Made by a program: the position numbers and the translations under genes. Under the pieces are notes generated by a model. It did no database searches, was not told the DNA's origin, and saw only the letters and a program-made list of their open reading frames with translations. Shown here piece by piece: positions 1 through 64,000 of a DNA stretch of 64,000 nt (the stretch's first letter is position 1; every line of letters starts with the position of its first letter). The DNA is from a bacterium. GTDB lineage: Bacteria > JAMCPX01. The stretch is taken from positions 186,001 through 250,000 of the forward strand of contig JAJYLN010000002.1 of NCBI GenBank assembly GCA_021787665.1. The letters run 5' to 3'.

Positions 1-2
1 CC

Positions 3-434
3 GACGAGATCGACCGGGTCCTCGGGCTCGAGCTCGGAGCAGACGACTACATAACTAAGCCGTTCAGCCCGAGGGAGCTGATCGCGCGGGTCAGGGCCGT
101 CATGAGGCGCACCGTGCGCGAGGAGCAGACCGGCAGGTCGAAGAGGATCGTTTACGGCAAGCTCGAGGTTGACGACCTCAGGCACGAGGTAAAGTACGAC
201 GACAGTGTGGTACCCCTCACCTCGAAGGAGTACAGCCTCCTCAGGTATCTTCTCGAGCACAGGGGCGTGGTGCTGTCCAGAGAAGTCCTCCTGCAGGACA
301 TCTGGGGATACAACTATTTCGGGACCACGAGAACGGTGGACGTGCACGTGTCCAGGCTCAGGAAAAAGCTGCCGCATCTCGACGCGCATATACAGAACAT
401 CAAGGACATAGGGTACAAGCTTACCGATGAATAA
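3..434 (+). CDS. OmpR/PhoB-family response regulator, 5' end outside window
   Basis: DNA-binding response regulator of a two-component system; only the end of the receiver domain and the complete winged-helix output domain are present. The open frame runs back to base 3. The receiver tail shows LGADDYITKPFSPREL, containing the conserved Lys-Pro switch region of CheY-like domains. The C-terminal part has the OmpR-type sequence LTSKEYSLLRYLLEHRG and ends in DVHVSRLRKKL followed by IKDIGYKL, the recognition helix and wing. The gene overlaps the start of the following histidine kinase by 8 bases, so the two are translationally coupled and are surely a cognate pair. PhoB-like by similarity of both partners; the signal (phosphate or other) cannot be told from the sequence. 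Confidence 0.95.
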   Translation, partial: DEIDRVLGLELGADDYITKPFSPRELIARVRAVMRRTVREEQTGRSKRIVYGKLEVDDLRHEVKYDDSVVPLTSKEYSLLRYLLEHRGVVLSREVLLQDIWGYNYFGTTRTVDVHVSRLRKKLPHLDAHIQNIKDIGYKLTDE

Positions 435-1782
435 GCCGGTGTTCCTCGTATCCTTTCTGTTCTCTGCGCTGACCGGAGCGGTCGTGCTGGTCGCCGAGAG
501 AGAAGGTGTCGAGACGTCCATCGTCATGGGCCTGATCGTATCGATAGTCATAGGCGCTGCCGTTGCCCGTATCTATGCGGCCCGGGTCAAAGCGTTGCTG
601 AAGCGGATAACCGACACGGCGCGCAGCGAGCTCGGTGTCTATAACCTGCCGTTCTCGTCTTCGCCCGGCATGGATGAGGCCTGGTCCGTCGTGAAACTCC
701 TCATTGCTAAAGTAAGGGAGTCTTCCGACACGCTGGGCCGCACCGTTGAAGATACGCGGAAGATCTTGGACGCCGTGGACATGGGCGTCCTCGTCATAAA
801 CAGGCGGGGCAGTGTCGTGTACGGGAACAGGTACATCAGGGAGTTGGCAGGGATCGGGGGAGACGTTACCGGCATGTACTTCCTCGATATCGTGAGAAGC
901 TATGAGGCGGAGGCGCTGTTCAATGCAGTGCTGTCCGGCGGGCCGACACGGCAGCAGGAGATATCCATCTTTATGCCGCAGGAACGAAAATTCAGCCTGA
1001 GCATAGGCAGAATCGACTACTGCACGAGCGACCGCTGCTACCTGCTGACGATCAGGGACGTCACCGAACTGAGACGGATGGAGGAGATAAGACAGGACTT
1101 CGTCACGAATGCATCGCACGAACTGAAGACGCCGCTGACATCGATCATCGGCTACCTCGAGGCCCTGAAGGAAGGCCCCAACCGTGAATTCGTGGACACG
1201 GCATCAAGGAATGCAAAAAGGATGCAGCGGATCGTGGAGGACATGCTCGTACTCTCGAAAGCTGACCGGGGGCCGTCCGTTCTTGCCGTGCGGGACGTCA
1301 ATCTGCAGGACATCGTGGGAGAGGTCCGGACGCTGTTGGAAAGCGAGATGGCCAGGAAGCACCAGCGGCTCGCGGTCGATATACCGGTCGATGCAGGAAC
1401 CGTGCAGGGGGACCGCGAGGCACTGTTCCACATCGTTTTGAACCTCGTAGACAACGCAGTGAAGTATAGCGGTACGGACCGGGAGATAGGCATCATGGCC
1501 GTGATCAAGGGAAGCGAGGTCGAGGTGTCCGTGCGGGACAGCGGCGCCGGTATTCCCTCGAACGAACTCGATCGGGTGTTCGAGAGGTTCTACACGGTGG
1601 ATAAGGCACGATCGCGAGCGCTCGGTGGCACGGGCCTCGGTCTGTCTATCGTCAGGCACTTCGTGCTCGCACACGGCGGCAGGGTGTGGGCCGAGAGCGA
1701 ACTCAACAAGGGAAGCGTATTCCGCTTCACGATTCCACTAAAGCGGCCTGACGCGTCGCCGGCAGAAACTACCGCTGGTTGA
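427..1782 (+). CDS. Membrane sensor histidine kinase, PhoR-like
   Basis: 451-residue sensor kinase. Two hydrophobic segments (about residues 4-24 and 33-52) with almost no periplasmic loop between them, then a short linker, a PAS domain (about 105-220, GVLVINRRGSVVYGN), a HisKA dimerisation domain with phospho-acceptor His231 in NASHELKTPLTS, and an HATPase domain with N box (VLNLVDNAVKYS), G1 (DSGAGIP) and G2 (GGTGLGLSIV). This is the PhoR/ResE architecture. The near-absence of a periplasmic sensor domain suggests that it senses within the membrane, through PAS, or through a partner protein. It overlaps the response regulator by 8 bases at the start and the convergent pdxJ by 14 bases at the stop. 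Confidence 0.95.
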   Translation: MNKPVFLVSFLFSALTGAVVLVAEREGVETSIVMGLIVSIVIGAAVARIYAARVKALLKRITDTARSELGVYNLPFSSSPGMDEAWSVVKLLIAKVRESSDTLGRTVEDTRKILDAVDMGVLVINRRGSVVYGNRYIRELAGIGGDVTGMYFLDIVRSYEAEALFNAVLSGGPTRQQEISIFMPQERKFSLSIGRIDYCTSDRCYLLTIRDVTELRRMEEIRQDFVTNASHELKTPLTSIIGYLEALKEGPNREFVDTASRNAKRMQRIVEDMLVLSKADRGPSVLAVRDVNLQDIVGEVRTLLESEMARKHQRLAVDIPVDAGTVQGDREALFHIVLNLVDNAVKYSGTDREIGIMAVIKGSEVEVSVRDSGAGIPSNELDRVFERFYTVDKARSRALGGTGLGLSIVRHFVLAHGGRVWAESELNKGSVFRFTIPLKRPDASPAETTAG

Positions 1783-2488
1783 TCCTTTCTTTCATCTCTG
1801 CGACAGCCTGCCCGATCCCCACGAACACGGCCCTCGCTATAATGGTGTGGCCTATGTTGTACTCCGTTATCGCGTCTATGCGCGTTATCGGCTCGACATT
1901 GATGTAAGTGAGCCCGTGGCCCGCGGCTATGCCGAGCTTCAGCTTCTCGGCGGTCGTGACCGCGTTTATGATCTGCTGGACGTTGGTTTCCTGCTCCTGC
2001 ATGGTCTTCGACTCGCAATACCGTGCGGTGCTTATCTCGATGACGTCGGCGCCTGCCCTGTGAGCGGACTTCACCTGGTCGATGTCCGGATCGATGAACA
2101 GGCTCACCGTTATATCGGCGTCGTGGAAGAGTCTCGTGTATTTCTTGAAAGACTCGAGGTTCAGCGCGACCTCGAGACCGCCCTCTGTCGTCAGCTCCTC
2201 CCTGCGCTCCGGGACGAGTGTTACGGTGTCGGGCTTGATGTCGAGTGCTATCTTTATCATCTCCTGCGTCGGCGCCATCTCGAGGTTCAGCCTCGTCTTG
2301 ATGATCTTCCTCGCGATATCGAGATCCCTGTCCTGCGTATGCCTCCTGTCTTCCCTGATGTGCATCACGATGCTGTCGGCGCCCGCAAGTTCGATCATGC
2401 CTATCGCGTTGATGGGGTCGGGCTCGTTCGTTTTTCGCGCCTGCCGTACCGTGGCTATGTGGTCGATATTGACTCCGAGTCTTTTCAT
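1769..2488 (-). CDS. pdxJ: Pyridoxine 5'-phosphate synthase PdxJ
   Basis: Condenses 3-amino-2-oxopropyl phosphate with 1-deoxy-D-xylulose 5-phosphate to make pyridoxine 5'-phosphate in DXP-dependent vitamin B6 synthesis. At 239 residues it has the normal family length. Recognised from the N-terminus (RLGVNIDHIATVRQAR), from HIREDRRHTQDRDL, and from the conserved stretch TLVPERREELTTEGG, which holds the phosphate-binding and catalytic region. It lies six bases downstream of the diguanylate cyclase gene on the same strand and so probably is the last gene of the ctpA-ftsB-GGDEF-pdxJ transcript. Its stop lies inside the 3' end of the opposing histidine kinase gene. Confidence 0.97.
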   Translation of the reverse strand: MKRLGVNIDHIATVRQARKTNEPDPINAIGMIELAGADSIVMHIREDRRHTQDRDLDIARKIIKTRLNLEMAPTQEMIKIALDIKPDTVTLVPERREELTTEGGLEVALNLESFKKYTRLFHDADITVSLFIDPDIDQVKSAHRAGADVIEISTARYCESKTMQEQETNVQQIINAVTTAEKLKLGIAAGHGLTYINVEPITRIDAITEYNIGHTIIARAVFVGIGQAVAEMKERINQR

Positions 2489-2494
2489 GATCCG

Positions 2495-4588
2495 TCACTC
2501 CTTTTTCCTGATAGTACCATAAACGGCGGTCCGATTCCTACCGTTTTCTTTGGAGAAGTACAGTGCCTCGTCGGCGTGACCGATGAGTTCGTCCTTGCTC
2601 CGGGCGTCCTCCGGCATGCCGGCAACGCCGATGCTTATCGTGAACCGTACGACCTTGCCGTTTGAGTCTACGTAAAGCGATTCGATGTTCTTCCTCAGTC
2701 TCTCGGCGATCCGGTATGCCCCCTTGACATCGGTATTCGGCAGTAACACGCAGAACTCTTCGCCGCCGTACCGGGCGGCGAAATCGACGTCACGTATCGT
2801 TTGCAGGATGACCTCGGATATCTTTTTCAGGATCGCGTCGCCCTGCGGGTGTCCGTAGGTGTCGTTGATAGCCTTGAAGTGGTCGATATCTACCATGAGC
2901 ATGCTCAGGGACTTCTTGTACCGCAGCGCTTCCCGTATCTCGTTCTCAAGGTGTTCCTGGAAGTGCCGGTGGTTGTGCAGTCCGGTGAGCCCGTCCGTAA
3001 TCGCCAGTCTCTGCAGCTTGTTGAACAGGATGGAGTTGTAGAGCGATATGGCGATCTGGCTGATAAGCGTGTCCATGATAATGCTTATCCTCTCGTTCAG
3101 TACAGCATCCATGTAGAGCACGATGATGCCGATCTCATCGATCTTCGTCTGGAGGAATATGATCGCGGCGTACTTGAACAGTCTCTCCGACCCGTGCAGA
3201 TGGTAGAGGGACGGGTAAAGAACTTTCAACTGCGACGTGGTGATCTGGTTGATTGCCGGCGACTGTCGCTCGGCCATGCCGTCGAGGAGGGGGGCGGGGT
3301 CTGCGACAAAGCTCTTACCGACCAGTTCCTGTCCCCTGTTGCTGACGGCTGCGACCCGGAACGTGTTCTTCTCGTCCCTGACAGCGAAGATACCGGCGTT
3401 AACCCCGGTGATCCTTGCTATCTCCTTCAGCGATATCTGACCGATGGTCGTGGGGTCTATGTGCTGGGAAAGCGTCCTGACGAAGGTGTACATGGCCCCC
3501 TTTTCGTACATGTCGTAACGCAGTCGGTATTGGAATTCCGTGTTGTCCAGGAGGTCTATGATCTCATTGGTAAAGACGGTGAGCAGCCTGACATGCTCCT
3601 CGGTGAAGGCCTGGACCTCGAGGCTGTCAGCGCAGATGATCCCGATGATGGCTTCGTCTTTTACCGCCGGCACGGCCATAAACGATTTGATGCCCTCGTT
3701 GCGCGTATAGTATGGTATGCCCTTGATTTCGCCGTTTATCTCGTTCAGCAGCAGGCTCTTCTTGTTCTTCAGGACCCAGCCGATGTACGGATCGTCATGG
3801 CCCACGGACTTGTCCATGACGATCCATTCGCTGTTCGAAAGTATCTCCCTTCCCTTCAGGCGTGCGTCAGTGTCGTTCAGATACAAAACGACCGTAAAGG
3901 GGTGTATCGCGGACCGGATGGTGCTGATGGTAGCGTAGAGCCGCTCGTTCAGCACCGCGGCCAGTCGGGCCCGCTCTTTCCTGAGCCCGTCTTCGGAGAT
4001 GATGTCCGAGTATATCAGCGGCTCGGTCCTATTTTCAGCCTTTATGCTGAGTTCAACCGGTGGTTCCTCAAGGGCCGAGATCTTACTTTCCAGGCGCCTC
4101 ACGGTCCTCTTCTCGTAGGACAGGAAAAGGCCCACCGCTATCACCGAGAGTACCGAGGTAAGTGCGGAGACAGTATAGCGTGACAGGGGTACCGAGAGCA
4201 GGACCGCCCTTGCAACGAGAAGAGAGAAGCCGTACAGGAACGCGATCAGACCGCCCGCCATGCCGAAAATAAGGGTGAGGAAAACGAACACCAGGTACAG
4301 GGAGGAGAGGGCACTGAACCCGAGCATGCCCTTCAGATAGTCGAGCATGACCGCGTATGCGGACACGGTTGCCAGCGAGAGCAGTATGTTTTTCGTATGC
4401 TGGAGTGTCCGGTGCAGCACGTAGACGATGACGGACGCTATGAGCAAGAGGGCGACACATGCAAGAAACACGATACTCGTATAGCCGTGGCCCTCGTCGA
4501 TCCCCATAACGTAACCGGCTGAGACGATCCCGAGCAGAGCAAGCAACGGAGCTATTGCGGCTTTCTGCTTGAGACTCTGCTTCGTCAT
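2495..4588 (-). CDS. Membrane GAF-domain diguanylate cyclase
   Basis: 697-residue protein predicted to make cyclic di-GMP. The N-terminal ~180 residues hold several hydrophobic helices, followed by a charged segment, one or two GAF-like sensor domains (about 210-350 and 360-520) and a C-terminal GGDEF domain. The active-site loop reads ARYGGEEFCVLLPNTD, an intact GGEEF signature; MVDIDHFKAINDTYGH is the metal-binding region. No upstream RxxD allosteric inhibition site is obvious. The gene sits between ftsB and pdxJ in a tightly packed minus-strand run (16 and 6 base gaps). The input signal is unknown. A second GAF-GGDEF protein lies at 48.9 kb. Confidence 0.93.
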   Translation of the reverse strand: MTKQSLKQKAAIAPLLALLGIVSAGYVMGIDEGHGYTSIVFLACVALLLIASVIVYVLHRTLQHTKNILLSLATVSAYAVMLDYLKGMLGFSALSSLYLVFVFLTLIFGMAGGLIAFLYGFSLLVARAVLLSVPLSRYTVSALTSVLSVIAVGLFLSYEKRTVRRLESKISALEEPPVELSIKAENRTEPLIYSDIISEDGLRKERARLAAVLNERLYATISTIRSAIHPFTVVLYLNDTDARLKGREILSNSEWIVMDKSVGHDDPYIGWVLKNKKSLLLNEINGEIKGIPYYTRNEGIKSFMAVPAVKDEAIIGIICADSLEVQAFTEEHVRLLTVFTNEIIDLLDNTEFQYRLRYDMYEKGAMYTFVRTLSQHIDPTTIGQISLKEIARITGVNAGIFAVRDEKNTFRVAAVSNRGQELVGKSFVADPAPLLDGMAERQSPAINQITTSQLKVLYPSLYHLHGSERLFKYAAIIFLQTKIDEIGIIVLYMDAVLNERISIIMDTLISQIAISLYNSILFNKLQRLAITDGLTGLHNHRHFQEHLENEIREALRYKKSLSMLMVDIDHFKAINDTYGHPQGDAILKKISEVILQTIRDVDFAARYGGEEFCVLLPNTDVKGAYRIAERLRKNIESLYVDSNGKVVRFTISIGVAGMPEDARSKDELIGHADEALYFSKENGRNRTAVYGTIRKKE

Positions 4589-4604
4589 CAGGGGGCACTA
4601 TGGA

Positions 4605-4925
4605 TTATTTGTCACCGGGAGGGATCGTTGTGCCGGAAGGGGTCCGGCCGGCGTTGTTCTTGAAGTAAACGACGATCTCGTTGCTCCTTGCCATACCGAG
4701 CTCCCCCCGTGCTATTTTCTCTATATAGAAGTTGTCATTCTTCAGCAGGTTTATCTGCTCTGCAAGGCCGTCCTTCTCCCGCTGCAGCGTACTGTTCTTC
4801 GTTGCGATCTGCCTGCACCTCTTCTTTACCTGCCAGAGGTCGTACAGTCCGCCGTGCGAGAACATCGCATAGGCCGTGAATCCCAGTATCAGGAACAGGA
4901 GTGACCTGTATGACCACTTCATCAT
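4605..4925 (-). CDS. ftsB: Septum formation initiator, FtsB/DivIC-like
   Basis: 106-residue bitopic membrane protein of the divisome. One N-terminal transmembrane helix (about residues 6-24), then a coiled coil (about 30-62), then the short conserved segment NFYIEKIARGELGMARSNE, which is the hallmark of the FtsB/DivIC family; the C-terminal tail is Pro/Gly rich. FtsB links FtsQ and FtsL in Gram-negative septum assembly (family knowledge). Its ATG overlaps the ctpA stop (ATGA), so it is translationally coupled to ctpA. Length and order fit the family. Confidence 0.9.
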   Translation of the reverse strand: MMKWSYRSLLFLILGFTAYAMFSHGGLYDLWQVKKRCRQIATKNSTLQREKDGLAEQINLLKNDNFYIEKIARGELGMARSNEIVVYFKNNAGRTPSGTTIPPGDK

Positions 4926-6244
4926 TTTGCGCCCGTCATGCCTCCGCCTGCGTTTGCGTAGAAGTGTATGCCTTTCAGGATATTAAGGGCCCTTACTATC
5001 TCGGTGTCTTTCAAGATCTTTTCCGCTTCCGCACTCTCCTTGGTGTTCTTGGTACCGACTTTGTTCTGGGCAGGGAAGTGTCCGGAGAGGTCCTTCTCTT
5101 TCAGTCCGAAGATGTTGCTCGGCTCCTCCACGAACTTCTCCTCGTGCATGGTAATCGTTGGCTGTATGCCCTCGGCCTGTATGGATTTGCCGTTGGGCGT
5201 GTAATAGAGCGCGGTCGTCAGCCTCAGTGCGGAACCGTCGTCCAAGGGAATGATCGTCTGCACAGATCCTTTCCCGAAGCTCGGTGTCCCGACGATGATC
5301 GCCCTCTTATGATCCTGCAGGGCCCCGGCCACGATCTCCGAAGCGCTCGCGGTACCTCCGTTGATAAGGACCACCATCGGGTAGTCCGGCTCCACGTCCC
5401 TTCCGTCCGCATTGAACTTCAACTGCTGGTCCGGCAGCCGCCCCTTGGTATATACGATCAGACCGCTCTTAATGAAGGAGGATGCGACATCAACGGCCTG
5501 GTTCAGCAGGCCTCCAGGGTTGTTCCTCAAGTCGAGGATCAGCCCTTCGATGTTGTTGCCTGTCTCCCGGTGCAGCACGCGGAGGGCTTTCTTCAGTTCA
5601 CTGCTCGTCGTTTCCTGGAACTGTATCAACCGAATATAGGCGTAGTGTCCGTCCAGCACGGCGTACCTGACGCTCTTGATCTTGATGACCTCTCTTGTCA
5701 GAACAAAGACCTTCGGCTCTTTCAGGCCTTTTCGCAGGATAGTTATCTTCACCTGTGTCCCGCTCGGTCCCCGTATCATGTTCAGGTCCTGCTCAAGGGT
5801 CATATCTCTGGTCGGTTTGTTGTCTATCAAGATGATCTTGTCTCCGGATTTTATTCCTGCCTTGGCTGCGGGAGTGCCCTCTATGGGCGCTATCACCGTC
5901 AGGATACCTTCTTTGAGAGTTATGGTCATACCCACGCCGCCAAACTCTCCCTGGGTGCTGACCTGCAGGTCCTTGTATTCGTCGGGCGTCATGAAGCCGG
6001 AGTGGGGGTCCAGGGAACTGATCATGCCCTTCAGCGCATCGTACACGAGCTTTTTAGTGTTGACCGGCTCGACGTAGTCTTTCTCCACGGTGTTGAGAAC
6101 GGACGTGAACAGCCTCAGCTCCTCATAGCTGTTGTCGTTTTTCTGGATGCGCTTCTGCGTTGTTACGACGGTGGCGGCAAAAGCCGATGTCACGGCGAGT
6201 ATCACGAGAACTATCCACCAGCTTTTCAATATCTTCGATTTCAT
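4922..6244 (-). CDS. ctpA: Carboxy-terminal processing protease (S41 family)
   Basis: 440-residue secreted or periplasmic serine protease of the CtpA/CtpB/Prc type. An N-terminal signal or anchor helix (about residues 9-27) is followed by a helical region, a PDZ domain (about 95-175, GVGMTITLKEG, GIKSGDKIILI) and the S41 core. The Ser-Lys catalytic dyad is visible as Ser300 in NGGTASASEIV and Lys325 in SFGKGSVQ, with Gln329 four residues later: exactly the spacing seen in CtpB. First gene of the minus-strand run ctpA-ftsB-GGDEF-pdxJ; an SD-like ggagaa lies just upstream. Probably processes periplasmic proteins with exposed C-termini; no substrate can be named. Confidence 0.96.
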   Translation of the reverse strand: MKSKILKSWWIVLVILAVTSAFAATVVTTQKRIQKNDNSYEELRLFTSVLNTVEKDYVEPVNTKKLVYDALKGMISSLDPHSGFMTPDEYKDLQVSTQGEFGGVGMTITLKEGILTVIAPIEGTPAAKAGIKSGDKIILIDNKPTRDMTLEQDLNMIRGPSGTQVKITILRKGLKEPKVFVLTREVIKIKSVRYAVLDGHYAYIRLIQFQETTSSELKKALRVLHRETGNNIEGLILDLRNNPGGLLNQAVDVASSFIKSGLIVYTKGRLPDQQLKFNADGRDVEPDYPMVVLINGGTASASEIVAGALQDHKRAIIVGTPSFGKGSVQTIIPLDDGSALRLTTALYYTPNGKSIQAEGIQPTITMHEEKFVEEPSNIFGLKEKDLSGHFPAQNKVGTKNTKESAEAEKILKDTEIVRALNILKGIHFYANAGGGMTGAK

Positions 6245-6352
6245 TTTCTCCTCCGTATCTGTTTTGTCTATGCGATATCATAACGCTTGTTCTCTCAAAA
6301 TACAAGAGGTCATGAATGGGGCCAGAAAGTTATTGTCAAACTGTGCCGTAGA

Positions 6353-6497
6353 TTATAGGGTAGGGGCAGCATGCGAAGGGTCAAGCCGTTCCGCCACTGG
6401 ACGGAAGATCAGCCCCAGGCCGAAAACAGCGTGGTTCTTCGTCGGCAGAGCATAGTATATCGTGTAGCCCGCCTTGACGGCGAGCCCCGGTTGGATG
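6353..6497 (-). pseudogene. Possible decayed 3' end of an outer-membrane beta-barrel gene
   Basis: Between the divergent ctpA and SurA-like genes, the minus strand carries a short open stretch ending in a stop near 6353. It reads QPGLAVKAGYTIYYAL then KNHAVFGLGLIFRP and a further ~15 residues. The alternating hydrophobic/polar pattern with aromatic residues looks like two beta-barrel strands. No start codon or upstream homologous part is visible, so this would be only a relic. Recognition rests on pattern alone and the call is tentative. Confidence 0.25.
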
Positions 6498-6511
6498 ATA
6501 GAAACAATGGT

Positions 6512-7234
6512 ATGAAAAAGGATCACTCTGGTATTGACGGATCAACTTTGTGCCCCCACGGTGTCGCCGTGATCTTCCTGTGGGCGTTGGTAACGGCTGT
6601 GGCCCTGCCCGTGTTTTTTGCGGCCGGACCGTCCCGCGCTTTCGCGGGGCCCGTCGTCGTCGACAAAGTCGCTGCATCCATTCAGGGTATTGGGATCATA
6701 ACGAGCTTGCAGTTGGTGCGCTATACCGCGGTGGACACGGTATCCAGAAACGGCTACGACAGGGCGGCACTCGGCAGCTCGATGGGAAACTACCAGCATA
6801 TGAGAGCGTCCCTCGACAGGCTCATTGACAGGATGCTGATTCTGAATGACGCCAGGTTACTATCGATCCAGTCCCCGAAACAGAGTGCTGTACACGCTTT
6901 GGTCGTACAGTTCGGAAAGAGGTTCAGTTCGACGACCGAGTACGACGATTTTATGAGACGGTACGCTATAACGCCTGCATATATCCATACGTTCATGTCC
7001 GAACAGCTCGTGGTACGACGGTATACCGAGGACGAGATCAAGATGCTCGTGAAGGTCAGCGATGTGGACGTCAGGGATTACTATGAGAACAATAAGCGGG
7101 AGTTCAATGGCCAGGGGACAGGTGAGGCTTACCGACGCATACGAAAGACGCTGGAAAAAAAGGAGTATGATAAGCAGTTGAGCTCGTGGATAAAGACGTT
7201 GTCACTGCATAGAGAGATTATCATAATGTACTGA
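6512..7234 (+). CDS. SurA-N-like periplasmic chaperone domain protein
   Basis: 240 residues from the chosen ATG at 6512; the frame stays open upstream to 6371, but the first segment from 6512 (short basic start, hydrophobic helix at about residues 17-40, then ...SRAFAGPVVVDKVAASIQG) is a proper signal peptide. The mature part begins like SurA/parvulin-type chaperones (VVVDKVAASI, then SLDRLIDRMLILNDAR, YAITPAYIHTFMSEQL and VRDYYENNKREF), i.e. the SurA N-terminal chaperone fold. No parvulin peptidyl-prolyl isomerase domain follows, so it is a domain-only member. Its stop overlaps the ATG of the RimK-like gene (TGATG), which implies coupled translation. Likely assists envelope protein folding. 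Confidence 0.8.
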   Translation: MKKDHSGIDGSTLCPHGVAVIFLWALVTAVALPVFFAAGPSRAFAGPVVVDKVAASIQGIGIITSLQLVRYTAVDTVSRNGYDRAALGSSMGNYQHMRASLDRLIDRMLILNDARLLSIQSPKQSAVHALVVQFGKRFSSTTEYDDFMRRYAITPAYIHTFMSEQLVVRRYTEDEIKMLVKVSDVDVRDYYENNKREFNGQGTGEAYRRIRKTLEKKEYDKQLSSWIKTLSLHREIIIMY

Positions 7235-8115
7235 TGCGCATACTCATTCTATCCAAGAATATCGGCATATATTCGACCGGAAGGCTTGCTGAGGCGGCAA
7301 GAAGCAGGGGACATGCTGTGAAGGTCATGGACCCCTTGAAGTTCACTATCGCGACGGTGGAAGGGAGATTCACCATTGAGCACAAGGGTAACGCGGTCAA
7401 GCTCCCGAACGTCGTAATACCGCGCATATCCGGCACCGTAAACAGCTTCGGCATGGCAGTCGTCAAGCAATTCGAGCTGCTCGATACGGCGGTTGTCAAC
7501 ACTGCGTCCGCGATAGCACTTGCCAGGGACAAGTTCATGAGCGCCCAGCGCCTCGCCGCCGCGGGTATCGTCGTGCCGGCGACCGCAATGATACGTAACC
7601 CGGAAGACATCGATACGGCCCTGAGACTGACGGGCGGCCCGCCCGTAATACTGAAGCTGATAGAGGGCGCACAGGGCGTCGGCGTTATCCTGGCCCAGTC
7701 CCGCGATGCAATAGAGTCCACCATCAACGCTTTTTTCAGCCTGGGGCAGAACATCATCATTCAGCAGTTTGTCTCCGAGTCGAAGGGCACGGACATCCGG
7801 GTACTCGTGGTCGGGGGCAGGGTAGTCGCATCGATGCGCAGGGTGGCGAGAGCCGGAGAGTTCAGGGCGAATATCCACCGTGGCGGGCAGGGCGAGACGA
7901 TAGACCTGCCGGAATCCTATGCGTCCATAGCAAGGCGGGCTGCCGGTATAATCGGATTGGATATCGCGGGCGTCGACATCATAGAGGGTGAGGGTGGTCC
8001 GAAGGTGCTCGAGATAAACCCTTCCCCGGGCATAGAAGCACTGGAAAAGGTCAACGACAGGGACATCGCGACCGAAATCGTAAAATACGTGGAAGAAAGG
8101 GCCGTAGCCGTTTAA
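7234..8115 (+). CDS. rimK: RimK-family ATP-grasp ligase
   Basis: 293-residue ATP-grasp enzyme of the RimK family, which adds glutamate (or related amino acids) to a carboxylate acceptor; the type member modifies ribosomal protein S6. The N-terminal domain begins MRILILSKN; the ATP-grasp core shows KLIEGAQGVGVILAQ (ATP-binding Lys and glycine-rich loop), IIIQQFVSESKGTDIRVLVV and the metal-binding end KVLEINPSPGIEALEK, where Glu and Asn are expected ligands. Length matches RimK. In the absence of rpsF nearby the substrate is uncertain; other family members act on F420 or small peptides. It is coupled by overlap to the SurA-like gene, an unusual partner. Confidence 0.88.
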   Translation: MRILILSKNIGIYSTGRLAEAARSRGHAVKVMDPLKFTIATVEGRFTIEHKGNAVKLPNVVIPRISGTVNSFGMAVVKQFELLDTAVVNTASAIALARDKFMSAQRLAAAGIVVPATAMIRNPEDIDTALRLTGGPPVILKLIEGAQGVGVILAQSRDAIESTINAFFSLGQNIIIQQFVSESKGTDIRVLVVGGRVVASMRRVARAGEFRANIHRGGQGETIDLPESYASIARRAAGIIGLDIAGVDIIEGEGGPKVLEINPSPGIEALEKVNDRDIATEIVKYVEERAVAV

Positions 8116-8190
8116 GATGCCGGTCAGGGGAATTGTTTTCGGGTTGAATGCGTTGCAATATTCGTGAAATGATGATCTAATAGAAACGTT

Positions 8191-9753
8191 ATGAAGGTTG
8201 CGACGACCGAGATTATGAAGTCCCTCGATAAGAAAGCCGCTGAGTCTTTCGGCATCCCGGGCATCGTGCTTATGGAGAACGCAGGCAGGTCTGTTGCCGC
8301 CGCAGTCATGAGGGAGTTCCCGACACAGGCGAGAAAGGGGGTCCTCGTGCTGTGCGGCAAGGGTAACAACGGGGGAGACGGCTTTGTCGCTGCTCGGCAC
8401 CTTATCAACAGCGGTTACCGTGTCGCTGTGGTGCTGTTAGGGGAAAAAGAGGAGCTTACGGGCGATGCGGCTGCCAATTACAGCGCGCTCTTCCATAGTA
8501 CCGATGCTGTCCGTGAGTTGAAAGACGTAAACGGGCTGCTGAAGACCGGCATAGACCTGAGCAGCATGGGCCTCATCATAGACGCCATGCTCGGTACCGG
8601 TATTCAGGGAACCGTTAAAGAGCCCTATGCAGGGGCCATAAGCCTTATCAATGGGTCCGGCTTGCCCGTGGTATCCATAGATATACCATCAGGCATCAAT
8701 GCTGATACAGGCGCCGTGGCGGGCAGTGCCGTAAGAGCGGTAAAGACCATTAGCTTCGGCCTTACAAAGATAGGGCTGGTTGTTTTCCCGGGTGCTGAGT
8801 TTGCCGGTGGTGTAGAGATTGCAGATATATCTCTTCCAGAGAACCTTGTTAAAGAGACAAATATTCTATACAACCTATCCGATACAGATATTATAAAAAC
8901 TATCGTAAAGCCTCGTAACTATTCTACAAATAAGGGAGATTATGGACATGCTCTTATAGTTGGAGGATCGAAAGGCAAGAGCGGTGCACCAATCCTTGCT
9001 GCAAGGGCAGCACTCAGGGCCGGCAGTGGGCTCGTTACCCTGTGCGGCCCGGAAGGGCTCATGCCTGTCTTCGAGTCAACGGTCATAGAGGCATTGAAAG
9101 AGCCGCTGACCGAGACACCCGATGGCTTTATAGGCACTACGGCCATTGCTCAGGCCGAGAAGCTCATGCAACATAAGGACGTTGTGGCTATAGGTCCGGG
9201 CATGGGTACATCGAAGCAGACGTCGGAATTCCTCTTCGAATTTATAAAGCTGTGCAAGCTTCCCATGGTCATCGATGCGGACGCTATAAACATAATCGCC
9301 GGCAGGCCGAACATACTCATGGAGTGTTGCAACGGAAACATCGTCCTGACACCGCACCCGGGCGAGTTCGGCAGGCTTATCGGCATGGATCCGAAAGAGG
9401 TGAACAGTGATAGGGTGGGTCTTGCAGCTGATTTTGCGAAGAAGTACCGTTGTACGCTTCTCCTGAAGGGTGCGAGGACCATCGTGGCAAACAGGGACGG
9501 CGAGGTATGGATAAACCCTACCGGGAACCCGGGCATGGCAACCGGCGGCATGGGGGACGCGCTTACCGGTATTATAGCGGGCCTGATAGCGACCGGGATC
9601 GACGTACAGGACGCGGCCGTAGCCGGTGCCTATATCCATGGTATGGCAGGGGACATCGTCTATGCCTATCATCCGAATGCCGCAGTCCTCGCCTCCGACG
9701 TCATCGAGCGGGTCCCGTACGTACTATCCAGCCTGTTGGAGACAGAGAAATAG
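8191..9753 (+). CDS. nnrD: Bifunctional NAD(P)HX epimerase/dehydratase
   Basis: 520-residue metabolite-repair enzyme that restores hydrated NAD(P)H. The N-terminal YjeF/NnrE domain (about 1-215) carries the epimerase signature LMENAGRS and GKGNNGGDGFVAARHL; the C-terminal NnrD domain (about 225-515) is a ribokinase-like ADP/ATP-dependent dehydratase with HPGEFGRLI and the nucleotide/substrate motif NPGMATGGMGDALTGI. Both halves are full length and no frameshift is visible. A hairpin immediately downstream (9768-9805) probably ends transcription. Confidence 0.97.
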   Translation: MKVATTEIMKSLDKKAAESFGIPGIVLMENAGRSVAAAVMREFPTQARKGVLVLCGKGNNGGDGFVAARHLINSGYRVAVVLLGEKEELTGDAAANYSALFHSTDAVRELKDVNGLLKTGIDLSSMGLIIDAMLGTGIQGTVKEPYAGAISLINGSGLPVVSIDIPSGINADTGAVAGSAVRAVKTISFGLTKIGLVVFPGAEFAGGVEIADISLPENLVKETNILYNLSDTDIIKTIVKPRNYSTNKGDYGHALIVGGSKGKSGAPILAARAALRAGSGLVTLCGPEGLMPVFESTVIEALKEPLTETPDGFIGTTAIAQAEKLMQHKDVVAIGPGMGTSKQTSEFLFEFIKLCKLPMVIDADAINIIAGRPNILMECCNGNIVLTPHPGEFGRLIGMDPKEVNSDRVGLAADFAKKYRCTLLLKGARTIVANRDGEVWINPTGNPGMATGGMGDALTGIIAGLIATGIDVQDAAVAGAYIHGMAGDIVYAYHPNAAVLASDVIERVPYVLSSLLETEK

Positions 9754-9767
9754 TGCTCACGCATGCA

Positions 9768-9805
9768 ACACGACCTGTACAGACAAGAGGCTGTATAAGT
9801 CGTGT
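9768..9805. terminator. Imperfect hairpin between convergent genes
   Basis: ACACGAC (9768-9774) pairs with GTCGTGT (9799-9805), and inside it TACAG pairs with CTGTA around an eight-base loop. It lies between the stop of the NAD(P)HX repair gene and the convergent GT2 gene, so it may serve both strands. There is no clear T-run, so it may act as a weak or bidirectional terminator. Confidence 0.5.
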
Positions 9806-9860
9806 TATCGAAGAATCGATACTCGGGCAGATCGGGTGAGCGGGACGATCGGCATGAGGG

Positions 9861-10607
9861 TCACTGCTTCCGGTTGATGTTCCTGACGTACCTCCATGTT
9901 AAGGCGCTGAAATACCATTTCAGATATTTCGGTATCCAAGCCTTCATGTGGAACCTCGACTTTTCTGGTGTCCTGCTCCTCCATGCGGAAGGGACTTCCG
10001 CTATCCTATAGCCTCTGAAATATGCCTTCACTGCCAGCTCCATACCTATCTCGAACCCGCCGGTGCTTTCCACCGGGATGGCCTCCAGTGCCCTGCGGGA
10101 ATACAACTTGAAGCTGTTGGTGACGTCCCTGGTGGGTATCCCGATGAGATAATGCATGGACAGGCCGGCCATGCGTGAGAGGATGCCCTTGACCAGGGGT
10201 CCCCCTGTATGTTTCCCGCCTTTCATGTACCGGGAGCCGCACACGATGTCCACGCCACTGACTGCCTGCTCGAGCATTGCCGGGACGGCCGAGAGGTCGT
10301 CGGACAGGTCGCCCATGACCACCAATACCCAGTCCGACGAACTGAGCTTAAAGCCCGTCTTGATCGCGTTGAGTGCGCCGTGCCCGTAGATGTTCTTTAC
10401 GGGCCTGAGCCTTGTCGTCCAGAGCGGGTCGTTAAGGGCCCTCTCCAGGAATGGGAGCGTCGTATCGCCATCGAAGTCATAAACTACCACTACTGCTTCA
10501 GTGGCAGGGGCGTATCGTTGTATCTCGCCCAGGGTGGTAATAATATTCTCGCCCTCGTTATAGACCGGGATTACTATGGTAAGGGCAATATCGTGCCTTT
10601 GCACCAT
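9861..10607 (-). CDS. GT2 glycosyltransferase, dolichyl-phosphate mannose synthase-like
   Basis: 248 residues from the ATG at 10607 (a TTG at 10619 overlapping the upstream stop is an alternative start). GT-A fold family 2 enzyme: LTIVIPVYNEGENI at the start, the nucleotide-sugar region with VVYDFDGDTT, GHGALNAIKTGFKL, the DxD-like VVMGDLSDD, and GSRYMKGGKHTGGP followed by the acceptor-side segment TRDVTNSFKLYSRRAL. These match polyprenyl-phosphate sugar synthases. No C-terminal membrane domain is present. Upstream on the same strand is only a decayed flippase tail, so the gene has lost its original operon neighbour. Confidence 0.9.
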   Translation of the reverse strand: MVQRHDIALTIVIPVYNEGENIITTLGEIQRYAPATEAVVVVYDFDGDTTLPFLERALNDPLWTTRLRPVKNIYGHGALNAIKTGFKLSSSDWVLVVMGDLSDDLSAVPAMLEQAVSGVDIVCGSRYMKGGKHTGGPLVKGILSRMAGLSMHYLIGIPTRDVTNSFKLYSRRALEAIPVESTGGFEIGMELAVKAYFRGYRIAEVPSAWRSRTPEKSRFHMKAWIPKYLKWYFSALTWRYVRNINRKQ

Positions 10608-10615
10608 AGTAACTC

Positions 10616-10750
10616 TCAACCCTTATTCACAAACTGTCTTACATACCCCAGGTACCGCGCCTTCTCGTCCCTCGTCAGCCCGAACAGGTAATAAAGGCCC
10701 CAATAGAAAAAACCGATTATCGCGCTCTCGAACACGAAGACGAAGAGCGG
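10616..10750 (-). pseudogene. Decayed flippase 3' end, copy 1
   Basis: The minus strand encodes a 44-residue C-terminal fragment: VFESAIIGFFYWGLYYLFG, then LTRDEKARYLGYVRQF, then a stop at 10616 that overlaps the alternative TTG start of the GT2 gene. The pattern (last transmembrane helix, then charged tail) parallels the C-terminus of the intact Wzx-like flippase encoded at 12429-13994, whose end reads IMFFFFGLSKLQKERYIYIL. There is no start codon and the upstream part has been replaced by unrelated sequence. Two further copies of this tail lie at 11304 and 12341. Confidence 0.7.
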
Positions 10751-10755
10751 TAATC

Positions 10756-11030
10756 TTAAATAATAGTTATTTCGTAACTCGTTATCCAAATATCAATCTG
10801 TTTAAATCTTTCCTTCAAAACTTCTTTATATTGTTTGAAAAAATCTTCATGGTTTTTCTCGATAGAGACATCGACAATTATTCTGACACCAATTTATCTT
10901 CGAATAGCTGATTTTGATAAAGCCACCTCCCCACTATTCTTGTGGCATCTGTAGTTGTCGCGCCGAATTTATTAAGGAGTTCTTCGTTTGTTGTGAGGAA
11001 CTTTTCTTTTTCTATTTTTTGTTCCATCAT
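10756..11030 (-). pseudogene. Frameshifted small gene, second member of a two-gene cassette
   Basis: The ATG at 11030 overlaps the stop of the upstream 73-residue gene (ATGA). The first frame gives 50 residues (start MMEQKIEKEKFLTTNEELL, end LFEDKLVSE) and stops at 10878; a second frame continues at once with RIIVDVSIEKNHEDFFKQYK and runs to a stop at 10756. Neither half has its own good start, so the simplest reading is one ~90-residue protein broken by a single frameshift, or two short overlapping proteins. Not recognised. The end abuts flippase tail copy 1 directly. Confidence 0.5.
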
Positions 11031-11248
11031 TGTACAACAATGGCAGGAGAATTTCGTATCTCCTCAGTTTCATTAAGAACAGTCCTTTTCATTATTTCAA
11101 ATCTGATATTCTCTTTTTTAAGGAACTCTACCATATAATCATTGACTTCAAAGAGACCATCTGGTAAACTCCACACTGTTCCTTTAAGAGCAAGTAGATA
11201 ATATCCATTAACCTTATCTTCCTGTGTCTTGAATTTTAAAAGCACCAT
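11027..11248 (-). CDS. Small hypothetical protein, first gene of a two-gene cassette
   Basis: 73-residue acidic/hydrophobic protein starting MVLLKFKTQEDKVNGYYLLA and containing GTVWSLPDGLFEVNDYMVEF. A good ribosome-binding site (ggagg, seven bases before the ATG) and an upstream TATATT-like -10 support expression. Its stop overlaps the ATG of the next, frameshifted gene, so the two form a coupled mini-operon of under 500 bases. The arrangement, size and location beside VapBC are reminiscent of toxin-antitoxin modules, but no family is recognised and the function is unknown. Confidence 0.6.
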   Translation of the reverse strand: MVLLKFKTQEDKVNGYYLLALKGTVWSLPDGLFEVNDYMVEFLKKENIRFEIMKRTVLNETEEIRNSPAIVVQ

Positions 11249-11303
11249 TTTTATGCCTCCATGCCATATCTCGGTTTTAATATAACACCAGATTATTTAA
11301 TTG

Positions 11304-11518
11304 TCAAAATACTCGTCCCTTCCCCGCGAACTGCCTCACATACCCCTGGTACCGGGCCTTCTCGTCCTTCGTCAGCCCGAACAGGCAGCACAGCACCCCG
11401 TAGAAGAAGCCGATGACCGCGCTCTCGAGCACGAAGACAATGAGCAGGTGCGGCTCCTCGTAGCGCTTAATGACCCCCTACGCCGGACCTATTACTCTGC
11501 CGCCTCTCAGGTAGGCTA
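11304..11518 (-). pseudogene. Decayed flippase 3' end, copy 2
   Basis: Minus-strand reading gives IAYLRGGRVIGPA, an in-frame TAG near 11478, then GVIKRYEEPHLLIVFVLES, AVIGFFYGVLCCLFG and LTKDEKARYQGYVRQF before a stop at 11304. It matches copy 1 residue by residue over the last ~38 positions and is very similar at the DNA level. The in-frame stop and lack of a start mark it as a relic. It ends right at the promoter of the following VapBC-type operon. Confidence 0.7.
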
Positions 11519-11522
11519 TCTC

Positions 11523-11569
11523 TTGACATACTTATAGTGTAGCATTATCCTACACACATAGGATATGTG
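11523..11569 (+). promoter_or_regulatory. Promoter and operator of the VapBC-type operon
   Basis: TTGACA (11523-11528), a 17-base spacer and TATCCT (11546-11551) form a near-consensus housekeeping promoter. Overlapping and just downstream of the -10 are two interlocking inverted repeats: TCCTA/TAGGA (11548-11552 and 11559-11563) and CACAT/ATGTG (11555-11559 and 11565-11569). Placement over the start of transcription fits autorepression by the ribbon-helix-helix antitoxin encoded next (known behaviour of such families; binding itself is inferred). A strong SD (aaggagg, 11572-11578) follows. Confidence 0.7.
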
Positions 11570-11586
11570 ATAAGGAGGCTATGATT

Positions 11587-11847
11587 ATGGTGAGGATAAA
11601 TGCGATATTGTCCGAGGATATGATTGAGAAAATCGACACGATTACTCAGAATGAGCATAAAAGCAGGAGCATGATATTGAGAGAGGCGACTCAGAAATTT
11701 ATCGAAGAATACCAGCAAAAGCTGGAGGAAGTCAGAAGAAAAGAGCGGATAAAGCATGCGATCGAAACGCAGGAACGGTTGAGAAAGAAGTCGGGTGCAT
11801 GGGATGGCATTGGGGAACTCAGAAAATGGAGAAAAACCTCACAGTGA
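11587..11847 (+). CDS. Ribbon-helix-helix antitoxin (VapB/CopG type)
   Basis: 86 residues from the ATG at 11587; a second in-frame ATG at 11581 lies too close to the SD, so 11587 (8 bases after AGGAGG) is preferred. The N-terminus MVRINAILSEDMIEKIDTI is a typical ribbon-helix-helix beta-strand plus helix A, followed by SRSMILREATQKFI (helix B). The C-terminal half is a long charged helix (EEYQQKLEEVRRKERIKHAI) suited to wrapping a toxin. It is followed, with overlap, by a PIN-domain gene, the classic antitoxin-toxin order. Predicted to neutralise the toxin and repress the operon through the dyads upstream. Confidence 0.88.
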   Translation: MVRINAILSEDMIEKIDTITQNEHKSRSMILREATQKFIEEYQQKLEEVRRKERIKHAIETQERLRKKSGAWDGIGELRKWRKTSQ

Positions 11848-12272
11848 ATACCTATATTCTGGACACCTCAGTCGTGGTCAAATGGTTTAGCAGCCATAGC
11901 GAGGATGATCGTGTGGCATCGCTTCGTTTAAGACAGGACATCCTGAATGGGGAGTGTGCGGTCGTTGCTCCAACCCTTCTATTCTATGAGCTTGCCAATG
12001 CATTAAGGTATAACCCGCGATTTAATGCAAAGGATGTCAATGACGCTGTCAACAGCGTTATGGAGATGGGATTTGAAGTTTATGGCGTCGAGGTAGATAC
12101 CATGGCACAGGCCGTTGAGATGGCTTTCAGATTCCATGTTGCCGTCTATGATACTTACTTCCTTGCAGTGTCACAGACAAAAAAGAAGCCGCTGCTGACG
12201 GCGGATTACAGGTTTGCCGATCGTATGAAGGGGTTTAAGAATATAATAAAGCTCTCGGATTTCGTGCCCTGA
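11826..12272 (+). CDS. PIN-domain ribonuclease toxin (VapC type)
   Basis: 148 residues from ATG 11826; a GTG at 11844 that overlaps the antitoxin stop (GTGA) is an equally plausible start. PIN fold with the expected acidic residues: Asp13 in YILDTSVVVKWF, Glu in LLFYELANALRY, and Asp residues in VYDTYFLAVSQ and LLTADYRFA, the last being the usual VapC C-terminal motif. VapC enzymes cleave tRNA or rRNA at defined sites; the target here is unknown. All four acidic positions are intact, so the toxin is probably active. The module sits between two decayed flippase tails. Confidence 0.92.
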   Translation: MEKNLTVNTYILDTSVVVKWFSSHSEDDRVASLRLRQDILNGECAVVAPTLLFYELANALRYNPRFNAKDVNDAVNSVMEMGFEVYGVEVDTMAQAVEMAFRFHVAVYDTYFLAVSQTKKKPLLTADYRFADRMKGFKNIIKLSDFVP

Positions 12273-12282
12273 TCAAATCCTT

Positions 12283-12357
12283 CAATCTTTACCGTCAATC
12301 CTCTACTCCTAACTCACTAAACTCTCAACTCCCCAACTCTTTAACTCCCAACTCTAA
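12283..12357. repeat. Low-complexity AACTC-type repeats
   Basis: The gap after the toxin gene contains at least six close variants of AACTC/AACTCCC (for example around 12310, 12319, 12326, 12334, 12342 and 12350), giving a pyrimidine-rich strand in an irregular 7-9 base rhythm. No gene or stem structure is seen. It directly abuts flippase tail copy 3 and supplies that copy's stop codon. Likely a slippage-prone scar. Confidence 0.6.
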
Positions 12358-12397
12358 ACTGTTTCAGATACCCCAGGTACCGTTTCTTCTTGCATAT
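12341..12397 (-). pseudogene. Decayed flippase 3' end, copy 3
   Basis: Only about eleven codons remain: the minus strand reads KKRYLGYLKQF and then runs into the AACTC repeats to a stop at 12341. The 15 bases ATACCCCAGGTACCG (12368-12382) are identical to those in copy 1 (10643-10657). The short length makes this copy the weakest of the three, but the exact match and position at the edge of the island support it. Confidence 0.5.
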
Positions 12398-12428
12398 CAG
12401 GGTCTTTTTGATATGCAATAAAGGCTAT

Positions 12429-13994
12429 ATGGAAGACAATCAGTATCAGGGCCCTCAATTGCAGCCAGACATGCCTTCCCAGTACGGTAAAAAGATCGTA
12501 AAGAATGCCGTATCGAATTACGTCGGTATGGCCGTGGCTATTATAGTCACTTTTTTCCTTTCTCCTTTCATAATACACCACCTGGGGAATGCTGCTTATG
12601 GTTTATGGGCGTTGTTTCAATCTTTGTTCGGTTACTTTGGGCTGCTTGACTTAGGGTTGAGCACGGCCTCTGTCAAATATATAGCACAGTATAAGGCACT
12701 TAATGATAAGAAGAGCATAGATACAATTGTTTCAACCTTATTCACCACGTATTTGGTGATAGGCACGCTCTCATTGGCTATTGCCTTAATCTTATCACTC
12801 TTTATAACCAGGCTCTTTAACATTCCTCCAGAATTGAGCCTTATAGCGAGAGAGGCAATTATAATCGGCGGTTTTAATTCATTGATAACTTTTTCTTATG
12901 GCATAATGAATGGGACATTGGCTGGGTATCAAAGGTACGATATCATCAATATCATAGGGGTCGCGCGCTACGTCCTTTATGTGCCTGCGGTGATACTGTT
13001 ATTGGAAGCAGGACAAGGCGTGCTTTTCTTGTTTTATTTGAATCTGTTCCTGGCAATAATAGTTCTGATATTTGTTTATTATCTTATCGTTTATAGATTG
13101 CAATACGCAACGATAAAATTTCATCTTTTCAGTCTTACCTCTCTTAAAACAGCGTTCGGCTACAGTGTAATAGTTTTTCTTAATGATATTGCCGGACAAA
13201 TAGCCAGTACTGTTGGGAATGTAGTTACAGGTATAATGCTCACCATGGCGGATGTTGCCTTTTCTTCGCTTGCCAACAGGCTGGTCAATTATATGGCTAT
13301 GCTGGCTACCAATTTTTTAGGCATTACACTGCCAGTTTATTCTGAAATGGATGCTCAGGGAGACAAGGAGAGGATTAAAAAGTTTTATCTTGAGTTTGTC
13401 GTATTGAGTGTGAGTGTGTTTACCCCGGCTATGATGTTTCTCGTTGTATTCCATAAAGATTTTTTTCTTTTGTGGATAGGCAAAGGTTACGATAAGGCTG
13501 CTGTGTTAGCCCTGCTGTTGGGAATAGGAGTGTACATACATATACCGTTGGGATACGTAACAGGTATGGTATTGTTCGGACTTGCGAAACATTTGTACTT
13601 ATCCATTACAAATTTTATTACCATGGTGGCAAATATACTTATCACCGTAATATGTATAAAGCGTTTTGGTGTTATCGGGATTGGATATAGCTGGATAATT
13701 ACGAGTGTAACAGCTAATCTTCTTATCACAAGGTATACCAATAAATTGTTACATGTTGGATTATATGAATATTTGAAGACCATTATACCTCCAGCTTTTT
13801 TTGGCATTTTTGCTCTATTGTTTTATTACCTTGCCAGTCATTATTCTCCTCCACACCATTTTGTCATACTCGCTATTGACGGAACAATAGGGTTTGTTAT
13901 ATACATGATTATGTTTTTCTTTTTTGGTTTATCAAAATTACAGAAAGAAAGGTATATATACATTCTTAAATCGTTTGGTAATAAGTTTATATAA
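12429..13994 (+). CDS. Wzx-like polysaccharide flippase
   Basis: 521-residue polytopic membrane protein of the MATE/Wzx-type flippase superfamily that carries undecaprenyl-linked oligosaccharide across the inner membrane. Start chosen at the ATG at 12429, with a short aagg-type SD just upstream, although the frame is open earlier. After a polar N-terminus come about 12-14 hydrophobic helices; the conserved N-terminal segment reads GNAAYGLWALFQSLFGYFGL then DLGLSTASVKYIAQYKALND, typical of Wzx/RfbX proteins. AT-rich compared with the housekeeping flanks, as is usual for O-antigen loci. First gene of the polysaccharide island; about 30 bases separate it from the sugar-biosynthesis genes. Confidence 0.93.
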   Translation: MEDNQYQGPQLQPDMPSQYGKKIVKNAVSNYVGMAVAIIVTFFLSPFIIHHLGNAAYGLWALFQSLFGYFGLLDLGLSTASVKYIAQYKALNDKKSIDTIVSTLFTTYLVIGTLSLAIALILSLFITRLFNIPPELSLIAREAIIIGGFNSLITFSYGIMNGTLAGYQRYDIINIIGVARYVLYVPAVILLLEAGQGVLFLFYLNLFLAIIVLIFVYYLIVYRLQYATIKFHLFSLTSLKTAFGYSVIVFLNDIAGQIASTVGNVVTGIMLTMADVAFSSLANRLVNYMAMLATNFLGITLPVYSEMDAQGDKERIKKFYLEFVVLSVSVFTPAMMFLVVFHKDFFLLWIGKGYDKAAVLALLLGIGVYIHIPLGYVTGMVLFGLAKHLYLSITNFITMVANILITVICIKRFGVIGIGYSWIITSVTANLLITRYTNKLLHVGLYEYLKTIIPPAFFGIFALLFYYLASHYSPPHHFVILAIDGTIGFVIYMIMFFFFGLSKLQKERYIYILKSFGNKFI

Positions 13995-14026
13995 AAACAA
14001 ACAAAACTTAGTTAGTCCGATTAAAA

Positions 14027-14551
14027 ATGTCTTATAAAAGCGGAGTAACAAGAGAGTTTATGGATATACGAAAGAAAGAAAAATTTATTCACTCGCATGC
14101 CATTGTGGAAAAAGGTGCAAAAATAGGTGAAGGAACGGAGGTTTGGGCATTCGTACATATTCTTGGAGGTGCAAAAATAGGAGCTGGTTGTAACATTTGC
14201 GATCATGTATTTATAGAAAATGATGTAATAATTGGGAATAGAGTGACTATAAAATCTGGTGTACAACTGTGGGATGGAGTGAGAATAAAGGATGATGTGT
14301 TTATAGGTCCGAATGTAACGTTTACCAATGATAAATTTCCACGTAGTAAGCAGTATCCATCTCGATTTTTGGAAACTATTGTTAAAAATGGGGCCAGCAT
14401 AGGTGCTAACGCTACCATATTACCTAATATTACTATAGGGGAAAAAGCCATGATTGGTGCTGGCTCTGTTGTTACGCATAATGTGCCTGATTATGCTATG
14501 GTTGTAGGTAATCCATCACGCCTTATTAGGATATTAAAAAAGAAAAAATGA
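14027..14551 (+). CDS. Left-handed beta-helix N-acetyltransferase (FdtC/WbbJ-like)
   Basis: 174 residues (or 163 from the ATG at 14060) dominated by hexapeptide repeats: [75 protein letters not shown] and [20 protein letters not shown]. This pattern, with the inserted NDKFPRS loop, is typical of the acetyltransferases that N-acetylate dTDP-3-amino-3,6-dideoxyhexoses. Context agrees: the next two genes are the matching ketoisomerase and aminotransferase. It overlaps the ketoisomerase start by 4 bases. Predicted to perform the last step to dTDP-Fuc3NAc or dTDP-Qui3NAc. Confidence 0.87.
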
Positions 14552-14955
14552 AAATACAGGATTGTAGGATAATTGAACTGCCGAAGGTTGTAGATCCACG
14601 AGGTAATTTAACACCTATCGAAAGCAGGAAAGATATTCCGTTTGAAATCAAACGTGTTTATTATCTTTATGACGTACCCGGTGGCGAAGCGCGTGGAGGT
14701 CATGCACATAAAAATTTACTGCAGTTTATTATAGCCATTTCTGGCAGCTTTGATGTTGTTTTGGATGATGGCACAAACAAGAAAAGGTTCCATTTGAACC
14801 GCGCCTATTATGGACTGTATATCCCGTCGATGATCTGGAGAGAACTGGATAATTTTTCTTCCGCGTCCGTATGTTTGGTCTTGGCTTCTGAGCCATATTC
14901 AGCAAACGATTATATAAGGGATTATGACGAATTTCTTAAAGCTGTAAGAACTTGA
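14548..14955 (+). CDS. fdtA: dTDP-4-oxo-6-deoxyhexose 3,4-ketoisomerase (FdtA-like)
   Basis: 135-residue cupin of the FdtA/QdtA/WxcM C-terminal family, which converts dTDP-4-keto-6-deoxyglucose to the 3-keto isomer. Seen: [33 protein letters not shown] with the cupin His residues, [14 protein letters not shown] and the C-terminal [13 protein letters not shown] typical of the family. The ATG overlaps the acetyltransferase stop (ATGA). Whether the product is galacto- (FdtA) or gluco-configured (QdtA) cannot be read safely from the sequence. rmlA and rmlB, needed for the substrate, are not in this window. Confidence 0.9.
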
Positions 14956-14958
14956 ACT

Positions 14959-16065
14959 ATGGGAATTCCTTTCTTGGATCTTAAAGACCAGTACGTAGAA
15001 TTAAAAGAAGAATTGGATAATGCCTACGATAGAGTCATGAAAAGCGGCTGGTTTATCATGGGCAGAGAGCTTGAAGCATTTGAACGGGAATTTGCTGATT
15101 ATTGTGAAGCCAGATACTGCATCGGGGTCGGGAATGGGCTGGATGCACTCCATTTGATACTGAGGGCCTATGGCATAAGCGCAGGTGAGGAGGTCATAGT
15201 ACCTGCTAATACCTACATTGCTACGTGGCTCGCAATATCTTATGCAGGTGCCAAACCGGTGCCGGTGGAACCGGATGAAAGGACTTACAATATCAATCCG
15301 CTGCTTATTGAAGCCGCTGTTACAAAAAAAACGAAAGCGATTATACCCGTGCATTTGTACGGCCAGCCTGCTGATATGGATCCGATTCTCAAGATTGCAG
15401 ATAAATACAAATTGAAAGTGATAGAGGATGCGGCGCAGGCCCACGGCGCAAAATATAGGGGTAAAAGGGTCGGCAGTATTGGCGATGCAGCAGGTTTTAG
15501 CTTTTACCCCGCAAAAAATCTTGGAGCCTTTGGGGACGGTGGGGCTGTGGTAACCGATGATAAAGAACTTGCAGGAAAGATTCGGGTGATGAGGAACTAT
15601 GGATCTAAAGTCAAATATTACAACGAGGTCAAGGGCTTTAATTCGAGACTGGATGAATTGCAGGCAGCGTTTTTACGAGTCAAGCTTTCCATGTTGGATG
15701 GGTGGAATACAAGGCGTTCGAAAATAGCCCGGCAATACTTGTCAGAGCTAAAGGATGTATCGAAATTGATTTTACCTTTCGTTCCCGCTTGGGCAGAGCC
15801 TGTCTGGCACCTTTTTGTCATCAGGCATCCTAAAAGGGACATGCTCCGGAAGCGTTTGAAAAAAAAGGGCATAGATACGCTCATTCATTATCCAGTCCCT
15901 CCACATTTATCTGAAGCATACTCTGCGGATTCCAGGTTCGGTAAAATGAAATTACCGGTTACGGAATCAATTGCGAGTGATGTGTTGAGTTTACCGATGA
16001 GCCCATATATGGATAATGAAGCAGTACATCTGATTAAACAGGCATTATCCGGGATAGGATTGTGA
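14959..16065 (+). CDS. fdtB: DegT/DnrJ aminotransferase for dTDP-3-keto sugar (FdtB-like)
   Basis: 368-residue PLP-dependent sugar aminotransferase. The family signature is clear: [65 protein letters not shown], and the PLP lysine Lys186 in [16 protein letters not shown]; the C-terminus contains [11 protein letters not shown]. With the adjacent ketoisomerase it would make dTDP-3-amino-3,6-dideoxyhexose from the 3-keto sugar, which the acetyltransferase then acetylates. Three bases separate it from the ketoisomerase gene, so one operon. Confidence 0.92.
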
Positions 16066-16078
16066 CAAAAGACTTTGC

Positions 16079-17002
16079 ATGGAAATGAGAGGTAGAAAAT
16101 CATTGGACGTATCGATTGCGACGGTAAACTGGAATACCACATCCATGCTCGATAGATGTATCGATTCCGTAAGGAACAGCATAGAAGCTATAAGTTATGA
16201 AATGTTCGTAATAGACAATGATTCCCATGACATGGATTTTAAGGAAATCGTCGAAAAATACTCCCCCTACAAGAATATTTTCTTTATAAAGAACAACACG
16301 AACGAAGGTGCAGCGGCCCTTAACAGGATAATCGGCCTTTTTAGAGGACGGTATCTTTTGGTTCTGGGCCCGGATACCATAGTAAAGAGAGCAGCGTTGG
16401 ACAGGATGGTCAGGTTTATGGATACACGAAAAGATGCCGGTTGTACTTCGGCGAAACTGCTTAACCCTGACGGCTCTGTCCAATTTTACAGTTACAGATT
16501 ATGGAGTCTCATCATGGTATTTTATTTAAATACATACCTTGGAAGCTTGATAGATTGTCATGCATTTAACCACAGAAAACGCAAATATTATTTGGGACAG
16601 GATATCCATATCACTGCTGATGGTGTTGAGGTAGAACAGCCTTCAGGGGCCTGTATAATAGTGAGGCCGGAATTACTTGTCGATGATGGTTATATAATAG
16701 ATCCGAGGTTCCCATTTTATTATAACGATGTGGATTTAAGCATGCGGATCGCAAAAAAAGGATACAAAATCTATTTACTGTCGTCTGCCGAGGTCGTTCA
16801 CTTCATATCTTCTTCTTTTAAGCAGCGAGATGATTTATGGAACGATAAGGAATGTAAGGCAGGTCAGATCAAATACTTCGAAAAATATTATCCTGCGCAG
16901 GTACCCCTCTTAAAGGGGATGTATGCTTTCGATGGTGTGGTAAGAAAATTGCGGAATTTATCTATTTCTGAAAAAATTGTAAAGCTGATCAAAAAGACAT
17001 AG
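16079..17002 (+). CDS. GT2 glycosyltransferase (rhamnosyltransferase-like)
   Basis: 307-residue cytoplasmic or membrane-associated family 2 glycosyltransferase. GT-A features: DVSIATVNWNTTSMLDRCID at the N-terminus, MFVIDNDSHD, NEGAAALNRI, a degenerate DxD-like LVLGPDTIV, and the acceptor-side block EQPSGACIIVRPELLVDDG followed by PFYYNDVDLSMRIAKKGYK, typical of WbbL-type rhamnosyl- and related transferases. Last gene of the plus-strand run from the flippase; the next gene is convergent. Donor and acceptor are unknown. Confidence 0.88.
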   Translation: MEMRGRKSLDVSIATVNWNTTSMLDRCIDSVRNSIEAISYEMFVIDNDSHDMDFKEIVEKYSPYKNIFFIKNNTNEGAAALNRIIGLFRGRYLLVLGPDTIVKRAALDRMVRFMDTRKDAGCTSAKLLNPDGSVQFYSYRLWSLIMVFYLNTYLGSLIDCHAFNHRKRKYYLGQDIHITADGVEVEQPSGACIIVRPELLVDDGYIIDPRFPFYYNDVDLSMRIAKKGYKIYLLSSAEVVHFISSSFKQRDDLWNDKECKAGQIKYFEKYYPAQVPLLKGMYAFDGVVRKLRNLSISEKIVKLIKKT

Positions 17003-17030
17003 ATCCATGTATCGATAATACGGGTGATCC

Positions 17031-18113
17031 TTAGTGCAGATTTCCTTTCTTTGCCAGCACTGCCTGCAGCTCTTCGCCTGCATTTCTGCCAATGCCTATA
17101 AGCACGCTCTCATGGGCATCGATAAGATTTGCTTTAAGATTTTGTATTAAGGTGTATCTTTCTTTTATACCGAAATCGCCTGTGCCCTTTGCAGCTTTTT
17201 CTTCATATTCCAATGACCAATACAACCGTACTTTCTCATGTACTGTTATCAATTTTCTTATTTGCAGCCCGGCTAAATCGGATAGTGCAGATAGGGATTT
17301 ATAGGAATACAGAATTAGATGTCTTGGCGTCTCAAGCGGTCCCCAGTTCTTCCCGAATCTTTTGTAGCCCAAGCTGCCCATGTTAGGTGTCCTGATGATT
17401 AATTCGCCATCAGGATGTAAAATTCGTTTTACCTCTTTCATAGTTTCAACGGGATTGTGTATATGCTCGAGCACATGGGTCATAGTAATAAAATGGAAGT
17501 AATTGTCAGGGAATTTATGATCGAAGAGGGTGCCTGTCCGTATGTCAAGGCCGAATTTCTCTCTGCCTTTATTAGCCGCGTTCTCCGACGGCTCTACACC
17601 GTAGACTTCCCAACCCAAATTTCTCAATATCCAGATATAATAGCCGGACCCGCACCCTATGTCCAATGCTTTACCCCGGCTTACATACTTTGGGAAATTG
17701 ATCTTCGGCAAGCTGTAATATGATCGTTTCCACAAAGGAAACAAAAGATAAGCGATAGGTCTTGCAATGAGGCTGGGCCTTATTCTTGGCTCGTTCCCAA
17801 AATCTTTGTAACGATAAACCTCGTAAAGTATGGTGTTCCTCAAAAAATTTCTCGACCGCCTCATTGCTTCTGATTGTACGCATGCCTGTTCATTAATTTG
17901 ATAAGCAACGTAGTCGTCGGGATAGTAATGAGGTAAGGCCTTAAGTGTTGGCCTTGGTGAGAGATAAAATGCAGAGCAGCTCATACATTGGTTCAATCCG
18001 AATTCCCCGGGAATCCCGTGCAGCCTGTCGGTGTTCTCGAATAAAAACTTCTTTTCTTTTTTCCCGCAAACAGGGCAGACGGCAAGTGTCTCGGTCTCTT
18101 TTTTTGTCTTCAT
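17031..18113 (-). CDS. Zinc-finger class I SAM methyltransferase
   Basis: 360 residues. N-terminal four-cysteine zinc ribbon (CPVCGKKEKKFLF ... LNQCMSCSAFYLSPRP), then a SAM-dependent methyltransferase domain with motif I ALDIGCGSGYYIWILRNLGW, acidic VYGVEPSENAANKG, FHFITMTHVLEHIHNP and RILHPDGELIIRTPN. This architecture is frequent in polysaccharide and cell-surface loci where it methylates sugar residues or lipid-linked intermediates (family-level statement). A related zinc-finger methyltransferase lies at 31775. Substrate unknown. Confidence 0.88.
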   Translation of the reverse strand: MKTKKETETLAVCPVCGKKEKKFLFENTDRLHGIPGEFGLNQCMSCSAFYLSPRPTLKALPHYYPDDYVAYQINEQACVQSEAMRRSRNFLRNTILYEVYRYKDFGNEPRIRPSLIARPIAYLLFPLWKRSYYSLPKINFPKYVSRGKALDIGCGSGYYIWILRNLGWEVYGVEPSENAANKGREKFGLDIRTGTLFDHKFPDNYFHFITMTHVLEHIHNPVETMKEVKRILHPDGELIIRTPNMGSLGYKRFGKNWGPLETPRHLILYSYKSLSALSDLAGLQIRKLITVHEKVRLYWSLEYEEKAAKGTGDFGIKERYTLIQNLKANLIDAHESVLIGIGRNAGEELQAVLAKKGNLH

Positions 18114-18224
18114 TTGTTGCTTAAAGTAACAAAGCGATCAAATACTGTCAATGCGAATGAAAATTCGGTTGAATCGTCTCCTATTATCCCATACTTGGAA
18201 ACGCTGTCAGGCTTTGAAGATGGA

Positions 18225-20642
18225 TTATAAAAAAATGGGGACGATAACCATTAAAATACCTATAGCAGAAATGATTAATCCGAGTTTGAAAAGGGAAGGT
18301 TTATAATTGAACACGACGTTATGTAACCCGGGGTCAAGGATAATACCTCTGAACAGATAATTCGCATGTAAAATTGGCTGTCTTTGTCCGTCCACCCGCA
18401 CTTTCCATCCGTCGTCATAGGTATCCGATAATACAAGCACGTCCCTGCACTTATTTAGTACCGTGAGTTTTAAAGTATCAGGCTGATACGAATCAACGGT
18501 TATGTACTCGCCTTTTTTATTAGGGCATGTAGGCATTGTAATATTTTTTCTATTTTCTATTACGACACTGTCGTCGAGCAGGGCGTCTATATCTGTTCTT
18601 ACCAATTGTAATGCCTCATCAGGAGAACCAGCTGTTATTACACTATGCGCTAAATAAGCACGGGGTTTATAATTCTTGTTCTGAAGGAAAATGGATTTTC
18701 CTTTCAGGACGTATTTAGAGCTTATCATTTTGTTTGAGGGATAACTGATGTATTTTACATTTATAAGCTCTAAATATTTTTTTATGTGTTCCATATCAAT
18801 CCTATATTTTTCTGAATCAACTTGTGTGCTATTCTCTAAAAAAACATAAAATATATTATGAACTGGTTTTCCCTTCAGTATCGTTTTAAAAAATCTATCG
18901 TATCGTTGGTTCACGGGGAATTCATATCCTCTGATATCACTTATATGGTAGATCATCATCGAATTGGGCAAAAATGTGTATCCAAATGCTGTAAAACGGA
19001 ACAATGATTTGTCTTTTTGCATATAGACTATGGATGGCGGCGCTTGAGGATAAATCCAGTCTTTTTTTACCTGGGGATTATAATTGTGTCCGAATAAAAA
19101 TAGGTCGAAAAACTGGACCGCTACTATCATACCTAATACAAGGTATTCCCACACGGGTGTTCTGATTCTAAAATTCAGCAAAAGAATGAGTATACCAGCA
19201 AAGCATGCTGCCCTGATTATTTCCCTGTAGATCCCGAAATAATTCGACAATGTCCACAAATGATTTATCTCATGCTTATGATATAGAATTATTATCATTG
19301 TGGATAGTACTAAAATGAGAAAAAGTAAGAGTAAGAGACTTATTTTTAAAGCTAACGTTTTTAGGTATCCGGTAGAAGTATTTGTGTTCTTTGTTTGATT
19401 TAAAGAATTGCTATGTGCAGTATCTATTATATTTATGCCAAACCCTGCAAGTACAATCATGCCAAATTGATAAATGAATATCAACCTCTGGTTTTGCATA
19501 TGGGAAAATGCGGGCAGTTTGGTAAATATCTGGAAGAACGGCGGTATGCCGAATGCAATAAGTGATGAGAATAAGGCTATGAAGGCAAAGAATAAAACAT
19601 GTCTGTCTTTGTGTCTTACAGTGATAGCAATGATTGCAAGTATTAACGCTATAACGCCGACATATCCGGATATATCATTATAAGTGTAAGGCCCCCACCA
19701 ATTGTCAGTAGCAGGTGAGCCATAGAATCCGGGTATCAAAAATACCGGCAATGCTCTCAGGGGCAGAAAAAATTTGTTTGTCCCTGACCTATAGATCCAT
19801 GTAGCGCTTTTGTACAGCTCCGATAAAAACGGCAGTAGCATTGGGGATGCAATCATAAAGCCCACGATAACGGCGGTAAGGATATAGCCTGATTTCTTTA
19901 TGGCGGGTGCTAACACTTTTTTTTCTTTGTATTGCCAGTACAGCAGTACCAATGTATAAATGGCTGCAGCCAGCAGGATATAGGCTGATGTCTCAGGATG
20001 CCCCCCGAGGAATTGTATGCCTATAACAAGGGCAAGCCCGGCTATATATTTTAGTCTGTCCGACTGAATGAATTTGTATAAAAGGAAAAATAGCCATGGC
20101 AGGAATACGGATACATTTGTAGTAGAGTAACCAAGCCATACTATATTGAATGCACAGAACATGAATGTGATAGCTGAAAACAGACTTCCTGATAATCCTA
20201 TATCCAAAGCGCTTATGAAAAGATACATACCGAGACCGGCAAGGAACAGCCGGATAAAGGCACTTATCGCAAATGCAATTTTGAAAGGTAATACATAAAA
20301 AACAGTATTAACGGGATAGAGTACTGCTGATTGCGCATCAGAAAGAAAAGGTGCACCCATCATGATATAGGGGTTCCACAGCGGCAGATGACCATGCCGT
20401 ATGCTTTCTCTTGCATAATAAAGGGAGGGATAAAAATAAAGAGTCTGATCGCCAAGCAACCAATTCGATGCATGCTCAAAACCAGGAGGTGCATAATTGC
20501 TGTAAGGCGGATAATTAAATAGAGAATCTGTTCCTGAGAGCGCCATACCGGAGAACACTACCCTGTGAAAATAAACAGCTATACATAGTATTAATATCAG
20601 CGAGGCGATTATTGTTTTAGTTCTTGTTTTATTTTTTATCAT
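18225..20642 (-). CDS. YfhO-family large membrane protein, copy 1
   Basis: 805-residue protein with a signal-anchor helix, about a dozen transmembrane helices in the first ~530 residues and a C-terminal extracytoplasmic domain ending in one more helix. Family marks: GTDSLFNYPPYSNYAPPGF then HLPLWNPYIMMGAPFLSDAQ near the N-terminus, and VLSDTYDDGWKVRVDG, ANYLFRGIILDPGLH and VVFNYKPSLFKLG at the C-terminus, as in YfhO/GT-C-like proteins. YfhO members are implicated in glycosylation of teichoic acids in Bacillus; here the likely role is sugar transfer outside the membrane. A second copy is at 35309. AT-rich compared with copy 2. Confidence 0.88.
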   Translation of the reverse strand: MIKNKTRTKTIIASLILILCIAVYFHRVVFSGMALSGTDSLFNYPPYSNYAPPGFEHASNWLLGDQTLYFYPSLYYARESIRHGHLPLWNPYIMMGAPFLSDAQSAVLYPVNTVFYVLPFKIAFAISAFIRLFLAGLGMYLFISALDIGLSGSLFSAITFMFCAFNIVWLGYSTTNVSVFLPWLFFLLYKFIQSDRLKYIAGLALVIGIQFLGGHPETSAYILLAAAIYTLVLLYWQYKEKKVLAPAIKKSGYILTAVIVGFMIASPMLLPFLSELYKSATWIYRSGTNKFFLPLRALPVFLIPGFYGSPATDNWWGPYTYNDISGYVGVIALILAIIAITVRHKDRHVLFFAFIALFSSLIAFGIPPFFQIFTKLPAFSHMQNQRLIFIYQFGMIVLAGFGINIIDTAHSNSLNQTKNTNTSTGYLKTLALKISLLLLLFLILVLSTMIIILYHKHEINHLWTLSNYFGIYREIIRAACFAGILILLLNFRIRTPVWEYLVLGMIVAVQFFDLFLFGHNYNPQVKKDWIYPQAPPSIVYMQKDKSLFRFTAFGYTFLPNSMMIYHISDIRGYEFPVNQRYDRFFKTILKGKPVHNIFYVFLENSTQVDSEKYRIDMEHIKKYLELINVKYISYPSNKMISSKYVLKGKSIFLQNKNYKPRAYLAHSVITAGSPDEALQLVRTDIDALLDDSVVIENRKNITMPTCPNKKGEYITVDSYQPDTLKLTVLNKCRDVLVLSDTYDDGWKVRVDGQRQPILHANYLFRGIILDPGLHNVVFNYKPSLFKLGLIISAIGILMVIVPIFL

Positions 20643-20698
20643 AGATAATGCAGGCAGGTTAATACGTCTAAAAAAAACAACTCATTTGGCATAGTGGT

Positions 20699-21574
20699 TC
20701 ACCTGTAAAAGAGCTTATGGATTTTTCTCAAGCTATGAGGAAAAACTTTGCTTATGATCTTGTTGTAGGTGTTTCGGAGTTTCCAGAATAGGCCGCTATA
20801 AGTGTACATTTCCTCTCTTCGCTGCAGCTCAGCAGAGATTGAGTTAATAAGCTTATTTTTCTCCTCTAAGCGGTCACATAGTTGCCGGGTAAAATCAATC
20901 GCTGTGTTCCAGCTTCCACCTGGTGTATAAATCCACTGAATATGATCTTTGTGTTTTTCTATTATTTTTTTTACAGTTTGATAATATTCAGACGACGAGA
21001 AGCCTGTTGATTTGTGATATACATACATAGGTATTACATAGGCAGATAGGTTTATTCTTTTAATAGAAAGGCAATAATCAACAGCATAAAGGTGCCAGTC
21101 TGAACATACTTCCTCATCAAACCTTAGCTTCTGAAATACGGATTTCGGTATTATTGTTAAGCATTCGTCCAAGGCCTGCACCGGCTCTGGGGCATTGATG
21201 CTTTTGGCTGATCCCCATACGTGATAATCGGGACCGTGTCTGATGACATTTCTCGCTCTCTTTTCGTTTGTATTACCAGTTTCAGACACACCTGCTACAC
21301 CGGCTATGCCAAGATATTGTATTGAATCAAGATGTTTTTCTGCATCTTGCAGCCATAATGCAGAGGCAAGTTCTATGTCCTGATGGACAAACATTATGTA
21401 TTTTTGATTTGTCTTTTCTCCTCCAAAGTTGAGTGCTTGAGCTGCTGATTTAAATTTGTGGTTTGTATTGTCTATGGTTATAAGTTCAAACTTAGTGGTC
21501 TGAGCTTGCAAGCTTTTGAGTAAGTAATTCCCTAAAATGTCTTTGTTATTATATACACAAACTATGGAAAACAT
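20699..21574 (-). CDS. Glycosyltransferase-like protein (GT-A fold)
   Basis: 291 residues from the ATG at 21574, chosen because ggagaagg sits six bases upstream. MFSIVCVYNNKDILGNYLL, FELITIDNTNHKFKSAAQAL and NQKYIMFVHQDIELASALWL show the GT-A core with a D-x-E in place of the usual DxD; CSDWHLYAVDYCLSIKRIN is the acceptor-side block and HKSTGFSS follows. The C-terminal ~70 residues are a helical, partly coiled tail. It lies upstream of the first YfhO gene on the same strand. Most likely a glycosyltransferase of the same pathway; donor unknown. Confidence 0.8.
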   Translation of the reverse strand: MFSIVCVYNNKDILGNYLLKSLQAQTTKFELITIDNTNHKFKSAAQALNFGGEKTNQKYIMFVHQDIELASALWLQDAEKHLDSIQYLGIAGVAGVSETGNTNEKRARNVIRHGPDYHVWGSAKSINAPEPVQALDECLTIIPKSVFQKLRFDEEVCSDWHLYAVDYCLSIKRINLSAYVIPMYVYHKSTGFSSSEYYQTVKKIIEKHKDHIQWIYTPGGSWNTAIDFTRQLCDRLEEKNKLINSISAELQRREEMYTYSGLFWKLRNTYNKIISKVFPHSLRKIHKLFYR

Positions 21575-21609
21575 TTGTGATCCTTCTCCCATTTGCAATT
21601 ATATCGACA

Positions 21610-21706
21610 GTGGGAGAATACCACAACCATGAAAAACTGCAACTGCATACTAATGATCGGGTCGCAAAGTCCCGGTACTATCGGTTGCTGGGGTAGCATA
21701 GAGTAG
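21610..21706 (+). ncRNA. Candidate GEMM (c-di-GMP-I)-like structured element, possibly degenerate
   Basis: The divergent gap contains GGGTCGCAAAGTCCCGG then TACTA (21659-21680), close to the GGGACGCAAAGCC..CGGG.CUA block of the GEMM riboswitch, and then GGTTGCTGGGGTAGC (21682-21696), close to the GG.UGCCGGGUUACC end of that RNA. The 5' hairpin that should carry a GNRA loop is poorly formed (CAT-ACTA-ATG only), so this may be a variant or a relic. It would lie about 80 bases upstream of the DUF3782-like gene. A covariance-model search is needed. Confidence 0.3.
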
Positions 21707-21784
21707 TCCGAGTATCTGAGGTAAATACAGTTGCCGAAACAAAAATGTTTTGCTTTCTTTAATAACTATGGTATCAGTATAAGT

Positions 21785-22594
21785 ATGAAGTACAAGCCGA
21801 AACATACAAAACGGGCCAAGCGTCTTGAGTCGAAAGAGCCGGAAGGTGGCTATTCAGCCTTGAAGGGCAAGGACGTGGACGAGCTCGCGACGAGCATTTT
21901 AAAGCTGATCGGCGATGACAGGAAGAAGCGTGCAACGCTTGTGGGCTTGCTGGTGAGCGATGTTGCGACCAGGCAGGAATTCGCCACCCTGCTGCATGAG
22001 TTCGAGGCCTCGCGGGAGGACTCTAACCGGAAGTTCGAGGCCTCGCGGGAAGACTCCGACCGGAAGTTCGAGGCAATAAACAAACGGTTCGAGGAGGTGG
22101 ACAAGCGGTTCGAGGCCATTGACAAAAAATTTGAAGAGCTGAGGATAGATCTGGACAAACGGTTCGAGACCCTCGATAAGTCCCTGACAAGGAAGATGGA
22201 CATGCTTGGCTCTCGCTGGGGCGTAATGGCCGAGGACTCGTTTAGGGAAGGCTATGATCAGGTATTGAAAGAGACCGGCTATAGTGTTGTGAAATGGAAA
22301 AAGGTCGACTCCGGCGGTATGGTGTTCCGCCGTCCCAGGGAGGTGGAGATAGATATCCTGATTACGGACGGAAGGGCGATAGCAATAGAAGTGAAGTCGT
22401 CCGTCACCAAGGGGGAGGTGGAGGCATTCGATAGGACAATAGAATTTTACGAGAAGACCGAGGGGAAAAAGATCGACGCAAGGTTCATCGTGGGAGTATA
22501 CCCGTATCCCGGCGTGGTCGAATATGCAAAACAATACGGCATAAAGGTCGTAGGGGACATGGACGATGTTATCGGGGATCAAGGCGGTGATTAG
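21785..22594 (+). CDS. Coiled-coil DUF3782-like protein with PD-(D/E)XK nuclease-like domain
   Basis: 269 residues from the ATG at 21785. The N-terminal third is basic, then helical (DELATSILKLIGDDRKKRA). Residues ~73-135 are a regular coiled coil built from two 11-residue units (FEASREDSNRK, FEASREDSDRK) and heptads (FEAINKR, FEEVDKR, FEAIDKK). The C-terminal domain has SRWGVMAEDSFREGYDQVL and the nuclease-like core EVEIDILITDGRAIAIEVKS, in which Asp and Glu-x-Lys match the PD-(D/E)XK active site. Proteins with this layout are common in archaea and some bacteria and have no firm function. Possibly a nuclease linked with the neighbouring nucleotidyltransferase cluster. Confidence 0.8.
   Translation: MKYKPKHTKRAKRLESKEPEGGYSALKGKDVDELATSILKLIGDDRKKRATLVGLLVSDVATRQEFATLLHEFEASREDSNRKFEASREDSDRKFEAINKRFEEVDKRFEAIDKKFEELRIDLDKRFETLDKSLTRKMDMLGSRWGVMAEDSFREGYDQVLKETGYSVVKWKKVDSGGMVFRRPREVEIDILITDGRAIAIEVKSSVTKGEVEAFDRTIEFYEKTEGKKIDARFIVGVYPYPGVVEYAKQYGIKVVGDMDDVIGDQGGD
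22001..22129 (+). repeat. In-gene tandem repeats, 33-base then 21-base periods
   Basis: Two 33-base units (22001-22033 and 22034-22066) differ at only three bases and encode an 11-residue hendecad; three 21-base units follow (22067-22087, 22088-22108, 22109-22129), each starting TTCGAGG or close to it and encoding a heptad. All lie inside the coiled-coil part of the DUF3782-like gene and keep the frame, so unit number can vary without breaking the protein. Confidence 0.85.
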
Positions 22595-22642
22595 ATACAA
22601 CGCCGTGGATGGCAGATAGAGCTCATGGAGGGAAGGAGGAAA

Positions 22643-22765
22643 ATGACTGTTTCGTTTGTAGATTTTACATCTTTCATAGTCATGAAGGAATACCATCTCA
22701 ATGAAGTCCTGACGGCGGACAGGCATTTTACAGAAATCGGATTGGGGTTCGAAAAGCTGTTTTAG
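22643..22765 (+). pseudogene. C-terminal remnant of a PIN-domain (VapC-like) toxin
   Basis: A 40-residue frame, preceded by a good SD (ggaagga), reads MTVSFVDFTSFIVMKEYHLN and then EVLTADRHFTEIGLGFEKLF. This is exactly the end of a PIN-domain protein: the DxTS-type strand, conserved helix and LTADRHF motif. The N-terminal half with the first catalytic Asp and the Glu is missing. It is therefore a truncated toxin relic, different from the complete VapC-type gene at 11826. Confidence 0.75.
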
Positions 22766-22785
22766 GTTAACTAGTAAAGCGATGA

Positions 22786-22890
22786 ACGTCAAAACCAACA
22801 CATTCAAAGTGAGACGGTTTGTTTACGGTAGCGGTGATTTATTGGCCATTAAAGAGCAGAATTACAGAAAAGACGACAGAGGGGATTGAG
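22786..22890 (+). pseudogene. Deletion-fused relic of the 23494/23681 gene pair
   Basis: A 34-residue frame MNVKTNTFKVRRFVYGSG followed by DLLAIKEQNYRKDDRGD. The first 18 residues match the start of the 71-residue gene at 23494 (MNIATKTFKGRRFVYGSG) and the rest matches the 3' part of the nucleotidyltransferase gene at 23681 (DLLAIKEHFYRKDDMKD). The simplest history is a second copy of the two-gene module that lost about 550 internal bases, joining gene A's 5' end to gene B's 3' end. Confidence 0.8.
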
Positions 22891-22961
22891 TAAGGCACGT
22901 TAACTTCTTTGCTTGCTTATTCGTAGATTTTTGGTTAGATTGCTATCAATGGTACTACTCG

Positions 22962-23381
22962 ATGGATAAGAAGACGGTAAAACGTTTAAAGAGTTATTTT
23001 GCCAAAAGGTACGATATAGCTTTTGCGCTCCTTTTCGGCTCATCCGTCAGGAACAAAATTCGTAAAGACGGGGTCGTCGATATCGCCGCACACTTTGTCC
23101 CGCAAAGAGACATAGAGTGGGAAGCGTTCGGGAAAAGATATAAAGATGAAAACCGTATTGCTCTTGACCTTGAGATAATAGTGAAAAAAGATATAGACCT
23201 TGTCGTCCTTAACAGGGCAAGCTCGCTCGTTGCCGATGAGATTCTAAGGACCGGTCTGCCTATCCTTATCAGAGATTCAAAATTGTTCATGAGTTTCCTG
23301 TGCATTGTTAGCGATGAGGCGGAATATGTCCGGACCAATCTGATTGAATCCTACGAGGAGAAAGCAATTGAAGCAGTCTGA
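22962..23381 (+). CDS. MNT-type nucleotidyltransferase (antitoxin-like), altered active site
   Basis: 139-residue minimal nucleotidyltransferase. IAFALLFGSSVRNKIRKDG is the GS motif of the pol-beta fold; the following VVDIAAHFVPQ aligns with the usual SDIDxAVxF, so the first metal-binding Asp is Val while the second is kept. LDLEIIVKKDIDLVVLNRAS then LVADEILRTGLPILIRD is the conserved remainder of MntA-like proteins. MntA normally neutralises a HEPN RNase by polyadenylylation; no HEPN gene follows here. With one catalytic Asp replaced it may be inactive or act by binding only. Confidence 0.82.
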   Translation: MDKKTVKRLKSYFAKRYDIAFALLFGSSVRNKIRKDGVVDIAAHFVPQRDIEWEAFGKRYKDENRIALDLEIIVKKDIDLVVLNRASSLVADEILRTGLPILIRDSKLFMSFLCIVSDEAEYVRTNLIESYEEKAIEAV

Positions 23382-23493
23382 TAAGGCTAAGATTGTTCCC
23401 AACATAGGGAGTATATAGAAAGAGAGATGGCTTATGTGCCGGTCTATGAGAAGGAAGTCGATTTTCCAAGTACGTTAAGAAAGAATTAGAGCT

Positions 23494-23709
23494 ATGAATA
23501 TCGCAACCAAAACATTCAAAGGGAGACGGTTTGTCTATGGCAGCGGGACGCCGGACGAGATCGAGTCGCTCGACGTAGAAAAGGATTTCGAACACGTCCT
23601 TGACAGCCTGTATGCGATTAAGCGCTCCGTGTATTATCTGTTCGATATCGAAGATAGTATGAAAGTAAACAGGAAGGTGTATGGCACGAGAAAAGCAGTA
23701 CGAGAATGA
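23494..23709 (+). CDS. Small protein paired with a nucleotidyltransferase
   Basis: 71-residue protein: basic N-terminus MNIATKTFKGRRFVYGSG, acidic middle (DEIESLDVEKDFEHVLDSL) and basic end KVYGTRKAVRE. The nucleotidyltransferase gene starts inside its last 29 bases, so the two are translationally coupled. A deleted second copy of the pair lies at 22786. Size, overlap, duplication and neighbourhood suggest a toxin-antitoxin-like or regulatory partner for the nucleotidyltransferase. The family is not recognised, and which member would be toxic is unknown. Confidence 0.65.
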   Translation: MNIATKTFKGRRFVYGSGTPDEIESLDVEKDFEHVLDSLYAIKRSVYYLFDIEDSMKVNRKVYGTRKAVRE

Positions 23710-24139
23710 CTATAAGGAATTTATAGAATTGCTGAATAAGCACGGCGTCGAATATTTGATCATCGGAGCCTATGCCGTCATGTTTCATACCAACATTGCA
23801 AGGGAGACAAAAGACATCGATTTCTGGATTAACAGGACAAAAGAAAATGCCGAAAAATGTGCCAGAGCTATAAAAGAATTTGCAGGATTGGACGTTACGA
23901 GCGATGATTTACTCGATAAAGATCAGATATTCTTCATAGGTGTCGAGCCCTATCGCATCGATCTTTTCAATGAGCAGAACGGTTTTTCTTTTTATGACGC
24001 ATACGCAAAAAGAAAAGAAGGGAAATTCAGGAATGTAAAAGCAATATTTATCTCTAAAAAAGATTTATTGGCCATCAAAGAACATTTTTACAGAAAAGAC
24101 GACATGAAAGATATTAAGAGATTGAACAAGGCTGAATAA
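23681..24139 (+). CDS. Minimal nucleotidyltransferase (AbiEii/DUF6036-like)
   Basis: 152-residue stand-alone nucleotidyltransferase. HGVEYLIIGAYAVMFHTNIA is the glycine-bearing first strand and helix (family GG/GA motif), then RETKDIDFWINRTKENAEK supplies the D-x-D metal pair; PYRIDLFNEQNGFSFYDAY holds the third Asp in RIDLF. This is the pattern of AbiEii/DUF6036-type proteins, several of which act in type IV toxin-antitoxin pairs by modifying tRNA or by related chemistry. An AGGAAGG SD precedes the ATG within the partner gene. Its stop is three bases before the next glycosyltransferase start, so it is embedded in that operon. Confidence 0.8.
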   Translation: MAREKQYENDYKEFIELLNKHGVEYLIIGAYAVMFHTNIARETKDIDFWINRTKENAEKCARAIKEFAGLDVTSDDLLDKDQIFFIGVEPYRIDLFNEQNGFSFYDAYAKRKEGKFRNVKAIFISKKDLLAIKEHFYRKDDMKDIKRLNKAE

Positions 24140-24142
24140 GAA

Positions 24143-25153
24143 ATGTCTCACCCCCCCATCCTCTCCATCATCATCGTCAATTACAATGTAAAGGACTACA
24201 TCCTCAACTGTATCCAGTCCATACAGGGCAAGATCGATGCGAAAAGGTGCCCGTATGAGGTAATAGTATCCGACAATGAATCTAAGGATGGCAGTGTCCC
24301 TGCAATAAAAGATCGGTTCCCATGGGTCGAGGTCATAGAAAACAACGCGAACCTCGGCTTCAGCAGGGCGAATAATATTGCGGTAAATCGAGCGAGGGGC
24401 GATGTTCTCTTCATCTTTAATCCCGACACGCTGGTTATTAAGGGCATGGAAGAGATGGTGGAGTATATAAGGGGGCATAAAGAGATTGGGATACTGGGCC
24501 CGGTAATATACGATCAGGACAATAAAATAGATCTGAGCACCTGTTTCCTGGAATACTCGCCGCTCCACCTTTTCCTGGGTACCTTTTTCGATCCTTTTTA
24601 CGCAAGGAGACGTGTGCACAACCTTACTATGCACATGAAGTCCCTCGCTCCGGTAGAGGTAGACAAAATATCGGGAGCGTGCATGTTGATCAGGAAGGAT
24701 TTATTCGACAAGGTGGGACGTTTCGATGAAGCCTTTTTCTTTACAGGTGAAGAGCAGGATATATGTCTGACCGTTAAAGGAAAGGGGTATGCCATAAAGC
24801 TTTTCCCTTCAGCGGAGATAGTGCATTACCGCAGCAGGTCAATACCCAAGAACCCCTCTATAATCCTGGAAAGGCGTATCCATGACCATACGAATGAGCC
24901 GTATTTTTACCTGTACAAAAAGCATTTTCCTTCCTATGCCGTCGTGTTTTTGTACTTAATTACCATCATAGCCCACCTACGGCAGATATTCGTGTCTTTC
25001 GTGAAAAACGCCTACTTTGCATTGGCGAACGATAAGATCGCCCTGAACCGAAGGAATGAGATTATGCACAGGAGCTGGGTCATACTGAAATATTCCCTCA
25101 GTATTAAGACGATAAAATATCTGTTTTCGTCTATAAGTCCTCCAGAAAAATAA
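24143..25153 (+). CDS. GT2 glycosyltransferase (WbbL-like)
   Basis: 336-residue family 2 glycosyltransferase. SIIIVNYNVKDYILNCIQSI, EVIVSDNESKDGSV, NLGFSRANNIAVNRARGDVL, the DxD-like FNPDTLVIKG, and the acceptor block DKISGACMLIRKDLFDKVG then FFFTGEEQDICLTVKGKGY mark the rhamnosyltransferase/WbbL branch. A C-terminal hydrophobic helix (about 258-280) probably anchors it to the membrane. It follows the nucleotidyltransferase gene by three bases and is followed by the deacetylase fusion after one base, which makes one compact operon. Confidence 0.9.
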   Translation: MSHPPILSIIIVNYNVKDYILNCIQSIQGKIDAKRCPYEVIVSDNESKDGSVPAIKDRFPWVEVIENNANLGFSRANNIAVNRARGDVLFIFNPDTLVIKGMEEMVEYIRGHKEIGILGPVIYDQDNKIDLSTCFLEYSPLHLFLGTFFDPFYARRRVHNLTMHMKSLAPVEVDKISGACMLIRKDLFDKVGRFDEAFFFTGEEQDICLTVKGKGYAIKLFPSAEIVHYRSRSIPKNPSIILERRIHDHTNEPYFYLYKKHFPSYAVVFLYLITIIAHLRQIFVSFVKNAYFALANDKIALNRRNEIMHRSWVILKYSLSIKTIKYLFSSISPPEK

Positions 25154-25154
25154 T

Positions 25155-26516
25155 ATGTTTGGACAAACATTTGCCGATATCATTTTGGAAAAGAAGCTGA
25201 TCTTTTGTTTTCATAAGGTCAGCGAAGAAGACGGCTCGCTGCATCTCCTCGAGTATGCAATAACGAGACTTTTGAAATTGGGCTATAAAATCCTGCCGCT
25301 GGATGAGGCCATGGATTATAAGGACAGTAAAGTCGCTGTCCTGACCTTTGACGATGGGTATCAAAGCTTCTATCGTAAGGCGTACGGCGTGCTGAAGAAG
25401 TATAGCATAAGGGCCACGGTCTTTTTGATAACCGATTCGATTGATAAAAACACATTTTCGGCATTAGGCTCTGACACGGTCCCTACAATAATCGATCTCG
25501 ATCCCCCTTTAGCTACAACCCAGATAAAAGAATTGAAAGAGTATGGCATAGAATTTGGGGATCACATGCATACCCATAGGAGGACTACAGAGATAACAAA
25601 CGACGAGATGCGAAAGGAGTTGGCATTATCTATAAAAAGGATAGAGGAGATCACCTCTGAAAGGCCGGTAAGCTTCTGTTACCCGGAGGGATTTGTGGAC
25701 GAAGGGAAGATTTCGCTTTTAAAAGAATTTGGATTAAAGTATGCAGTGGTTTCTTATTCTTCTACGGGGGGAGACAGTAAGCTAAGAAATAAACTTGGCT
25801 GGGAAAACAACTATCTTCTGCCGCGAATAGGGGTTTTAAAGGGATGGAAGTTTTATCTCGCGATCTCCAAAGCCCAAAAGTTTGTTTTCAAATTCTGGCT
25901 TACCTCGGTTAACAGATTCAGAAAGTTGTTTAAAATCGGTATTTACAATGCTCTCACGGGATTATACAAAAGGTATATTTATTACAAGATAATGCAAAAG
26001 ATTTTTAAATTTGCTCCATGGCACGTCGGTAATCCTTATGAGCTAAGCGATGAAAGAGATTATAAAAAGCGTATTGTGGAAGAATTGAATCAATTGAATC
26101 TTGATACGGTTGTTGAATTAGGGTGTGGATTAGGAGAAATAATCAAAAGGATCAAAGCAACAAGAAAATACGGTATAGATATAGATGATAAGGCAATAGC
26201 TTTTGCAGCCCGTCATAATACGAAGGGCGTTATATTCAAAAATGGATCTTTTAGAGATGTGTTAACTCTTGGTATAAAAAAGATCGATTGTCTTATAATG
26301 GTCAATTGGACGTTTAGTATTGAGCCTGAAATATTAAAAAAAGAAATGGATAATTTAATAGGCAACCTCGATATAACCTATATAGTGACGGAAAGTATTG
26401 CTTACGAATGCTACCATAATTGGGACGAATTAATTGGAGGGCATTACCAGTGTATTAAAACCATATCGGATTTGAGAAGAGGAGAAATATTAAAATTTTA
26501 TAAGAAGATTTCTTAA
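25155..26516 (+). CDS. NodB polysaccharide deacetylase fused to a SAM methyltransferase-like domain
   Basis: 453 residues. The N-terminal half (about 10-230) is a carbohydrate esterase 4 domain: VAVLTFDDGYQSFYRKAYGV (catalytic and metal Asp), FGDHMHTHRRTT (HxxxH metal ligands) and ERPVSFCYPEGF. The C-terminal third (about 295-450) has methyltransferase features: DTVVELGCGLGEIIKRI (motif I), KYGIDIDDKAIAFAARH (acidic loop) and a DCLIMVNW strand. There is no signal peptide, so a cytoplasmic role on lipid-linked sugars is more likely than a cell-wall role. The fusion is unusual; the AT content rises after about 25900, which hints at a composite origin. Confidence 0.85.
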   Translation: MFGQTFADIILEKKLIFCFHKVSEEDGSLHLLEYAITRLLKLGYKILPLDEAMDYKDSKVAVLTFDDGYQSFYRKAYGVLKKYSIRATVFLITDSIDKNTFSALGSDTVPTIIDLDPPLATTQIKELKEYGIEFGDHMHTHRRTTEITNDEMRKELALSIKRIEEITSERPVSFCYPEGFVDEGKISLLKEFGLKYAVVSYSSTGGDSKLRNKLGWENNYLLPRIGVLKGWKFYLAISKAQKFVFKFWLTSVNRFRKLFKIGIYNALTGLYKRYIYYKIMQKIFKFAPWHVGNPYELSDERDYKKRIVEELNQLNLDTVVELGCGLGEIIKRIKATRKYGIDIDDKAIAFAARHNTKGVIFKNGSFRDVLTLGIKKIDCLIMVNWTFSIEPEILKKEMDNLIGNLDITYIVTESIAYECYHNWDELIGGHYQCIKTISDLRRGEILKFYKKIS

Positions 26517-26530
26517 CCTAACAAAATAAC

Positions 26531-27646
26531 ATGTTCATGACAAAAATTACATATATTATTTCCGGCATTGACAAAGCATTGGAGTTCGAATGGGTTGCTG
26601 AATATCTCGATAAAGATAAGTTTGAATTATCTTTTATTCTCCTCAATCCGGGCCGCAGCTATTTGGAAGAGTATCTCAAACAAAAGGGTATACTTGTCAT
26701 GACAATCAGATACAGGGGCAAGAGAGATTATATAGCGGCATTATTTAAGACCTATCTTTTCTTAAGAAGATATCATCCTGATATAATCCATGTACATCTC
26801 TTTCCGGCCGGCAGGGTAGGGCTTATTGCCGGGAAACTGACCGGTATTCACCGCAGAATTTATACGCGGCATTATTCGACATATCACCATCAATATTTCC
26901 CGCACACGGTCAAATACGACAGACTGATCAACAGGCTGTCAACGGACATTGTAGCCATAAGCGATGTCGTAGAACAGGTTCTGAAACAAGAGGGTGTGGA
27001 TGAGAAGAAGATTGTGAAGATACCGCATGGCTTTGATCTGAATATGTTTTATAACCCCAATTTTGGCGTAGTTCGGCAACTCAAAGAAAAATATAAAACC
27101 GAAGGAAGATTCCCTGTTATCGGTGTTATCTCACGATATATGCGCTTCAAAGGTATTGATTATTTAATTCCCGCGTTCAAAGAGTTGTTAACAAAATATC
27201 CCAAGGCGTATTTGGTTCTTTCAAATGCCAGAGGATCCTATCAAGATACTATAAAAAAACTTTTGGCGGACCTGCCTGGTGACAGCTATGTCGAAATAAC
27301 GTTTGAGTATAATCTGTCAGAGCTTTATCGGTTATTCGATGTATTTGTCCATGTTCCGATATACCCGCAATGCGAGGCGTTCGGACAGATTTATGTAGAG
27401 GCGCTTGCGGCGGGTATTCCGGCTATTTTCACCATGTCCGGCATAACCCATGAGTTTATCAAAGACAGGGAAAATGCTATTATCGTACCGTATAAAGACA
27501 GTGAAGCGATTTACAATGCAATCGAGGAAATTTTAAATGACGAGGGATTAAGAAATAGGCTCATAGACAGGGGGAAGAAGTCTGTAGAGCGATTTTCAGT
27601 GGGCTATATGATTGAGAAACTCGAGAAGTTGTACCTGGAGAGATAA
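26531..27646 (+). CDS. GT4-family glycosyltransferase
   Basis: 371-residue GT-B fold transferase. The N-terminal domain begins ITYIISGIDKALEFEWVAEY and has PDIIHVHLFPAGRVGLIAGK; the C-terminal GT4 donor-binding domain includes VGVISRYMRFKGIDYLIPAF-like sequence and the E-x7-E type motif CEAFGQIYVEALAAGIPAIF. A second ATG at 26537 could also serve as start. Part of the island operon; sugar donor unknown. Confidence 0.9.
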   Translation: MFMTKITYIISGIDKALEFEWVAEYLDKDKFELSFILLNPGRSYLEEYLKQKGILVMTIRYRGKRDYIAALFKTYLFLRRYHPDIIHVHLFPAGRVGLIAGKLTGIHRRIYTRHYSTYHHQYFPHTVKYDRLINRLSTDIVAISDVVEQVLKQEGVDEKKIVKIPHGFDLNMFYNPNFGVVRQLKEKYKTEGRFPVIGVISRYMRFKGIDYLIPAFKELLTKYPKAYLVLSNARGSYQDTIKKLLADLPGDSYVEITFEYNLSELYRLFDVFVHVPIYPQCEAFGQIYVEALAAGIPAIFTMSGITHEFIKDRENAIIVPYKDSEAIYNAIEEILNDEGLRNRLIDRGKKSVERFSVGYMIEKLEKLYLER

Positions 27647-27734
27647 AGGTCTTTGGTGGACAGGCGGGTATGTCGTTCTGAAGGAAGCGGGGCGACTGAA
27701 GAACCTGAAAAAAGACAGACTCTTCATTTCATTC

Positions 27735-27805
27735 AGAGTGACAGAGGGGACAGGTCCTTCGCCTACGGCCCAGAATGACAGAAACGGTATGTCATTCGGC
27801 ATGGC
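27735..27805. repeat. Intergenic repeat-like sequence with TGTCATTC/GAATGACA arms
   Basis: The gap between two glycosyltransferase genes holds TCATTCAGAGTGACAGAGG, then CAGGTCCTTCGCCTACGGCCC, AGAATGACAG and TGTCATTC. Sequences of the form ..TCCTTCGC..AGAATGACA.. recur as interspersed intergenic repeats in many bacterial genomes; only one copy is visible in this window, so its repeat nature is inferred from resemblance. Confidence 0.45.
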
Positions 27806-27837
27806 AGAGAAGACAAAAATATGTATATAATCCCTAT

Positions 27838-29952
27838 ATGAGCGGTCCATTTTTTTCAGTGATTGTCCCGACATACAACCGCGCGGACATGGTAACTGAG
27901 ACCGTCGAGAGCATTCTTGCCCAGACTTTCAAGGACTTAGAATTGATCATCGTCGACGACGGCTCAACAGACAATACAAAGGAAGTCATAGCCAGATACC
28001 TTTCAGATCCCAGAGTTCAGTATATCTATCAGGAGAACAAGGAGCGCGGTGCTGCGCGCAACAGGGGGGCAGGGGGAGCAAAAGGACGGTACCTTTTATT
28101 TTTAGACTCGGACGATATCGCGCTGCCGCAACACCTTGAAAAGGCCCATGCATTAATAACGAAGCGCGGTACCGATAAAGTCTTATGGCTGCATGGTAAT
28201 TATAGTGCGTATATCAATGGGCGTGTGATCGATATTAAAAGAAAGTCATTGGAAGGTTGGATCTTAAAGAAACTGCTCAAAATTAATGCAATATGGATAG
28301 GTACTGTTGTCATCAGAAAGGATTTTTTTGATCAACTATTATTCGACGAAAGCCTGAGTATCTCCGAAGATCGTGAATTTGCGGTAAGGGCTGCATTTAA
28401 AGCACCTGTGTTTTACCAGCCGGAACCCACCGTCCTTATGCGGGAGCACAATGATAGGAGTATGCGGTCTCCGCAGTTGGTTGAAAGAGACGTGCCAAGG
28501 GCTATCGATAAAATATTTTCAAACAACGAAATGAAGCCGATTACAAAAAAATACAGGCGAATAGCTTATTCTTATTGCTATATTTTGATTTTGATTACAT
28601 GGTTTTCTGCGGGTAGCCCTTTAAAGGCAGAGTATTATTTAAAAAAGGCATTTAAAGAAAATCCGGCAATTATTTTTAATCCAAAGTTTATCAAGTGGTT
28701 TCTGAGAATATATGTCCTGCCTCTTAAAAACTTCAGTGCAAGACATAACAGAGTTCTTTATATCACCTATAACGGCCTCTGCCAGCCGCTCGGGCAGTCG
28801 CAGGTAGTCCCGTACCTGGTAGGATTATCTCAAGAAGGGTATAAGATCGCCGTGCTCTCGTTCGAGCACCGCCACGAGAGGGACTTCGAAAAAGAAATGG
28901 ATACGGTAAAGACGAGGCTCGATCGGGCGGATATAAGATGGGTGGCCTTGAAGTACCATAAGCATCCCCGATTTTTCTCGTCCGTGTTCGATATTCTACA
29001 CGGCCTCCTGAGGGCATTTGTCGAATTCCTCGAAGAGCCTTACGGAATCGTTCATGCACGCAGCTACGTGCCGGCGATGATAGGGCTGGTATCGAAAAAA
29101 ATGTTACGTACGAGATTTATCTTCGACATGCGAGGCATGATGGCGGACGAGAAGGTCGATGCCGGGCAATGGACGCATAGGAGCATGAGCTACAGGATTA
29201 CCAAATGGGCCGAGAAGAAGATGCTTGAAAATGCCGATGCCGTAGTTGTCTTAACGGAGAAGATCAAGGCCTATCTTCGGCGGTTCGCATACATAAAGGC
29301 CCGGATAACCGTTATCCCGACATGCGTAGATACACGGCGCTTCCCTCCAATGAGCGTCCCGCAGAGGAACAACATGCGCCGTGCCTTCGGCCTGTCCGAC
29401 GACAGGCTTGTGGTCGTCTATTCCGGCTCGCTCGGGACATGGTACCTGTTCGATAAGATGGTAGAGTTCTTCAAGGCAACAAAAACTTCTCACAGTCAGG
29501 CCTTTTTCTTAATATTGAACAGAAATGAACGTGGATATGCCGAACATATACTGGGCAAATACGGTATAGAAGTGGCGGACTATATGATAAAGTCGCTGAG
29601 TCCTGACGACGTGCACGGGTATCTATGGGCATCGGACATAGGATTATCTTTTATAAAGCCCTCATTCTCCAAGCAATCCTCGGCTCCAACCAAGCTCGCG
29701 GAGTACCTTGCCTGCGGTCTGCCGGTCATTGCCAATGCCGGGGTAGGGGATGTGGAAGAGGTACTCGGCCGGACGAATACAGGGGCCGTTGTGCATGCGT
29801 TTAATGATACCGAATACAAGCGGGTCTTCGAGCAGGCGATGGGGCTGATCGATGACCCGGACTTCAGGCAGAGGGCGTACGGCACGGTAAAAGATACGAT
29901 GAGCGTCGAGGTGGGTGTCCAGAGATATAAAGAAATCTATGACAGTCTGTAG
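27838..29952 (+). CDS. GT2-GT4 fusion glycosyltransferase
   Basis: 704 residues from the ATG at 27838; the frame is open upstream but only through repeat-like sequence. The N-terminal domain (about 1-290) is GT2: SVIVPTYNRADMVTETVESI, LIIVDDGSTDNTKEV, RGAARNRGAGGAKGRYLLFL with DSDD. The C-terminal domain (about 300-704) is GT-B: VLYITYNGLCQPLGQSQVVP, FIFDMRGMMADEKVDAGQW, VVYSGSLGTWYLFDKM and APTKLAEYLACGLPVIANAG. The DNA turns markedly GC-richer at about 28750, at the domain boundary. The protein would add two sugars or act on a growing chain. Confidence 0.9.
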   Translation: MSGPFFSVIVPTYNRADMVTETVESILAQTFKDLELIIVDDGSTDNTKEVIARYLSDPRVQYIYQENKERGAARNRGAGGAKGRYLLFLDSDDIALPQHLEKAHALITKRGTDKVLWLHGNYSAYINGRVIDIKRKSLEGWILKKLLKINAIWIGTVVIRKDFFDQLLFDESLSISEDREFAVRAAFKAPVFYQPEPTVLMREHNDRSMRSPQLVERDVPRAIDKIFSNNEMKPITKKYRRIAYSYCYILILITWFSAGSPLKAEYYLKKAFKENPAIIFNPKFIKWFLRIYVLPLKNFSARHNRVLYITYNGLCQPLGQSQVVPYLVGLSQEGYKIAVLSFEHRHERDFEKEMDTVKTRLDRADIRWVALKYHKHPRFFSSVFDILHGLLRAFVEFLEEPYGIVHARSYVPAMIGLVSKKMLRTRFIFDMRGMMADEKVDAGQWTHRSMSYRITKWAEKKMLENADAVVVLTEKIKAYLRRFAYIKARITVIPTCVDTRRFPPMSVPQRNNMRRAFGLSDDRLVVVYSGSLGTWYLFDKMVEFFKATKTSHSQAFFLILNRNERGYAEHILGKYGIEVADYMIKSLSPDDVHGYLWASDIGLSFIKPSFSKQSSAPTKLAEYLACGLPVIANAGVGDVEEVLGRTNTGAVVHAFNDTEYKRVFEQAMGLIDDPDFRQRAYGTVKDTMSVEVGVQRYKEIYDSL

Positions 29953-29961
29953 CTCCCCATT

Positions 29962-29978
29962 CCCCTCTTACAGAGGGG
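29962..29978. terminator. CCCCTCT/AGAGGGG hairpin
   Basis: A perfect seven-base stem with a three-base TAC loop ten bases after the fusion glycosyltransferase stop; it also covers the 3' end of the opposing DUF559 remnant. No T-run follows, so termination strength is uncertain. Confidence 0.45.
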
Positions 29979-30235
29979 TGTCCTGGAAGGACGGGGTGTT
30001 CAGAATTTCCCTGCTTAATTGTTTCATGACCGCATCTAAATCCTTCTTAATAGCTTCATCCTTGAAGTGATATACTTTTATGCCAAGACCTTCCAAATAA
30101 TGCTCCCTTTGTTTGTCATAGTCACCTTTATAATCATGGCTCTCACCGTCAATCTCTACGACAAATACTAAATCTTTACAAAAGAAATCCACAATATAAT
30201 TCCCGATAATTTTTTGTCTGTCAAAATCCCAACCA
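29968..30235 (-). pseudogene. N-terminally truncated DUF559 endonuclease-like gene
   Basis: The minus-strand frame reads FDRQKIIGNYIVDFFCKDLV, FVVEIDGESHDYKGDYDKQR then EHYLEGLGIKVYHFKDEAI, a DUF559 domain (very-short-patch-repair endonuclease fold), including the D-x(n)-E-I-D-G core. The usual N-terminal ~30 residues up to and including ...GYKFRRQ are missing: the homology begins at the stop region of the next gene, so a deletion joined the two. An internal ATG at 30192 could still give a 74-residue product, but a functional nuclease is unlikely. Confidence 0.7.
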
Positions 30236-30583
30236 TCCCACGAAGATCAGGGTACTGATCAGGGCGCCGAAGAAGCCGAGCAGACCCACGGTCCATTTGA
30301 TGAGCGTGAAGGTCTGGCGATACATGGTGTCGAACCGCTCGTTCATCTCGGCCCTCATGTCCGTCATCTCTGACTTGATCTCATTGACCGAGCCTTCGAG
30401 GCTTTCGACTCTGTTTGCAAGCACTGCTACATCCTGCTTAACTGTAAAGATACCTTCCTTCACATCAAGGATATCGTCTTTTGAAGCTACTGGTTTAAAC
30501 TCCTGTTCGAGCCATTTTTTAAGGCTATCAGCAGCACGTTCTCCAAATGCTTCTATAATCTCTTTCGGCGGGTCCGTAATCAT
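30221..30583 (-). CDS. Coiled-coil tail-anchored small membrane protein
   Basis: 120 residues: ITDPPKEIIEAFGERAADSL at the N-terminus, a long coiled coil (about 35-92; VAVLANRVESLEGSVNEIKS, EMTDMRAEMNERFDTMYRQ) and one C-terminal transmembrane helix (WTVGLLGFFGALISTLIFVG). This resembles the CCDC90/DUF1640-like and phage XhlA-like class of tail-anchored coiled coils. Function unknown. The gene end overlaps the truncated DUF559 relic, and homology of the two joins at about 30232. It is transcribed opposite to the flanking island genes. Confidence 0.7.
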   Translation of the reverse strand: MITDPPKEIIEAFGERAADSLKKWLEQEFKPVASKDDILDVKEGIFTVKQDVAVLANRVESLEGSVNEIKSEMTDMRAEMNERFDTMYRQTFTLIKWTVGLLGFFGALISTLIFVGWLGF

Positions 30584-30708
30584 ACGAACAATGTATGTAT
30601 AATTTTGAGAATGTCAAAGAGTTTGTGTGTCGGTTGAGCTCAATATAGTTTGATGTATCTTTTTTAATCTGCTATTTACTTCCGGATACGGAGCATTGCG
30701 ATTTACCT

Positions 30709-31788
30709 ATGAAAATATTGTTTTTAAGTCCATTCCCCAAAGAGTGCGCAGGACCAAGATACCGGATGCTGCAATACTCCCAGTATCTTAAAGAGTCCAG
30801 CATTGAATGTTCCTTTAGCTCGTTTCTGAATTCAAAGGATTATCTGTCCATTTATAACAAGAAAGACGCAGGAGTTTTGAGAAAGAGCAAGGCTATGATC
30901 CACGGCACATCCCATCAACTAAAAACGGCTTTCAATACGGACAGCTACGATGCCGTCGTGGTGTACCGGGAGGCGATGCTCTGGGGTGGGCCGTGGATAG
31001 AACGACATTTCGTAAAAAAAGGCATACCTGTTATATTCGATTTTGATGATGCGGTCTGGCTGGCGGTACGGAGCGAAATCGGGATAAATCCTTATATAAA
31101 GAGGCTCCTCAAAACAGAAAAAAAGTATGACAAAATTATGAAGTCCTCAACCCATGTCATCGCCGGCAACGAATACCTTGCACAGCACGCGAGGAAGCTC
31201 AACAGGAAAGTGACTGTCATACCGACTGTAGTCGATACTGAATTTTATAAGCCAACGGCAGGGAAGCCGGATAAAAACAAAACAGTCATTGGCTGGATAG
31301 GGAGCGGATCTACATCAGAGTATCTCAGGCTTCTGGATAATGTTTGGAGGAGACTGCCCGGTAACTGCGAGGTCCGGTTTATCGGGGGCAGGTATGGGAC
31401 CGCCGCCATGGAGGCGAGGACTATTCCGTGGAGTCTTGACACGGAGATAAAGGAGCTGGAAGCGTTCGACGTCGGCATCATGCCGCTTCCGAACGATGAA
31501 TGGTCGAAAGGGAAATGCGGGCTGAAGGCCTTGCAGTACATGGCGATGGGCATACCCTGTGTTGCCTCACCCGTCGGCGTAAATACCGAGATTATTCAAG
31601 ACGGTGTAAACGGCATGCTTGCAAAAGATGAGAAGGAATGGATTGAGAAGCTATCGTTACTCTTAGAAGATCCCGCCCTGAGAGAGAGGCTCGGCAGGGC
31701 AGGGCGCAAGACCGTGGAAGAACGGTATTCGGTGAAGGCCTGGGCACCGGTGTATCTGGATACCATAAATCACGATGCTGCATCATAG
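30709..31788 (+). CDS. GT4-family glycosyltransferase
   Basis: 359-residue GT-B glycosyltransferase. MKILFLSPFPKECAGPRYRM at the start, VIFDFDDAVWLAVRSEIGIN, VIPTVVDTEFYKPTAGK, TVIGWIGSGSTSEYLRLLDN and the donor-site block KCGLKALQYMAMGIPCVASP, in which the second motif has a Lys-x(n)-Gln-Tyr pattern rather than two Glu, as in several GT4 members acting on surface glycans. The following methyltransferase gene begins within its last 14 bases. Confidence 0.9.
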   Translation: MKILFLSPFPKECAGPRYRMLQYSQYLKESSIECSFSSFLNSKDYLSIYNKKDAGVLRKSKAMIHGTSHQLKTAFNTDSYDAVVVYREAMLWGGPWIERHFVKKGIPVIFDFDDAVWLAVRSEIGINPYIKRLLKTEKKYDKIMKSSTHVIAGNEYLAQHARKLNRKVTVIPTVVDTEFYKPTAGKPDKNKTVIGWIGSGSTSEYLRLLDNVWRRLPGNCEVRFIGGRYGTAAMEARTIPWSLDTEIKELEAFDVGIMPLPNDEWSKGKCGLKALQYMAMGIPCVASPVGVNTEIIQDGVNGMLAKDEKEWIEKLSLLLEDPALRERLGRAGRKTVEERYSVKAWAPVYLDTINHDAAS

Positions 31789-32650
31789 TTGTCTACTTTG
31801 TAATTCCACTCATATTAAAACATTGCCGAGCTATGGCTCTTCCAATCTGGTCAGGTGCGCTGATTGCAGATTTGTCTTTTCCCAACGTAAGCCATCCGAA
31901 ATCGAATTACTCGAATACTATAAGAAATATCCCGTTACAACGGCCTGTCAATCGACTATCACTATAAAACGATATAACGAATTATTGGACACCTTCGAGA
32001 AGTTTCGCAAGCACAACAATATAATAGATATCGGCTGCGGTGAAGGCTATTTCCTGGAAGCTGCCAAGAAAAGAAACTGGAATGTCTATGGAACAGAAAT
32101 CTCCGACGTTAAGGTTTCAATATGCAAAGAGAAGGGAATACGTATCCTGCAAGGTCGCTTGAATCCGGCCAGTTATCAAAAAGAATTCTTCGATGTGATT
32201 CGATCATCGGAGGTCATTGAGCATATTAACTATCCCGTAGAAGAAATAACGAATTTTCAAACCTTACTACGTCGGGGAGGTGCGTTGTATTTAACAACGC
32301 CAAATTTTGGTTCTCTGTCGAGGATGTTACTTGGCGAGAAGTGGAGTGTTATCGAGTATCCCGAGCATCTCTGTTATTACACGCCTCAGACTATGTCCTT
32401 CCTCCTCGGAAGAGCCGGCTTAAGGCCTATCTCTATCCGCACAACAGGTCTGTCTGTTACAAGGCTAAGAACAGGTATAAAAGGTGATAATAAAATCCCG
32501 TCCAGGAAGGATTCTATAATAAATGATGAAAAATTGAGAGAGTTGTCAGAAAATAAAATATTATTGAGGATGGCCCGCTATGCAGTAAATCTACTGCTGA
32601 CTTCTTGCACGTTGGGCGATACTATAAAAATAATGGCGGTAAAAGTTTAG
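31775..32650 (+). CDS. Zinc-finger class I SAM methyltransferase
   Basis: 291 residues. N-terminal cysteine pairs (CLLCNSTHIKTL ... LVRCADCRFVFSQRKPS) form a likely zinc ribbon; the methyltransferase domain shows NIIDIGCGEGYFLEAAKKRN, VYGTEISDVKVSICKEKG, FDVIRSSEVIEHINYPVEE and GALYLTTPNFGSLSRMLLGE. Same architecture as the 17031 protein, with about the same domain order, so probably paralogous tailoring enzymes. Overlaps the preceding glycosyltransferase by 14 bases and is the last island gene before polA. Confidence 0.88.
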   Translation: MLHHSCLLCNSTHIKTLPSYGSSNLVRCADCRFVFSQRKPSEIELLEYYKKYPVTTACQSTITIKRYNELLDTFEKFRKHNNIIDIGCGEGYFLEAAKKRNWNVYGTEISDVKVSICKEKGIRILQGRLNPASYQKEFFDVIRSSEVIEHINYPVEEITNFQTLLRRGGALYLTTPNFGSLSRMLLGEKWSVIEYPEHLCYYTPQTMSFLLGRAGLRPISIRTTGLSVTRLRTGIKGDNKIPSRKDSIINDEKLRELSENKILLRMARYAVNLLLTSCTLGDTIKIMAVKV

Positions 32651-32706
32651 AATGCAAAGCGTGTGTGATAGTTGGCAGCACGTTGGATGAAAAGGCATGC
32701 GATAAC

Positions 32707-35301
32707 ATGACGATTCCAATCACCAAGCGTCCGCTGCTGTTCATTGTCGACGGCAGTACCTATATTTTCCGGGCATACCATGCGCTGCCACCACTGACGA
32801 GCAAGAAGGGCATACCCACGAACGCGGTCTATGGTTACACGAACATGCTGGTCAAGACGGTGGAGCAGTATAGGCCGGACTACTTCGTCGTTGTTTTCGA
32901 CTCGAAGGGTCCCACGTTCCGGGACCAGATCGACGCACAGTACAAGGCGAACCGGGGCGCCGCACCGGACGATCTGTCGGCACAGTTTCCCTATATCTTC
33001 GAGATCACGGATGCCCTGGGCATCCAGCGCCTGTCCAGCGAGGGCTACGAGGCAGACGACGTCATAGCCACGCTAGCCGACCGGGCAACGACGTCGGGCT
33101 TCGGGGTCGTTATCGTGGGTACCGACAAGGACCTTATGTCCATGATCCGGGACGACGTCGTCATGCTGGACACGATGAAGGACCAGTGGATAACGTCCCG
33201 GGAAGTCTCTGAGAAGTTCGGCGTAAGCCCTTCACAGATAACTGAGTTCCTGATGCTGACGGGCGACAGCGTCGACAATATTAAAGGTGTACAGGGCATC
33301 GGAAAGAAGACCGCCATGGAACTGCTTGTGAAGTATAACAATGTCGAAGGCATCTATGAGCATATCGATGACATCGCCAGCAAGCGTGTCACGACAGCTC
33401 TCATGGACGGGAAGCAACGCCTCTATGACATCACGAGGCAGCTCGTCCAGCTCAGGCATGACGTGCCTGTCGCTATCGATCTCGGCTCGTTCAAAATGCC
33501 GGCATCGCTGTTCAGTTCTTTGAGTCCGGAGCACCGGGACAGGCTCATGAGGCTGTTTTCAGAGTTCGAATTCCGCAGGCTCATCGACAGGCTCGGCAAG
33601 GTAGAGGTGCGGTTCGACTTTCGGGAGGTCCGCTCTGTCGATGAGATCGGGGATGCATTGAGGGATGAGGCGGAAGTATCGCTCACACTCATGGACCATG
33701 AAATGGGTATGTATGCAGGTAATGCATACTACATCGGCAATGCGGGCATCGATGCTATAAAGCGGGTGATGTTGCTCGACCGCAGGCTTGTCGTCCATGA
33801 TGCAAAGGCGTTGCACAGGCTTTGCATTAAACACGCTATAACATTAAAGACATCGTTGTTTTCAGTCGAGCTTGCAGCGTATCTCTGTAACCCGGAAGCG
33901 AAGAGCTATTCCCTGGAATCGCTCGCGCTTTCCGAGCTTGGCGAGGAACTGCCGGCTATAGCAGCAAAAGACATCGATAAGAACAACACGATGTTCGCAA
34001 AGCAACAGGGCAGGGGGGCCTATCTTGCAAAAGGCGCTGCGCTGCTGGAGAAGCTCGCCCGGTCGTATATGCAGAGACTGAGACAGGACGGTCTGGAGCC
34101 GCTGTTCGAGAAGGTGGAGATGCCGCTGTCCCGTGTGCTCGCCATGATGGAGCATACCGGCATCCGTGTGGACCAGGCCTACCTGGCCGGGCTTTCGGCA
34201 AGCTTCGACACCCAGTTAAAAGACTTGCTGTCGAAGATGCAGTCATACGTGTCGCACACGTTCAACCCGGACTCGCCGAAGCAGATAGCCTCGATCCTGT
34301 TCGAGGACATGGGGCTGCCCGGGGCAAAGAAGACAAAGACCGGCTACTCCACGGACAGCGAGGTCCTTGCTGGGCTGAGCGACAGGCATCCCTTTGTAAA
34401 ATACCTCCTCGAATACCGGGGCATCGCGAAGCTCAAGAACGGCTTCGTGGATACGCTGCCCTCGTTCGTCGACCCGGGCACCGGCAGGATACACACGAAC
34501 TTCATCCAGACTGGCGCTGCGACAGGCAGACTTGCGAGCAGCGAGCCGAACCTCCAGAACATACCGGTAAGGGACGAGCGGGGCAGGATGATACGGAGGG
34601 CCTTTATCGCAGACGAGGGGTATTCGATACTCAGCGCTGACTACTCCCAAATAGAACTCAGAATCATGGCACACCTCTCGTCGGACGAGGCACTGATGGA
34701 AGCCTTTCTCCACAACCAGGACGTCCACACGACGACGGCGTCAGGCGTATTCAAGACGCCTGTCCCGGACGTCACGCCGCAGATGCGGAACCGTGCGAAG
34801 GTGATAAACTTCGGGATCCTGTACGGCATGTCGGCATACGGGCTTTCGAAGCAGCTCGGCGTGCCTCCTGAGGAGGCACAGCTGATCATAGACGCATACT
34901 TCAGCGAGTACCGGGGCGTTAAGAATTACATCGACGACATACTCAACGGTGTGCGGCAGACAGGTTACGTCGGCACGATACTCGGCAGACGTCGGTACAT
35001 ACCCAAGACCCTGGACAACCCGGCATACCAGCGGATAGCCATCAACACGCCTGTTCAGGGTAGCGCTGCGGACCTGATCAAGGTAGCCATGCTGCGGGTG
35101 GACGATATGATACAGCGGCAAGGATACGATGCGCAGATGCTACTCCAAATCCATGACGAGCTGCTGTTCGAGGTAAGGGACGAGCAGATAGGGCCTTTCT
35201 CGGCTGCTGTAAAGGAGCAGATGGAGGGCGCGCTAAAGCTGCTCGTGCCCCTGCGGGTGTCCATCAGTCACGGCAAGACATGGGCAGACACGAAGGAGTA
35301 G
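32707..35301 (+). CDS. polA: DNA polymerase I
   Basis: 864 residues from the ATG at 32707, where homology begins (PLLFIVDGSTYIFRAYHALP). The 5' nuclease domain (about 1-290) is complete: YEADDVIATLA, VGTDKDLMSM, TGDSVDNIKGVQGIGKKTAM. The middle 3'-5' exonuclease-like domain (about 300-470) lacks the catalytic DxE (VSLTLMDHEMGMY instead) and later Asp ligands (SVELAAYL), so proofreading is probably lost, as in Taq polymerase. The polymerase domain has motif A SADYSQIELRIMAHLS, motif B RAKVINFGILYGMSAYGL and motif C LLQIHDELLFEV. Functions in repair and Okazaki fragment processing. Confidence 0.98.
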   Translation: MTIPITKRPLLFIVDGSTYIFRAYHALPPLTSKKGIPTNAVYGYTNMLVKTVEQYRPDYFVVVFDSKGPTFRDQIDAQYKANRGAAPDDLSAQFPYIFEITDALGIQRLSSEGYEADDVIATLADRATTSGFGVVIVGTDKDLMSMIRDDVVMLDTMKDQWITSREVSEKFGVSPSQITEFLMLTGDSVDNIKGVQGIGKKTAMELLVKYNNVEGIYEHIDDIASKRVTTALMDGKQRLYDITRQLVQLRHDVPVAIDLGSFKMPASLFSSLSPEHRDRLMRLFSEFEFRRLIDRLGKVEVRFDFREVRSVDEIGDALRDEAEVSLTLMDHEMGMYAGNAYYIGNAGIDAIKRVMLLDRRLVVHDAKALHRLCIKHAITLKTSLFSVELAAYLCNPEAKSYSLESLALSELGEELPAIAAKDIDKNNTMFAKQQGRGAYLAKGAALLEKLARSYMQRLRQDGLEPLFEKVEMPLSRVLAMMEHTGIRVDQAYLAGLSASFDTQLKDLLSKMQSYVSHTFNPDSPKQIASILFEDMGLPGAKKTKTGYSTDSEVLAGLSDRHPFVKYLLEYRGIAKLKNGFVDTLPSFVDPGTGRIHTNFIQTGAATGRLASSEPNLQNIPVRDERGRMIRRAFIADEGYSILSADYSQIELRIMAHLSSDEALMEAFLHNQDVHTTTASGVFKTPVPDVTPQMRNRAKVINFGILYGMSAYGLSKQLGVPPEEAQLIIDAYFSEYRGVKNYIDDILNGVRQTGYVGTILGRRRYIPKTLDNPAYQRIAINTPVQGSAADLIKVAMLRVDDMIQRQGYDAQMLLQIHDELLFEVRDEQIGPFSAAVKEQMEGALKLLVPLRVSISHGKTWADTKE

Positions 35302-35308
35302 ACTTACG

Positions 35309-37723
35309 TCACCAAATCGCCATGCCGATCGTTACCAGCAGCACCAGGACCGATACGCTCAGTCCGAGGTAGAATAATTTCGGGGTATAGGAGATAACGG
35401 CGGTATAGGTCCCTTTCGGCAGCTTTATTCCCTGGAAAAGGTAGTTTACGTGATACAGCCGTACTTCTCTGCCGTTTATCGAGGCGTGCCATCCGGGATA
35501 GGAGGGCTCGTTTATGACGAGGAAGCCCTTTGTGGCGGCTTGCACCTCTACGACGTGCCGGCCCGGCACGTCGGTTGTTCTCGAGATCCTGATCCCGGCG
35601 GTATCGAGCCCTCCCTGCTCATGTATGCCGGTCACGATGGCGGTATGCAGGAGCTGTCTGCTGCGGGTTGACAGGATAGAGAGTGCCTGCCCGTCTGTTG
35701 CTACGGGTTGTACGGCCTCGGCAGGGTAGATAAGCGGCTTTGCCGATACATTCTCCCATAAGGAGATTCCGTTGTCCGAGACTATGGGCCTGTAATAGGC
35801 GCTGTACGGATCGGGCATCGGTTTCGTTGATGCCGGCGTGGAGATAGACGTTGCCTCTGCCGAGTTAAGGATAAGATACCTTATGCCGGCAAGGCCCGCG
35901 ATAACAGGGTCCGGCACGCCCGGCAAGTTGTAGTATTCCCCGCTTGCATCAGGCCTGAGGATACGGCCGGGGAACAGCACGGACAGGAAGTCCTCGTACC
36001 TTTTTGAGACGACGATATCAAATCCCCTGAAATCCCTGAGGCCATACAGCAACCCGCTGTTTGGCCTGATGAGCTCGGTATTTGTATAAAATGTATAGTT
36101 ATCCGAGCCAACATGCTGCAAGGTATCGACTATCTTGTTTTTTGGTTTTAAGCTAATCGAAGTAAGAAGGGGGTTATATCCCATGCCGAACATGCCGTAG
36201 AGAAAGAGGTCTGCTACACTCAATACCATAAGGCACATACCCGTCATTTTTGCCCCGGTTAGCCCGGAGTCGAGAAGCATGAACAGGACTGCAAGCACGT
36301 AGAGTATGAGCCCAATCATGGTCATGCCGCTTATCCCTATATCGACAGGGCTGAAGCTTTTAATCCACACTATCGTATGGTTGAGCACGGACAGGGATGG
36401 GGTCATGTCGAATTTTCCGGCAACGATAAAGGCTGCAGCAATCAGAGTGAGTGCTATCGCAGTTATGGCACGGGGCTTGCTGCGCATGCGTCCATTGCGG
36501 AGATAGAGCGCGTTTAAGCCAAAGCCGGCAAGTACGGACAGGCTGAATTCCGTAACGGCCATAAATCTGAAGGCGCCACCGAGCCGTATGATAGGTATCT
36601 TGAGGAGCCACGAGAAGGGCGGGATCACATAGCTTATGCCTGTGGTCACGATCGCGGTCATCAGAAATGGCAGAACGGCTCTCTTGTGACGTCGTACGGT
36701 AAGTATCGAGAACAGCGCGAGCATCAGGGATATTACCCCGATGTAGGTGGTAGATTGATGGAGCATCGGCATGCCTCCTTCTCTTAAGAAATAGAAGAGG
36801 GGCGTCACCCACATGGTGAGCGTCCATAGCGCCATGCTGCGCAGCACCTGCACGGACGTGGACCTGAGATAGTATGGCTCGCTCTTGAGGATAACATCGA
36901 GGAATGGAACAAGCTGGACGGATGCAAGCAGATAGCCGGCAGCCAGTCCTGCGATTATGATGAGGATTATCTTTGCCCTGCCGGTGGATGCCATCGCTGT
37001 CGAGCCGCTGGTAGCAGGCCCCTCAGCCAGCGGCGGTGTCAAGACGACCACTCTTGCCAGCATATATAGTACCAGGCCGATACTGCCGACAATGGTGGTC
37101 TCTGCATGGCCGGACAGGAGGGACAGCCCCACCGAGATTATGAGCCCGGACAATACCCCTGCTATGCGCCTGCCGCTTTCCGCGTTCCGTGCCAGCCTTT
37201 CGGAGAAATAAAAGAACCACGGTATGAAGCTGCCGGCATCCGATGCCGTGTGATGGATATGGAACGTCATCATGAACGCCGAGAATACCCATGTTATGCT
37301 TCCCAGAAGGCATGCATTCATATTTAACGAGAGGAGATCCAGCAGCAGGAACATACCCAGGCCCGTTATGATAAGCTTGAGGAGCGAGGCAACGAGCAGG
37401 CCGCTGGAGAATGGGAAAGGCAGGGCAGCGATGTTGTAGGGGGAGAGGACGGCGCTCTGATCGTCAGCAAAGAACGGCGCCCCGCCGAATATGTAGGGGT
37501 CCCAGAACGGGAAATGGCCGCTGTGCATCTGGTCGTAATAGAGCTTTCTGAAAGGAGTATAGATCAGGTGAAGGTTGTCCTGCTGTGCGCTCCCGGCAAG
37601 GAGCGTCCGCCTGTACTCGTTCAGCAGCTTTACGGAATTATGCTGCAGGAACAGGGACGGCAGGAAAAACAGGAATATCGCCCCCAGCAATAGTGATATG
37701 CCGTACCATCGTCTCATTGGCAA
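35309..37723 (-). CDS. YfhO-family large membrane protein, copy 2
   Basis: 804 residues, same plan as the 18225 protein: an N-terminal helix, then HSGHFPFWDPYIFGGAPFFA and DDQSAVLSPYNIAALPFPFS, about a dozen transmembrane helices up to ~residue 530, and a C-terminal extracytoplasmic domain with VINEPSYPGWHASINGREVR, HVNYLFQGIKLPKGTYTAVI and a last helix. Sequence similarity to copy 1 is clear but distant, and the base composition is richer in GC, so the two are old paralogues rather than a recent duplication. Convergent with polA (7-base gap). Possibly transfers sugars outside the membrane. Confidence 0.87.
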   Translation of the reverse strand: MPMRRWYGISLLLGAIFLFFLPSLFLQHNSVKLLNEYRRTLLAGSAQQDNLHLIYTPFRKLYYDQMHSGHFPFWDPYIFGGAPFFADDQSAVLSPYNIAALPFPFSSGLLVASLLKLIITGLGMFLLLDLLSLNMNACLLGSITWVFSAFMMTFHIHHTASDAGSFIPWFFYFSERLARNAESGRRIAGVLSGLIISVGLSLLSGHAETTIVGSIGLVLYMLARVVVLTPPLAEGPATSGSTAMASTGRAKIILIIIAGLAAGYLLASVQLVPFLDVILKSEPYYLRSTSVQVLRSMALWTLTMWVTPLFYFLREGGMPMLHQSTTYIGVISLMLALFSILTVRRHKRAVLPFLMTAIVTTGISYVIPPFSWLLKIPIIRLGGAFRFMAVTEFSLSVLAGFGLNALYLRNGRMRSKPRAITAIALTLIAAAFIVAGKFDMTPSLSVLNHTIVWIKSFSPVDIGISGMTMIGLILYVLAVLFMLLDSGLTGAKMTGMCLMVLSVADLFLYGMFGMGYNPLLTSISLKPKNKIVDTLQHVGSDNYTFYTNTELIRPNSGLLYGLRDFRGFDIVVSKRYEDFLSVLFPGRILRPDASGEYYNLPGVPDPVIAGLAGIRYLILNSAEATSISTPASTKPMPDPYSAYYRPIVSDNGISLWENVSAKPLIYPAEAVQPVATDGQALSILSTRSRQLLHTAIVTGIHEQGGLDTAGIRISRTTDVPGRHVVEVQAATKGFLVINEPSYPGWHASINGREVRLYHVNYLFQGIKLPKGTYTAVISYTPKLFYLGLSVSVLVLLVTIGMAIW

Positions 37724-37864
37724 TGCTTATTATACCAATGGCCGGCAAATTACAATGGCTTGTGGTAAAAAAAGGAGCTTTCGAGGATGCAAAGAGGGGC
37801 CAGCCGCCTCTGGCAGCGGGCCTATGTGTGGGGTAGTTCATCTGCGTGGAAGAAAATAGGCAGC

Positions 37865-38116
37865 TTACTTTCTGCTTATCCTTGCTACGATTCCTATGTC
37901 CTTTGACGTAAAGAGTACTTCTTTTCCGCTCATTGCCTGGATCGTATCCGCGAAGATCACCGCGCGGCTCAGCCCCGGCCAGTTGGATAGATCGAGTAAC
38001 ATCCACCCGTACTCGTCCTTGAATATGAACTTGGACAGCAGTTTTTCGGATATCTTGTCTATCGCGCACTTGACGGTGTGGCGGTGCTTGTCAGTTATTA
38101 CCGTAATGTTATTCAC
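37865..38116 (-). CDS. Small hypothetical protein
   Basis: 83 residues from a GTG at 38116; a very strong SD (gaggagg) lies six bases upstream, which makes this start more likely than ATGs further up. The sequence begins MNNITVITDKHRHTVKCAID and includes FKDEYGWMLLDLSNWPGLSR and GKEVLFTSKDIGIVARISRK. Soluble, mixed alpha/beta. Lies 28 bases downstream of another small gene on the same strand, so probably a two-gene operon. No family recognised. Confidence 0.65.
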   Translation of the reverse strand: MNNITVITDKHRHTVKCAIDKISEKLLSKFIFKDEYGWMLLDLSNWPGLSRAVIFADTIQAMSGKEVLFTSKDIGIVARISRK

Positions 38117-38144
38117 GATTAGCCTCCTCCTCATGGGTTGTGTA

Positions 38145-38417
38145 TTAGTAATGAAGTACTCCCTCAAGCAAGGTCTCACCCACATGTTTCTCAGCATCGA
38201 GCCCATAGGCAAATTTCACCTTCTGTCCGCTGATGCTTGGTGAGATCTCTCCGTCGGTGCCCTCCATGAATTTTAATACACGCGAGCCTGCTTCACCTTC
38301 TTCTATCCCGAGTGGTATTGGCTCAAGCGTTACCTTTCCTCCAAATCCCGTTTCTCTTCCCACAGATGCCAGAAAATAATACTGCCCGTCTTTCACGACC
38401 TTAACGATAAGCCACAT
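38145..38417 (-). CDS. Small hypothetical protein
   Basis: 90 residues starting MWLIVKVVKDGQYYFLASVG, beta-rich with GGKVTLEPIPLGIEEGEAGS and ending in a hydrophobic/acidic tail. Preceded by a strong SD (gaggagg) five bases before the ATG. Likely cotranscribed with the 37865 gene. Not recognised. Confidence 0.65.
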   Translation of the reverse strand: MWLIVKVVKDGQYYFLASVGRETGFGGKVTLEPIPLGIEEGEAGSRVLKFMEGTDGEISPSISGQKVKFAYGLDAEKHVGETLLEGVLHY

Positions 38418-38706
38418 GGCTACCTCCTCATAAAAAATGTAAATCTTTTACACAAGCTCAACTACACTTTAATAGTAAGGCACCTTATGTGCCAGAATGA
38501 TTGTCTAAATATTCCCCTTTAATATCAATGTATTTGCAGAAATGAACCGACGTTTTACCTTGACATATTCGGCCAGTAATGACCGATAAAAATATTGAAC
38601 TCATGGAAGGTGACAGCCACTGTCGTCTTCTGTCTCTGTAAAAATAAAATCCGAATGAATCGGACATTGCAGACCGCTTTATGCAGCGAAAAGCTCTACG
38701 TGGCCG
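38418..38706. other. Intergenic region with two short dyads
   Basis: No gene is supported here. Two inverted repeats are visible: GGCAC-CTTAT-GTGCC (38479-38493) and TCCGA-ATGAA-TCGGA (38650-38664), the latter near the end of the msrAB gene. A TTGACA at about 38560 followed by AT-rich sequence could be a promoter, but nothing on the plus strand follows it. A possible minus-strand promoter for the small operon lies in the AT-rich part near 38450. Confidence 0.4.
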
Positions 38707-39771
38707 TTATTTCTTCCTGAAAAGCTTCAGGTATTCGCCATAGCCATCTTTTTGCAGGTCTTCCTTTGGTATAAACCTCAGGGCAGCGGAGTTAATACAG
38801 TAGCGCAGGCCCGTTGGCTTTGGCCCGTCGTCAAAGACATGGCCCAGGTGCGAACCGGAGGTGCTGTCAACCTCTGTCCTGACCATGAAATGGCTCGTGT
38901 CCGTCTTTTCGACGATGTTGCCGGGCTCCAGCGGCCTTGTAAAGCTTGGCCAGCCCGTGCCGGAGTCGAACTTGTCCGTCGAGCTGAACAGCGGCTCCCC
39001 GGAGACGATGTCCACATAGATGCCTTCCCTATGGTTGTTCCAGTAGGCGTTGTCGAAGGGCTTCTCGGTACCGCACTCCTGCGTGACCCTGTACTGGAGG
39101 GGGGTGAGATCTTTTTTAAGCTCTGCCTTCGATTGCTTCTTCTCCTTCCAGTGCTTCTCGATGTACGCGTCACGCCCGGACCCGAGCCGGTAGATCTCGT
39201 AGCGCAGTGGGTTCTTCTGGTAAAAGTCCTGTTGGTATGCCTCGGCAGGGAAGAAGTTCGTGAACGGTATGATCCTGGTGACGATCGGCTTGTCAAAGTG
39301 CCATTCCCTGGCAATCTCTTCCTTCGACTCCTCCGCTAGGCGCCTCTCTTCATCGGTCCGGTAGAAGATGGCAGTCCGATACTGTGGCCCCCTGTCGACG
39401 AACTGACCGCCGCCGTCGGTTGGATCGATCTGCCTCCAGTAGACAGGGAGCAGGGCTTTGTACGAGACCTTTGCCGGGTCGTACGTTACCTGGATCGCCT
39501 CGTAGTAGCCCGTTGTTCCGGTCGATACCTCCTCGTACGTGGGATTTTTCGTTGTGCCGCCAGCGTAGCCTGATACGACGCTGACAACACCGTCGAGGTG
39601 CTCGAACGGCGATACCATGCACCAGAAGCACCCGCCCGCGAACGTGGCAGTCTCCAGCTTTTTCGCAGGGGAGGCGCCCCGGTCTCCCTGGTCTTGCGTC
39701 GGTGCAAGCACCGACGCCGCGAGCATTATTACCATGCTGATTGCCGTCACGATGAGCAATGCCTTCACCAT
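38707..39771 (-). CDS. msrAB: Bifunctional peptide methionine sulfoxide reductase MsrA-MsrB, exported
   Basis: 354 residues. N-terminal signal or anchor ([19 protein letters not shown]), then MsrA (about 40-205) with the catalytic [20 protein letters not shown] and [16 protein letters not shown], then MsrB (about 220-350) with [32 protein letters not shown] and the catalytic cysteine in [13 protein letters not shown]. Both domains look active; MsrA reduces the S- and MsrB the R-sulfoxide of methionine. The classical MsrB zinc cysteines (CxxC pairs) are absent, as in many fusions. Export suggests repair of periplasmic proteins. Confidence 0.97.
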
Positions 39772-40042
39772 ACCATAATCATGTGTACCACTAAGATCGG
39801 GGTCAAGGGGAGGGATTTTAAATAAGATTGAACATCATAAAAAGTACGAACAGATTTTGGTTTAAGAATTGATAATCGCCCACGTCGTGCACAATGTATC
39901 GTAGTAGAACAAATTTGGTTTGCGGATTGATTGAAGGAGGTAAGGGAAGGAGGTAAGGGTTGACGCGGTGACGGGTTTCTGGTAGTTTTCGTACCTGACG
40001 TAAGAGGTAGTATACAGTGAAAGGAAGTAGTACTTTGGCGCG
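39772..40042. other. Intergenic region with duplicated SD-like tract
   Basis: Between divergent genes. A 13-base sequence GAAGGAGGTAAGG occurs twice in tandem (39933-39958) in the plus direction; it looks like two strong ribosome-binding sites but no open frame starts behind either. TTGACG (about 39960) followed 17 bases later by TAGTTT may be the promoter of the 40043 gene. Nothing else is seen. Confidence 0.4.
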
Positions 40043-40318
40043 ATGCATATGAAGACGCTGTGGCTTGTGGGCCTGATTGTATTTATGCTGAACATCCCGT
40101 TCGGTTTCTGGCGGTCGAAGGTCAAGACCTTTTCCCGGCAGTGGTTTTTGGCTGTCCATGTACCGGTGCCTCTTGTTATCGCGCTCCGCTTCATTGCTGG
40201 ACTCGGCTGGAGGCTCGTGACCTTTCCGGTCCTGGTGGGAGCTTTTTTCTTCGGACAGCTCACCGGGGGGATGGTCCGGCGACTCTCTTCCAGCGTCGTA
40301 GACAAGCAAAAAGAGTAG
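40043..40318 (+). CDS. Small membrane protein of unknown function
   Basis: 91 residues (or 89 from the ATG at 40049). Two or three hydrophobic helices: TLWLVGLIVFMLNIPFGFW, VHVPVPLVIALRFIAGLG and WRLVTFPVLVGAFFFGQLTG, with a charged tail SSVVDKQKE. Looks like a real integral membrane protein from its helix pattern and codon use. Upstream of mnmA by about 100 bases. No family recognised. Confidence 0.65.
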   Translation: MHMKTLWLVGLIVFMLNIPFGFWRSKVKTFSRQWFLAVHVPVPLVIALRFIAGLGWRLVTFPVLVGAFFFGQLTGGMVRRLSSSVVDKQKE

Positions 40319-40420
40319 CAGGATCCATACCTTTGCTACAATCGCGGCGGGCTTCATAGGTCCGGCCGGGGAGTAGTTGTGCGGTATGGAGCAGCGGTGT
40401 ATACTATCTGACAGACGAAC

Positions 40421-41497
40421 ATGGCTGAACATAATCGCAAGAAATCCGTCGTCGTGGGGATGAGCGGCGGTGTCGACAGCTCGGTTGCCGCACTGCTGCT
40501 GAGAGAGCAAGGCTACGCCGTCATGGGTGTCGCCTTGAAGCTCTGGGCATACAAATCCGAAAACCCATGCTGCTCTACCGAGGACCTCGACGATGCTGCC
40601 AGGACTGCCCGACAGATCGGCATAGAGTTCAAGACACTGGACATGCAGAGCCAGTTCAGGGAGCTTGTCGTAGACCGCTATGAAAGAGAGCTTGCCAGCG
40701 GAAGAACGCCGAACCCCTGCGTTGTCTGCAACGATCGGCTCAAGTTCGGGCTCCTGCTAGAGTATGCAATGGAGAGAGGGTATGATTATGTCTCCACCGG
40801 TCACTATGCCCGTGTTCGGTCGGACGGGCAGGGCTACCATCTCGAGAGGGCGCTTGATCCGAACAAGGACCAGTCATACTTTCTGTTCATGCTCGATCAG
40901 CGAAGGCTTTCAAGGGTCCTGTTTCCCCTCGGGACCCTCGGAAAGGGCACGGTACGGGAGGTCGCGAGGAAGGCGGACCTCGTTTCCTGCTCCAAGAGGG
41001 ACAGCCAGGAGCTCTGTTTCCTGCCGGAAGGTGGGCTTGAGGAGTTTGAAAGGGTATACGGACGCAGGGATATGCCGGAAGGGAGTATCGTGGACGAACA
41101 TAACGAGGTGGTGGGACGGCACCGGGGACTGCCCTTCTATACGATAGGACAGAGGAGGGGTCTGGGCGTATATACAAGTGCACCCGTTTATGTTATACAC
41201 AAAAACACTGCTGATAACAGTATCACGGTCGGCACCAGAGAGAGGCTGCTGTCCGCGGTATGCAATGTGCACGGCGTACATTGGATAGCGGGCACAGAGC
41301 CTTCACTACCAATGTACGCAGACGTGAAAATAAGATATAGACATACGGCAAAGAGGGCTGAGATCAGGAGAAAAGACGATATGATTATCGTGGAATTTGA
41401 ATTACCGCAGAAAGCTATTACTCCCGGACAAGCGGCGGTTTTTTACCGTGGCAGCGAGGTCCTTGGCGGAGGATGGATAGGAGAGGTAGTGCGATGA
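40421..41497 (+). CDS. mnmA: tRNA-specific 2-thiouridylase MnmA
   Basis: 358 residues. Puts sulfur on C2 of uridine 34 in tRNA-Lys, -Glu and -Gln. PP-loop SVVVGMSGGVDSSVAALLLR, the first active cysteine in TPNPCVVCNDRLKFG, the second (persulfide-carrying) in SQELCFLPEGG, GHYARV and the C-terminal TGQRRGLG-like block (FYTIGQRRGLGVYTSAPVY). Length and motifs are normal. The rhodanese gene that follows overlaps its stop (ATGA), so the sulfur source may be encoded in the same operon. Confidence 0.97.
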   Translation: MAEHNRKKSVVVGMSGGVDSSVAALLLREQGYAVMGVALKLWAYKSENPCCSTEDLDDAARTARQIGIEFKTLDMQSQFRELVVDRYERELASGRTPNPCVVCNDRLKFGLLLEYAMERGYDYVSTGHYARVRSDGQGYHLERALDPNKDQSYFLFMLDQRRLSRVLFPLGTLGKGTVREVARKADLVSCSKRDSQELCFLPEGGLEEFERVYGRRDMPEGSIVDEHNEVVGRHRGLPFYTIGQRRGLGVYTSAPVYVIHKNTADNSITVGTRERLLSAVCNVHGVHWIAGTEPSLPMYADVKIRYRHTAKRAEIRRKDDMIIVEFELPQKAITPGQAAVFYRGSEVLGGGWIGEVVR

Positions 41498-41991
41498 ATT
41501 TGAACAGGACGTGGAGGTCGGTATTCATGACGGCAGCGGGCATCTATATGGTCTCCCTCGTGCTCGGGCTCAGCGTTCACAGCGCTACGCCGGACAAAGG
41601 GACAGCGGACAGCCTCAATGTTCCGGAAAGCTATGTGCAAGAGATTCAGGCTATGAAGACCATCAGCGTAGAGGATGCGTACAGTAACTATACCAGCAAT
41701 ACCGCCGTGTTTGTGGATACGCGGGACAACGCCGAGTATCGGGAGGGCCATATCAAGGGTGCTATCAATATACCGTACGACAAGTTCCAGCAGGACTATC
41801 CGAAATTTAAGAGTCTGTTGTTGAAGAACAAGAAGATCATTACTTACTGTCACGGCACAGGCTGCGGACTGAGCGTGGACGTGGCGAAAGACCTCGGGAA
41901 ACGGGGGTTCACGGACGTCTATGTCATGACCGAGGGATGGCCGGGATGGATTAATGCCAACCTGCCGATAGCGGTTGGAAGGGAGCCCTGA
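41494..41991 (+). CDS. Exported rhodanese-domain protein
   Basis: 165 residues from the ATG that overlaps the mnmA stop. N-terminal hydrophobic segment (VFMTAAGIYMVSLVLGLSV) is a signal peptide or anchor; a rhodanese domain follows: DAYSNYTSNTAVFVDTRDNA, EGHIKGAINIPYDKF and the active-site loop ITYCHGTGCGLSVDVAKDLG with the catalytic Cys in a C-x-x-x-x-C context. Coupling to mnmA suggests sulfur relay, but the export signal places it on the other side of the membrane, so the link may be only transcriptional. Confidence 0.88.
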   Translation: MNLNRTWRSVFMTAAGIYMVSLVLGLSVHSATPDKGTADSLNVPESYVQEIQAMKTISVEDAYSNYTSNTAVFVDTRDNAEYREGHIKGAINIPYDKFQQDYPKFKSLLLKNKKIITYCHGTGCGLSVDVAKDLGKRGFTDVYVMTEGWPGWINANLPIAVGREP

Positions 41992-41992
41992 T

Positions 41993-42475
41993 ATGGAAAG
42001 AAAATGTATCTTGAACTTTGCGATGCTGAAGCCCGCGGTTATCCTTGTATTGCGGATGGCCCTCGGCGCGGTGTTTATCATAGCGGCGTACGGTAAGCTG
42101 CTCCACCCCGGAGCGCTCGTCTCTACCGTCATCAACTTCAATATCCTGCCCGCCGGCCTTGCGAAGCTCTTTGCTTATGTCCTACCGTGGGTCGAGATCA
42201 TCGCAGGCAGTATGCTTATCGTCGGCATCGGCATACGCGGCGCTTCCCTGTCGCTCGGCCTGCTGCTCGTATCTTTCATCGTCGCGATAGCGATAAACAT
42301 GCACCGGGGTGTCTCGATGGAGTGCGGCTGTTTCGATATCTTCGGCATGAACGAAAAGATCGGCTCTGCGATACTGGTGAGGGACTCGCTGTTCCTCGTC
42401 GTGGTGATCGTATTCCTTTTCACCAGGGACTTCGTACTGAGCATAGATAGCTATCTGGAGAAGAGGGTGCGGTAA
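41993..42475 (+). CDS. DoxX/MauE-like membrane protein
   Basis: 160 residues from the ATG at 41993, one base after the rhodanese stop, with a gaaggga SD. Four hydrophobic helices: ILVLRMALGAVFIIAAYGKL-like start (VILVLRMALGAVFIIAAYGK), LPWVEIIAGSMLIVGIGIRG, LSLGLLLVSFIVAIAINMHR and a last one near the C-terminus. The glycine- and glutamate-bearing second helix and CGCFDIFG motif are typical of MauE/DoxX proteins, some of which work with thioredoxin-like partners in redox relay. Together with the rhodanese it may form a periplasmic sulfur or disulfide unit. Confidence 0.85.
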   Translation: MERKCILNFAMLKPAVILVLRMALGAVFIIAAYGKLLHPGALVSTVINFNILPAGLAKLFAYVLPWVEIIAGSMLIVGIGIRGASLSLGLLLVSFIVAIAINMHRGVSMECGCFDIFGMNEKIGSAILVRDSLFLVVVIVFLFTRDFVLSIDSYLEKRVR

Positions 42476-42479
42476 CCGC

Positions 42480-42887
42480 ATGCTTCCCGGCTACAACCAC
42501 AACATCATCCACAAGGGAGTCACATTCCATGTCCAGACGGAGGACAGCGGAAAGGACAACCCATTCATCATGACCCACCTCTTCATCGGCGGCAATATTA
42601 TCGCGACGAAGAAGACGAGCTACATGGACATCATCAAGGTAAACGACCTCGAGAAGGTCGTGGCCGACATCATGAAGGAGCAGCATAAGAAGATGGTTAC
42701 GGAGCTACGGGACGGTACATACGACACGCATGTTCTCGTGAAGGATCTCCTCAGCGATAAGGCTGCGGTCAAACAGGAGCAGCTATCGACAAACCAGAAG
42801 GAAAAGACCTTGAACATCGATGATGAGACGAAGAACCTCGACGAGGTTATCCTCGATTACCTCGTCGAGACTACAGAGGAGAAATGA
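42480..42887 (+). CDS. Conserved-looking hypothetical protein
   Basis: 135 residues: MLPGYNHNIIHKGVTFHVQT, EDSGKDNPFIMTHLFIGGNI, IATKKTSYMDIIKVNDLEKV and a charged C-terminal third (KTLNIDDETKNLDEVILDYL). The first half has the look of a small beta-rich fold, the second is a helical linker or tail. It overlaps the transketolase start (ATGA) and follows the MauE-like gene by four bases, so it is within the same operon. Function unknown. Confidence 0.8.
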   Translation: MLPGYNHNIIHKGVTFHVQTEDSGKDNPFIMTHLFIGGNIIATKKTSYMDIIKVNDLEKVVADIMKEQHKKMVTELRDGTYDTHVLVKDLLSDKAAVKQEQLSTNQKEKTLNIDDETKNLDEVILDYLVETTEEK

Positions 42888-43762
42888 AGGCGGTGGCATT
42901 GGACGAGAGCAGGTCCCCGGACACGACCCAACAAACGCTCACGGTAGACAGGAGGCTGGAGCAGAAAGCGACTGCTATCAGGATCGATATCGTCAAGATG
43001 CTCAACTTCGCTCGGTCCGGTCATACCGGCGGCTCGCTGTCATGCGTCGAGATACTGGTGGAGCTGTTCTATGAGCAGATGCGGCACGACCCGGGTAATC
43101 CGGCGCTGCCATCCAGGGACAGGTTTATCCTGTCCAAAGGGCATGCTGCGCCGGCGTTGTACGCCGTCCTTGCCGACGCCGGCTACTTCGACAAAAAGGA
43201 GCTACTGACGCTCCGCAAGCTCGGGACAGTCCTCCAGGGTCACCCCGACAGCAAGAAGACCAGGGGTATCGAGGTGTCGACCGGCTCTCTCGGCCAGGGA
43301 CTCTCGATGGGTGTCGGCATGGCGCTCGGCTTGAGAATAGACCGTCTGGACAGCCGGGTGTACGTGCTCCTCGGTGACGGGGAGCTCCAGGAAGGGCAGG
43401 TGTGGGAGGCTGCGATGTCGTCCGCGCACTACGGGCTCGACAACATCTGTGCCATCGTGGACAGGAACGGGCTGCAGATAGACGGCGCCGTGGAGGACAT
43501 CATGAACATAGAGCCGCTTCCGGATAAATGGAAGGGGTTCGGCTGGAACGTGATAACGGTCGACGGCCATAGCTTTCCGTCACTCCGCAGCGCGTTTCGT
43601 GTGGCGCGGTCGGTACAAGGGAAGCCGACCGTCATTATAGCGAAGTCACTGAAGGGCAAGGGTGTTTCTCTGTTCGAGAACAAGGTGCATTACCATGGTG
43701 TCCCGCCGACCGACGAGGAGTTGAAGATAGCCCTTGAGGAGTTGACATCGTGCGGGAGATGA
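42884..43762 (+). CDS. Transketolase, N-terminal subunit
   Basis: 292-residue thiamine-diphosphate-binding half of a two-subunit transketolase. ARSGHTGGSLSCVEILVELF, ILSKGHAAPALYAVLADAG, STGSLGQGLSMGVGMALGLR and the ThDP motif VLLGDGELQEGQVWEAAMSS then LDNICAIVDRNGLQIDG are diagnostic. Together with the next gene it makes a complete enzyme for the non-oxidative pentose phosphate pathway. The ATG overlaps the preceding stop; the split form is common in archaea and in several bacterial phyla. Confidence 0.96.
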   Translation: MKAVALDESRSPDTTQQTLTVDRRLEQKATAIRIDIVKMLNFARSGHTGGSLSCVEILVELFYEQMRHDPGNPALPSRDRFILSKGHAAPALYAVLADAGYFDKKELLTLRKLGTVLQGHPDSKKTRGIEVSTGSLGQGLSMGVGMALGLRIDRLDSRVYVLLGDGELQEGQVWEAAMSSAHYGLDNICAIVDRNGLQIDGAVEDIMNIEPLPDKWKGFGWNVITVDGHSFPSLRSAFRVARSVQGKPTVIIAKSLKGKGVSLFENKVHYHGVPPTDEELKIALEELTSCGR

Positions 43763-44697
43763 TAGCTACCCGGGATGCGTACGGAAAGGCCCTTGTTGCG
43801 CTCGGAGAGCGGGAGCCGAGGGTCGTGGTGCTCGACGGCGATCTCTCATCGTCCACGAAGACCGGCATGTTTGCGAAGCGCTTCCCGGACCGGTTTTTCA
43901 ATATGGGCATAGCGGAGCAGAACCTCATGGGCACTGCCGCAGGTCTCGCGGCGGCAGGCAAGATACCCTACGCGAGCACTTTTGCAATATTCGCTTCCGG
44001 CAGAGCATGGGAGCAGGTACGACAGTCTATCGCGTACGCCGAGCTCAACGTCAAGATCGTTGCGACGCACAGCGGCGTTACGGTGGGCGAGGACGGCGGA
44101 TCGCACCAGTCCGTAGAAGACATTTCACTCATGCGCTCGATCCCCGGCATGACCGTGATAGTCCCTGCCGATGCCGTAGAGACAGAAAAGGTCATTATGG
44201 AAATAGCGCGACATAAGGGCCCGATGTTCGTGAGGCTCGGGAGGACGAAGGTGCCCGTCGTCTTCGAAAACGGCTGCGATTTTGCCATCGGCCGGGCGTC
44301 TACGATAGCGGAGGGAACGGACGTTGCGATCATAGCGGCGGGCGTTATGACGGCAAAGGCCGTGGACGCCGGCGCGAAGCTGTCTGCGATGGGTATCCAT
44401 GCGAGGATCATCAATATGTCGACCATAAAGCCCATCGATGAGGCAGCCATCGTTCATGCTGCTGAGCAGACAGGCGCGCTCGTCACGGCAGAGGAGCATT
44501 CTATAATCGGTGGTCTGGGCTCGGCCGTTGCGGAGGTCGTCGTGAAGAACTGCCCCGTGCCGGTCGAGTTTGTCGGCATACGGGACACCTTCGGGACATC
44601 GGGCTCCTCGGAAGAACTGTTGGAGTATTTCGGCCTCACAGCCTCTCATATCATGGCATCGGCTGAACGAGCCATCAAAAGAAAAAAGCAGGGATAA
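43750..44697 (+). CDS. Transketolase, C-terminal subunit
   Basis: 315 residues from GTG 43750 (overlapping the first subunit by 13 bases; ATG 43759 is possible too). Pyrimidine-binding and C-terminal transketolase domains: VVVLDGDLSSSTKTGMFAKR, NMGIAEQNLMGTAAGLAAAG with the activating Glu, VTVGEDGGSHQSVEDISLMR, and ALVTAEEHSIIGGLGSAVAE. Pairs with the N-terminal subunit. The stop overlaps the ftsE start (TAATGA), so ftsEX is probably cotranscribed. Confidence 0.96.
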   Translation: MREMIATRDAYGKALVALGEREPRVVVLDGDLSSSTKTGMFAKRFPDRFFNMGIAEQNLMGTAAGLAAAGKIPYASTFAIFASGRAWEQVRQSIAYAELNVKIVATHSGVTVGEDGGSHQSVEDISLMRSIPGMTVIVPADAVETEKVIMEIARHKGPMFVRLGRTKVPVVFENGCDFAIGRASTIAEGTDVAIIAAGVMTAKAVDAGAKLSAMGIHARIINMSTIKPIDEAAIVHAAEQTGALVTAEEHSIIGGLGSAVAEVVVKNCPVPVEFVGIRDTFGTSGSSEELLEYFGLTASHIMASAERAIKRKKQG

Positions 44698-45356
44698 TGA
44701 TCCAGCTTTTTCATGTGTACAAGCACTATCTCAAAGGCAGTGCGGCGCTCGAAGACATAAGCTTACAGGTAGAGAAGGGCGAATTCGCCTTCATCACAGG
44801 CCCGAGCGGGGCGGGCAAGTCGACCCTTCTGAAGCTCATGTTCCTCGCAGAGATGCCTACCAAGGGACAGATCATCATCAATGGGTACAATATCACGAGG
44901 CTGAAGAGGTCAGCCGTGCCATTCCTGAGGAGGAATATCGGCGTCGTGTTTCAGGACTTCAAATTGCTCTACGATAGGACGGTTTTCGACAACGTCGCCC
45001 TATCCCTCTCGGTGATCGGGATGCCAAAGAAGGAGATCAAAAAAAAGGTCTGGGAGATGCTGAAACTGGTCGGCCTCCAGCATAAGCTCAACTTCTCTCC
45101 CCTCCGGCTGTCTGGCGGGGAGCAGCAGCGGGTGTCTATCGCCCGTGCCCTCGTCAACGAGCCGGCGATCCTACTCGCCGATGAGCCGACCGGCAACCTT
45201 GACCAGGACCTGACCCTCGACGTCATGAAACTTTTCGAGGATGTTAATATCAAGGGTACTACCGTCGTGGTTGCCACACACGACAAGAGTCTTATCTCAC
45301 GCTATTCCAGACGCGTGATAACCCTGGAGCACGGAAGGATCATGGAAAAGCAGTAA
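44697..45356 (+). CDS. ftsE: Cell division ATP-binding protein FtsE
   Basis: 219-residue ABC ATPase. Walker A GPSGAGKSTLLKLMF, Q loop VVFQDFKLLYDRTVFDNV, signature RLSGGEQQRVSIARALV, Walker B AILLADEPTGNLD and switch His in VATHDKSLISRY. The sequence around FQDFKLL with TVFDNVALSL is FtsE-specific. With FtsX it transmits ATP hydrolysis to periplasmic cell-wall hydrolases at the septum. ftsX begins 18 bases downstream. Confidence 0.96.
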   Translation: MIQLFHVYKHYLKGSAALEDISLQVEKGEFAFITGPSGAGKSTLLKLMFLAEMPTKGQIIINGYNITRLKRSAVPFLRRNIGVVFQDFKLLYDRTVFDNVALSLSVIGMPKKEIKKKVWEMLKLVGLQHKLNFSPLRLSGGEQQRVSIARALVNEPAILLADEPTGNLDQDLTLDVMKLFEDVNIKGTTVVVATHDKSLISRYSRRVITLEHGRIMEKQ

Positions 45357-45374
45357 AAGTAGCCGGAAGACAGC

Positions 45375-46283
45375 ATGCTCATAATCAAGAGGATCTCCTA
45401 TTTCATGACCACGATGGCAAAGGGCATCGCGTCGAACCTGTACCTGAATGTCGTAACGATCATCACAATAGCCGTGGCCTTTCTTATCCTGAATATTTTT
45501 TTCGTGATCTACCGGAATGTCAACGCAGTCCTCGAGGGATGGCAGGGCAGGATAAAGATTATCGCATATTTGCAGGACGGGGTGAGCTCACAGCAGGTCA
45601 GTGCTATCGAGGGCCAGTTGAAGAAGTACGGCAACATTAAGGGTGTACGCTTCTACTCGAAGCAGGACGCCCTGAGCGAGTTCAGGAGAGAGCTCAAGGG
45701 CCAGGCTGCAATCCTGAGCGGCGTAAGCCAGAACATCCTGCCTGCGTACCTCGTTGTTATGGTCAGGGACAGGGTTATAAGGAACGGGACGGTGGGAAAG
45801 CTGGCCGACTCGCTGCGGGGCATACAGGGCATAGCCGATGTACAGTACGGACAGGGCGTTACCGAGAGGTTCTCGGAGATGCTCGTCATGGTGAAGATGC
45901 TCGGTATCGGCATCGGGGGGTTCATACTGTTCGCCATACTGATCATCGTTTCGAATACCATACGGATGTCAATATTCTCGAGGAAAGACGAAATAGAGAT
46001 ACTGAAGCTGGTCGGTGCAACGAACATGTTCATAGAGCTACCATTTCTGCTCGAAGGCGTAACCCAGGTACTCTGCGGGACCGGGCTCTCCATCGCGCTG
46101 CTCTACCTCGTTTACCGGTTTTTCCTCTACAGGTTGCACCATGCATTCGGCTCCCTGATCGTGAATGCCCATATCGTGTTTCTCTCCGGAGGGACGATAG
46201 GTACGATACTCGTGGCTGCAGCCATGCTCGGGTTTGTCGGCGCATTCGTCTCTGCCGGCAAGTTCATACGACACAACGATTGA
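45375..46283 (+). CDS. ftsX: Cell division protein FtsX
   Basis: 302 residues with one N-terminal transmembrane helix (about 25-46), a periplasmic domain (about 50-165; IKIIAYLQDGVSSQQVSAIE, GVRFYSKQDALSEFRREL) and three C-terminal helices. VSNTIRMSIFSRKDEIEILK then LVGATNMFIELPFLLEGVTQ is the conserved FtsX signature. Membrane partner of FtsE; the periplasmic loop should bind a hydrolase activator such as EnvC or a peptidase. Confidence 0.95.
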   Translation: MLIIKRISYFMTTMAKGIASNLYLNVVTIITIAVAFLILNIFFVIYRNVNAVLEGWQGRIKIIAYLQDGVSSQQVSAIEGQLKKYGNIKGVRFYSKQDALSEFRRELKGQAAILSGVSQNILPAYLVVMVRDRVIRNGTVGKLADSLRGIQGIADVQYGQGVTERFSEMLVMVKMLGIGIGGFILFAILIIVSNTIRMSIFSRKDEIEILKLVGATNMFIELPFLLEGVTQVLCGTGLSIALLYLVYRFFLYRLHHAFGSLIVNAHIVFLSGGTIGTILVAAAMLGFVGAFVSAGKFIRHND

Positions 46284-46326
46284 GAAACGTTGAATCGTAA
46301 ACCAGATATTCCTTCATACTCCTGAG

Positions 46327-46355
46327 GGGGACCGGCATCCCGTTTACCCGTCCCC
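46327..46355 (+). terminator. GGGGAC/GTCCCC hairpin upstream of thiC
   Basis: GGGGAC (46327-46332) and GTCCCC (46350-46355) can pair around a 17-base loop in the gap between ftsX and thiC. There is no T-run. It may end the ftsX transcript or be part of a thiC leader; it does not contain the conserved TPP riboswitch motifs. Confidence 0.35.
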
Positions 46356-46417
46356 GTAGCTCCTGCCTATTGATTATTGTATGCGCTTTTGTTATCTTAA
46401 CCGTAAGAGGTCAATAC

Positions 46418-47713
46418 ATGAGTCATATTCTATCGGCCGTCACGGGTACGGCAACCGATGAGGTAAGGTTCGTCGCAGAGAAGGAGGGCGTGCCCATCGG
46501 TACAATGATCGAGCGGGTGGGGCGCGGGCGGATCGCCATACTCAAGAACAGGAACCATCGAATAGACCCGGTCGGAATCGGCGAGGGCCTGTCCGTGAAG
46601 ATCAACTCGAACATAGGCTCTTCGGAGGACAAGCTGAGTATGGAGGATGAGCTCAAGAAGCTCATGGTGAGCATCGGGTACAAGGCCGACGTCGTCATGG
46701 ACCTCTCAACAGGGGGCAACATCGCGAGGATAAGAAAGGAAATCCTCGACCATTCGACGGTGCCGGTAGGTACCGTCCCCCTGTACCAAAGCGTGGTGAG
46801 CTCAGTCAGGAAGCACCGGTCGATGTTCAAACTCACTATCGACGAGATGTTCGATACGATAGAGGAGCAGGCAGAGCAGGGCGTGGACTTCATGACCATA
46901 CACTGCGGCGTTACCATGGAATCCGTCGGGAGGCTCAGGAAGCAGGGCAGGCTGCTCGACGTGGTGAGCAGGGGTGGCGCTCTGATGATGGAGTGGATGG
47001 ACTACAACGGTCGGGAGAACCCATTCTACGAGTATTATGACAGGCTCCTCAAGATACTCGCACGTTATGACGTCGTAATAAGCCTCGGGGACGGCCTGAG
47101 GCCGGGTGCGATCGCGGACGCTACGGACAGGGGGCAAGTGCAGGAGCTGATCATACTCGGGGATCTCGCGAAACGCGCGGTGGAACAGGGCGTCGGTGTC
47201 ATGATAGAGGGACCCGGCCACGTTCCCATCGACCAGATAGAGACGAACATCAAGATCGAGAAGCAGCTCTGCAACGGCGCACCGTTCTATGTGCTCGGTC
47301 CCCTGGTGACGGACATCGCGCCCGGCTATGACCATATAACTTCAGCAATAGGCGGCGCTATCGCCGGCATGGCAGGCGCGGACTTCCTGTGCTACGTTAC
47401 GCCGGCCGAGCACCTGAGGCTGCCGGATATCGAGGACGTCAAGCAGGGCATCATCGCGTCGAGGATAGCCGCGCACGCCGCAGACATAGCCCGGGGCGTC
47501 AAGGGCGCCCTGGACTGGGACATGAAGATGGCAAAAGCAAGGAAGGCGATGGACTGGGAGTCCCAGTATAGGCTCGCGATCGACCCCCAGAAGGCGAGGG
47601 AGTACAGGGAGTCCGTGTCGCTGCAGGACACGGACGTCTGCAGCATGTGCGGAGAGTTCTGCCCCATAAAACTGCAGCACGCAGAGATCAAGCGCGTAAG
47701 AACTATGGTGTAA
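46418..47713 (+). CDS. thiC: Phosphomethylpyrimidine synthase ThiC family
   Basis: 431 residues from the ATG at 46418 with an aagagg SD; homology starts there. Radical-SAM enzyme that rearranges aminoimidazole ribotide. Conserved blocks: VGIGEGLSVKINSNIGSSED, VMDLSTGGNIARIRKEIL, DFMTIHCGVTMESVGRLRKQ, RPGAIADATDRGQVQELIIL, GVMIEGPGHVPIDQIETNI and the C-terminal cluster ligand CSMCGEFCPIKL (CxxCxxxxC). The short ~430-residue form lacks the extra N-terminal domain of E. coli ThiC. BzaF-type 5-hydroxybenzimidazole synthases are close relatives, so a role in the lower ligand of cobamides is not excluded. Confidence 0.92.
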   Translation: MSHILSAVTGTATDEVRFVAEKEGVPIGTMIERVGRGRIAILKNRNHRIDPVGIGEGLSVKINSNIGSSEDKLSMEDELKKLMVSIGYKADVVMDLSTGGNIARIRKEILDHSTVPVGTVPLYQSVVSSVRKHRSMFKLTIDEMFDTIEEQAEQGVDFMTIHCGVTMESVGRLRKQGRLLDVVSRGGALMMEWMDYNGRENPFYEYYDRLLKILARYDVVISLGDGLRPGAIADATDRGQVQELIILGDLAKRAVEQGVGVMIEGPGHVPIDQIETNIKIEKQLCNGAPFYVLGPLVTDIAPGYDHITSAIGGAIAGMAGADFLCYVTPAEHLRLPDIEDVKQGIIASRIAAHAADIARGVKGALDWDMKMAKARKAMDWESQYRLAIDPQKAREYRESVSLQDTDVCSMCGEFCPIKLQHAEIKRVRTMV

Positions 47714-47723
47714 AGGAGAGGAA

Positions 47724-48755
47724 ATGTCCGACCAATCGCAGGCGACAGACATACGGTACGACGTCTATATCGACAGCATCAGGGACGAGGAATCGAAGAA
47801 AAAGATAATCATGTTCCTCGCAAGCCTCATAAAGCATATTCAACTCGAGGACATCATAGCCGGCGTGTCGATGCTGCCCTTCAAGATCGTTACTGCGGTC
47901 ACGGAGCAGACGGCCGTCAAGTTGCAGGAGAGACTCGGCGTGAGGGGAGCCACGGTGAGGATTGTACAGCTTGTGCCCGGCGGCCCGACCGGTACGGGAT
48001 TCCAGAACCTTTCTTCTACGGCACTTCATACCGAGAGCACGCAGACCGCATCGGATGCAGCGCAGAGCCATACGATCGGCAGCTATGGCCAGTCCGAAGC
48101 AACTGACCTCCGGCAGGAGGCCACTCCGCAGCCCGGTTTTCTGGGGAGGTTGTGGCATGACTGGGTCGATGTCATGTTCAATACCCCATCCTTTTTCAAG
48201 AGTGTAGAAGCAGATGACCATCTCCATTTCCCGGTTATCTTCGCGGTCGTATGGGGGACCATCGCACTGCTGTTGAATATGCCCACCATCATCTACACCC
48301 GGCAGACATTCATCAAGTTCTTCGCCGGCGGCATGCAGGGGCACCTCGAGGTACCTGCAGCGGCGTATATACCGATACTCATTATTGCCCCGATCTTCCT
48401 GTTTATGGCGCTGTTCGTCATGTCAGGCGTGTATCATCTGTGTGTCCTCCTCGTGGGAGGGAAAGGTGGCTTTGCCTCTACACTCAAGGTGCTGGCTTAT
48501 GCGAGTGGGGCGATGGTGCTCGAGGTAATACCGCTCCTCGGCGTGCCGGTGTTCTGGTTCTATGCCCTGTACCTCTACACGATAGGGTTCAGGGAATTGC
48601 ACAAGATTTCGACCGCGCGGGCATTCGTTGCAGCGATTCTGCCGGTGGTCATCCTGTTTGCATTCATATTTCTTATGGTTGCGCTGGTCATACTCGGTTT
48701 CGGCGTGAATCTTATGAGGGATTTCAGACCGCAGGTGCAGGGAATACCGATATAA
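47724..48755 (+). CDS. Yip1-domain membrane protein with N-terminal L7/L12-like domain
   Basis: 343 residues. The N-terminal ~85 residues (SKKKIIMFLASLIKHIQLED, PFKIVTAVTEQTAVKLQERL, GVRGATVRIVQLVPGG) look like the small alpha/beta fold of L7/L12 C-terminal-like domains; a Ser/Thr/Gln linker follows. The second half is a Yip1-type membrane domain: WHDWVDVMFNTPSFFKSVEA and five hydrophobic helices, with HLCVLLVGGKGGFASTLKVL and EVIPLLGVPVFWFYALYLYT as typical blocks. Function unknown; Yip1-domain proteins in bacteria are poorly characterised. SD aggag lies six bases upstream. Confidence 0.85.
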   Translation: MSDQSQATDIRYDVYIDSIRDEESKKKIIMFLASLIKHIQLEDIIAGVSMLPFKIVTAVTEQTAVKLQERLGVRGATVRIVQLVPGGPTGTGFQNLSSTALHTESTQTASDAAQSHTIGSYGQSEATDLRQEATPQPGFLGRLWHDWVDVMFNTPSFFKSVEADDHLHFPVIFAVVWGTIALLLNMPTIIYTRQTFIKFFAGGMQGHLEVPAAAYIPILIIAPIFLFMALFVMSGVYHLCVLLVGGKGGFASTLKVLAYASGAMVLEVIPLLGVPVFWFYALYLYTIGFRELHKISTARAFVAAILPVVILFAFIFLMVALVILGFGVNLMRDFRPQVQGIPI

Positions 48756-48834
48756 ACCGATCGAAGACAACAAGTTATTGATATTTTTATTAGTTTATTA
48801 TAAGTAATCATAATGGAGTTTAGGTTTAAAATCT

Positions 48835-48904
48835 GTAATGGGCATAATGGCTCCGAAAGCCAGGGCAGCAATGCTTCGTTCGCGGAGGAGGCTGGTAACG
48901 CTTG
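48835..48904 (+). ncRNA. Structured leader of the GAF-GGDEF gene, possible c-di-GMP riboswitch variant
   Basis: Just upstream of the cyclase the sequence forms TGGCT-CCGAA-AGCCA (48847-48861), then GGGCAGCAATGC, then a CTTCG-TTCG-CGGAG hairpin (48874-48887), then GGCTGGTAACGC. GGCA + hairpin + GGGxxGCAAxGC resembles the 5' half of GEMM RNAs, but the second half is much shorter than in that class. The ribosome-binding site GGAGGAGG (48884-48891) overlaps the second hairpin, so folding could control translation. The same stretch also reads as a 25-codon open frame, so coincidence is possible. Confidence 0.3.
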
Positions 48905-49969
48905 ATGAACAGTGACCGGAGGGCGTCTGTCGTTTACCCTGACCTGAAGCAGGTGGACAGTGGCAACAAGGGCATCGATATACTTCATGAGATAGGCAAG
49001 ACGCTGACCTCCACCCTGGACCTCAAAGAGGTCCTTTCCATCATCATGCAGAAAATCTCGGAGCTGCTGAAGACCTCGAGCTGGTCGTTGCTGCTGATCG
49101 ACGAAGAGAAGCACGAGCTCTTTTTCGAGATAGCCGTCGGAGAGAATGCGGACAAGCTGAAGAACATGCGTCTCGCCATGGGCGAGGGCATCGCAGGATG
49201 GGTCGCTATGACTGGGGAGGCGCTGCTGATACCGGACGTGAACAAGGATCCCCGTTTCACGACGAAGATGGACGATGTAACCAATTTCAAGACCCAATCC
49301 GTCATATGCGTGCCCCTGAGGAGCAAGGGACGCGTGCTGGGCGTCGTCGAGCTGATCAACAAGCTGGAGGACACGCAGTTCAGCTCCAATGACCTGCACA
49401 TCCTCATGATCCTAACCGACTATGCCGCGATCGCCATCGAGAACGCGAAGTACTTGCAGAGGGTACAGGAGCTCACGATCAAGGATGACCTCACGTCGCT
49501 CTATAACTCGCGCTATTTGTACCTGATGCTGGAAAGCGAGATGGGGAGATCGAAGCGATACAGCCTGCACTTCTCCATGATCTTTCTTGACCTCGATCAT
49601 TTCAAGCTCGTCAATGACCGGTATGGCCACCTGATAGGCAGCAAGGTACTCAAGGAGACGGCCGAGGTCATACGCATGGAGCTGAGAAAACCCGATGTGC
49701 CCATACGATACGGCGGGGACGAGTTCGTCGTCCTTCTCCCGGAGACCGACAAGAAGGGCGCATACAAGGTGGCATCGCGCATGAGGGAGCTGCTGAACAA
49801 CCATACCTTTCTCAGGCAGGAAGGGCTCGGCATAAAACTGACGGCGAGCTTTGGCGTCTCATCGTACCCGGAGGACGCCGACAACACCCTTGATCTCGTA
49901 AGGCTGTCCGATCAGGCGATGTACCGTGTCAAAGACACGACACGGGACGGCATCGCGATGGCCGGCTAG
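48905..49969 (+). CDS. GAF-domain diguanylate cyclase
   Basis: 354 residues from ATG 48905 (TTG 48902 is an alternative). Soluble. GAF domain (about 25-180; LHEIGKTLTSTLDLKEVLSI, MGEGIAGWVAMTGEALLIPD, SVICVPLRSKGRVLGVVELI) then GGDEF domain (about 190-350) with FLDLDHFKLVNDRYGHLIGS and the intact active site RYGGDEFVVLLPETD. RxxD upstream of GGDEF is not evident. It should make c-di-GMP in answer to a small ligand bound by GAF. The leader may carry a riboswitch-like fold, which would give feedback if it binds c-di-GMP. Confidence 0.94.
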   Translation: MNSDRRASVVYPDLKQVDSGNKGIDILHEIGKTLTSTLDLKEVLSIIMQKISELLKTSSWSLLLIDEEKHELFFEIAVGENADKLKNMRLAMGEGIAGWVAMTGEALLIPDVNKDPRFTTKMDDVTNFKTQSVICVPLRSKGRVLGVVELINKLEDTQFSSNDLHILMILTDYAAIAIENAKYLQRVQELTIKDDLTSLYNSRYLYLMLESEMGRSKRYSLHFSMIFLDLDHFKLVNDRYGHLIGSKVLKETAEVIRMELRKPDVPIRYGGDEFVVLLPETDKKGAYKVASRMRELLNNHTFLRQEGLGIKLTASFGVSSYPEDADNTLDLVRLSDQAMYRVKDTTRDGIAMAG

Positions 49970-50071
49970 GAATACAAGAGCAGCACTTCCGTGGTCAGTG
50001 CCTGGTTAGCTGCCCGCGAAGATCAAGGAGTTTTAGAGCAGAGAGAGGGCTTGGCACCTGTTCATGTCGAA

Positions 50072-51034
50072 ATGAAAATGACCGCAATGATGTCAAAGAC
50101 AATCGTTACCGGTGTGGCTGGCTTTATAGGCTCACAGCTTGCTCAAATGCTTTTGAAAAGTGGCTTCGAGGTCACCGGCATAGATTCGTTTGAAGATTAC
50201 TATCCGACGTGGATAAAAGAACGGAACCTCCTCAATCTGAAACAGGACCATAATTTTAAACTAATCCATGCCAATCTGCTTGCATTGGATTTGAAACCAT
50301 TGGTACAGGATATGGATTATATCTTTCATCAGGCTGCACAGTCGGGCGTGAGGGACAGTTTTGGTCACTCTTTCGCCCTCTATGTTTCGAATAACGTTGT
50401 AGCGACCCAGAAGCTTCTCGAAGCTGTAAAGGACACACGAATTAAGAAATTTGTATTTGCATCGAGTTCCTCTGTTTATGGGAATACCCCCTTCATGCCT
50501 GTCAAAGAGGACAGCATATTGATGCCGTACTCTCCGTACGGAGTGACAAAGATGGCAGCGGAGCAACTCGTGAAGGTCTATCACAGGAATTTCGGCGTTC
50601 CCACGGTCAGTTTACGGTATTTCACGGTGTATGGTCCGGGACAGAGACCGGACATGGCTTTTCATAAATTTATCAAGGCCGTTTTGGAAAATAGAAAGAT
50701 CGAGGTTTACGGCGACGGCAGCCAGACAAGGGATTTTACCTTCATCACTGACATCGTTAAGGCCACGATGCTCGCGATTCATGCGCCCGATGGTATGGTT
50801 TTTAATATCGGAGGCGGGACAAGGGTAGGGCTTATGGATGTTATTAAAACGATTGGTGAACAGGCAGGGAGAAAAGTTGACGTAGTATTTGCACCGGTAC
50901 AAAAGGGGGACGTGAAAGATACGTCGGCGGATGTACAGCTTGCACAGGAAGTGCTTGGGTATAGACCTGAAGTGACCCTGGAGGAGGGGCTCAAACATGA
51001 GCTCCAGTATATTAAAGGATTATATTCATTATAA
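50072..51034 (+). CDS. NAD-dependent nucleotide-sugar epimerase/dehydratase
   Basis: 320 residues from ATG 50072; further ATGs at 50078, 50087 and 50090 are possible starts and no SD decides. Extended short-chain dehydrogenase: Rossmann motif TGVAGFIGSQLAQML, DYIFHQAAQSGVRDSFGHSF, catalytic FASSSSVYGNT and the YxxxK pair in MPYSPYGVTKMAAEQLVKVY, then VYGPGQRPDMAFHKFIKAVL and SQTRDFTFITDIV. Resembles UDP-glucuronate or UDP-galactose 4-epimerases and decarboxylases. It lies apart from the polysaccharide island, though its product could serve it. Hairpins follow. Confidence 0.9.
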   Translation: MKMTAMMSKTIVTGVAGFIGSQLAQMLLKSGFEVTGIDSFEDYYPTWIKERNLLNLKQDHNFKLIHANLLALDLKPLVQDMDYIFHQAAQSGVRDSFGHSFALYVSNNVVATQKLLEAVKDTRIKKFVFASSSSVYGNTPFMPVKEDSILMPYSPYGVTKMAAEQLVKVYHRNFGVPTVSLRYFTVYGPGQRPDMAFHKFIKAVLENRKIEVYGDGSQTRDFTFITDIVKATMLAIHAPDGMVFNIGGGTRVGLMDVIKTIGEQAGRKVDVVFAPVQKGDVKDTSADVQLAQEVLGYRPEVTLEEGLKHELQYIKGLYSL

Positions 51035-51067
51035 ACGGTCCCGGTCGTCTCTAAGGACGGGGACCGT
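51035..51067 (+). terminator. ACGGTCCC/GGGACCGT hairpin
   Basis: ACGGTCCC (51035-51042) pairs with GGGACCGT (51060-51067), with CGTC/GACG pairing inside and a six-base loop, followed by TTATCG. It sits directly behind the epimerase stop. Probably a terminator for the epimerase gene. Confidence 0.65.
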
Positions 51068-51086
51068 TATCGAAGCACGATAGAAG

Positions 51087-51110
51087 GGCCACGCTGTTTA
51101 CAGCGTGGCC
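51087..51110. terminator. GGCCACGCTGT/ACAGCGTGGCC hairpin
   Basis: A perfect 11-base stem with a TT loop between two convergent genes, ten bases before the acyl-CoA dehydrogenase stop. Almost the same stem, with paired C-to-T and G-to-A changes, occurs after glnA (62387-62412). Likely a bidirectional or minus-strand terminator. Confidence 0.7.
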
Positions 51111-51120
51111 AGCAAATAGC

Positions 51121-52941
51121 TTACAGGACGTATCCCTCTTTCTCGACTATGCGCGCGGCTATTTTTTCTTTCGTCCCGGAGAGGTCCAGGCCGTAGGTGA
51201 AGGTCAGTTTCGACAGCGCTTTCTCGTATGTGGCGAACTCGTCTGCATGGTCTTCAGCCGCGTCACCGAGAACGTGCCGGGCGATAAGGGTGACTTTGTT
51301 GAGGGTCTCGTATACGAACGCCCGGGTCAGCATCAAGGGCATGGCTATGGCTGACTCGCCCTTCAGATCTTTGAGCTTCAGGGTCCTCAGGATTGTGGAG
51401 TCGATTGCATAGGTCTCCATCATCATATTCGCGAGCTGCTCGAACAGGTACTCACCCCTGCCGAAGTTGAAGGCCTTGTCTGTCAGCGATGCCATGTACT
51501 TCTGTACCACGATGCCGGCCGCGTATACCGTGATCTTTTTGGCAGTCTCCGCCGCAAGACTCTCGATGCCGAGCAGTCCCGGTGCCGGCGTCTTGTTGAC
51601 CTTGTCGGTCTTGATCTCGGCGAGTATGTCGTTGAGCCTGCCCATGAAGTCGAGCTCCCCCTTCATGGACCTCTTGAGGATGGTCGCTGGTATGAGCAGG
51701 CGGTTGATCTCGTTCGTCCCCTCGAAGATTCTGTTTATTCGCGCGTCCCGGTAGGCTCGTGCTACCGGGTAGTCCTCGATGTAGCCGTAGCCGCCGTAGC
51801 TTTGTACCGCCTCGTCCACGACGAAGCCGAGCACTTCGGAGCCGTAGACCTTCATGATGGACGCCTCGATGTCGTAGTCCTCGAATATTTTTGCAGCCTT
51901 CTTACTGAAATCCGGTGCATTCCTGTCGAGCGCATGGATAGCCTTGTCTATCATCCCGGAAGTCCTGTATGACATGCTCTCGGTCGCGTACACCTTCATC
52001 ATCATGTCCGCAAATTTTCTCCGAATCATGCCGAAGCTCGAGATCGGCTGTCCGAACTGCATCCTCTGGTTCGCGTACTGGACCGCGTACTTGATTATCT
52101 CCTTCGAGCCGCCCACCGAGGCCATGCCGAGCTTCAGCCTTCCGATATCGAGGACGCCGAGGGCCGACTGGTGTCCCTTTCCTATCTCGCCGAGCACATT
52201 CTCCACCGGCACTTTCACGTCATTCATGATAACGGATCGCGTGGACGAACCCTTGATACCCATCTTGTTCTCTTCCTTGGCCGTTGACAGACCATCGGAC
52301 TTCCTCTCGACAATGAAGGCCGTGAACTTTTCTCCATCTACCTTCGCGTAGATGATGAAGAGGTCGGCGAAGCCGGAGTTCGTGATGAACTGCTTCTCGC
52401 CGTTGAGGACGTAGTACTTCTTGTCCGGGCTCAGGACAGCCTTCGTCTTGGCACCGAGTGCGTCCGAGCCGTAGCCCGTCTCCGTAAGGCCGTACGCTGC
52501 GATCATCTCGCCGGTCGCAAGCTTGGGAAGATACTTCTTCTTCTGAGCCTCGTTGCCGAAGTACACGATGGGGAGCGTACCTATACCGCTGTGGGCGAGC
52601 ATAGTCGCCGCAAAGGAGCCGGATCTTGCCATTGCCTCGGATACTTTCAGCGAGGTGGAGAGGTCCATCCCGAGTCCGCCGTACTCCTCCGGGATCTCTA
52701 TCATGAGCAGCCCAATCTCTCCGGCCTTCTTCATGAGCTTGACGTTTGTCTCTATCTTGCGATCATGATCCTCCATCTTCTCGGTAAGGGGGAGGACTTC
52801 CTTTTCCATGAATTCGACGGCCGTTTCGGAGAAGCTCAATTGCTCTTCCGTAAACTGCTCGGGCGCGAACACGTCGGCGGTCTGCCCGCCGCTGAGCAGG
52901 AAACCTCCACCTACGGGCTTTGCTACAGCTTTGTCACTCAT
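51121..52941 (-). CDS. Acyl-CoA dehydrogenase, ~600-residue FadE type
   Basis: 606-residue FAD enzyme for the first step of fatty-acid beta-oxidation. ACAD fold: SETAVEFMEKEVLPLTEKME, MIEIPEEYGGLGMDLSTSLK, AAYGLTETGYGSDALGAKTK (FAD/substrate loop), GNAAG-like blocks and the catalytic Glu in RINRIFEGTNEINRLLIPA; the extra C-terminal ~170 residues are typical of the long form found in Bacillus and many anaerobes. A TetR/FadR-type palindrome lies at 52955-52972, between the promoter region and the SD (aaggagag). Stands alone. Confidence 0.95.
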   Translation of the reverse strand: MSDKAVAKPVGGGFLLSGGQTADVFAPEQFTEEQLSFSETAVEFMEKEVLPLTEKMEDHDRKIETNVKLMKKAGEIGLLMIEIPEEYGGLGMDLSTSLKVSEAMARSGSFAATMLAHSGIGTLPIVYFGNEAQKKKYLPKLATGEMIAAYGLTETGYGSDALGAKTKAVLSPDKKYYVLNGEKQFITNSGFADLFIIYAKVDGEKFTAFIVERKSDGLSTAKEENKMGIKGSSTRSVIMNDVKVPVENVLGEIGKGHQSALGVLDIGRLKLGMASVGGSKEIIKYAVQYANQRMQFGQPISSFGMIRRKFADMMMKVYATESMSYRTSGMIDKAIHALDRNAPDFSKKAAKIFEDYDIEASIMKVYGSEVLGFVVDEAVQSYGGYGYIEDYPVARAYRDARINRIFEGTNEINRLLIPATILKRSMKGELDFMGRLNDILAEIKTDKVNKTPAPGLLGIESLAAETAKKITVYAAGIVVQKYMASLTDKAFNFGRGEYLFEQLANMMMETYAIDSTILRTLKLKDLKGESAIAMPLMLTRAFVYETLNKVTLIARHVLGDAAEDHADEFATYEKALSKLTFTYGLDLSGTKEKIAARIVEKEGYVL

Positions 52942-52954
52942 GTTTACTCTCCTT

Positions 52955-52972
52955 TGAATGAATATTCATTCA
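52955..52972. promoter_or_regulatory. FadR-type 18-base operator palindrome
   Basis: TGAATGAATATTCATTCA is a perfect palindrome directly upstream of the SD of the acyl-CoA dehydrogenase gene. It fits the published Bacillus FadR consensus TGAATGAMTANTCATTCA exactly. FadR of that kind is a TetR-family repressor released by long-chain acyl-CoA. So the gene is probably repressed until fatty acids are present; the repressor itself is not in the window. Confidence 0.85.
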
Positions 52973-53075
52973 TAATATACCACATGCAGGTGGTGGAATG
53001 CAAGGGATTTATAAGATCCAGAAAATATATTGTATTTATTCCCCTTTTTTATTTATTCTGGGACGTAGGTGAGCC

Positions 53076-55289
53076 TTGAGTAAGGATATGGAAATAAAGG
53101 ATAGGTACATAGAAGTGGTCCTGCCGGTGCCCGTAGATCATAGCTTCGTGTATACGCTTGCCGGAACAACACCGGCCGTGGGTCAGCGCGTGCTGGTGCC
53201 GTTCGGTACACGGAGGCTTGTAGGCGTTATAAAGGCCGTGGATGTGCGGAGGCCGGACTACGAGACGAGGCCGGCCATCGAGGTCATCGACCGGGAGCCC
53301 TGCCTCTCCGAGCCGCTCGTTCGCCTACTCGCATGGGCCTCCGGATACTATTGCCATCCCATCGGCGATGTCTTCAAGCAGTTTCTGCCTCACAGGGGCA
53401 TACGGCTCGAAGCAGACAGATCGTATAAGCTGGTGCCGCACGTGGCCGCCCCGCAGGCGTTGGATGGCAGGGAGGCCGGCATGGTCGATTACCTCAGACA
53501 CCGGAAGCCCGTGTCCAGGGTCACCCTGGTGCGCAGGTTTGGCCTCGGTACGATCAATAAGCTCGTGAAGGCAGGTGTCGTGGAGGCCGTGTTCAAGCCT
53601 ATTGCGGGTCCGGGAGGGATCGGACCCGCGGATATCCCTGAGCAATACAGGCACCCCGTGATACGGCCGCACATCGTCTTGACGGATGAGCAGCGCGCGA
53701 TTGTAGATCAACTCATCGCTGCGCTGGATACGAAAGTATTCGTGGCTGGTCTGGTCATGGGTGTGACCGGGAGCGGCAAAACAGAGATATATATGCACGT
53801 CATCGAGAGGGCATTGAAGCAGGGAAGGAATGCAATCGTCCTTGTCCCGGAGATAGCCCTCACGCCGCAGCTCGTGGGGAGGCTGGCCGAGAGGTTCGGC
53901 GCTGTGGTCGGTATCATGCACAGCGGCATCGAGTCGTCACTGCTTGCAAAGGTGCAGCGGTCGATACTCTCCGGCGATATCAGGATCGTCATTGGCGTGC
54001 GATCCGCCGTATTCGCGCCCCTCAAGGACGTCGGGGTAATCGTCGTCGACGAGGAGCACGCGCAGACATACAAGCAGCAGGAGAGGTTCAAGTACAACGC
54101 CCGGGATGCTGCCATCATGAGAGGCAAGCTCGAAGGGGCGCTCGTCATACTGGGCAGCGCCACGCCATCCCTGGAGTCGTACTATAACGCAGGCATCGGG
54201 AAATACCGCTCCTTCAGACTCTACAACAGAGTCCGCAAGCTGCCCATGCCGGATATCCATACCATAGATCTGAGAAAGGAACACCCTCATAGGGTCGGGA
54301 ACGAGATACTGACCGGGCCCCTTGTCGATGCTCTGACCAGAACCCTCTCTGCCGGCAAGCAGGCCATCGTCATGCTGAACAAGAGGGGGTACTCGTCGAG
54401 CCTTATCTGCACGGACTGCGGGCATGCACCGACATGTCCGCAGTGCGACATTCACCTTGCATACCACAAGTCATCGCAGCGGCTCGTTTGCCACTATTGC
54501 GGCCATTCGGCTGCGCCGATGACCCGATGTCCGGTGTGCGGATCAGTTCATATTCAGCCCCTCGGTATCGGTACGCAGCGGCTCGAAGAAGAGATCAAGG
54601 GTCTCTTCAGGGACGTCGGGATCGTCAGGATGGACAGCGATACGACTGCGCGGAAGGGCTCCCACGAGAAGTTGATCGACCTGTTCGGCAGCGGTGGCGC
54701 GCTGCTCCTGCTCGGTACCCAGATGGTGGCCAAGGGCCTCGACTTCCCGAATGTCGAGCTCGTGTGCCTGCCCATGCTCGATGTGGGACTGAATGTGCCG
54801 GACTTCAGGAGCGCGGAGCGCATTTTTGACGTCATCACGCAGTCTGCCGGCAGGGCGGGCCGGATAGCGAGCGGGGCACATGTGTACCTGCAGACCTACA
54901 ACCCTGAATATTATGCCATACGATACGCCGTAGAGTACGATATCGAAGCCTTTTACCGGGAAGAGCTCAGATACAGGAAGGAGCTGCTGTACCCCCCGTT
55001 TTCGAGGTTGGCGCTCCTTATGTTCAGACACAAAAATATCGAGAGGCTCCGGGACGCGATGGAAGGGGTCGTGAAGGGATTATCCGATATACCGGAAGGC
55101 GTGCGCGTGTCCGGTCCTGTGCCCGCACCCATACCGAAGATGAAGGGGCTGTATGTCTATCACCTGTTACTGAGGTCGCAAAATACGGCGAAGCTCTTGA
55201 GCACGGTGCACGAGCTTGACAGGCGCCTACGGCCAGCCATGAGGAACGTGAAGATGAGCATCGATATCGATCCCCAGTATTTCGTATGA
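53076..55289 (+). CDS. priA: Primosomal protein N' (PriA helicase)
   Basis: 737 residues from a TTG at 53076 (ATG at 53088 possible; no SD decides). Restart helicase that loads the replisome at stalled forks. N-terminal DNA-binding domain (about 1-185; VVLPVPVDHSFVYTL, PVGQRVLVPFG-like), Walker A GVTGSGKTEIYMHVIERALK, DEEH box VIVVDEEHAQTYKQQERFKY, ILGSATPSLES, and the zinc cluster CTDCGHAPTCPQCDIHLAYH then LVCHYCGHSAAPMTRCPVCG with eight cysteines; GTQMVAKGLDFPNVELVC and QSAGRAGRIASG are helicase motifs V and VI. Complete. Confidence 0.96.
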   Translation: MSKDMEIKDRYIEVVLPVPVDHSFVYTLAGTTPAVGQRVLVPFGTRRLVGVIKAVDVRRPDYETRPAIEVIDREPCLSEPLVRLLAWASGYYCHPIGDVFKQFLPHRGIRLEADRSYKLVPHVAAPQALDGREAGMVDYLRHRKPVSRVTLVRRFGLGTINKLVKAGVVEAVFKPIAGPGGIGPADIPEQYRHPVIRPHIVLTDEQRAIVDQLIAALDTKVFVAGLVMGVTGSGKTEIYMHVIERALKQGRNAIVLVPEIALTPQLVGRLAERFGAVVGIMHSGIESSLLAKVQRSILSGDIRIVIGVRSAVFAPLKDVGVIVVDEEHAQTYKQQERFKYNARDAAIMRGKLEGALVILGSATPSLESYYNAGIGKYRSFRLYNRVRKLPMPDIHTIDLRKEHPHRVGNEILTGPLVDALTRTLSAGKQAIVMLNKRGYSSSLICTDCGHAPTCPQCDIHLAYHKSSQRLVCHYCGHSAAPMTRCPVCGSVHIQPLGIGTQRLEEEIKGLFRDVGIVRMDSDTTARKGSHEKLIDLFGSGGALLLLGTQMVAKGLDFPNVELVCLPMLDVGLNVPDFRSAERIFDVITQSAGRAGRIASGAHVYLQTYNPEYYAIRYAVEYDIEAFYREELRYRKELLYPPFSRLALLMFRHKNIERLRDAMEGVVKGLSDIPEGVRVSGPVPAPIPKMKGLYVYHLLLRSQNTAKLLSTVHELDRRLRPAMRNVKMSIDIDPQYFV

Positions 55290-55390
55290 TTTCGGGATCG
55301 CTCATCTAAAACAAAGTGTGATCTGAGAGCGGGCCCCGGGCAGTGTTGAGGATCTCCGATGAGGGGGAAGGCAATTGACGATCGTATGGC

Positions 55391-55900
55391 TTACAGTATC
55401 TCCGCTATACATATAATGATCATGACGATCGAGATCGCCCCCTTGAAGATCGTTCCCTTGAGCCTGCCTATAGCGGAGACCCATCCCTTGTAAAAGGCGT
55501 CTCCCGCCGGCTTGCTTTCCATGAGCGATACTGCGAACGCACCGAGGAAGGAGCCCAACACGGCGCCGGCAATTGCCCCGATGCCGAACAAAAATGGCGC
55601 TGCGATGATCGAGCCTATGATCGCGCCGATAAGGGACGCTACTATGCCCTTGCGCGAAAGGCCTACCTTCCGTGCGTCCTTAATTCCAAGCAGCCATTCG
55701 CCAAGCTCGGCGATAATGGTCATGAGTGCAAGGACGGCCACCGTTGTCCAGCCGATGAAGTGTGCCTTCGTTACGAGGACGAATAGCAGGACAGCTAAAA
55801 ACGATATGAGTGTCCCCGGCATGCCGAAGACAATGGAGATTGTCGCTGCGGTCATGACGATGAAGAGCAGGATTGTCAATACTATATTCAATGCAGTCAT
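55391..55900 (-). CDS. DUF456 membrane protein
   Basis: 169 residues from the ATG at 55900, where the first hydrophobic helix begins (ALNIVLTILLFIVMTAATIS). Four or more helices; GMPGTLISFLAVLLFVLVTK, LGEWLLGIKDARKVGLSRKG, SLIGAIIGSIIAAPFLFGIG and VLGSFLGAFAVSLMESKPAG are typical of DUF456 (Gly-rich paired helices related to small integral proteins). Function unknown. Convergent with priA. Confidence 0.88.
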   Translation of the reverse strand: MTALNIVLTILLFIVMTAATISIVFGMPGTLISFLAVLLFVLVTKAHFIGWTTVAVLALMTIIAELGEWLLGIKDARKVGLSRKGIVASLIGAIIGSIIAAPFLFGIGAIAGAVLGSFLGAFAVSLMESKPAGDAFYKGWVSAIGRLKGTIFKGAISIVMIIICIAEIL

Positions 55901-56162
55901 GTCCCTGGTCCTCTGTAGGTATGTCCTGTCGGTCCACCGGCTGTCACAGCATGCTGCTTCAATGCCCGATGAATCATTTCTATCTCTACCCATGATTGGT
56001 CCCGCATGTCAAGGCAAGGCTGCGCCAGCTTTGAGTGCTCACAGTTTTACCATGCCTACCATCAGTCAATCGTTACAGATGTATTGTTAACGCAAATACA
56101 TATGTATTATGTCCGTGTTCGTTCTGTTGTATTTCCCTTTCGGTTATAGTATACGGTCTGCT

Positions 56163-57188
56163 ATGACGGTAATAGCGCTTGATGTGATGGGAGGAGATTA
56201 CGCGCCGGACGATATCGTAAAGGGCGCTGCATGGATAAGCCTGGACACCACCATCGACGTCATCCTCGTGGGCGACGAGAAGAAGATCACCGCCAGGCTG
56301 AAGGAACTGAAGCACAACCCGGAGCACCTCTCGGTCTACCACGCGTCCCAGTTTATAAGGATGGACGAGTCTCCCAAGGAGGCCATCGAGAAGAAGCCGG
56401 ATGCATCCATCCTTGCTGCCGCACGGCTCGTGAAGGAGGGCAAAGCAGAGGCGCTCGTGAGCGCCGGGAACACCGGGGCGTGTATCATGGCGTGCGCAAA
56501 GACCTTCACCAAGATCCCCGGCATCCACAAGGCAGCCCTGGCCTCGGTCTATCCCACGGAGACCAGGCGCGGAAAGAAGAACGACCCCTTCTCTCTGATA
56601 CTCGACGTGGGGGCTACGATAAACGTTACCGCGAACGACCTCGTGACATTCGCTATCATGGGGAGCTCGTACGCCGCGCGTATCAGCAGGAACCCGAGGC
56701 CGCGGGTGGCGATCCTTTCCAATGGAACCGAGGAAATGAAGGGCACCGCGGAGATAGTGGATGCCTACCGGATGCTGAAAGACTATAAGAAAATAAACTT
56801 CGTGGGTAACATCGAGGGCATCGATATACCGAGGGGGATCGCGGACGTAGTCGTGTGCAGCGGCTTTACCGGGAACATCGTCCTCAAGATGCTCGAAGGC
56901 GTTTCCGATACCGTCATGGAGCTCGCGCGGTATGCGTACAAGACGAGCTACCTGTGGAAGTTCGGCCTGATGATGCTGAGAGGCGCCATATCGCAGCTCA
57001 AGGATATCACAGACTGGGAGCAGTACGGCGGCGCCCCCCTGCTCGGGTTCGAGAGCCTCTTTATAAAGGCCCATGGAAGGTCAAAGGCCAGGGCCACGGC
57101 CAATGCCATTAAGGTGGCGGCAAAGGCGGCGAGCAGCGGGCTCATCAAGGACATATCTGCTACGATCAAAGACTTCTCATTCGTTTAA
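56163..57188 (+). CDS. plsX: Phosphate acyltransferase PlsX
   Basis: 341 residues from ATG 56163. Makes acyl-phosphate from acyl-ACP for phospholipid synthesis. IALDVMGGDYAPDDIVKGAA is the diagnostic N-terminus; ALVSAGNTGACIMACAKTF, DVGATINVTANDLVTFAIMG, FVGNIEGIDIPRGIADVVVC with SGFTGNIVLKMLEGVS and GAPLLGFESLFIKAHGRSKA complete the family. The usual rpmF upstream and fabH downstream are missing; instead a HAD-type gene follows without gap. Confidence 0.96.
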   Translation: MTVIALDVMGGDYAPDDIVKGAAWISLDTTIDVILVGDEKKITARLKELKHNPEHLSVYHASQFIRMDESPKEAIEKKPDASILAAARLVKEGKAEALVSAGNTGACIMACAKTFTKIPGIHKAALASVYPTETRRGKKNDPFSLILDVGATINVTANDLVTFAIMGSSYAARISRNPRPRVAILSNGTEEMKGTAEIVDAYRMLKDYKKINFVGNIEGIDIPRGIADVVVCSGFTGNIVLKMLEGVSDTVMELARYAYKTSYLWKFGLMMLRGAISQLKDITDWEQYGGAPLLGFESLFIKAHGRSKARATANAIKVAAKAASSGLIKDISATIKDFSFV

Positions 57189-58223
57189 ATGGACCGCATC
57201 ATCTATAGATGGGACCTCGATAAGACCTACCTGAAAACGGAATTTGAGACAGTCAAAGGACTCGTGAGGACAGCCTTCCAGTCCGCCGAGGAGAAAGAGA
57301 GCGTTCCGGGCGCACCATCGTTGCTTAAGGAGCTGCAGAAGGACGAGGGAAACAGCGTATACTTCATATCCGGCAGTCCTAAGCAGATGCGCAAGGTCCT
57401 CGAACAGAAGCTCAGGATCGACGGCATCAACTGGACGGAGCTTGTGCTGAAGCCGAATCTTCAGAACCTTTTGCACGGGAGGTTCCATGCGCTCAAAGAG
57501 CAGATCGGCTACAAGCTGCCCGTACTGCTCGAAGACAGGATGAAGTCCGGACAGAACTCCAGGGAGGTCCTCTTCGGCGACGATGCAGAGTCCGATGCGT
57601 ACATATATTCCTTGTATGCTGATACGATCGCGGGCAAGGTGAACGAAGGGACGATAGGGGAGATTATGGACCTTGCTCATGTGCCCACGGTAAACAAAAA
57701 AAAGTCAGTACACGTCGTCAGGCACCTGGAGTTCTCCGATGCCGTCGGCAGAATATTCATCTATCTCGAGAAGAGGTCGCCCCCGAAGGGGTTCGATATA
57801 TACGGGAGCAGGGTCGTCCCGATTTACAACTATTTCCAGGCCGTGCTGGTCCTGTATACGGAGGGGCTCATGAAGATGACCTCCGTGATAAGGATCATAC
57901 TCGACCTTGTTTTCGAGTACAGGACCACAGCGTCGACTTTCGCCAACTCGTTCCAGGACCTGCTGCGGAGGGGCATGATCGACATGGCCCGGTCCGCCGA
58001 GATCATCGAAGGTGTACGGCACAGCCTGGGCCAGAAGATAATCCCTCTGCCCCAAAATTTCTATGAGGACCTGATGGCCAAGCTCGATACGCTGAAAGGC
58101 ATCGAAGAAAAAGACGATACGGGCGGCACTATCCGGCCGATAGACTATATCGCCCTCTTTCAAGATCAGCACAGGAAGCAGGTGAAGCAGAAAAAGTCCC
58201 TGTTCGACAAACTTTTCGGCTGA
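57189..58223 (+). CDS. HAD-like App1/DUF2183-type phosphatase
   Basis: 344 residues, beginning right after the plsX stop. The start MDRIIYRWDLDKTYLKTEFE contains the HAD motif I D-x-D-x-T; SVYFISGSPKQMRKVLEQKL is motif II with the Ser, and VLFGDDAESDAYIYSLYADT the acidic motif IV. This is the pattern of App1/DUF2183 proteins, one of which is a phosphatidate phosphatase in yeast. Residues ~170-344 form an extra helical domain not recognised. Linkage to plsX suggests a role in phospholipid metabolism, an inference. Confidence 0.82.
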   Translation: MDRIIYRWDLDKTYLKTEFETVKGLVRTAFQSAEEKESVPGAPSLLKELQKDEGNSVYFISGSPKQMRKVLEQKLRIDGINWTELVLKPNLQNLLHGRFHALKEQIGYKLPVLLEDRMKSGQNSREVLFGDDAESDAYIYSLYADTIAGKVNEGTIGEIMDLAHVPTVNKKKSVHVVRHLEFSDAVGRIFIYLEKRSPPKGFDIYGSRVVPIYNYFQAVLVLYTEGLMKMTSVIRIILDLVFEYRTTASTFANSFQDLLRRGMIDMARSAEIIEGVRHSLGQKIIPLPQNFYEDLMAKLDTLKGIEEKDDTGGTIRPIDYIALFQDQHRKQVKQKKSLFDKLFG

Positions 58224-58237
58224 ACAGATGGGCACCC

Positions 58238-59167
58238 ATGGATGAGAAACAGGGTATCGTCATCATTGCAGGACCGACCGCTACCGGGAAAACCGGGCGC
58301 AGCATAGAGCTTGCCCTGTCTTTCAGGGGGGAGGTCGTCAACAGTGATTCCAGACAGGTGTACCGGTATATGGACATTGGTACCGCAAAGCCGGACCACG
58401 CTCAGATGAACGCTGTTCGACACCATATGATAGATATCGTGGATCCCTCCGTGCGATTCAATGCGGCACGGTATATCGATATGGCCGATGCGTGCATCGG
58501 TGAATTGCGCGACCGGGGGTATGTTCCCTTTATCACCGGCGGGACCGGCCTTTACATAAAAGCCCTGCTGTATGGTCTTGCGCCGATCCCTCCCATCGAC
58601 GATGCGGTGAGGAGCGCTATAAGGGATCAACACAGGCTGTATGGAAACGAGGCTTTGTACGAGAGGCTGAAGCAGGCCGATCCGGACGATGCGTCCCGTA
58701 TACGGGTGACGGACAGCTATAGGATCATACGGGCACTCGAGGTATTCACGGCCACCGGCACCTCCTTGCATGCCTATGCGGCACGGCATGGGTTCTCCAG
58801 GAAGAGGTACAGCTATACCTACATTGTCCTCTATGATTCCGACAGAAGCCGGTACCATGCCGCCATAGACGCGCGAACCGACAGCATGGTCGAGAAGGGA
58901 CTGATAGATGAGGTTAAGTGGTTGATCGATAAGGGATACGACAGGGACCTTCCTGCAATGAGGACCGTAGGATATACGGAGATCATTGATTATCTTCATA
59001 AGAAGACAGACCTTACTACTGCAGTAGCGCTTATCAAGAAACATACGAAGGCCTATGCGAAAAGACAGGTCACGTGGTTTAAAGGCATAAAAGATGCATT
59101 ATGGGTTGATATGCAGGACGGGAACGACCGATTGAACGAGCTCGTAAAGAGGGCAATTCATGCCTAA
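58238..59167 (+). CDS. miaA: tRNA dimethylallyltransferase MiaA
   Basis: 309 residues. Adds a dimethylallyl group to A37 of tRNAs reading U-initial codons. P-loop [87 protein letters not shown] and [15 protein letters not shown] with [15 protein letters not shown] at the end: a complete set. The following regulator begins within its last 8 bases, so the regulator may be expressed from this transcript. Confidence 0.97.
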
Positions 59168-60749
59168 GACGCCCGACGGCTTCGTAAAACAGTTGAACAG
59201 CAAGAAAAAGCAGCTTACGGTGCTCTACGAGGTAAGCAAGCAGCTTGCGTCGACGATAGACTTCAGTGCATCCATCCATTCGAGCCTGAAGCTGCTGGCG
59301 ACGTACCTCGATATCCAGAGGATAGCCCTGTTCGTGCTCGAGCAGGAGACAAAGGAGTTCGTGATACGCTACGCATATGGCTTTACACAGGAAGAGAGGC
59401 AGAAGGGCAGGTACCGGCTGGGTGAAGGGATAACGGGCAAGGTAGCAAAGAGCGGGATACCCATCGTGCTGCCGGACGTGAAGGACGAGCCGATGTTCAT
59501 GAACAAGACGGGAAAGGAGATCAAAAAGGACAGCCTGTCGTACATCGCGGTGCCCGTGAAGATAGACAAGAAGGTCGTGGGCGTTTTGAGCGTGCAGAGG
59601 CAACTCACGGACGAGAGCTCCTTCGAGGAAGACGTGAACATACTATCCATGACCGCGACGCTCATAGGCCAGGCCATGGGTCTGAACAGCGTGATAGAGA
59701 AGCAGCGCGAGGACATGGAGCAGGAAAAGTCCGTGCTGATCAGGGAATTGAAGTCCAAATACAGGCCGGAGAACATCATCGGCATAAGCCCGGGCATCGA
59801 AGAGGTGTTCGAGATCGTCGACCGGGTAAGCCCCACCAGAGCCACGATCCTGCTCAGGGGAGAGAGCGGGACCGGCAAGGAGCTCGTGGCCAGAGCGATA
59901 CACTTTCATAGTCCGAGGGCCGGAAAGCCCTTCGTCAAGATGAACTGTGCAGCGCTCCCGGACAACTTGCTCGAGAGCGAGTTGTTCGGGCACGAGAAAG
60001 GGGCGTTTACCGGGGCGTTCGAGGCAAAGAAGGGCAGGTTCGAGCTTGCAAACGAGGGTACGATATTCCTCGACGAAATAGGCGAGATTAGCCTCTCAAC
60101 GCAGGCGAAGCTCCTCAGGGTGATCCAGGAAAAGCGCTTCGAGAGGCTCGGAGGCACGAAGACGATAGAGTCCGATGTCAGGATTATAGCTGCTACGAAC
60201 AGCGATCTCGAGAAAGGAATAAAGGAGAGGACGTTCCGGGAGGATCTATATTACAGGTTGAATGTTGTGCCCATATTCATGCCCTCCCTGCGCAATCGAA
60301 AAGAAGATATTCCGCTGCTCGTGGAGCATTTCCTGCGTCGGTTCAACAAGGAGCACGGCAAGTCTCTTGTCCTGTCCGAGCGGGCCATGGAGTTTATGAT
60401 AAAGTATAACTGGCCGGGCAACGTCCGGGAACTCGAGAACATGGTGGAACGTGCGGTCATCATGACGAAAGGCAGCGTCATCAACATCAGGGACATCCCG
60501 CTGCCGGTCGTAACCGGCGAGCCTGCAAAGGACGAAACTATCGCACCGAAACAGGCTATCTTCGAGCACTACAAGCTCGACTCGGTCGTCGAGGACATAG
60601 AGAAGAGCAGGATTATGGATGCGCTCAAGAAGACGGGAGGCGTCAAGGCGAAGGCCGCCCGACTGCTCGGCATTACGCAGAGGCAGCTCGGCTATAAGAT
60701 ACAGAAGTACCGGATCTCGATCGAGGTAGACGCGACAGTCGGCTCGTAA
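59160..60749 (+). CDS. Sigma-54-dependent GAF-AAA+-Fis activator, NifA-like
   Basis: 529 residues. GAF domain (about 25-170; [60 protein letters not shown]), AAA+ domain (about 205-430) with Walker A at 234-241 (GESGTGKE), the sigma-54 contact loop GAFTGA at 281-286, Walker [11 protein letters not shown] and [15 protein letters not shown], then a Fis-type HTH (about 480-525; [20 protein letters not shown]). This is the NifA/FhlA layout; no NifA-type cysteines are seen. It directly precedes glnA and amt, both with sigma-54 promoters, so it is their likely activator. Confidence 0.93.
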
Positions 60750-60759
60750 CCGGGCACAT

Positions 60760-60796
60760 GATTACATTCATGTCACATAGTAACAGATTTGTAATC
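60760..60796 (+). promoter_or_regulatory. Candidate activator site upstream of glnA
   Basis: GATTACA (60760-60766) and TGTAATC (60790-60796) form an inverted repeat with 23 bases between, and inside lies GTAACAGATTTGTAATC (60780-60796), close to the TTACAA..TTGTAA dyads seen upstream of amt and at 63979. Distance to the sigma-54 promoter is about 105-140 bases, normal for an enhancer. Proposed to bind the Fis-type HTH of the 59160 protein. Confidence 0.5.
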
Positions 60797-60898
60797 GCGA
60801 TACGACAAAATTGTGGAATCCGGAGGTGGTGGAAACAAGCAGATGTCGGCGTGAGGTTTCGATGAATGTCGCGCGATAGTTGTAGTTGACATATAGCG

Positions 60899-60915
60899 TT
60901 GGCATGCTATTTGCT
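60899..60915 (+). promoter_or_regulatory. Sigma-54 promoter of glnA
   Basis: TTGGCATGCTATTTGCT has GG at 60901-60902 and GC at 60913-60914 with exactly ten bases between, matching the -24/-12 consensus. Transcription would start near 60926, some 20 bases before the ATG. A TTGACA at 60886 with TATTTG at 60908 could form an overlapping housekeeping promoter. Confidence 0.85.
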
Positions 60916-60946
60916 TTAAAATTCATTAAAAAAATGAGGAGGCTCT

Positions 60947-62359
60947 ATGACACCGAAAGAGGTATTGAAGTTTATCTCGGACAAGAAGATAAGCTATGTA
61001 GATCTGAAATTTCTCGACTTCGTGGGGACGTGGCAACATTTCACGATACCCGTGCACGAGTTACAAGAAGATGTCTTTGAGGAAGGGCTCGGGTTCGACG
61101 GCAGCAGTATCAGGGGGTGGCAGCCGATACACGCGAGCGATATGCTCGTATTGCCGGATCCAGCGACCGCGGTCATCGACCCCTTTATCCATGAGCCGAC
61201 CTTGAGCATGATATGCAATATTCAGGACCCCATCACGAAAGAGTACTACACAAGGGATCCGAGGAACATAGCGAGGAAGGCGGAGAACTATCTGAAGTCC
61301 ACGGGCATCGGCGATGTGGCCTATTTCGGCCCGGAGCTCGAGTTCTTCATATTCGACGACATCCGCTACAACCAGTCGGTCAATGAAGGCTATTACTATA
61401 TAGACTCCGTCGAAGGACAGTGGAACACCGGCAGGGTGGAAAACCCGAATATTGGCTACAAGCCGAGATATAAGGAAGGCTATTTCCCGGTGTCACCCAC
61501 GGATTCCCAGACCGATATCAGGAGCGAGATCGTAACGACGATGGAGGCCATCGGACTCAAGATCGAGAAGCACCATCACGAGGTTGCGACCGGCGGTCAG
61601 GCGGAGATAGACATGGTGTTCAGTCCCTTGCTGAACATGGGCGATATGGTCATGTGGTATAAGCACGTCGTCAAGAACGTTGCCATGAAGCACAACAGGA
61701 CGGCCACCTTCATGCCCAAGCCCCTGTACGGCGACAATGGCTCCGGCATGCACACGCACCAGAGCATATGGAAGGCCGGCAAGCCCCTTTTTGCGGGGAA
61801 CGGATACGGCGGCATGAGTGAACTCGCCATGCATTACATCGGCGGCATATTGAAACACGCATCTGCTATCTGCGCCTTTACCAATCCCACGACCAACTCG
61901 TACAGAAGATTAGTCCCGGGCTTCGAGGCGCCGGTGAACCTTGCATATTCGAGCAGGAACAGGTCTGCTTCCATAAGAATACCGATGTACTCGCCGAGCC
62001 CCAAGTCCAAGAGGATAGAAGTGAGGTTTCCGGACCCCGCGTCGAACAGCTACCTCGCGTTTTCGGCCATGCTCATGGCCGGACTCGACGGCATACAGAA
62101 CAAGATAAAACCCGGTGACCCCCTCGATAAGGACATCTACGGCCTTTCCCCGGAGGAGCTGAAGAACGTTCCGAGTACGCCGGGTAGCCTCGAAGAGGCG
62201 CTCAATGCCCTGACGAGAGATCATGAATTCCTGCTGAAGGGTGACGTGTTCACGTCCGATGTGATCGAGACCTGGATCGATTACAAGACCAAGGCGGAGA
62301 TCAACCCTATCAAGCTCAGGCCGGTACCGATGGAGTTCAGCCTGTACTTCGACGCATAG
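60947..62359 (+). CDS. glnA: Glutamine synthetase type I
   Basis: 470 residues, GSI-beta form; assimilates ammonia into glutamine. A GAGGAGG SD precedes the [75 protein letters not shown] (metal/glutamate site), [40 protein letters not shown] and [17 protein letters not shown] are diagnostic. Tyr398 in [20 protein letters not shown] matches the adenylylation site of enteric GS, so activity control by GlnE is possible. Expression from a sigma-54 promoter is predicted. Confidence 0.98.
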
Positions 62360-62386
62360 CTTATTTCAATGATGAGAATGATACAA

Positions 62387-62412
62387 GGGCCATGCTGGCT
62401 ACAGCATGGCCC
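62387..62412 (+). terminator. glnA terminator, GGGCCATGCTG/CAGCATGGCCC
   Basis: Perfect 11-base stem with a four-base loop, followed by TTTCTGTT: a typical intrinsic terminator 28 bases after the glnA stop. Its stem is a compensated variant of the one at 51087-51110. Confidence 0.85.
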
Positions 62413-62476
62413 TTTCTGTTCATGAGCAGTCCCACCCGTCGTCCTTCATACTGACCCTCTATTTTGTAATACACCC

Positions 62477-62510
62477 ACAAACTTGTACATTGTGTTTACA
62501 AAATTGTTAC
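62477..62510 (+). promoter_or_regulatory. Two candidate activator dyads upstream of amt
   Basis: ACAAACTTGT (62477-62486) and TTACAAAATTGTTA (62496-62509): both have ACAA..TTGT arms with a two-base centre, and their centres are 21 bases apart, two helical turns. They lie 35-65 bases upstream of the amt -24 element. The same motif recurs at 63979-63992. Likely sites for the NifA-like protein at 59160 (inferred). Confidence 0.55.
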
Positions 62511-62541
62511 ACATTCTCGTCGCCTACAGACAGAAAAGGGG

Positions 62542-62558
62542 TTGGCATACGAAATGCT
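62542..62558 (+). promoter_or_regulatory. Sigma-54 promoter of amt
   Basis: TTGGCATACGAAATGCT has GG at 62544-62545 and GC at 62556-62557 with ten bases between, the exact -24/-12 spacing. Transcription would start near 62569, about 32 bases before the ATG of amt. Confidence 0.85.
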
Positions 62559-62600
62559 CATTATGATCTTGAACTAACGATAGGCGAAGGAGAGGAAACC

Positions 62601-63914
62601 ATGAGAAGGCTTCTACCGTATTCGATAGTGTTGTTTGTTTCGTTCATGCTGCCAGCAGCAGCATTTGCCGGCACCGCAGGTGCAGTTCAGAGCATCAATA
62701 CCGGCGACACCGCATTCGTTCTCGCCGCAGCCGCGCTCGTCATGCTCATGACGCCTGGACTCGCATTGTTCTATGGCGGTATGGTACGGAAAAAGAACGT
62801 CCTCGCGACCATCATGCAGAGCTTTATCCTCCTTGCAGTCATCAGTATCCAATGGGTCCTGTGGGGATATAGCCTCTCGTTCGGTCCGGACTTCCACGGG
62901 TTTATCGGGAGTCTTGCCTGGATAGGATTGAACCACGTCGGGCTTGCGCCTGACCCGGCCTATGCACCGACGATCCCCCACGAGGCTTTCATGATATTCC
63001 AGATGATGTTCGCCGTCATAACGCCTGGTCTTATCACCGGGTCGTTTGCCGAACGGATGAAATTCAGCACCTTCTTATTGTTCGTGGTCCTGTGGTCCAC
63101 ACTCGTCTACGATCCCATAACCCATTGGGTATGGGGGGCCGGAGGATGGCTAAAGTCCATGGGAGTCCTCGACTTTGCCGGTGGACTGGTCGTCCATCTG
63201 AGCTCGGGTATTGCGGCACTCGCCGCTGTGTTCGTCATCGGCAAGAGACATAATTACGGAAGAGAGCCGTACATGCCGCACAACCTCACTATGACCATGC
63301 TCGGGACAGCACTGCTGTGGTTCGGCTGGTTCGGATTCAACGCCGGCAGCGCACTCTCGGCGGGAGCGATCGCAACATCGGCGTTTGTTGCAACGAACAT
63401 AGCGGGTGCGGCCGGGACGCTCGGCTGGATTACGTTCGAATGGATGAAGAAGGGCAAGCCGACCATGCTCGGCGCAGCAAGCGGCGCCGTCGCCGGTCTC
63501 GCGACTATCACACCTGCATCGGGGTTCGTTGGGCCCCTCGCGGCTATCGTCATCGGGTTTGTGGCTGGCGGGATGTGTTACTACGCGGTGGGCATCAAGT
63601 TCAAGCTCGGGTATGACGATGCCCTCGACGTCGTTGGCGTCCACGGTGTCGGCGGCGTATTGGGCGTACTGGCAACCGGCATCTTTGCGACCCTCGCGGT
63701 CAATGCGGCCGGTGCGAATGGACTCCTGTACGGCAATGCCCGGCAGCTCCTCGTCCAATTGATCGGTGTCGTGGCCATCGCGGCATACAGTTTTGTCTTT
63801 ACGATAGGGATCCTGAAGTTACTCGACGCGGTGATGGGCCTGAGGGTGACCCGCGAAGATGAGATTGCCGGACTCGATGTTGCCCAACACGGCGAAGAAG
63901 GGTACAACATGTAG
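62601..63914 (+). CDS. amtB: Ammonium transporter Amt/AmtB
   Basis: 437 residues from ATG 62601 (aggagagg SD; the frame is open for 65 more codons upstream but those cover the promoter). N-terminal signal peptide RRLLPYSIVLFVSFMLPAAA then 11 transmembrane helices. DTAFVLAAAALVMLMTPGLA, LFYGGMVRKKNVLATIMQSF, FAERMKFSTFLLFVVLWSTL, the first pore His in LDFAGGLVVHLSSGIAALAA and the second in LDVVGVHGVGGVLGVLATG are diagnostic. Imports ammonium when nitrogen is scarce. A PII protein gene is not in the window but may follow. Confidence 0.97.
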   Translation: MRRLLPYSIVLFVSFMLPAAAFAGTAGAVQSINTGDTAFVLAAAALVMLMTPGLALFYGGMVRKKNVLATIMQSFILLAVISIQWVLWGYSLSFGPDFHGFIGSLAWIGLNHVGLAPDPAYAPTIPHEAFMIFQMMFAVITPGLITGSFAERMKFSTFLLFVVLWSTLVYDPITHWVWGAGGWLKSMGVLDFAGGLVVHLSSGIAALAAVFVIGKRHNYGREPYMPHNLTMTMLGTALLWFGWFGFNAGSALSAGAIATSAFVATNIAGAAGTLGWITFEWMKKGKPTMLGAASGAVAGLATITPASGFVGPLAAIVIGFVAGGMCYYAVGIKFKLGYDDALDVVGVHGVGGVLGVLATGIFATLAVNAAGANGLLYGNARQLLVQLIGVVAIAAYSFVFTIGILKLLDAVMGLRVTREDEIAGLDVAQHGEEGYNM

Positions 63915-63978
63915 GGTCTGACCATCCCCCAAAGGGCGATCCATCGAAGCGCCCCTGCAGCCCTATTCTGTTATACCC

Positions 63979-63992
63979 TTACAAACTTGTAA
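63979..63992 (+). promoter_or_regulatory. Perfect TTACAA-AC-TTGTAA dyad at the window end
   Basis: An exact six-two-six inverted repeat 65 bases after the amt stop. It is the best version of the dyad found upstream of amt and, weaker, upstream of glnA. Its place suggests that another gene of the same nitrogen regulon begins just outside the window. Confidence 0.55.
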
Positions 63993-64000
63993 CCAAAACA

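Follow-up and report, generated by a model that had tools for sequence, protein, structure and literature searches.

In E. coli, sigma-54-dependent glnA and glnK/amt are under the control of NtrC, and the second PII gene, glnB, is unregulated. Classical NifA, known from Azotobacter and Klebsiella, is associated with TGT-N10-ACA sites at nif promoters. Other activators have been linked to nitrogen genes by prediction. Nlh1 (NifA-like homolog 1) of Aquifex aeolicus has a speculated role in nitrogen assimilation, not fixation (PMC9866876). DVU1949 of Desulfovibrio vulgaris is a one-component activator with the GAFTGA motif, and its predicted regulon of nitrogen metabolism and transport covers nine operons (PMC4641369). 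Here we describe a one-component activator and its predicted targets at the end of a bacterial window, by which we mean the whole stretch of 64,000 nucleotides that was analysed.

Gene order and promoters at the end of the window

On the plus strand, the last 6 kb of the window contain miaA, an activator gene, glnA and amt. The features are as follows.

58238..59167, plus strand: miaA (product name presumed from its sequence), synteny maintained in family relatives
59160..60749, plus strand: GAF-AAA+-Fis one-component sigma-54 activator, 529 aa, NifA/Nlh1-type
60000..60017, plus strand: GAFTGA motif codons
60588..60710, plus strand: Fis-type helix-turn-helix (HTH_8, from domain search), presumed dyad binder
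60764..60773, no strand: glnA dyad 1, ACATTCATGT, weak, fits ACA-N4-TGT
60783..60792, no strand: glnA dyad 2, ACAGATTTGT, weaker, 19 bp after dyad 1
60805..60814, no strand: glnA dyad 3, exact ACAAAATTGT, 22 bp after dyad 2
60900..60915, plus strand: glnA -24/-12 promoter TGGCATGCTATTTGCT, GG-N10-GC
60947..62359, plus strand: glnA, type I glutamine synthetase
62477..62486, no strand: amt dyad 1, exact ACAAACTTGT
62498..62507, no strand: amt dyad 2, exact ACAAAATTGT, 21 bp after dyad 1
62543..62558, plus strand: amt -24/-12 promoter TGGCATACGAAATGCT, GG-N10-GC
62601..63914, plus strand: amt, ammonium transporter
63979..63992, no strand: perfect dyad TTACAAACTTGTAA, putative operator of a second amt beyond the window

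The amt start at 62601 was picked 3' of the promoter; a longer frame from 62406 would include the promoter. The contig extends 3.6 kb beyond the window edge. The second amt begins about 90 bp past the edge, and its sigma-54 promoter, TGGCATGCAAATTGCA (GG-N10-GC, contig position 250035), is located just outside the window. The 3' end of miaA overlaps the start of the activator gene by 8 bp and no dyad is found upstream of the activator, suggesting that the two genes are probably co-expressed. On the other side of miaA, between it and a plsX-like gene, positions 57189-58223 encode a 344-aa protein whose catalytic domain is of the phosphatidate phosphatase APP1 type.

Exact ACAA-NN-TTGT cores are found in the window at 60805, 62477, 62498 and 63981. 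Their number, 4 against 0.8 expected, is reached in 0 of 100 shuffles. A loose search of the window allowing up to three mismatches gave 29 against 18. Since this excess is modest, the exact core and the promoter context were used instead. A perfect promoter-like match at 36466 falls within an 804-aa gene predicted on the opposite strand, and we discarded it as a probable chance hit. Reading the dyads as hairpins or terminators was rejected by reasoning: a loop of 2 bases is too short, and the dyads are upstream of promoters.

An earlier note on this DNA had described exact GG-N10-GC promoters at glnA and amt, two ACAA-NN-TTGT dyads 21 bases apart before amt, and a preceding GAF-AAA+-Fis activator with GAFTGA. 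The promoters and dyads are present as described, and the domain search identified the activator as such. The perfect dyad that the note placed at the window end is also real, and it belongs to the second amt, whose promoter is past the edge. Upstream of glnA the note had recognized a dyad in weaker form. Two weaker dyads are indeed found there (60764 and 60783), but the exact core at 60805 had been overlooked.

The activator

The domain search revealed a GAF domain, a sigma-54 AAA+ domain and a Fis-type helix-turn-helix in the activator. By sequence criteria it is a sigma-54 enhancer-binding protein (EBP): GAFTGA and the AAA+ domain are present, RpoN is encoded in the genome, and the target promoters are of the -24/-12 type. 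Over the whole protein it scores 562.3 bits with the NifA model TIGR01817, above the cut-off of 528.85. With the NtrC model TIGR01818 it scores 355, below the cut-off of 558.6, and a GAF domain is present instead of a receiver domain. The best solved match of this GAF domain is Nlh1 (4g3k, E 3e-32), and the NifA GAF domain (8jrc) is behind it.

Conservation of the dyad arrays

The miaA-activator-glnA order is maintained in family relatives, as is amt where the contig permits. In 8/8 genomes the outermost glnA dyads lie 41 bp from each other, and the 19-bp and the 22-bp step are each found in 7/8; this count leaves out G004, where the contig ends inside the activator gene. The amt dyad pairs are 22 bp apart in seven of the eight promoters and 21 bp apart in that of the window. 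At glnK the pairs are 19 bp apart in 7/7, partners with one mismatch being counted. The distance between the glnA array and its promoter is variable across relatives, whereas the inner spacing is constant, so the array behaves as expected of an enhancer. The amt dyads of the window end just 35 bp 5' of the promoter. This is close for an enhancer and counts against our main reading, in which the activator works from these dyads.

ACA-N4-TGT ranks first of 38 patterns at the family targets (glnA, 24 against 1.08; amt, 19 against 0.81; glnK, 8 against 0.46), in counts that come from related sequences and thus are not independent, with controls drawn from the same genomes. TGT-N10-ACA is outside the top three patterns at these targets. 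In the same genomes, fixed spacing and ACA-N4-TGT enrichment are both missing from the upstream regions of glnB-type genes (n=7) and activator genes (n=7). Other near-perfect dyads in the relatives are mostly inside genes or without a good promoter, and were set aside.

Four of eight amt promoters (L151, L153, L156 and L158) carry an exact extra dyad 4-5 bp downstream of the -12 GC, covering the position where transcription is expected to start. Two of these carriers are from near-identical genomes, and the dyad is degenerate in the window genome. It was noticed at amt, not at glnA or glnK. Steric shut-off of amt by the same activator is possible.

Some relatives contain a gene of about 240 aa among the nitrogen genes (L166:1623-2348, L167:667-1392 and L170:728-1447). 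It resembles class I glutamine amidotransferase, as named by eye, and is missing at the corresponding place in the window genome.

Distribution of the dyad in the genome

The core dyad occurs 29 times in the whole genome, and the reversed pattern 17 times. Promoter scores of 0.9 or higher are found near 5/29 core dyads and at 1.4% of random positions. Two of the five are the amt1 pair, which has one common promoter. Another, C15:161213, is inside a 1.3-kb ORF, and this dyad-promoter pair was rejected. We then selected dyads outside genes that have, at a distance of up to 160 bp, a sigma-54 promoter scoring 0.87 or higher. Among the 29, this filter passes four at glnA, amt1 and amt2, plus C6:76921, and nothing else. 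The C6:76921 dyad precedes a small, unassigned porin-like gene and then an amino-acid-permease gene. A glnK-type PII gene on the contig of this permease operon has TTACATCTTTGTAC plus TGGCACAACACCTGCA; its dyad is weaker than the core. The glnB-type PII gene of the window genome has neither the dyad nor a sigma-54 promoter. Relatives show this contrast between glnK and glnB as well.

The earlier note had proposed a compact sigma-54 nitrogen regulon with a shared dyad, and had named equal frequency of the motif away from nitrogen genes as the outcome that would speak against it. That outcome did not occur in the genome-wide search. The proposal is supported in its substance, but the regulon is larger than stated, with a second amt, glnK and the permease operon as additional members.

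On C6, the perfect dyad and sigma-54 promoter are followed by a row of genes on one strand that leads to glnK (L029:4501-8827; C6, about 72500-76826). First come the porin-like gene, which has no Pfam match, and the amino-acid-permease gene; after them lie a gene that looks PP2C-like by eye, one for a Ser/Thr protein kinase, and glnK, which has a promoter of its own. This association of protein phosphorylation genes with nitrogen transport is unusual.

The probable reader of the dyad

Loci were gathered by activator homology alone. Upstream of their strict sigma-54 promoters, we tallied the occurrences of 38 inverted-repeat patterns. At classical NifA loci (n=8), TGT-N10-ACA ranks first, 20 against 0.76 expected, which validates the method. 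At NifA-like loci outside the window family (n=30), ACA-N4-TGT ranks first, 16 against 1.68 expected (z 10), and without nifH-linked loci it is found 13 times against 1.26. Loci of other EBPs show no enrichment of ACA-N4-TGT (1 against 1.57), and TGT-N10-ACA is likewise not returned by them. Because the dyad tracks the activator lineage and not other EBPs, we infer that the window activator very probably binds it.

The genes downstream at the NifA-like loci include amt in Spirochaetes and Verrucomicrobia. Also identified, from sequence, were glnD, glutamate-synthase-like, nifH and nifV-like genes. Dyad pairs at these loci are often 29-30 bp apart. At one locus, L163, a NifA-like activator is near nifH and a nifV-like gene, and the divergent promoters carry TACA-N4-TGTA and no exact TGT-N10-ACA. 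The dyad code is thus wider than ammonium genes.

Several NifA-like loci have no dyad at their promoters, which counts against our main reading. The activator tree also counts against it, as the window family is on its own branch; the common motif is accordingly either ancient or of multiple origin. The reading is further weakened because the recognition helix of the activator appears close to the classical NifA helix (TPRQIAYRIQ), whose site is TGT-N10-ACA.

Short palindromes are typical of repressors, and an unlinked repressor acting on nitrogen genes could use the dyad as its operator, with the NifA-like protein working from other or weaker sites. The exact dyad over the expected start site in several relatives' amt promoters is in a repressor-like position. 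However, the dyad follows activator homologues across phyla, at loci chosen by homology alone, and not other EBP loci. It is also arranged in arrays of two or three with fixed spacing, upstream of sigma-54 promoters. We therefore consider such a repressor improbable.

The true units could also be TGT-Nx-ACA elements between neighboring dyads, not the dyads themselves. TGT-N9-ACA and TGT-N12-ACA are enriched too in the family, and TGT/ACA half-sites 9, 11 or 12 bp apart have been reported for Desulfovibrio EBPs (PMC4641369), which favors this possibility. However, the N4 dyad does not vary, whereas neighboring dyads are separated by gaps of different length (9, 11 or 12 bp, and about 19-20 in other phyla). 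In addition, the permease-operon dyad is solitary, and ACA-N4-TGT is at the top in every positive set. Together these observations make the inter-dyad units very unlikely.

NtrC, nifH and PII in the genome

The genome holds ten full EBP domains. Seven response-regulator EBPs were scored with NCBIfam models; two EBPs are outside this set, of which one has a receiver-like N-terminus and the other lacks it. Control of these promoters by an NtrC- or NtrX-type two-component regulator is highly improbable: several response-regulator EBPs exist and one is NtrX-like, but none of the seven scored reaches the cut-off for NtrC (best 443 against 558.6) or NtrX (475 bits against 600), and the dyad differs from the enterobacterial NtrC site. 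The idea that no NtrBC is needed, put forward before, stands to the extent that, of the other EBPs, none of the seven scored reaches the curated NtrC cut-off. No nifH was found at cut-off in the window's own genome (92.7% complete) or in eight relatives (one 99% complete; several of the nine incomplete).

Two PII proteins and GlnD (630 bits against a cut-off of 519.4) are encoded in the genome. The GAF domain of A. vinelandii NifA binds 2-oxoglutarate (PMC9866876), and PII acts on NifA and AnfA through their GAF-containing parts (PMC12093980). By analogy, a 2-oxoglutarate or a PII route to the GAF domain of the window activator could apply. Direct sensing of the nitrogen state by GAF had been suggested. 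Control through PII appears at least as likely, because two PII proteins and GlnD are present and PII acts on the related NifA and AnfA.

Proposed mechanism

The genes, promoters, conserved dyad arrays and the link between the dyad and this lineage of activators provide the basis for a mechanism. We are fairly confident that a NifA/Nlh1-type activator on ACA-N4-TGT arrays drives the sigma-54 nitrogen genes, and for this protein we infer binding, seating, signal and direction of control. The activator is probably expressed along with miaA. Its dimers would bind ACA(A/T)-N2-(A/T)TGT palindromes that lie upstream of -24/-12 promoters and are spaced at 19-22 bp, or roughly two helical turns. The three glnA dyads could hold three dimers, which would make up a single hexamer. 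Under nitrogen shortage, the GAF domain would release the AAA+ domain, with ring formation upon GAF switching. The freed AAA+ domain would drive sigma-54 RNA polymerase at glnA, the two amt genes, glnK and the amino-acid-permease operon. The input to GAF may be 2-oxoglutarate, PII or both, and glnK, as a regulon member, may provide feedback.

Discussion

The chances appear even that the window represents a widespread and largely unrecognised system. In it, NifA/Nlh1-type GAF activators in several phyla would use ACA-N4-TGT pairs, 19-22 or 29-30 bp apart, for ammonium assimilation without NtrBC. In the window family, the extra amt start-site dyad may allow shut-off by the same protein.

The TIGR01817 cut-off alone would label such proteins 'nif-specific activator NifA' even in genomes that lack nifH. 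The ACA-N4-TGT code, as opposed to TGT-N10-ACA, sets the lineage apart from classical NifA and makes targets predictable from DNA alone. It provides a concrete, testable nitrogen circuit for bacteria seemingly without NtrC. It also raises the question of how similar Fis-type recognition helices read half-sites in opposite arrangement.

NifA-like and one-component nitrogen activators have already been proposed (Nlh1 and DVU1949), while the operator code looks new. In the openly licensed literature searched, a distinct operator, 19/22-bp arrays, a start-site dyad and a cross-phylum code were not found described.

Nlh1 is likewise a GAF-AAA+ sigma-54 activator, and its GAF domain is the nearest solved relative of that in the window activator. 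DVU1949 is a one-component GAFTGA protein as well. It differs in that it is predicted to be autoregulated with DVU1952 and does not adjoin glnA. The enterobacterial NtrC regulon likewise combines sigma-54 control of glnA and the glnK/amt set with an unregulated second glnB. However, NtrC is a phosphorylated response regulator, and the window system is based on a one-component GAF activator. Classical NifA has the same domain order as the window activator. It uses TGT-N10-ACA at nif promoters, whereas the window lineage, without nifH, carries ACA-N4-TGT at glnA, amt and glnK.
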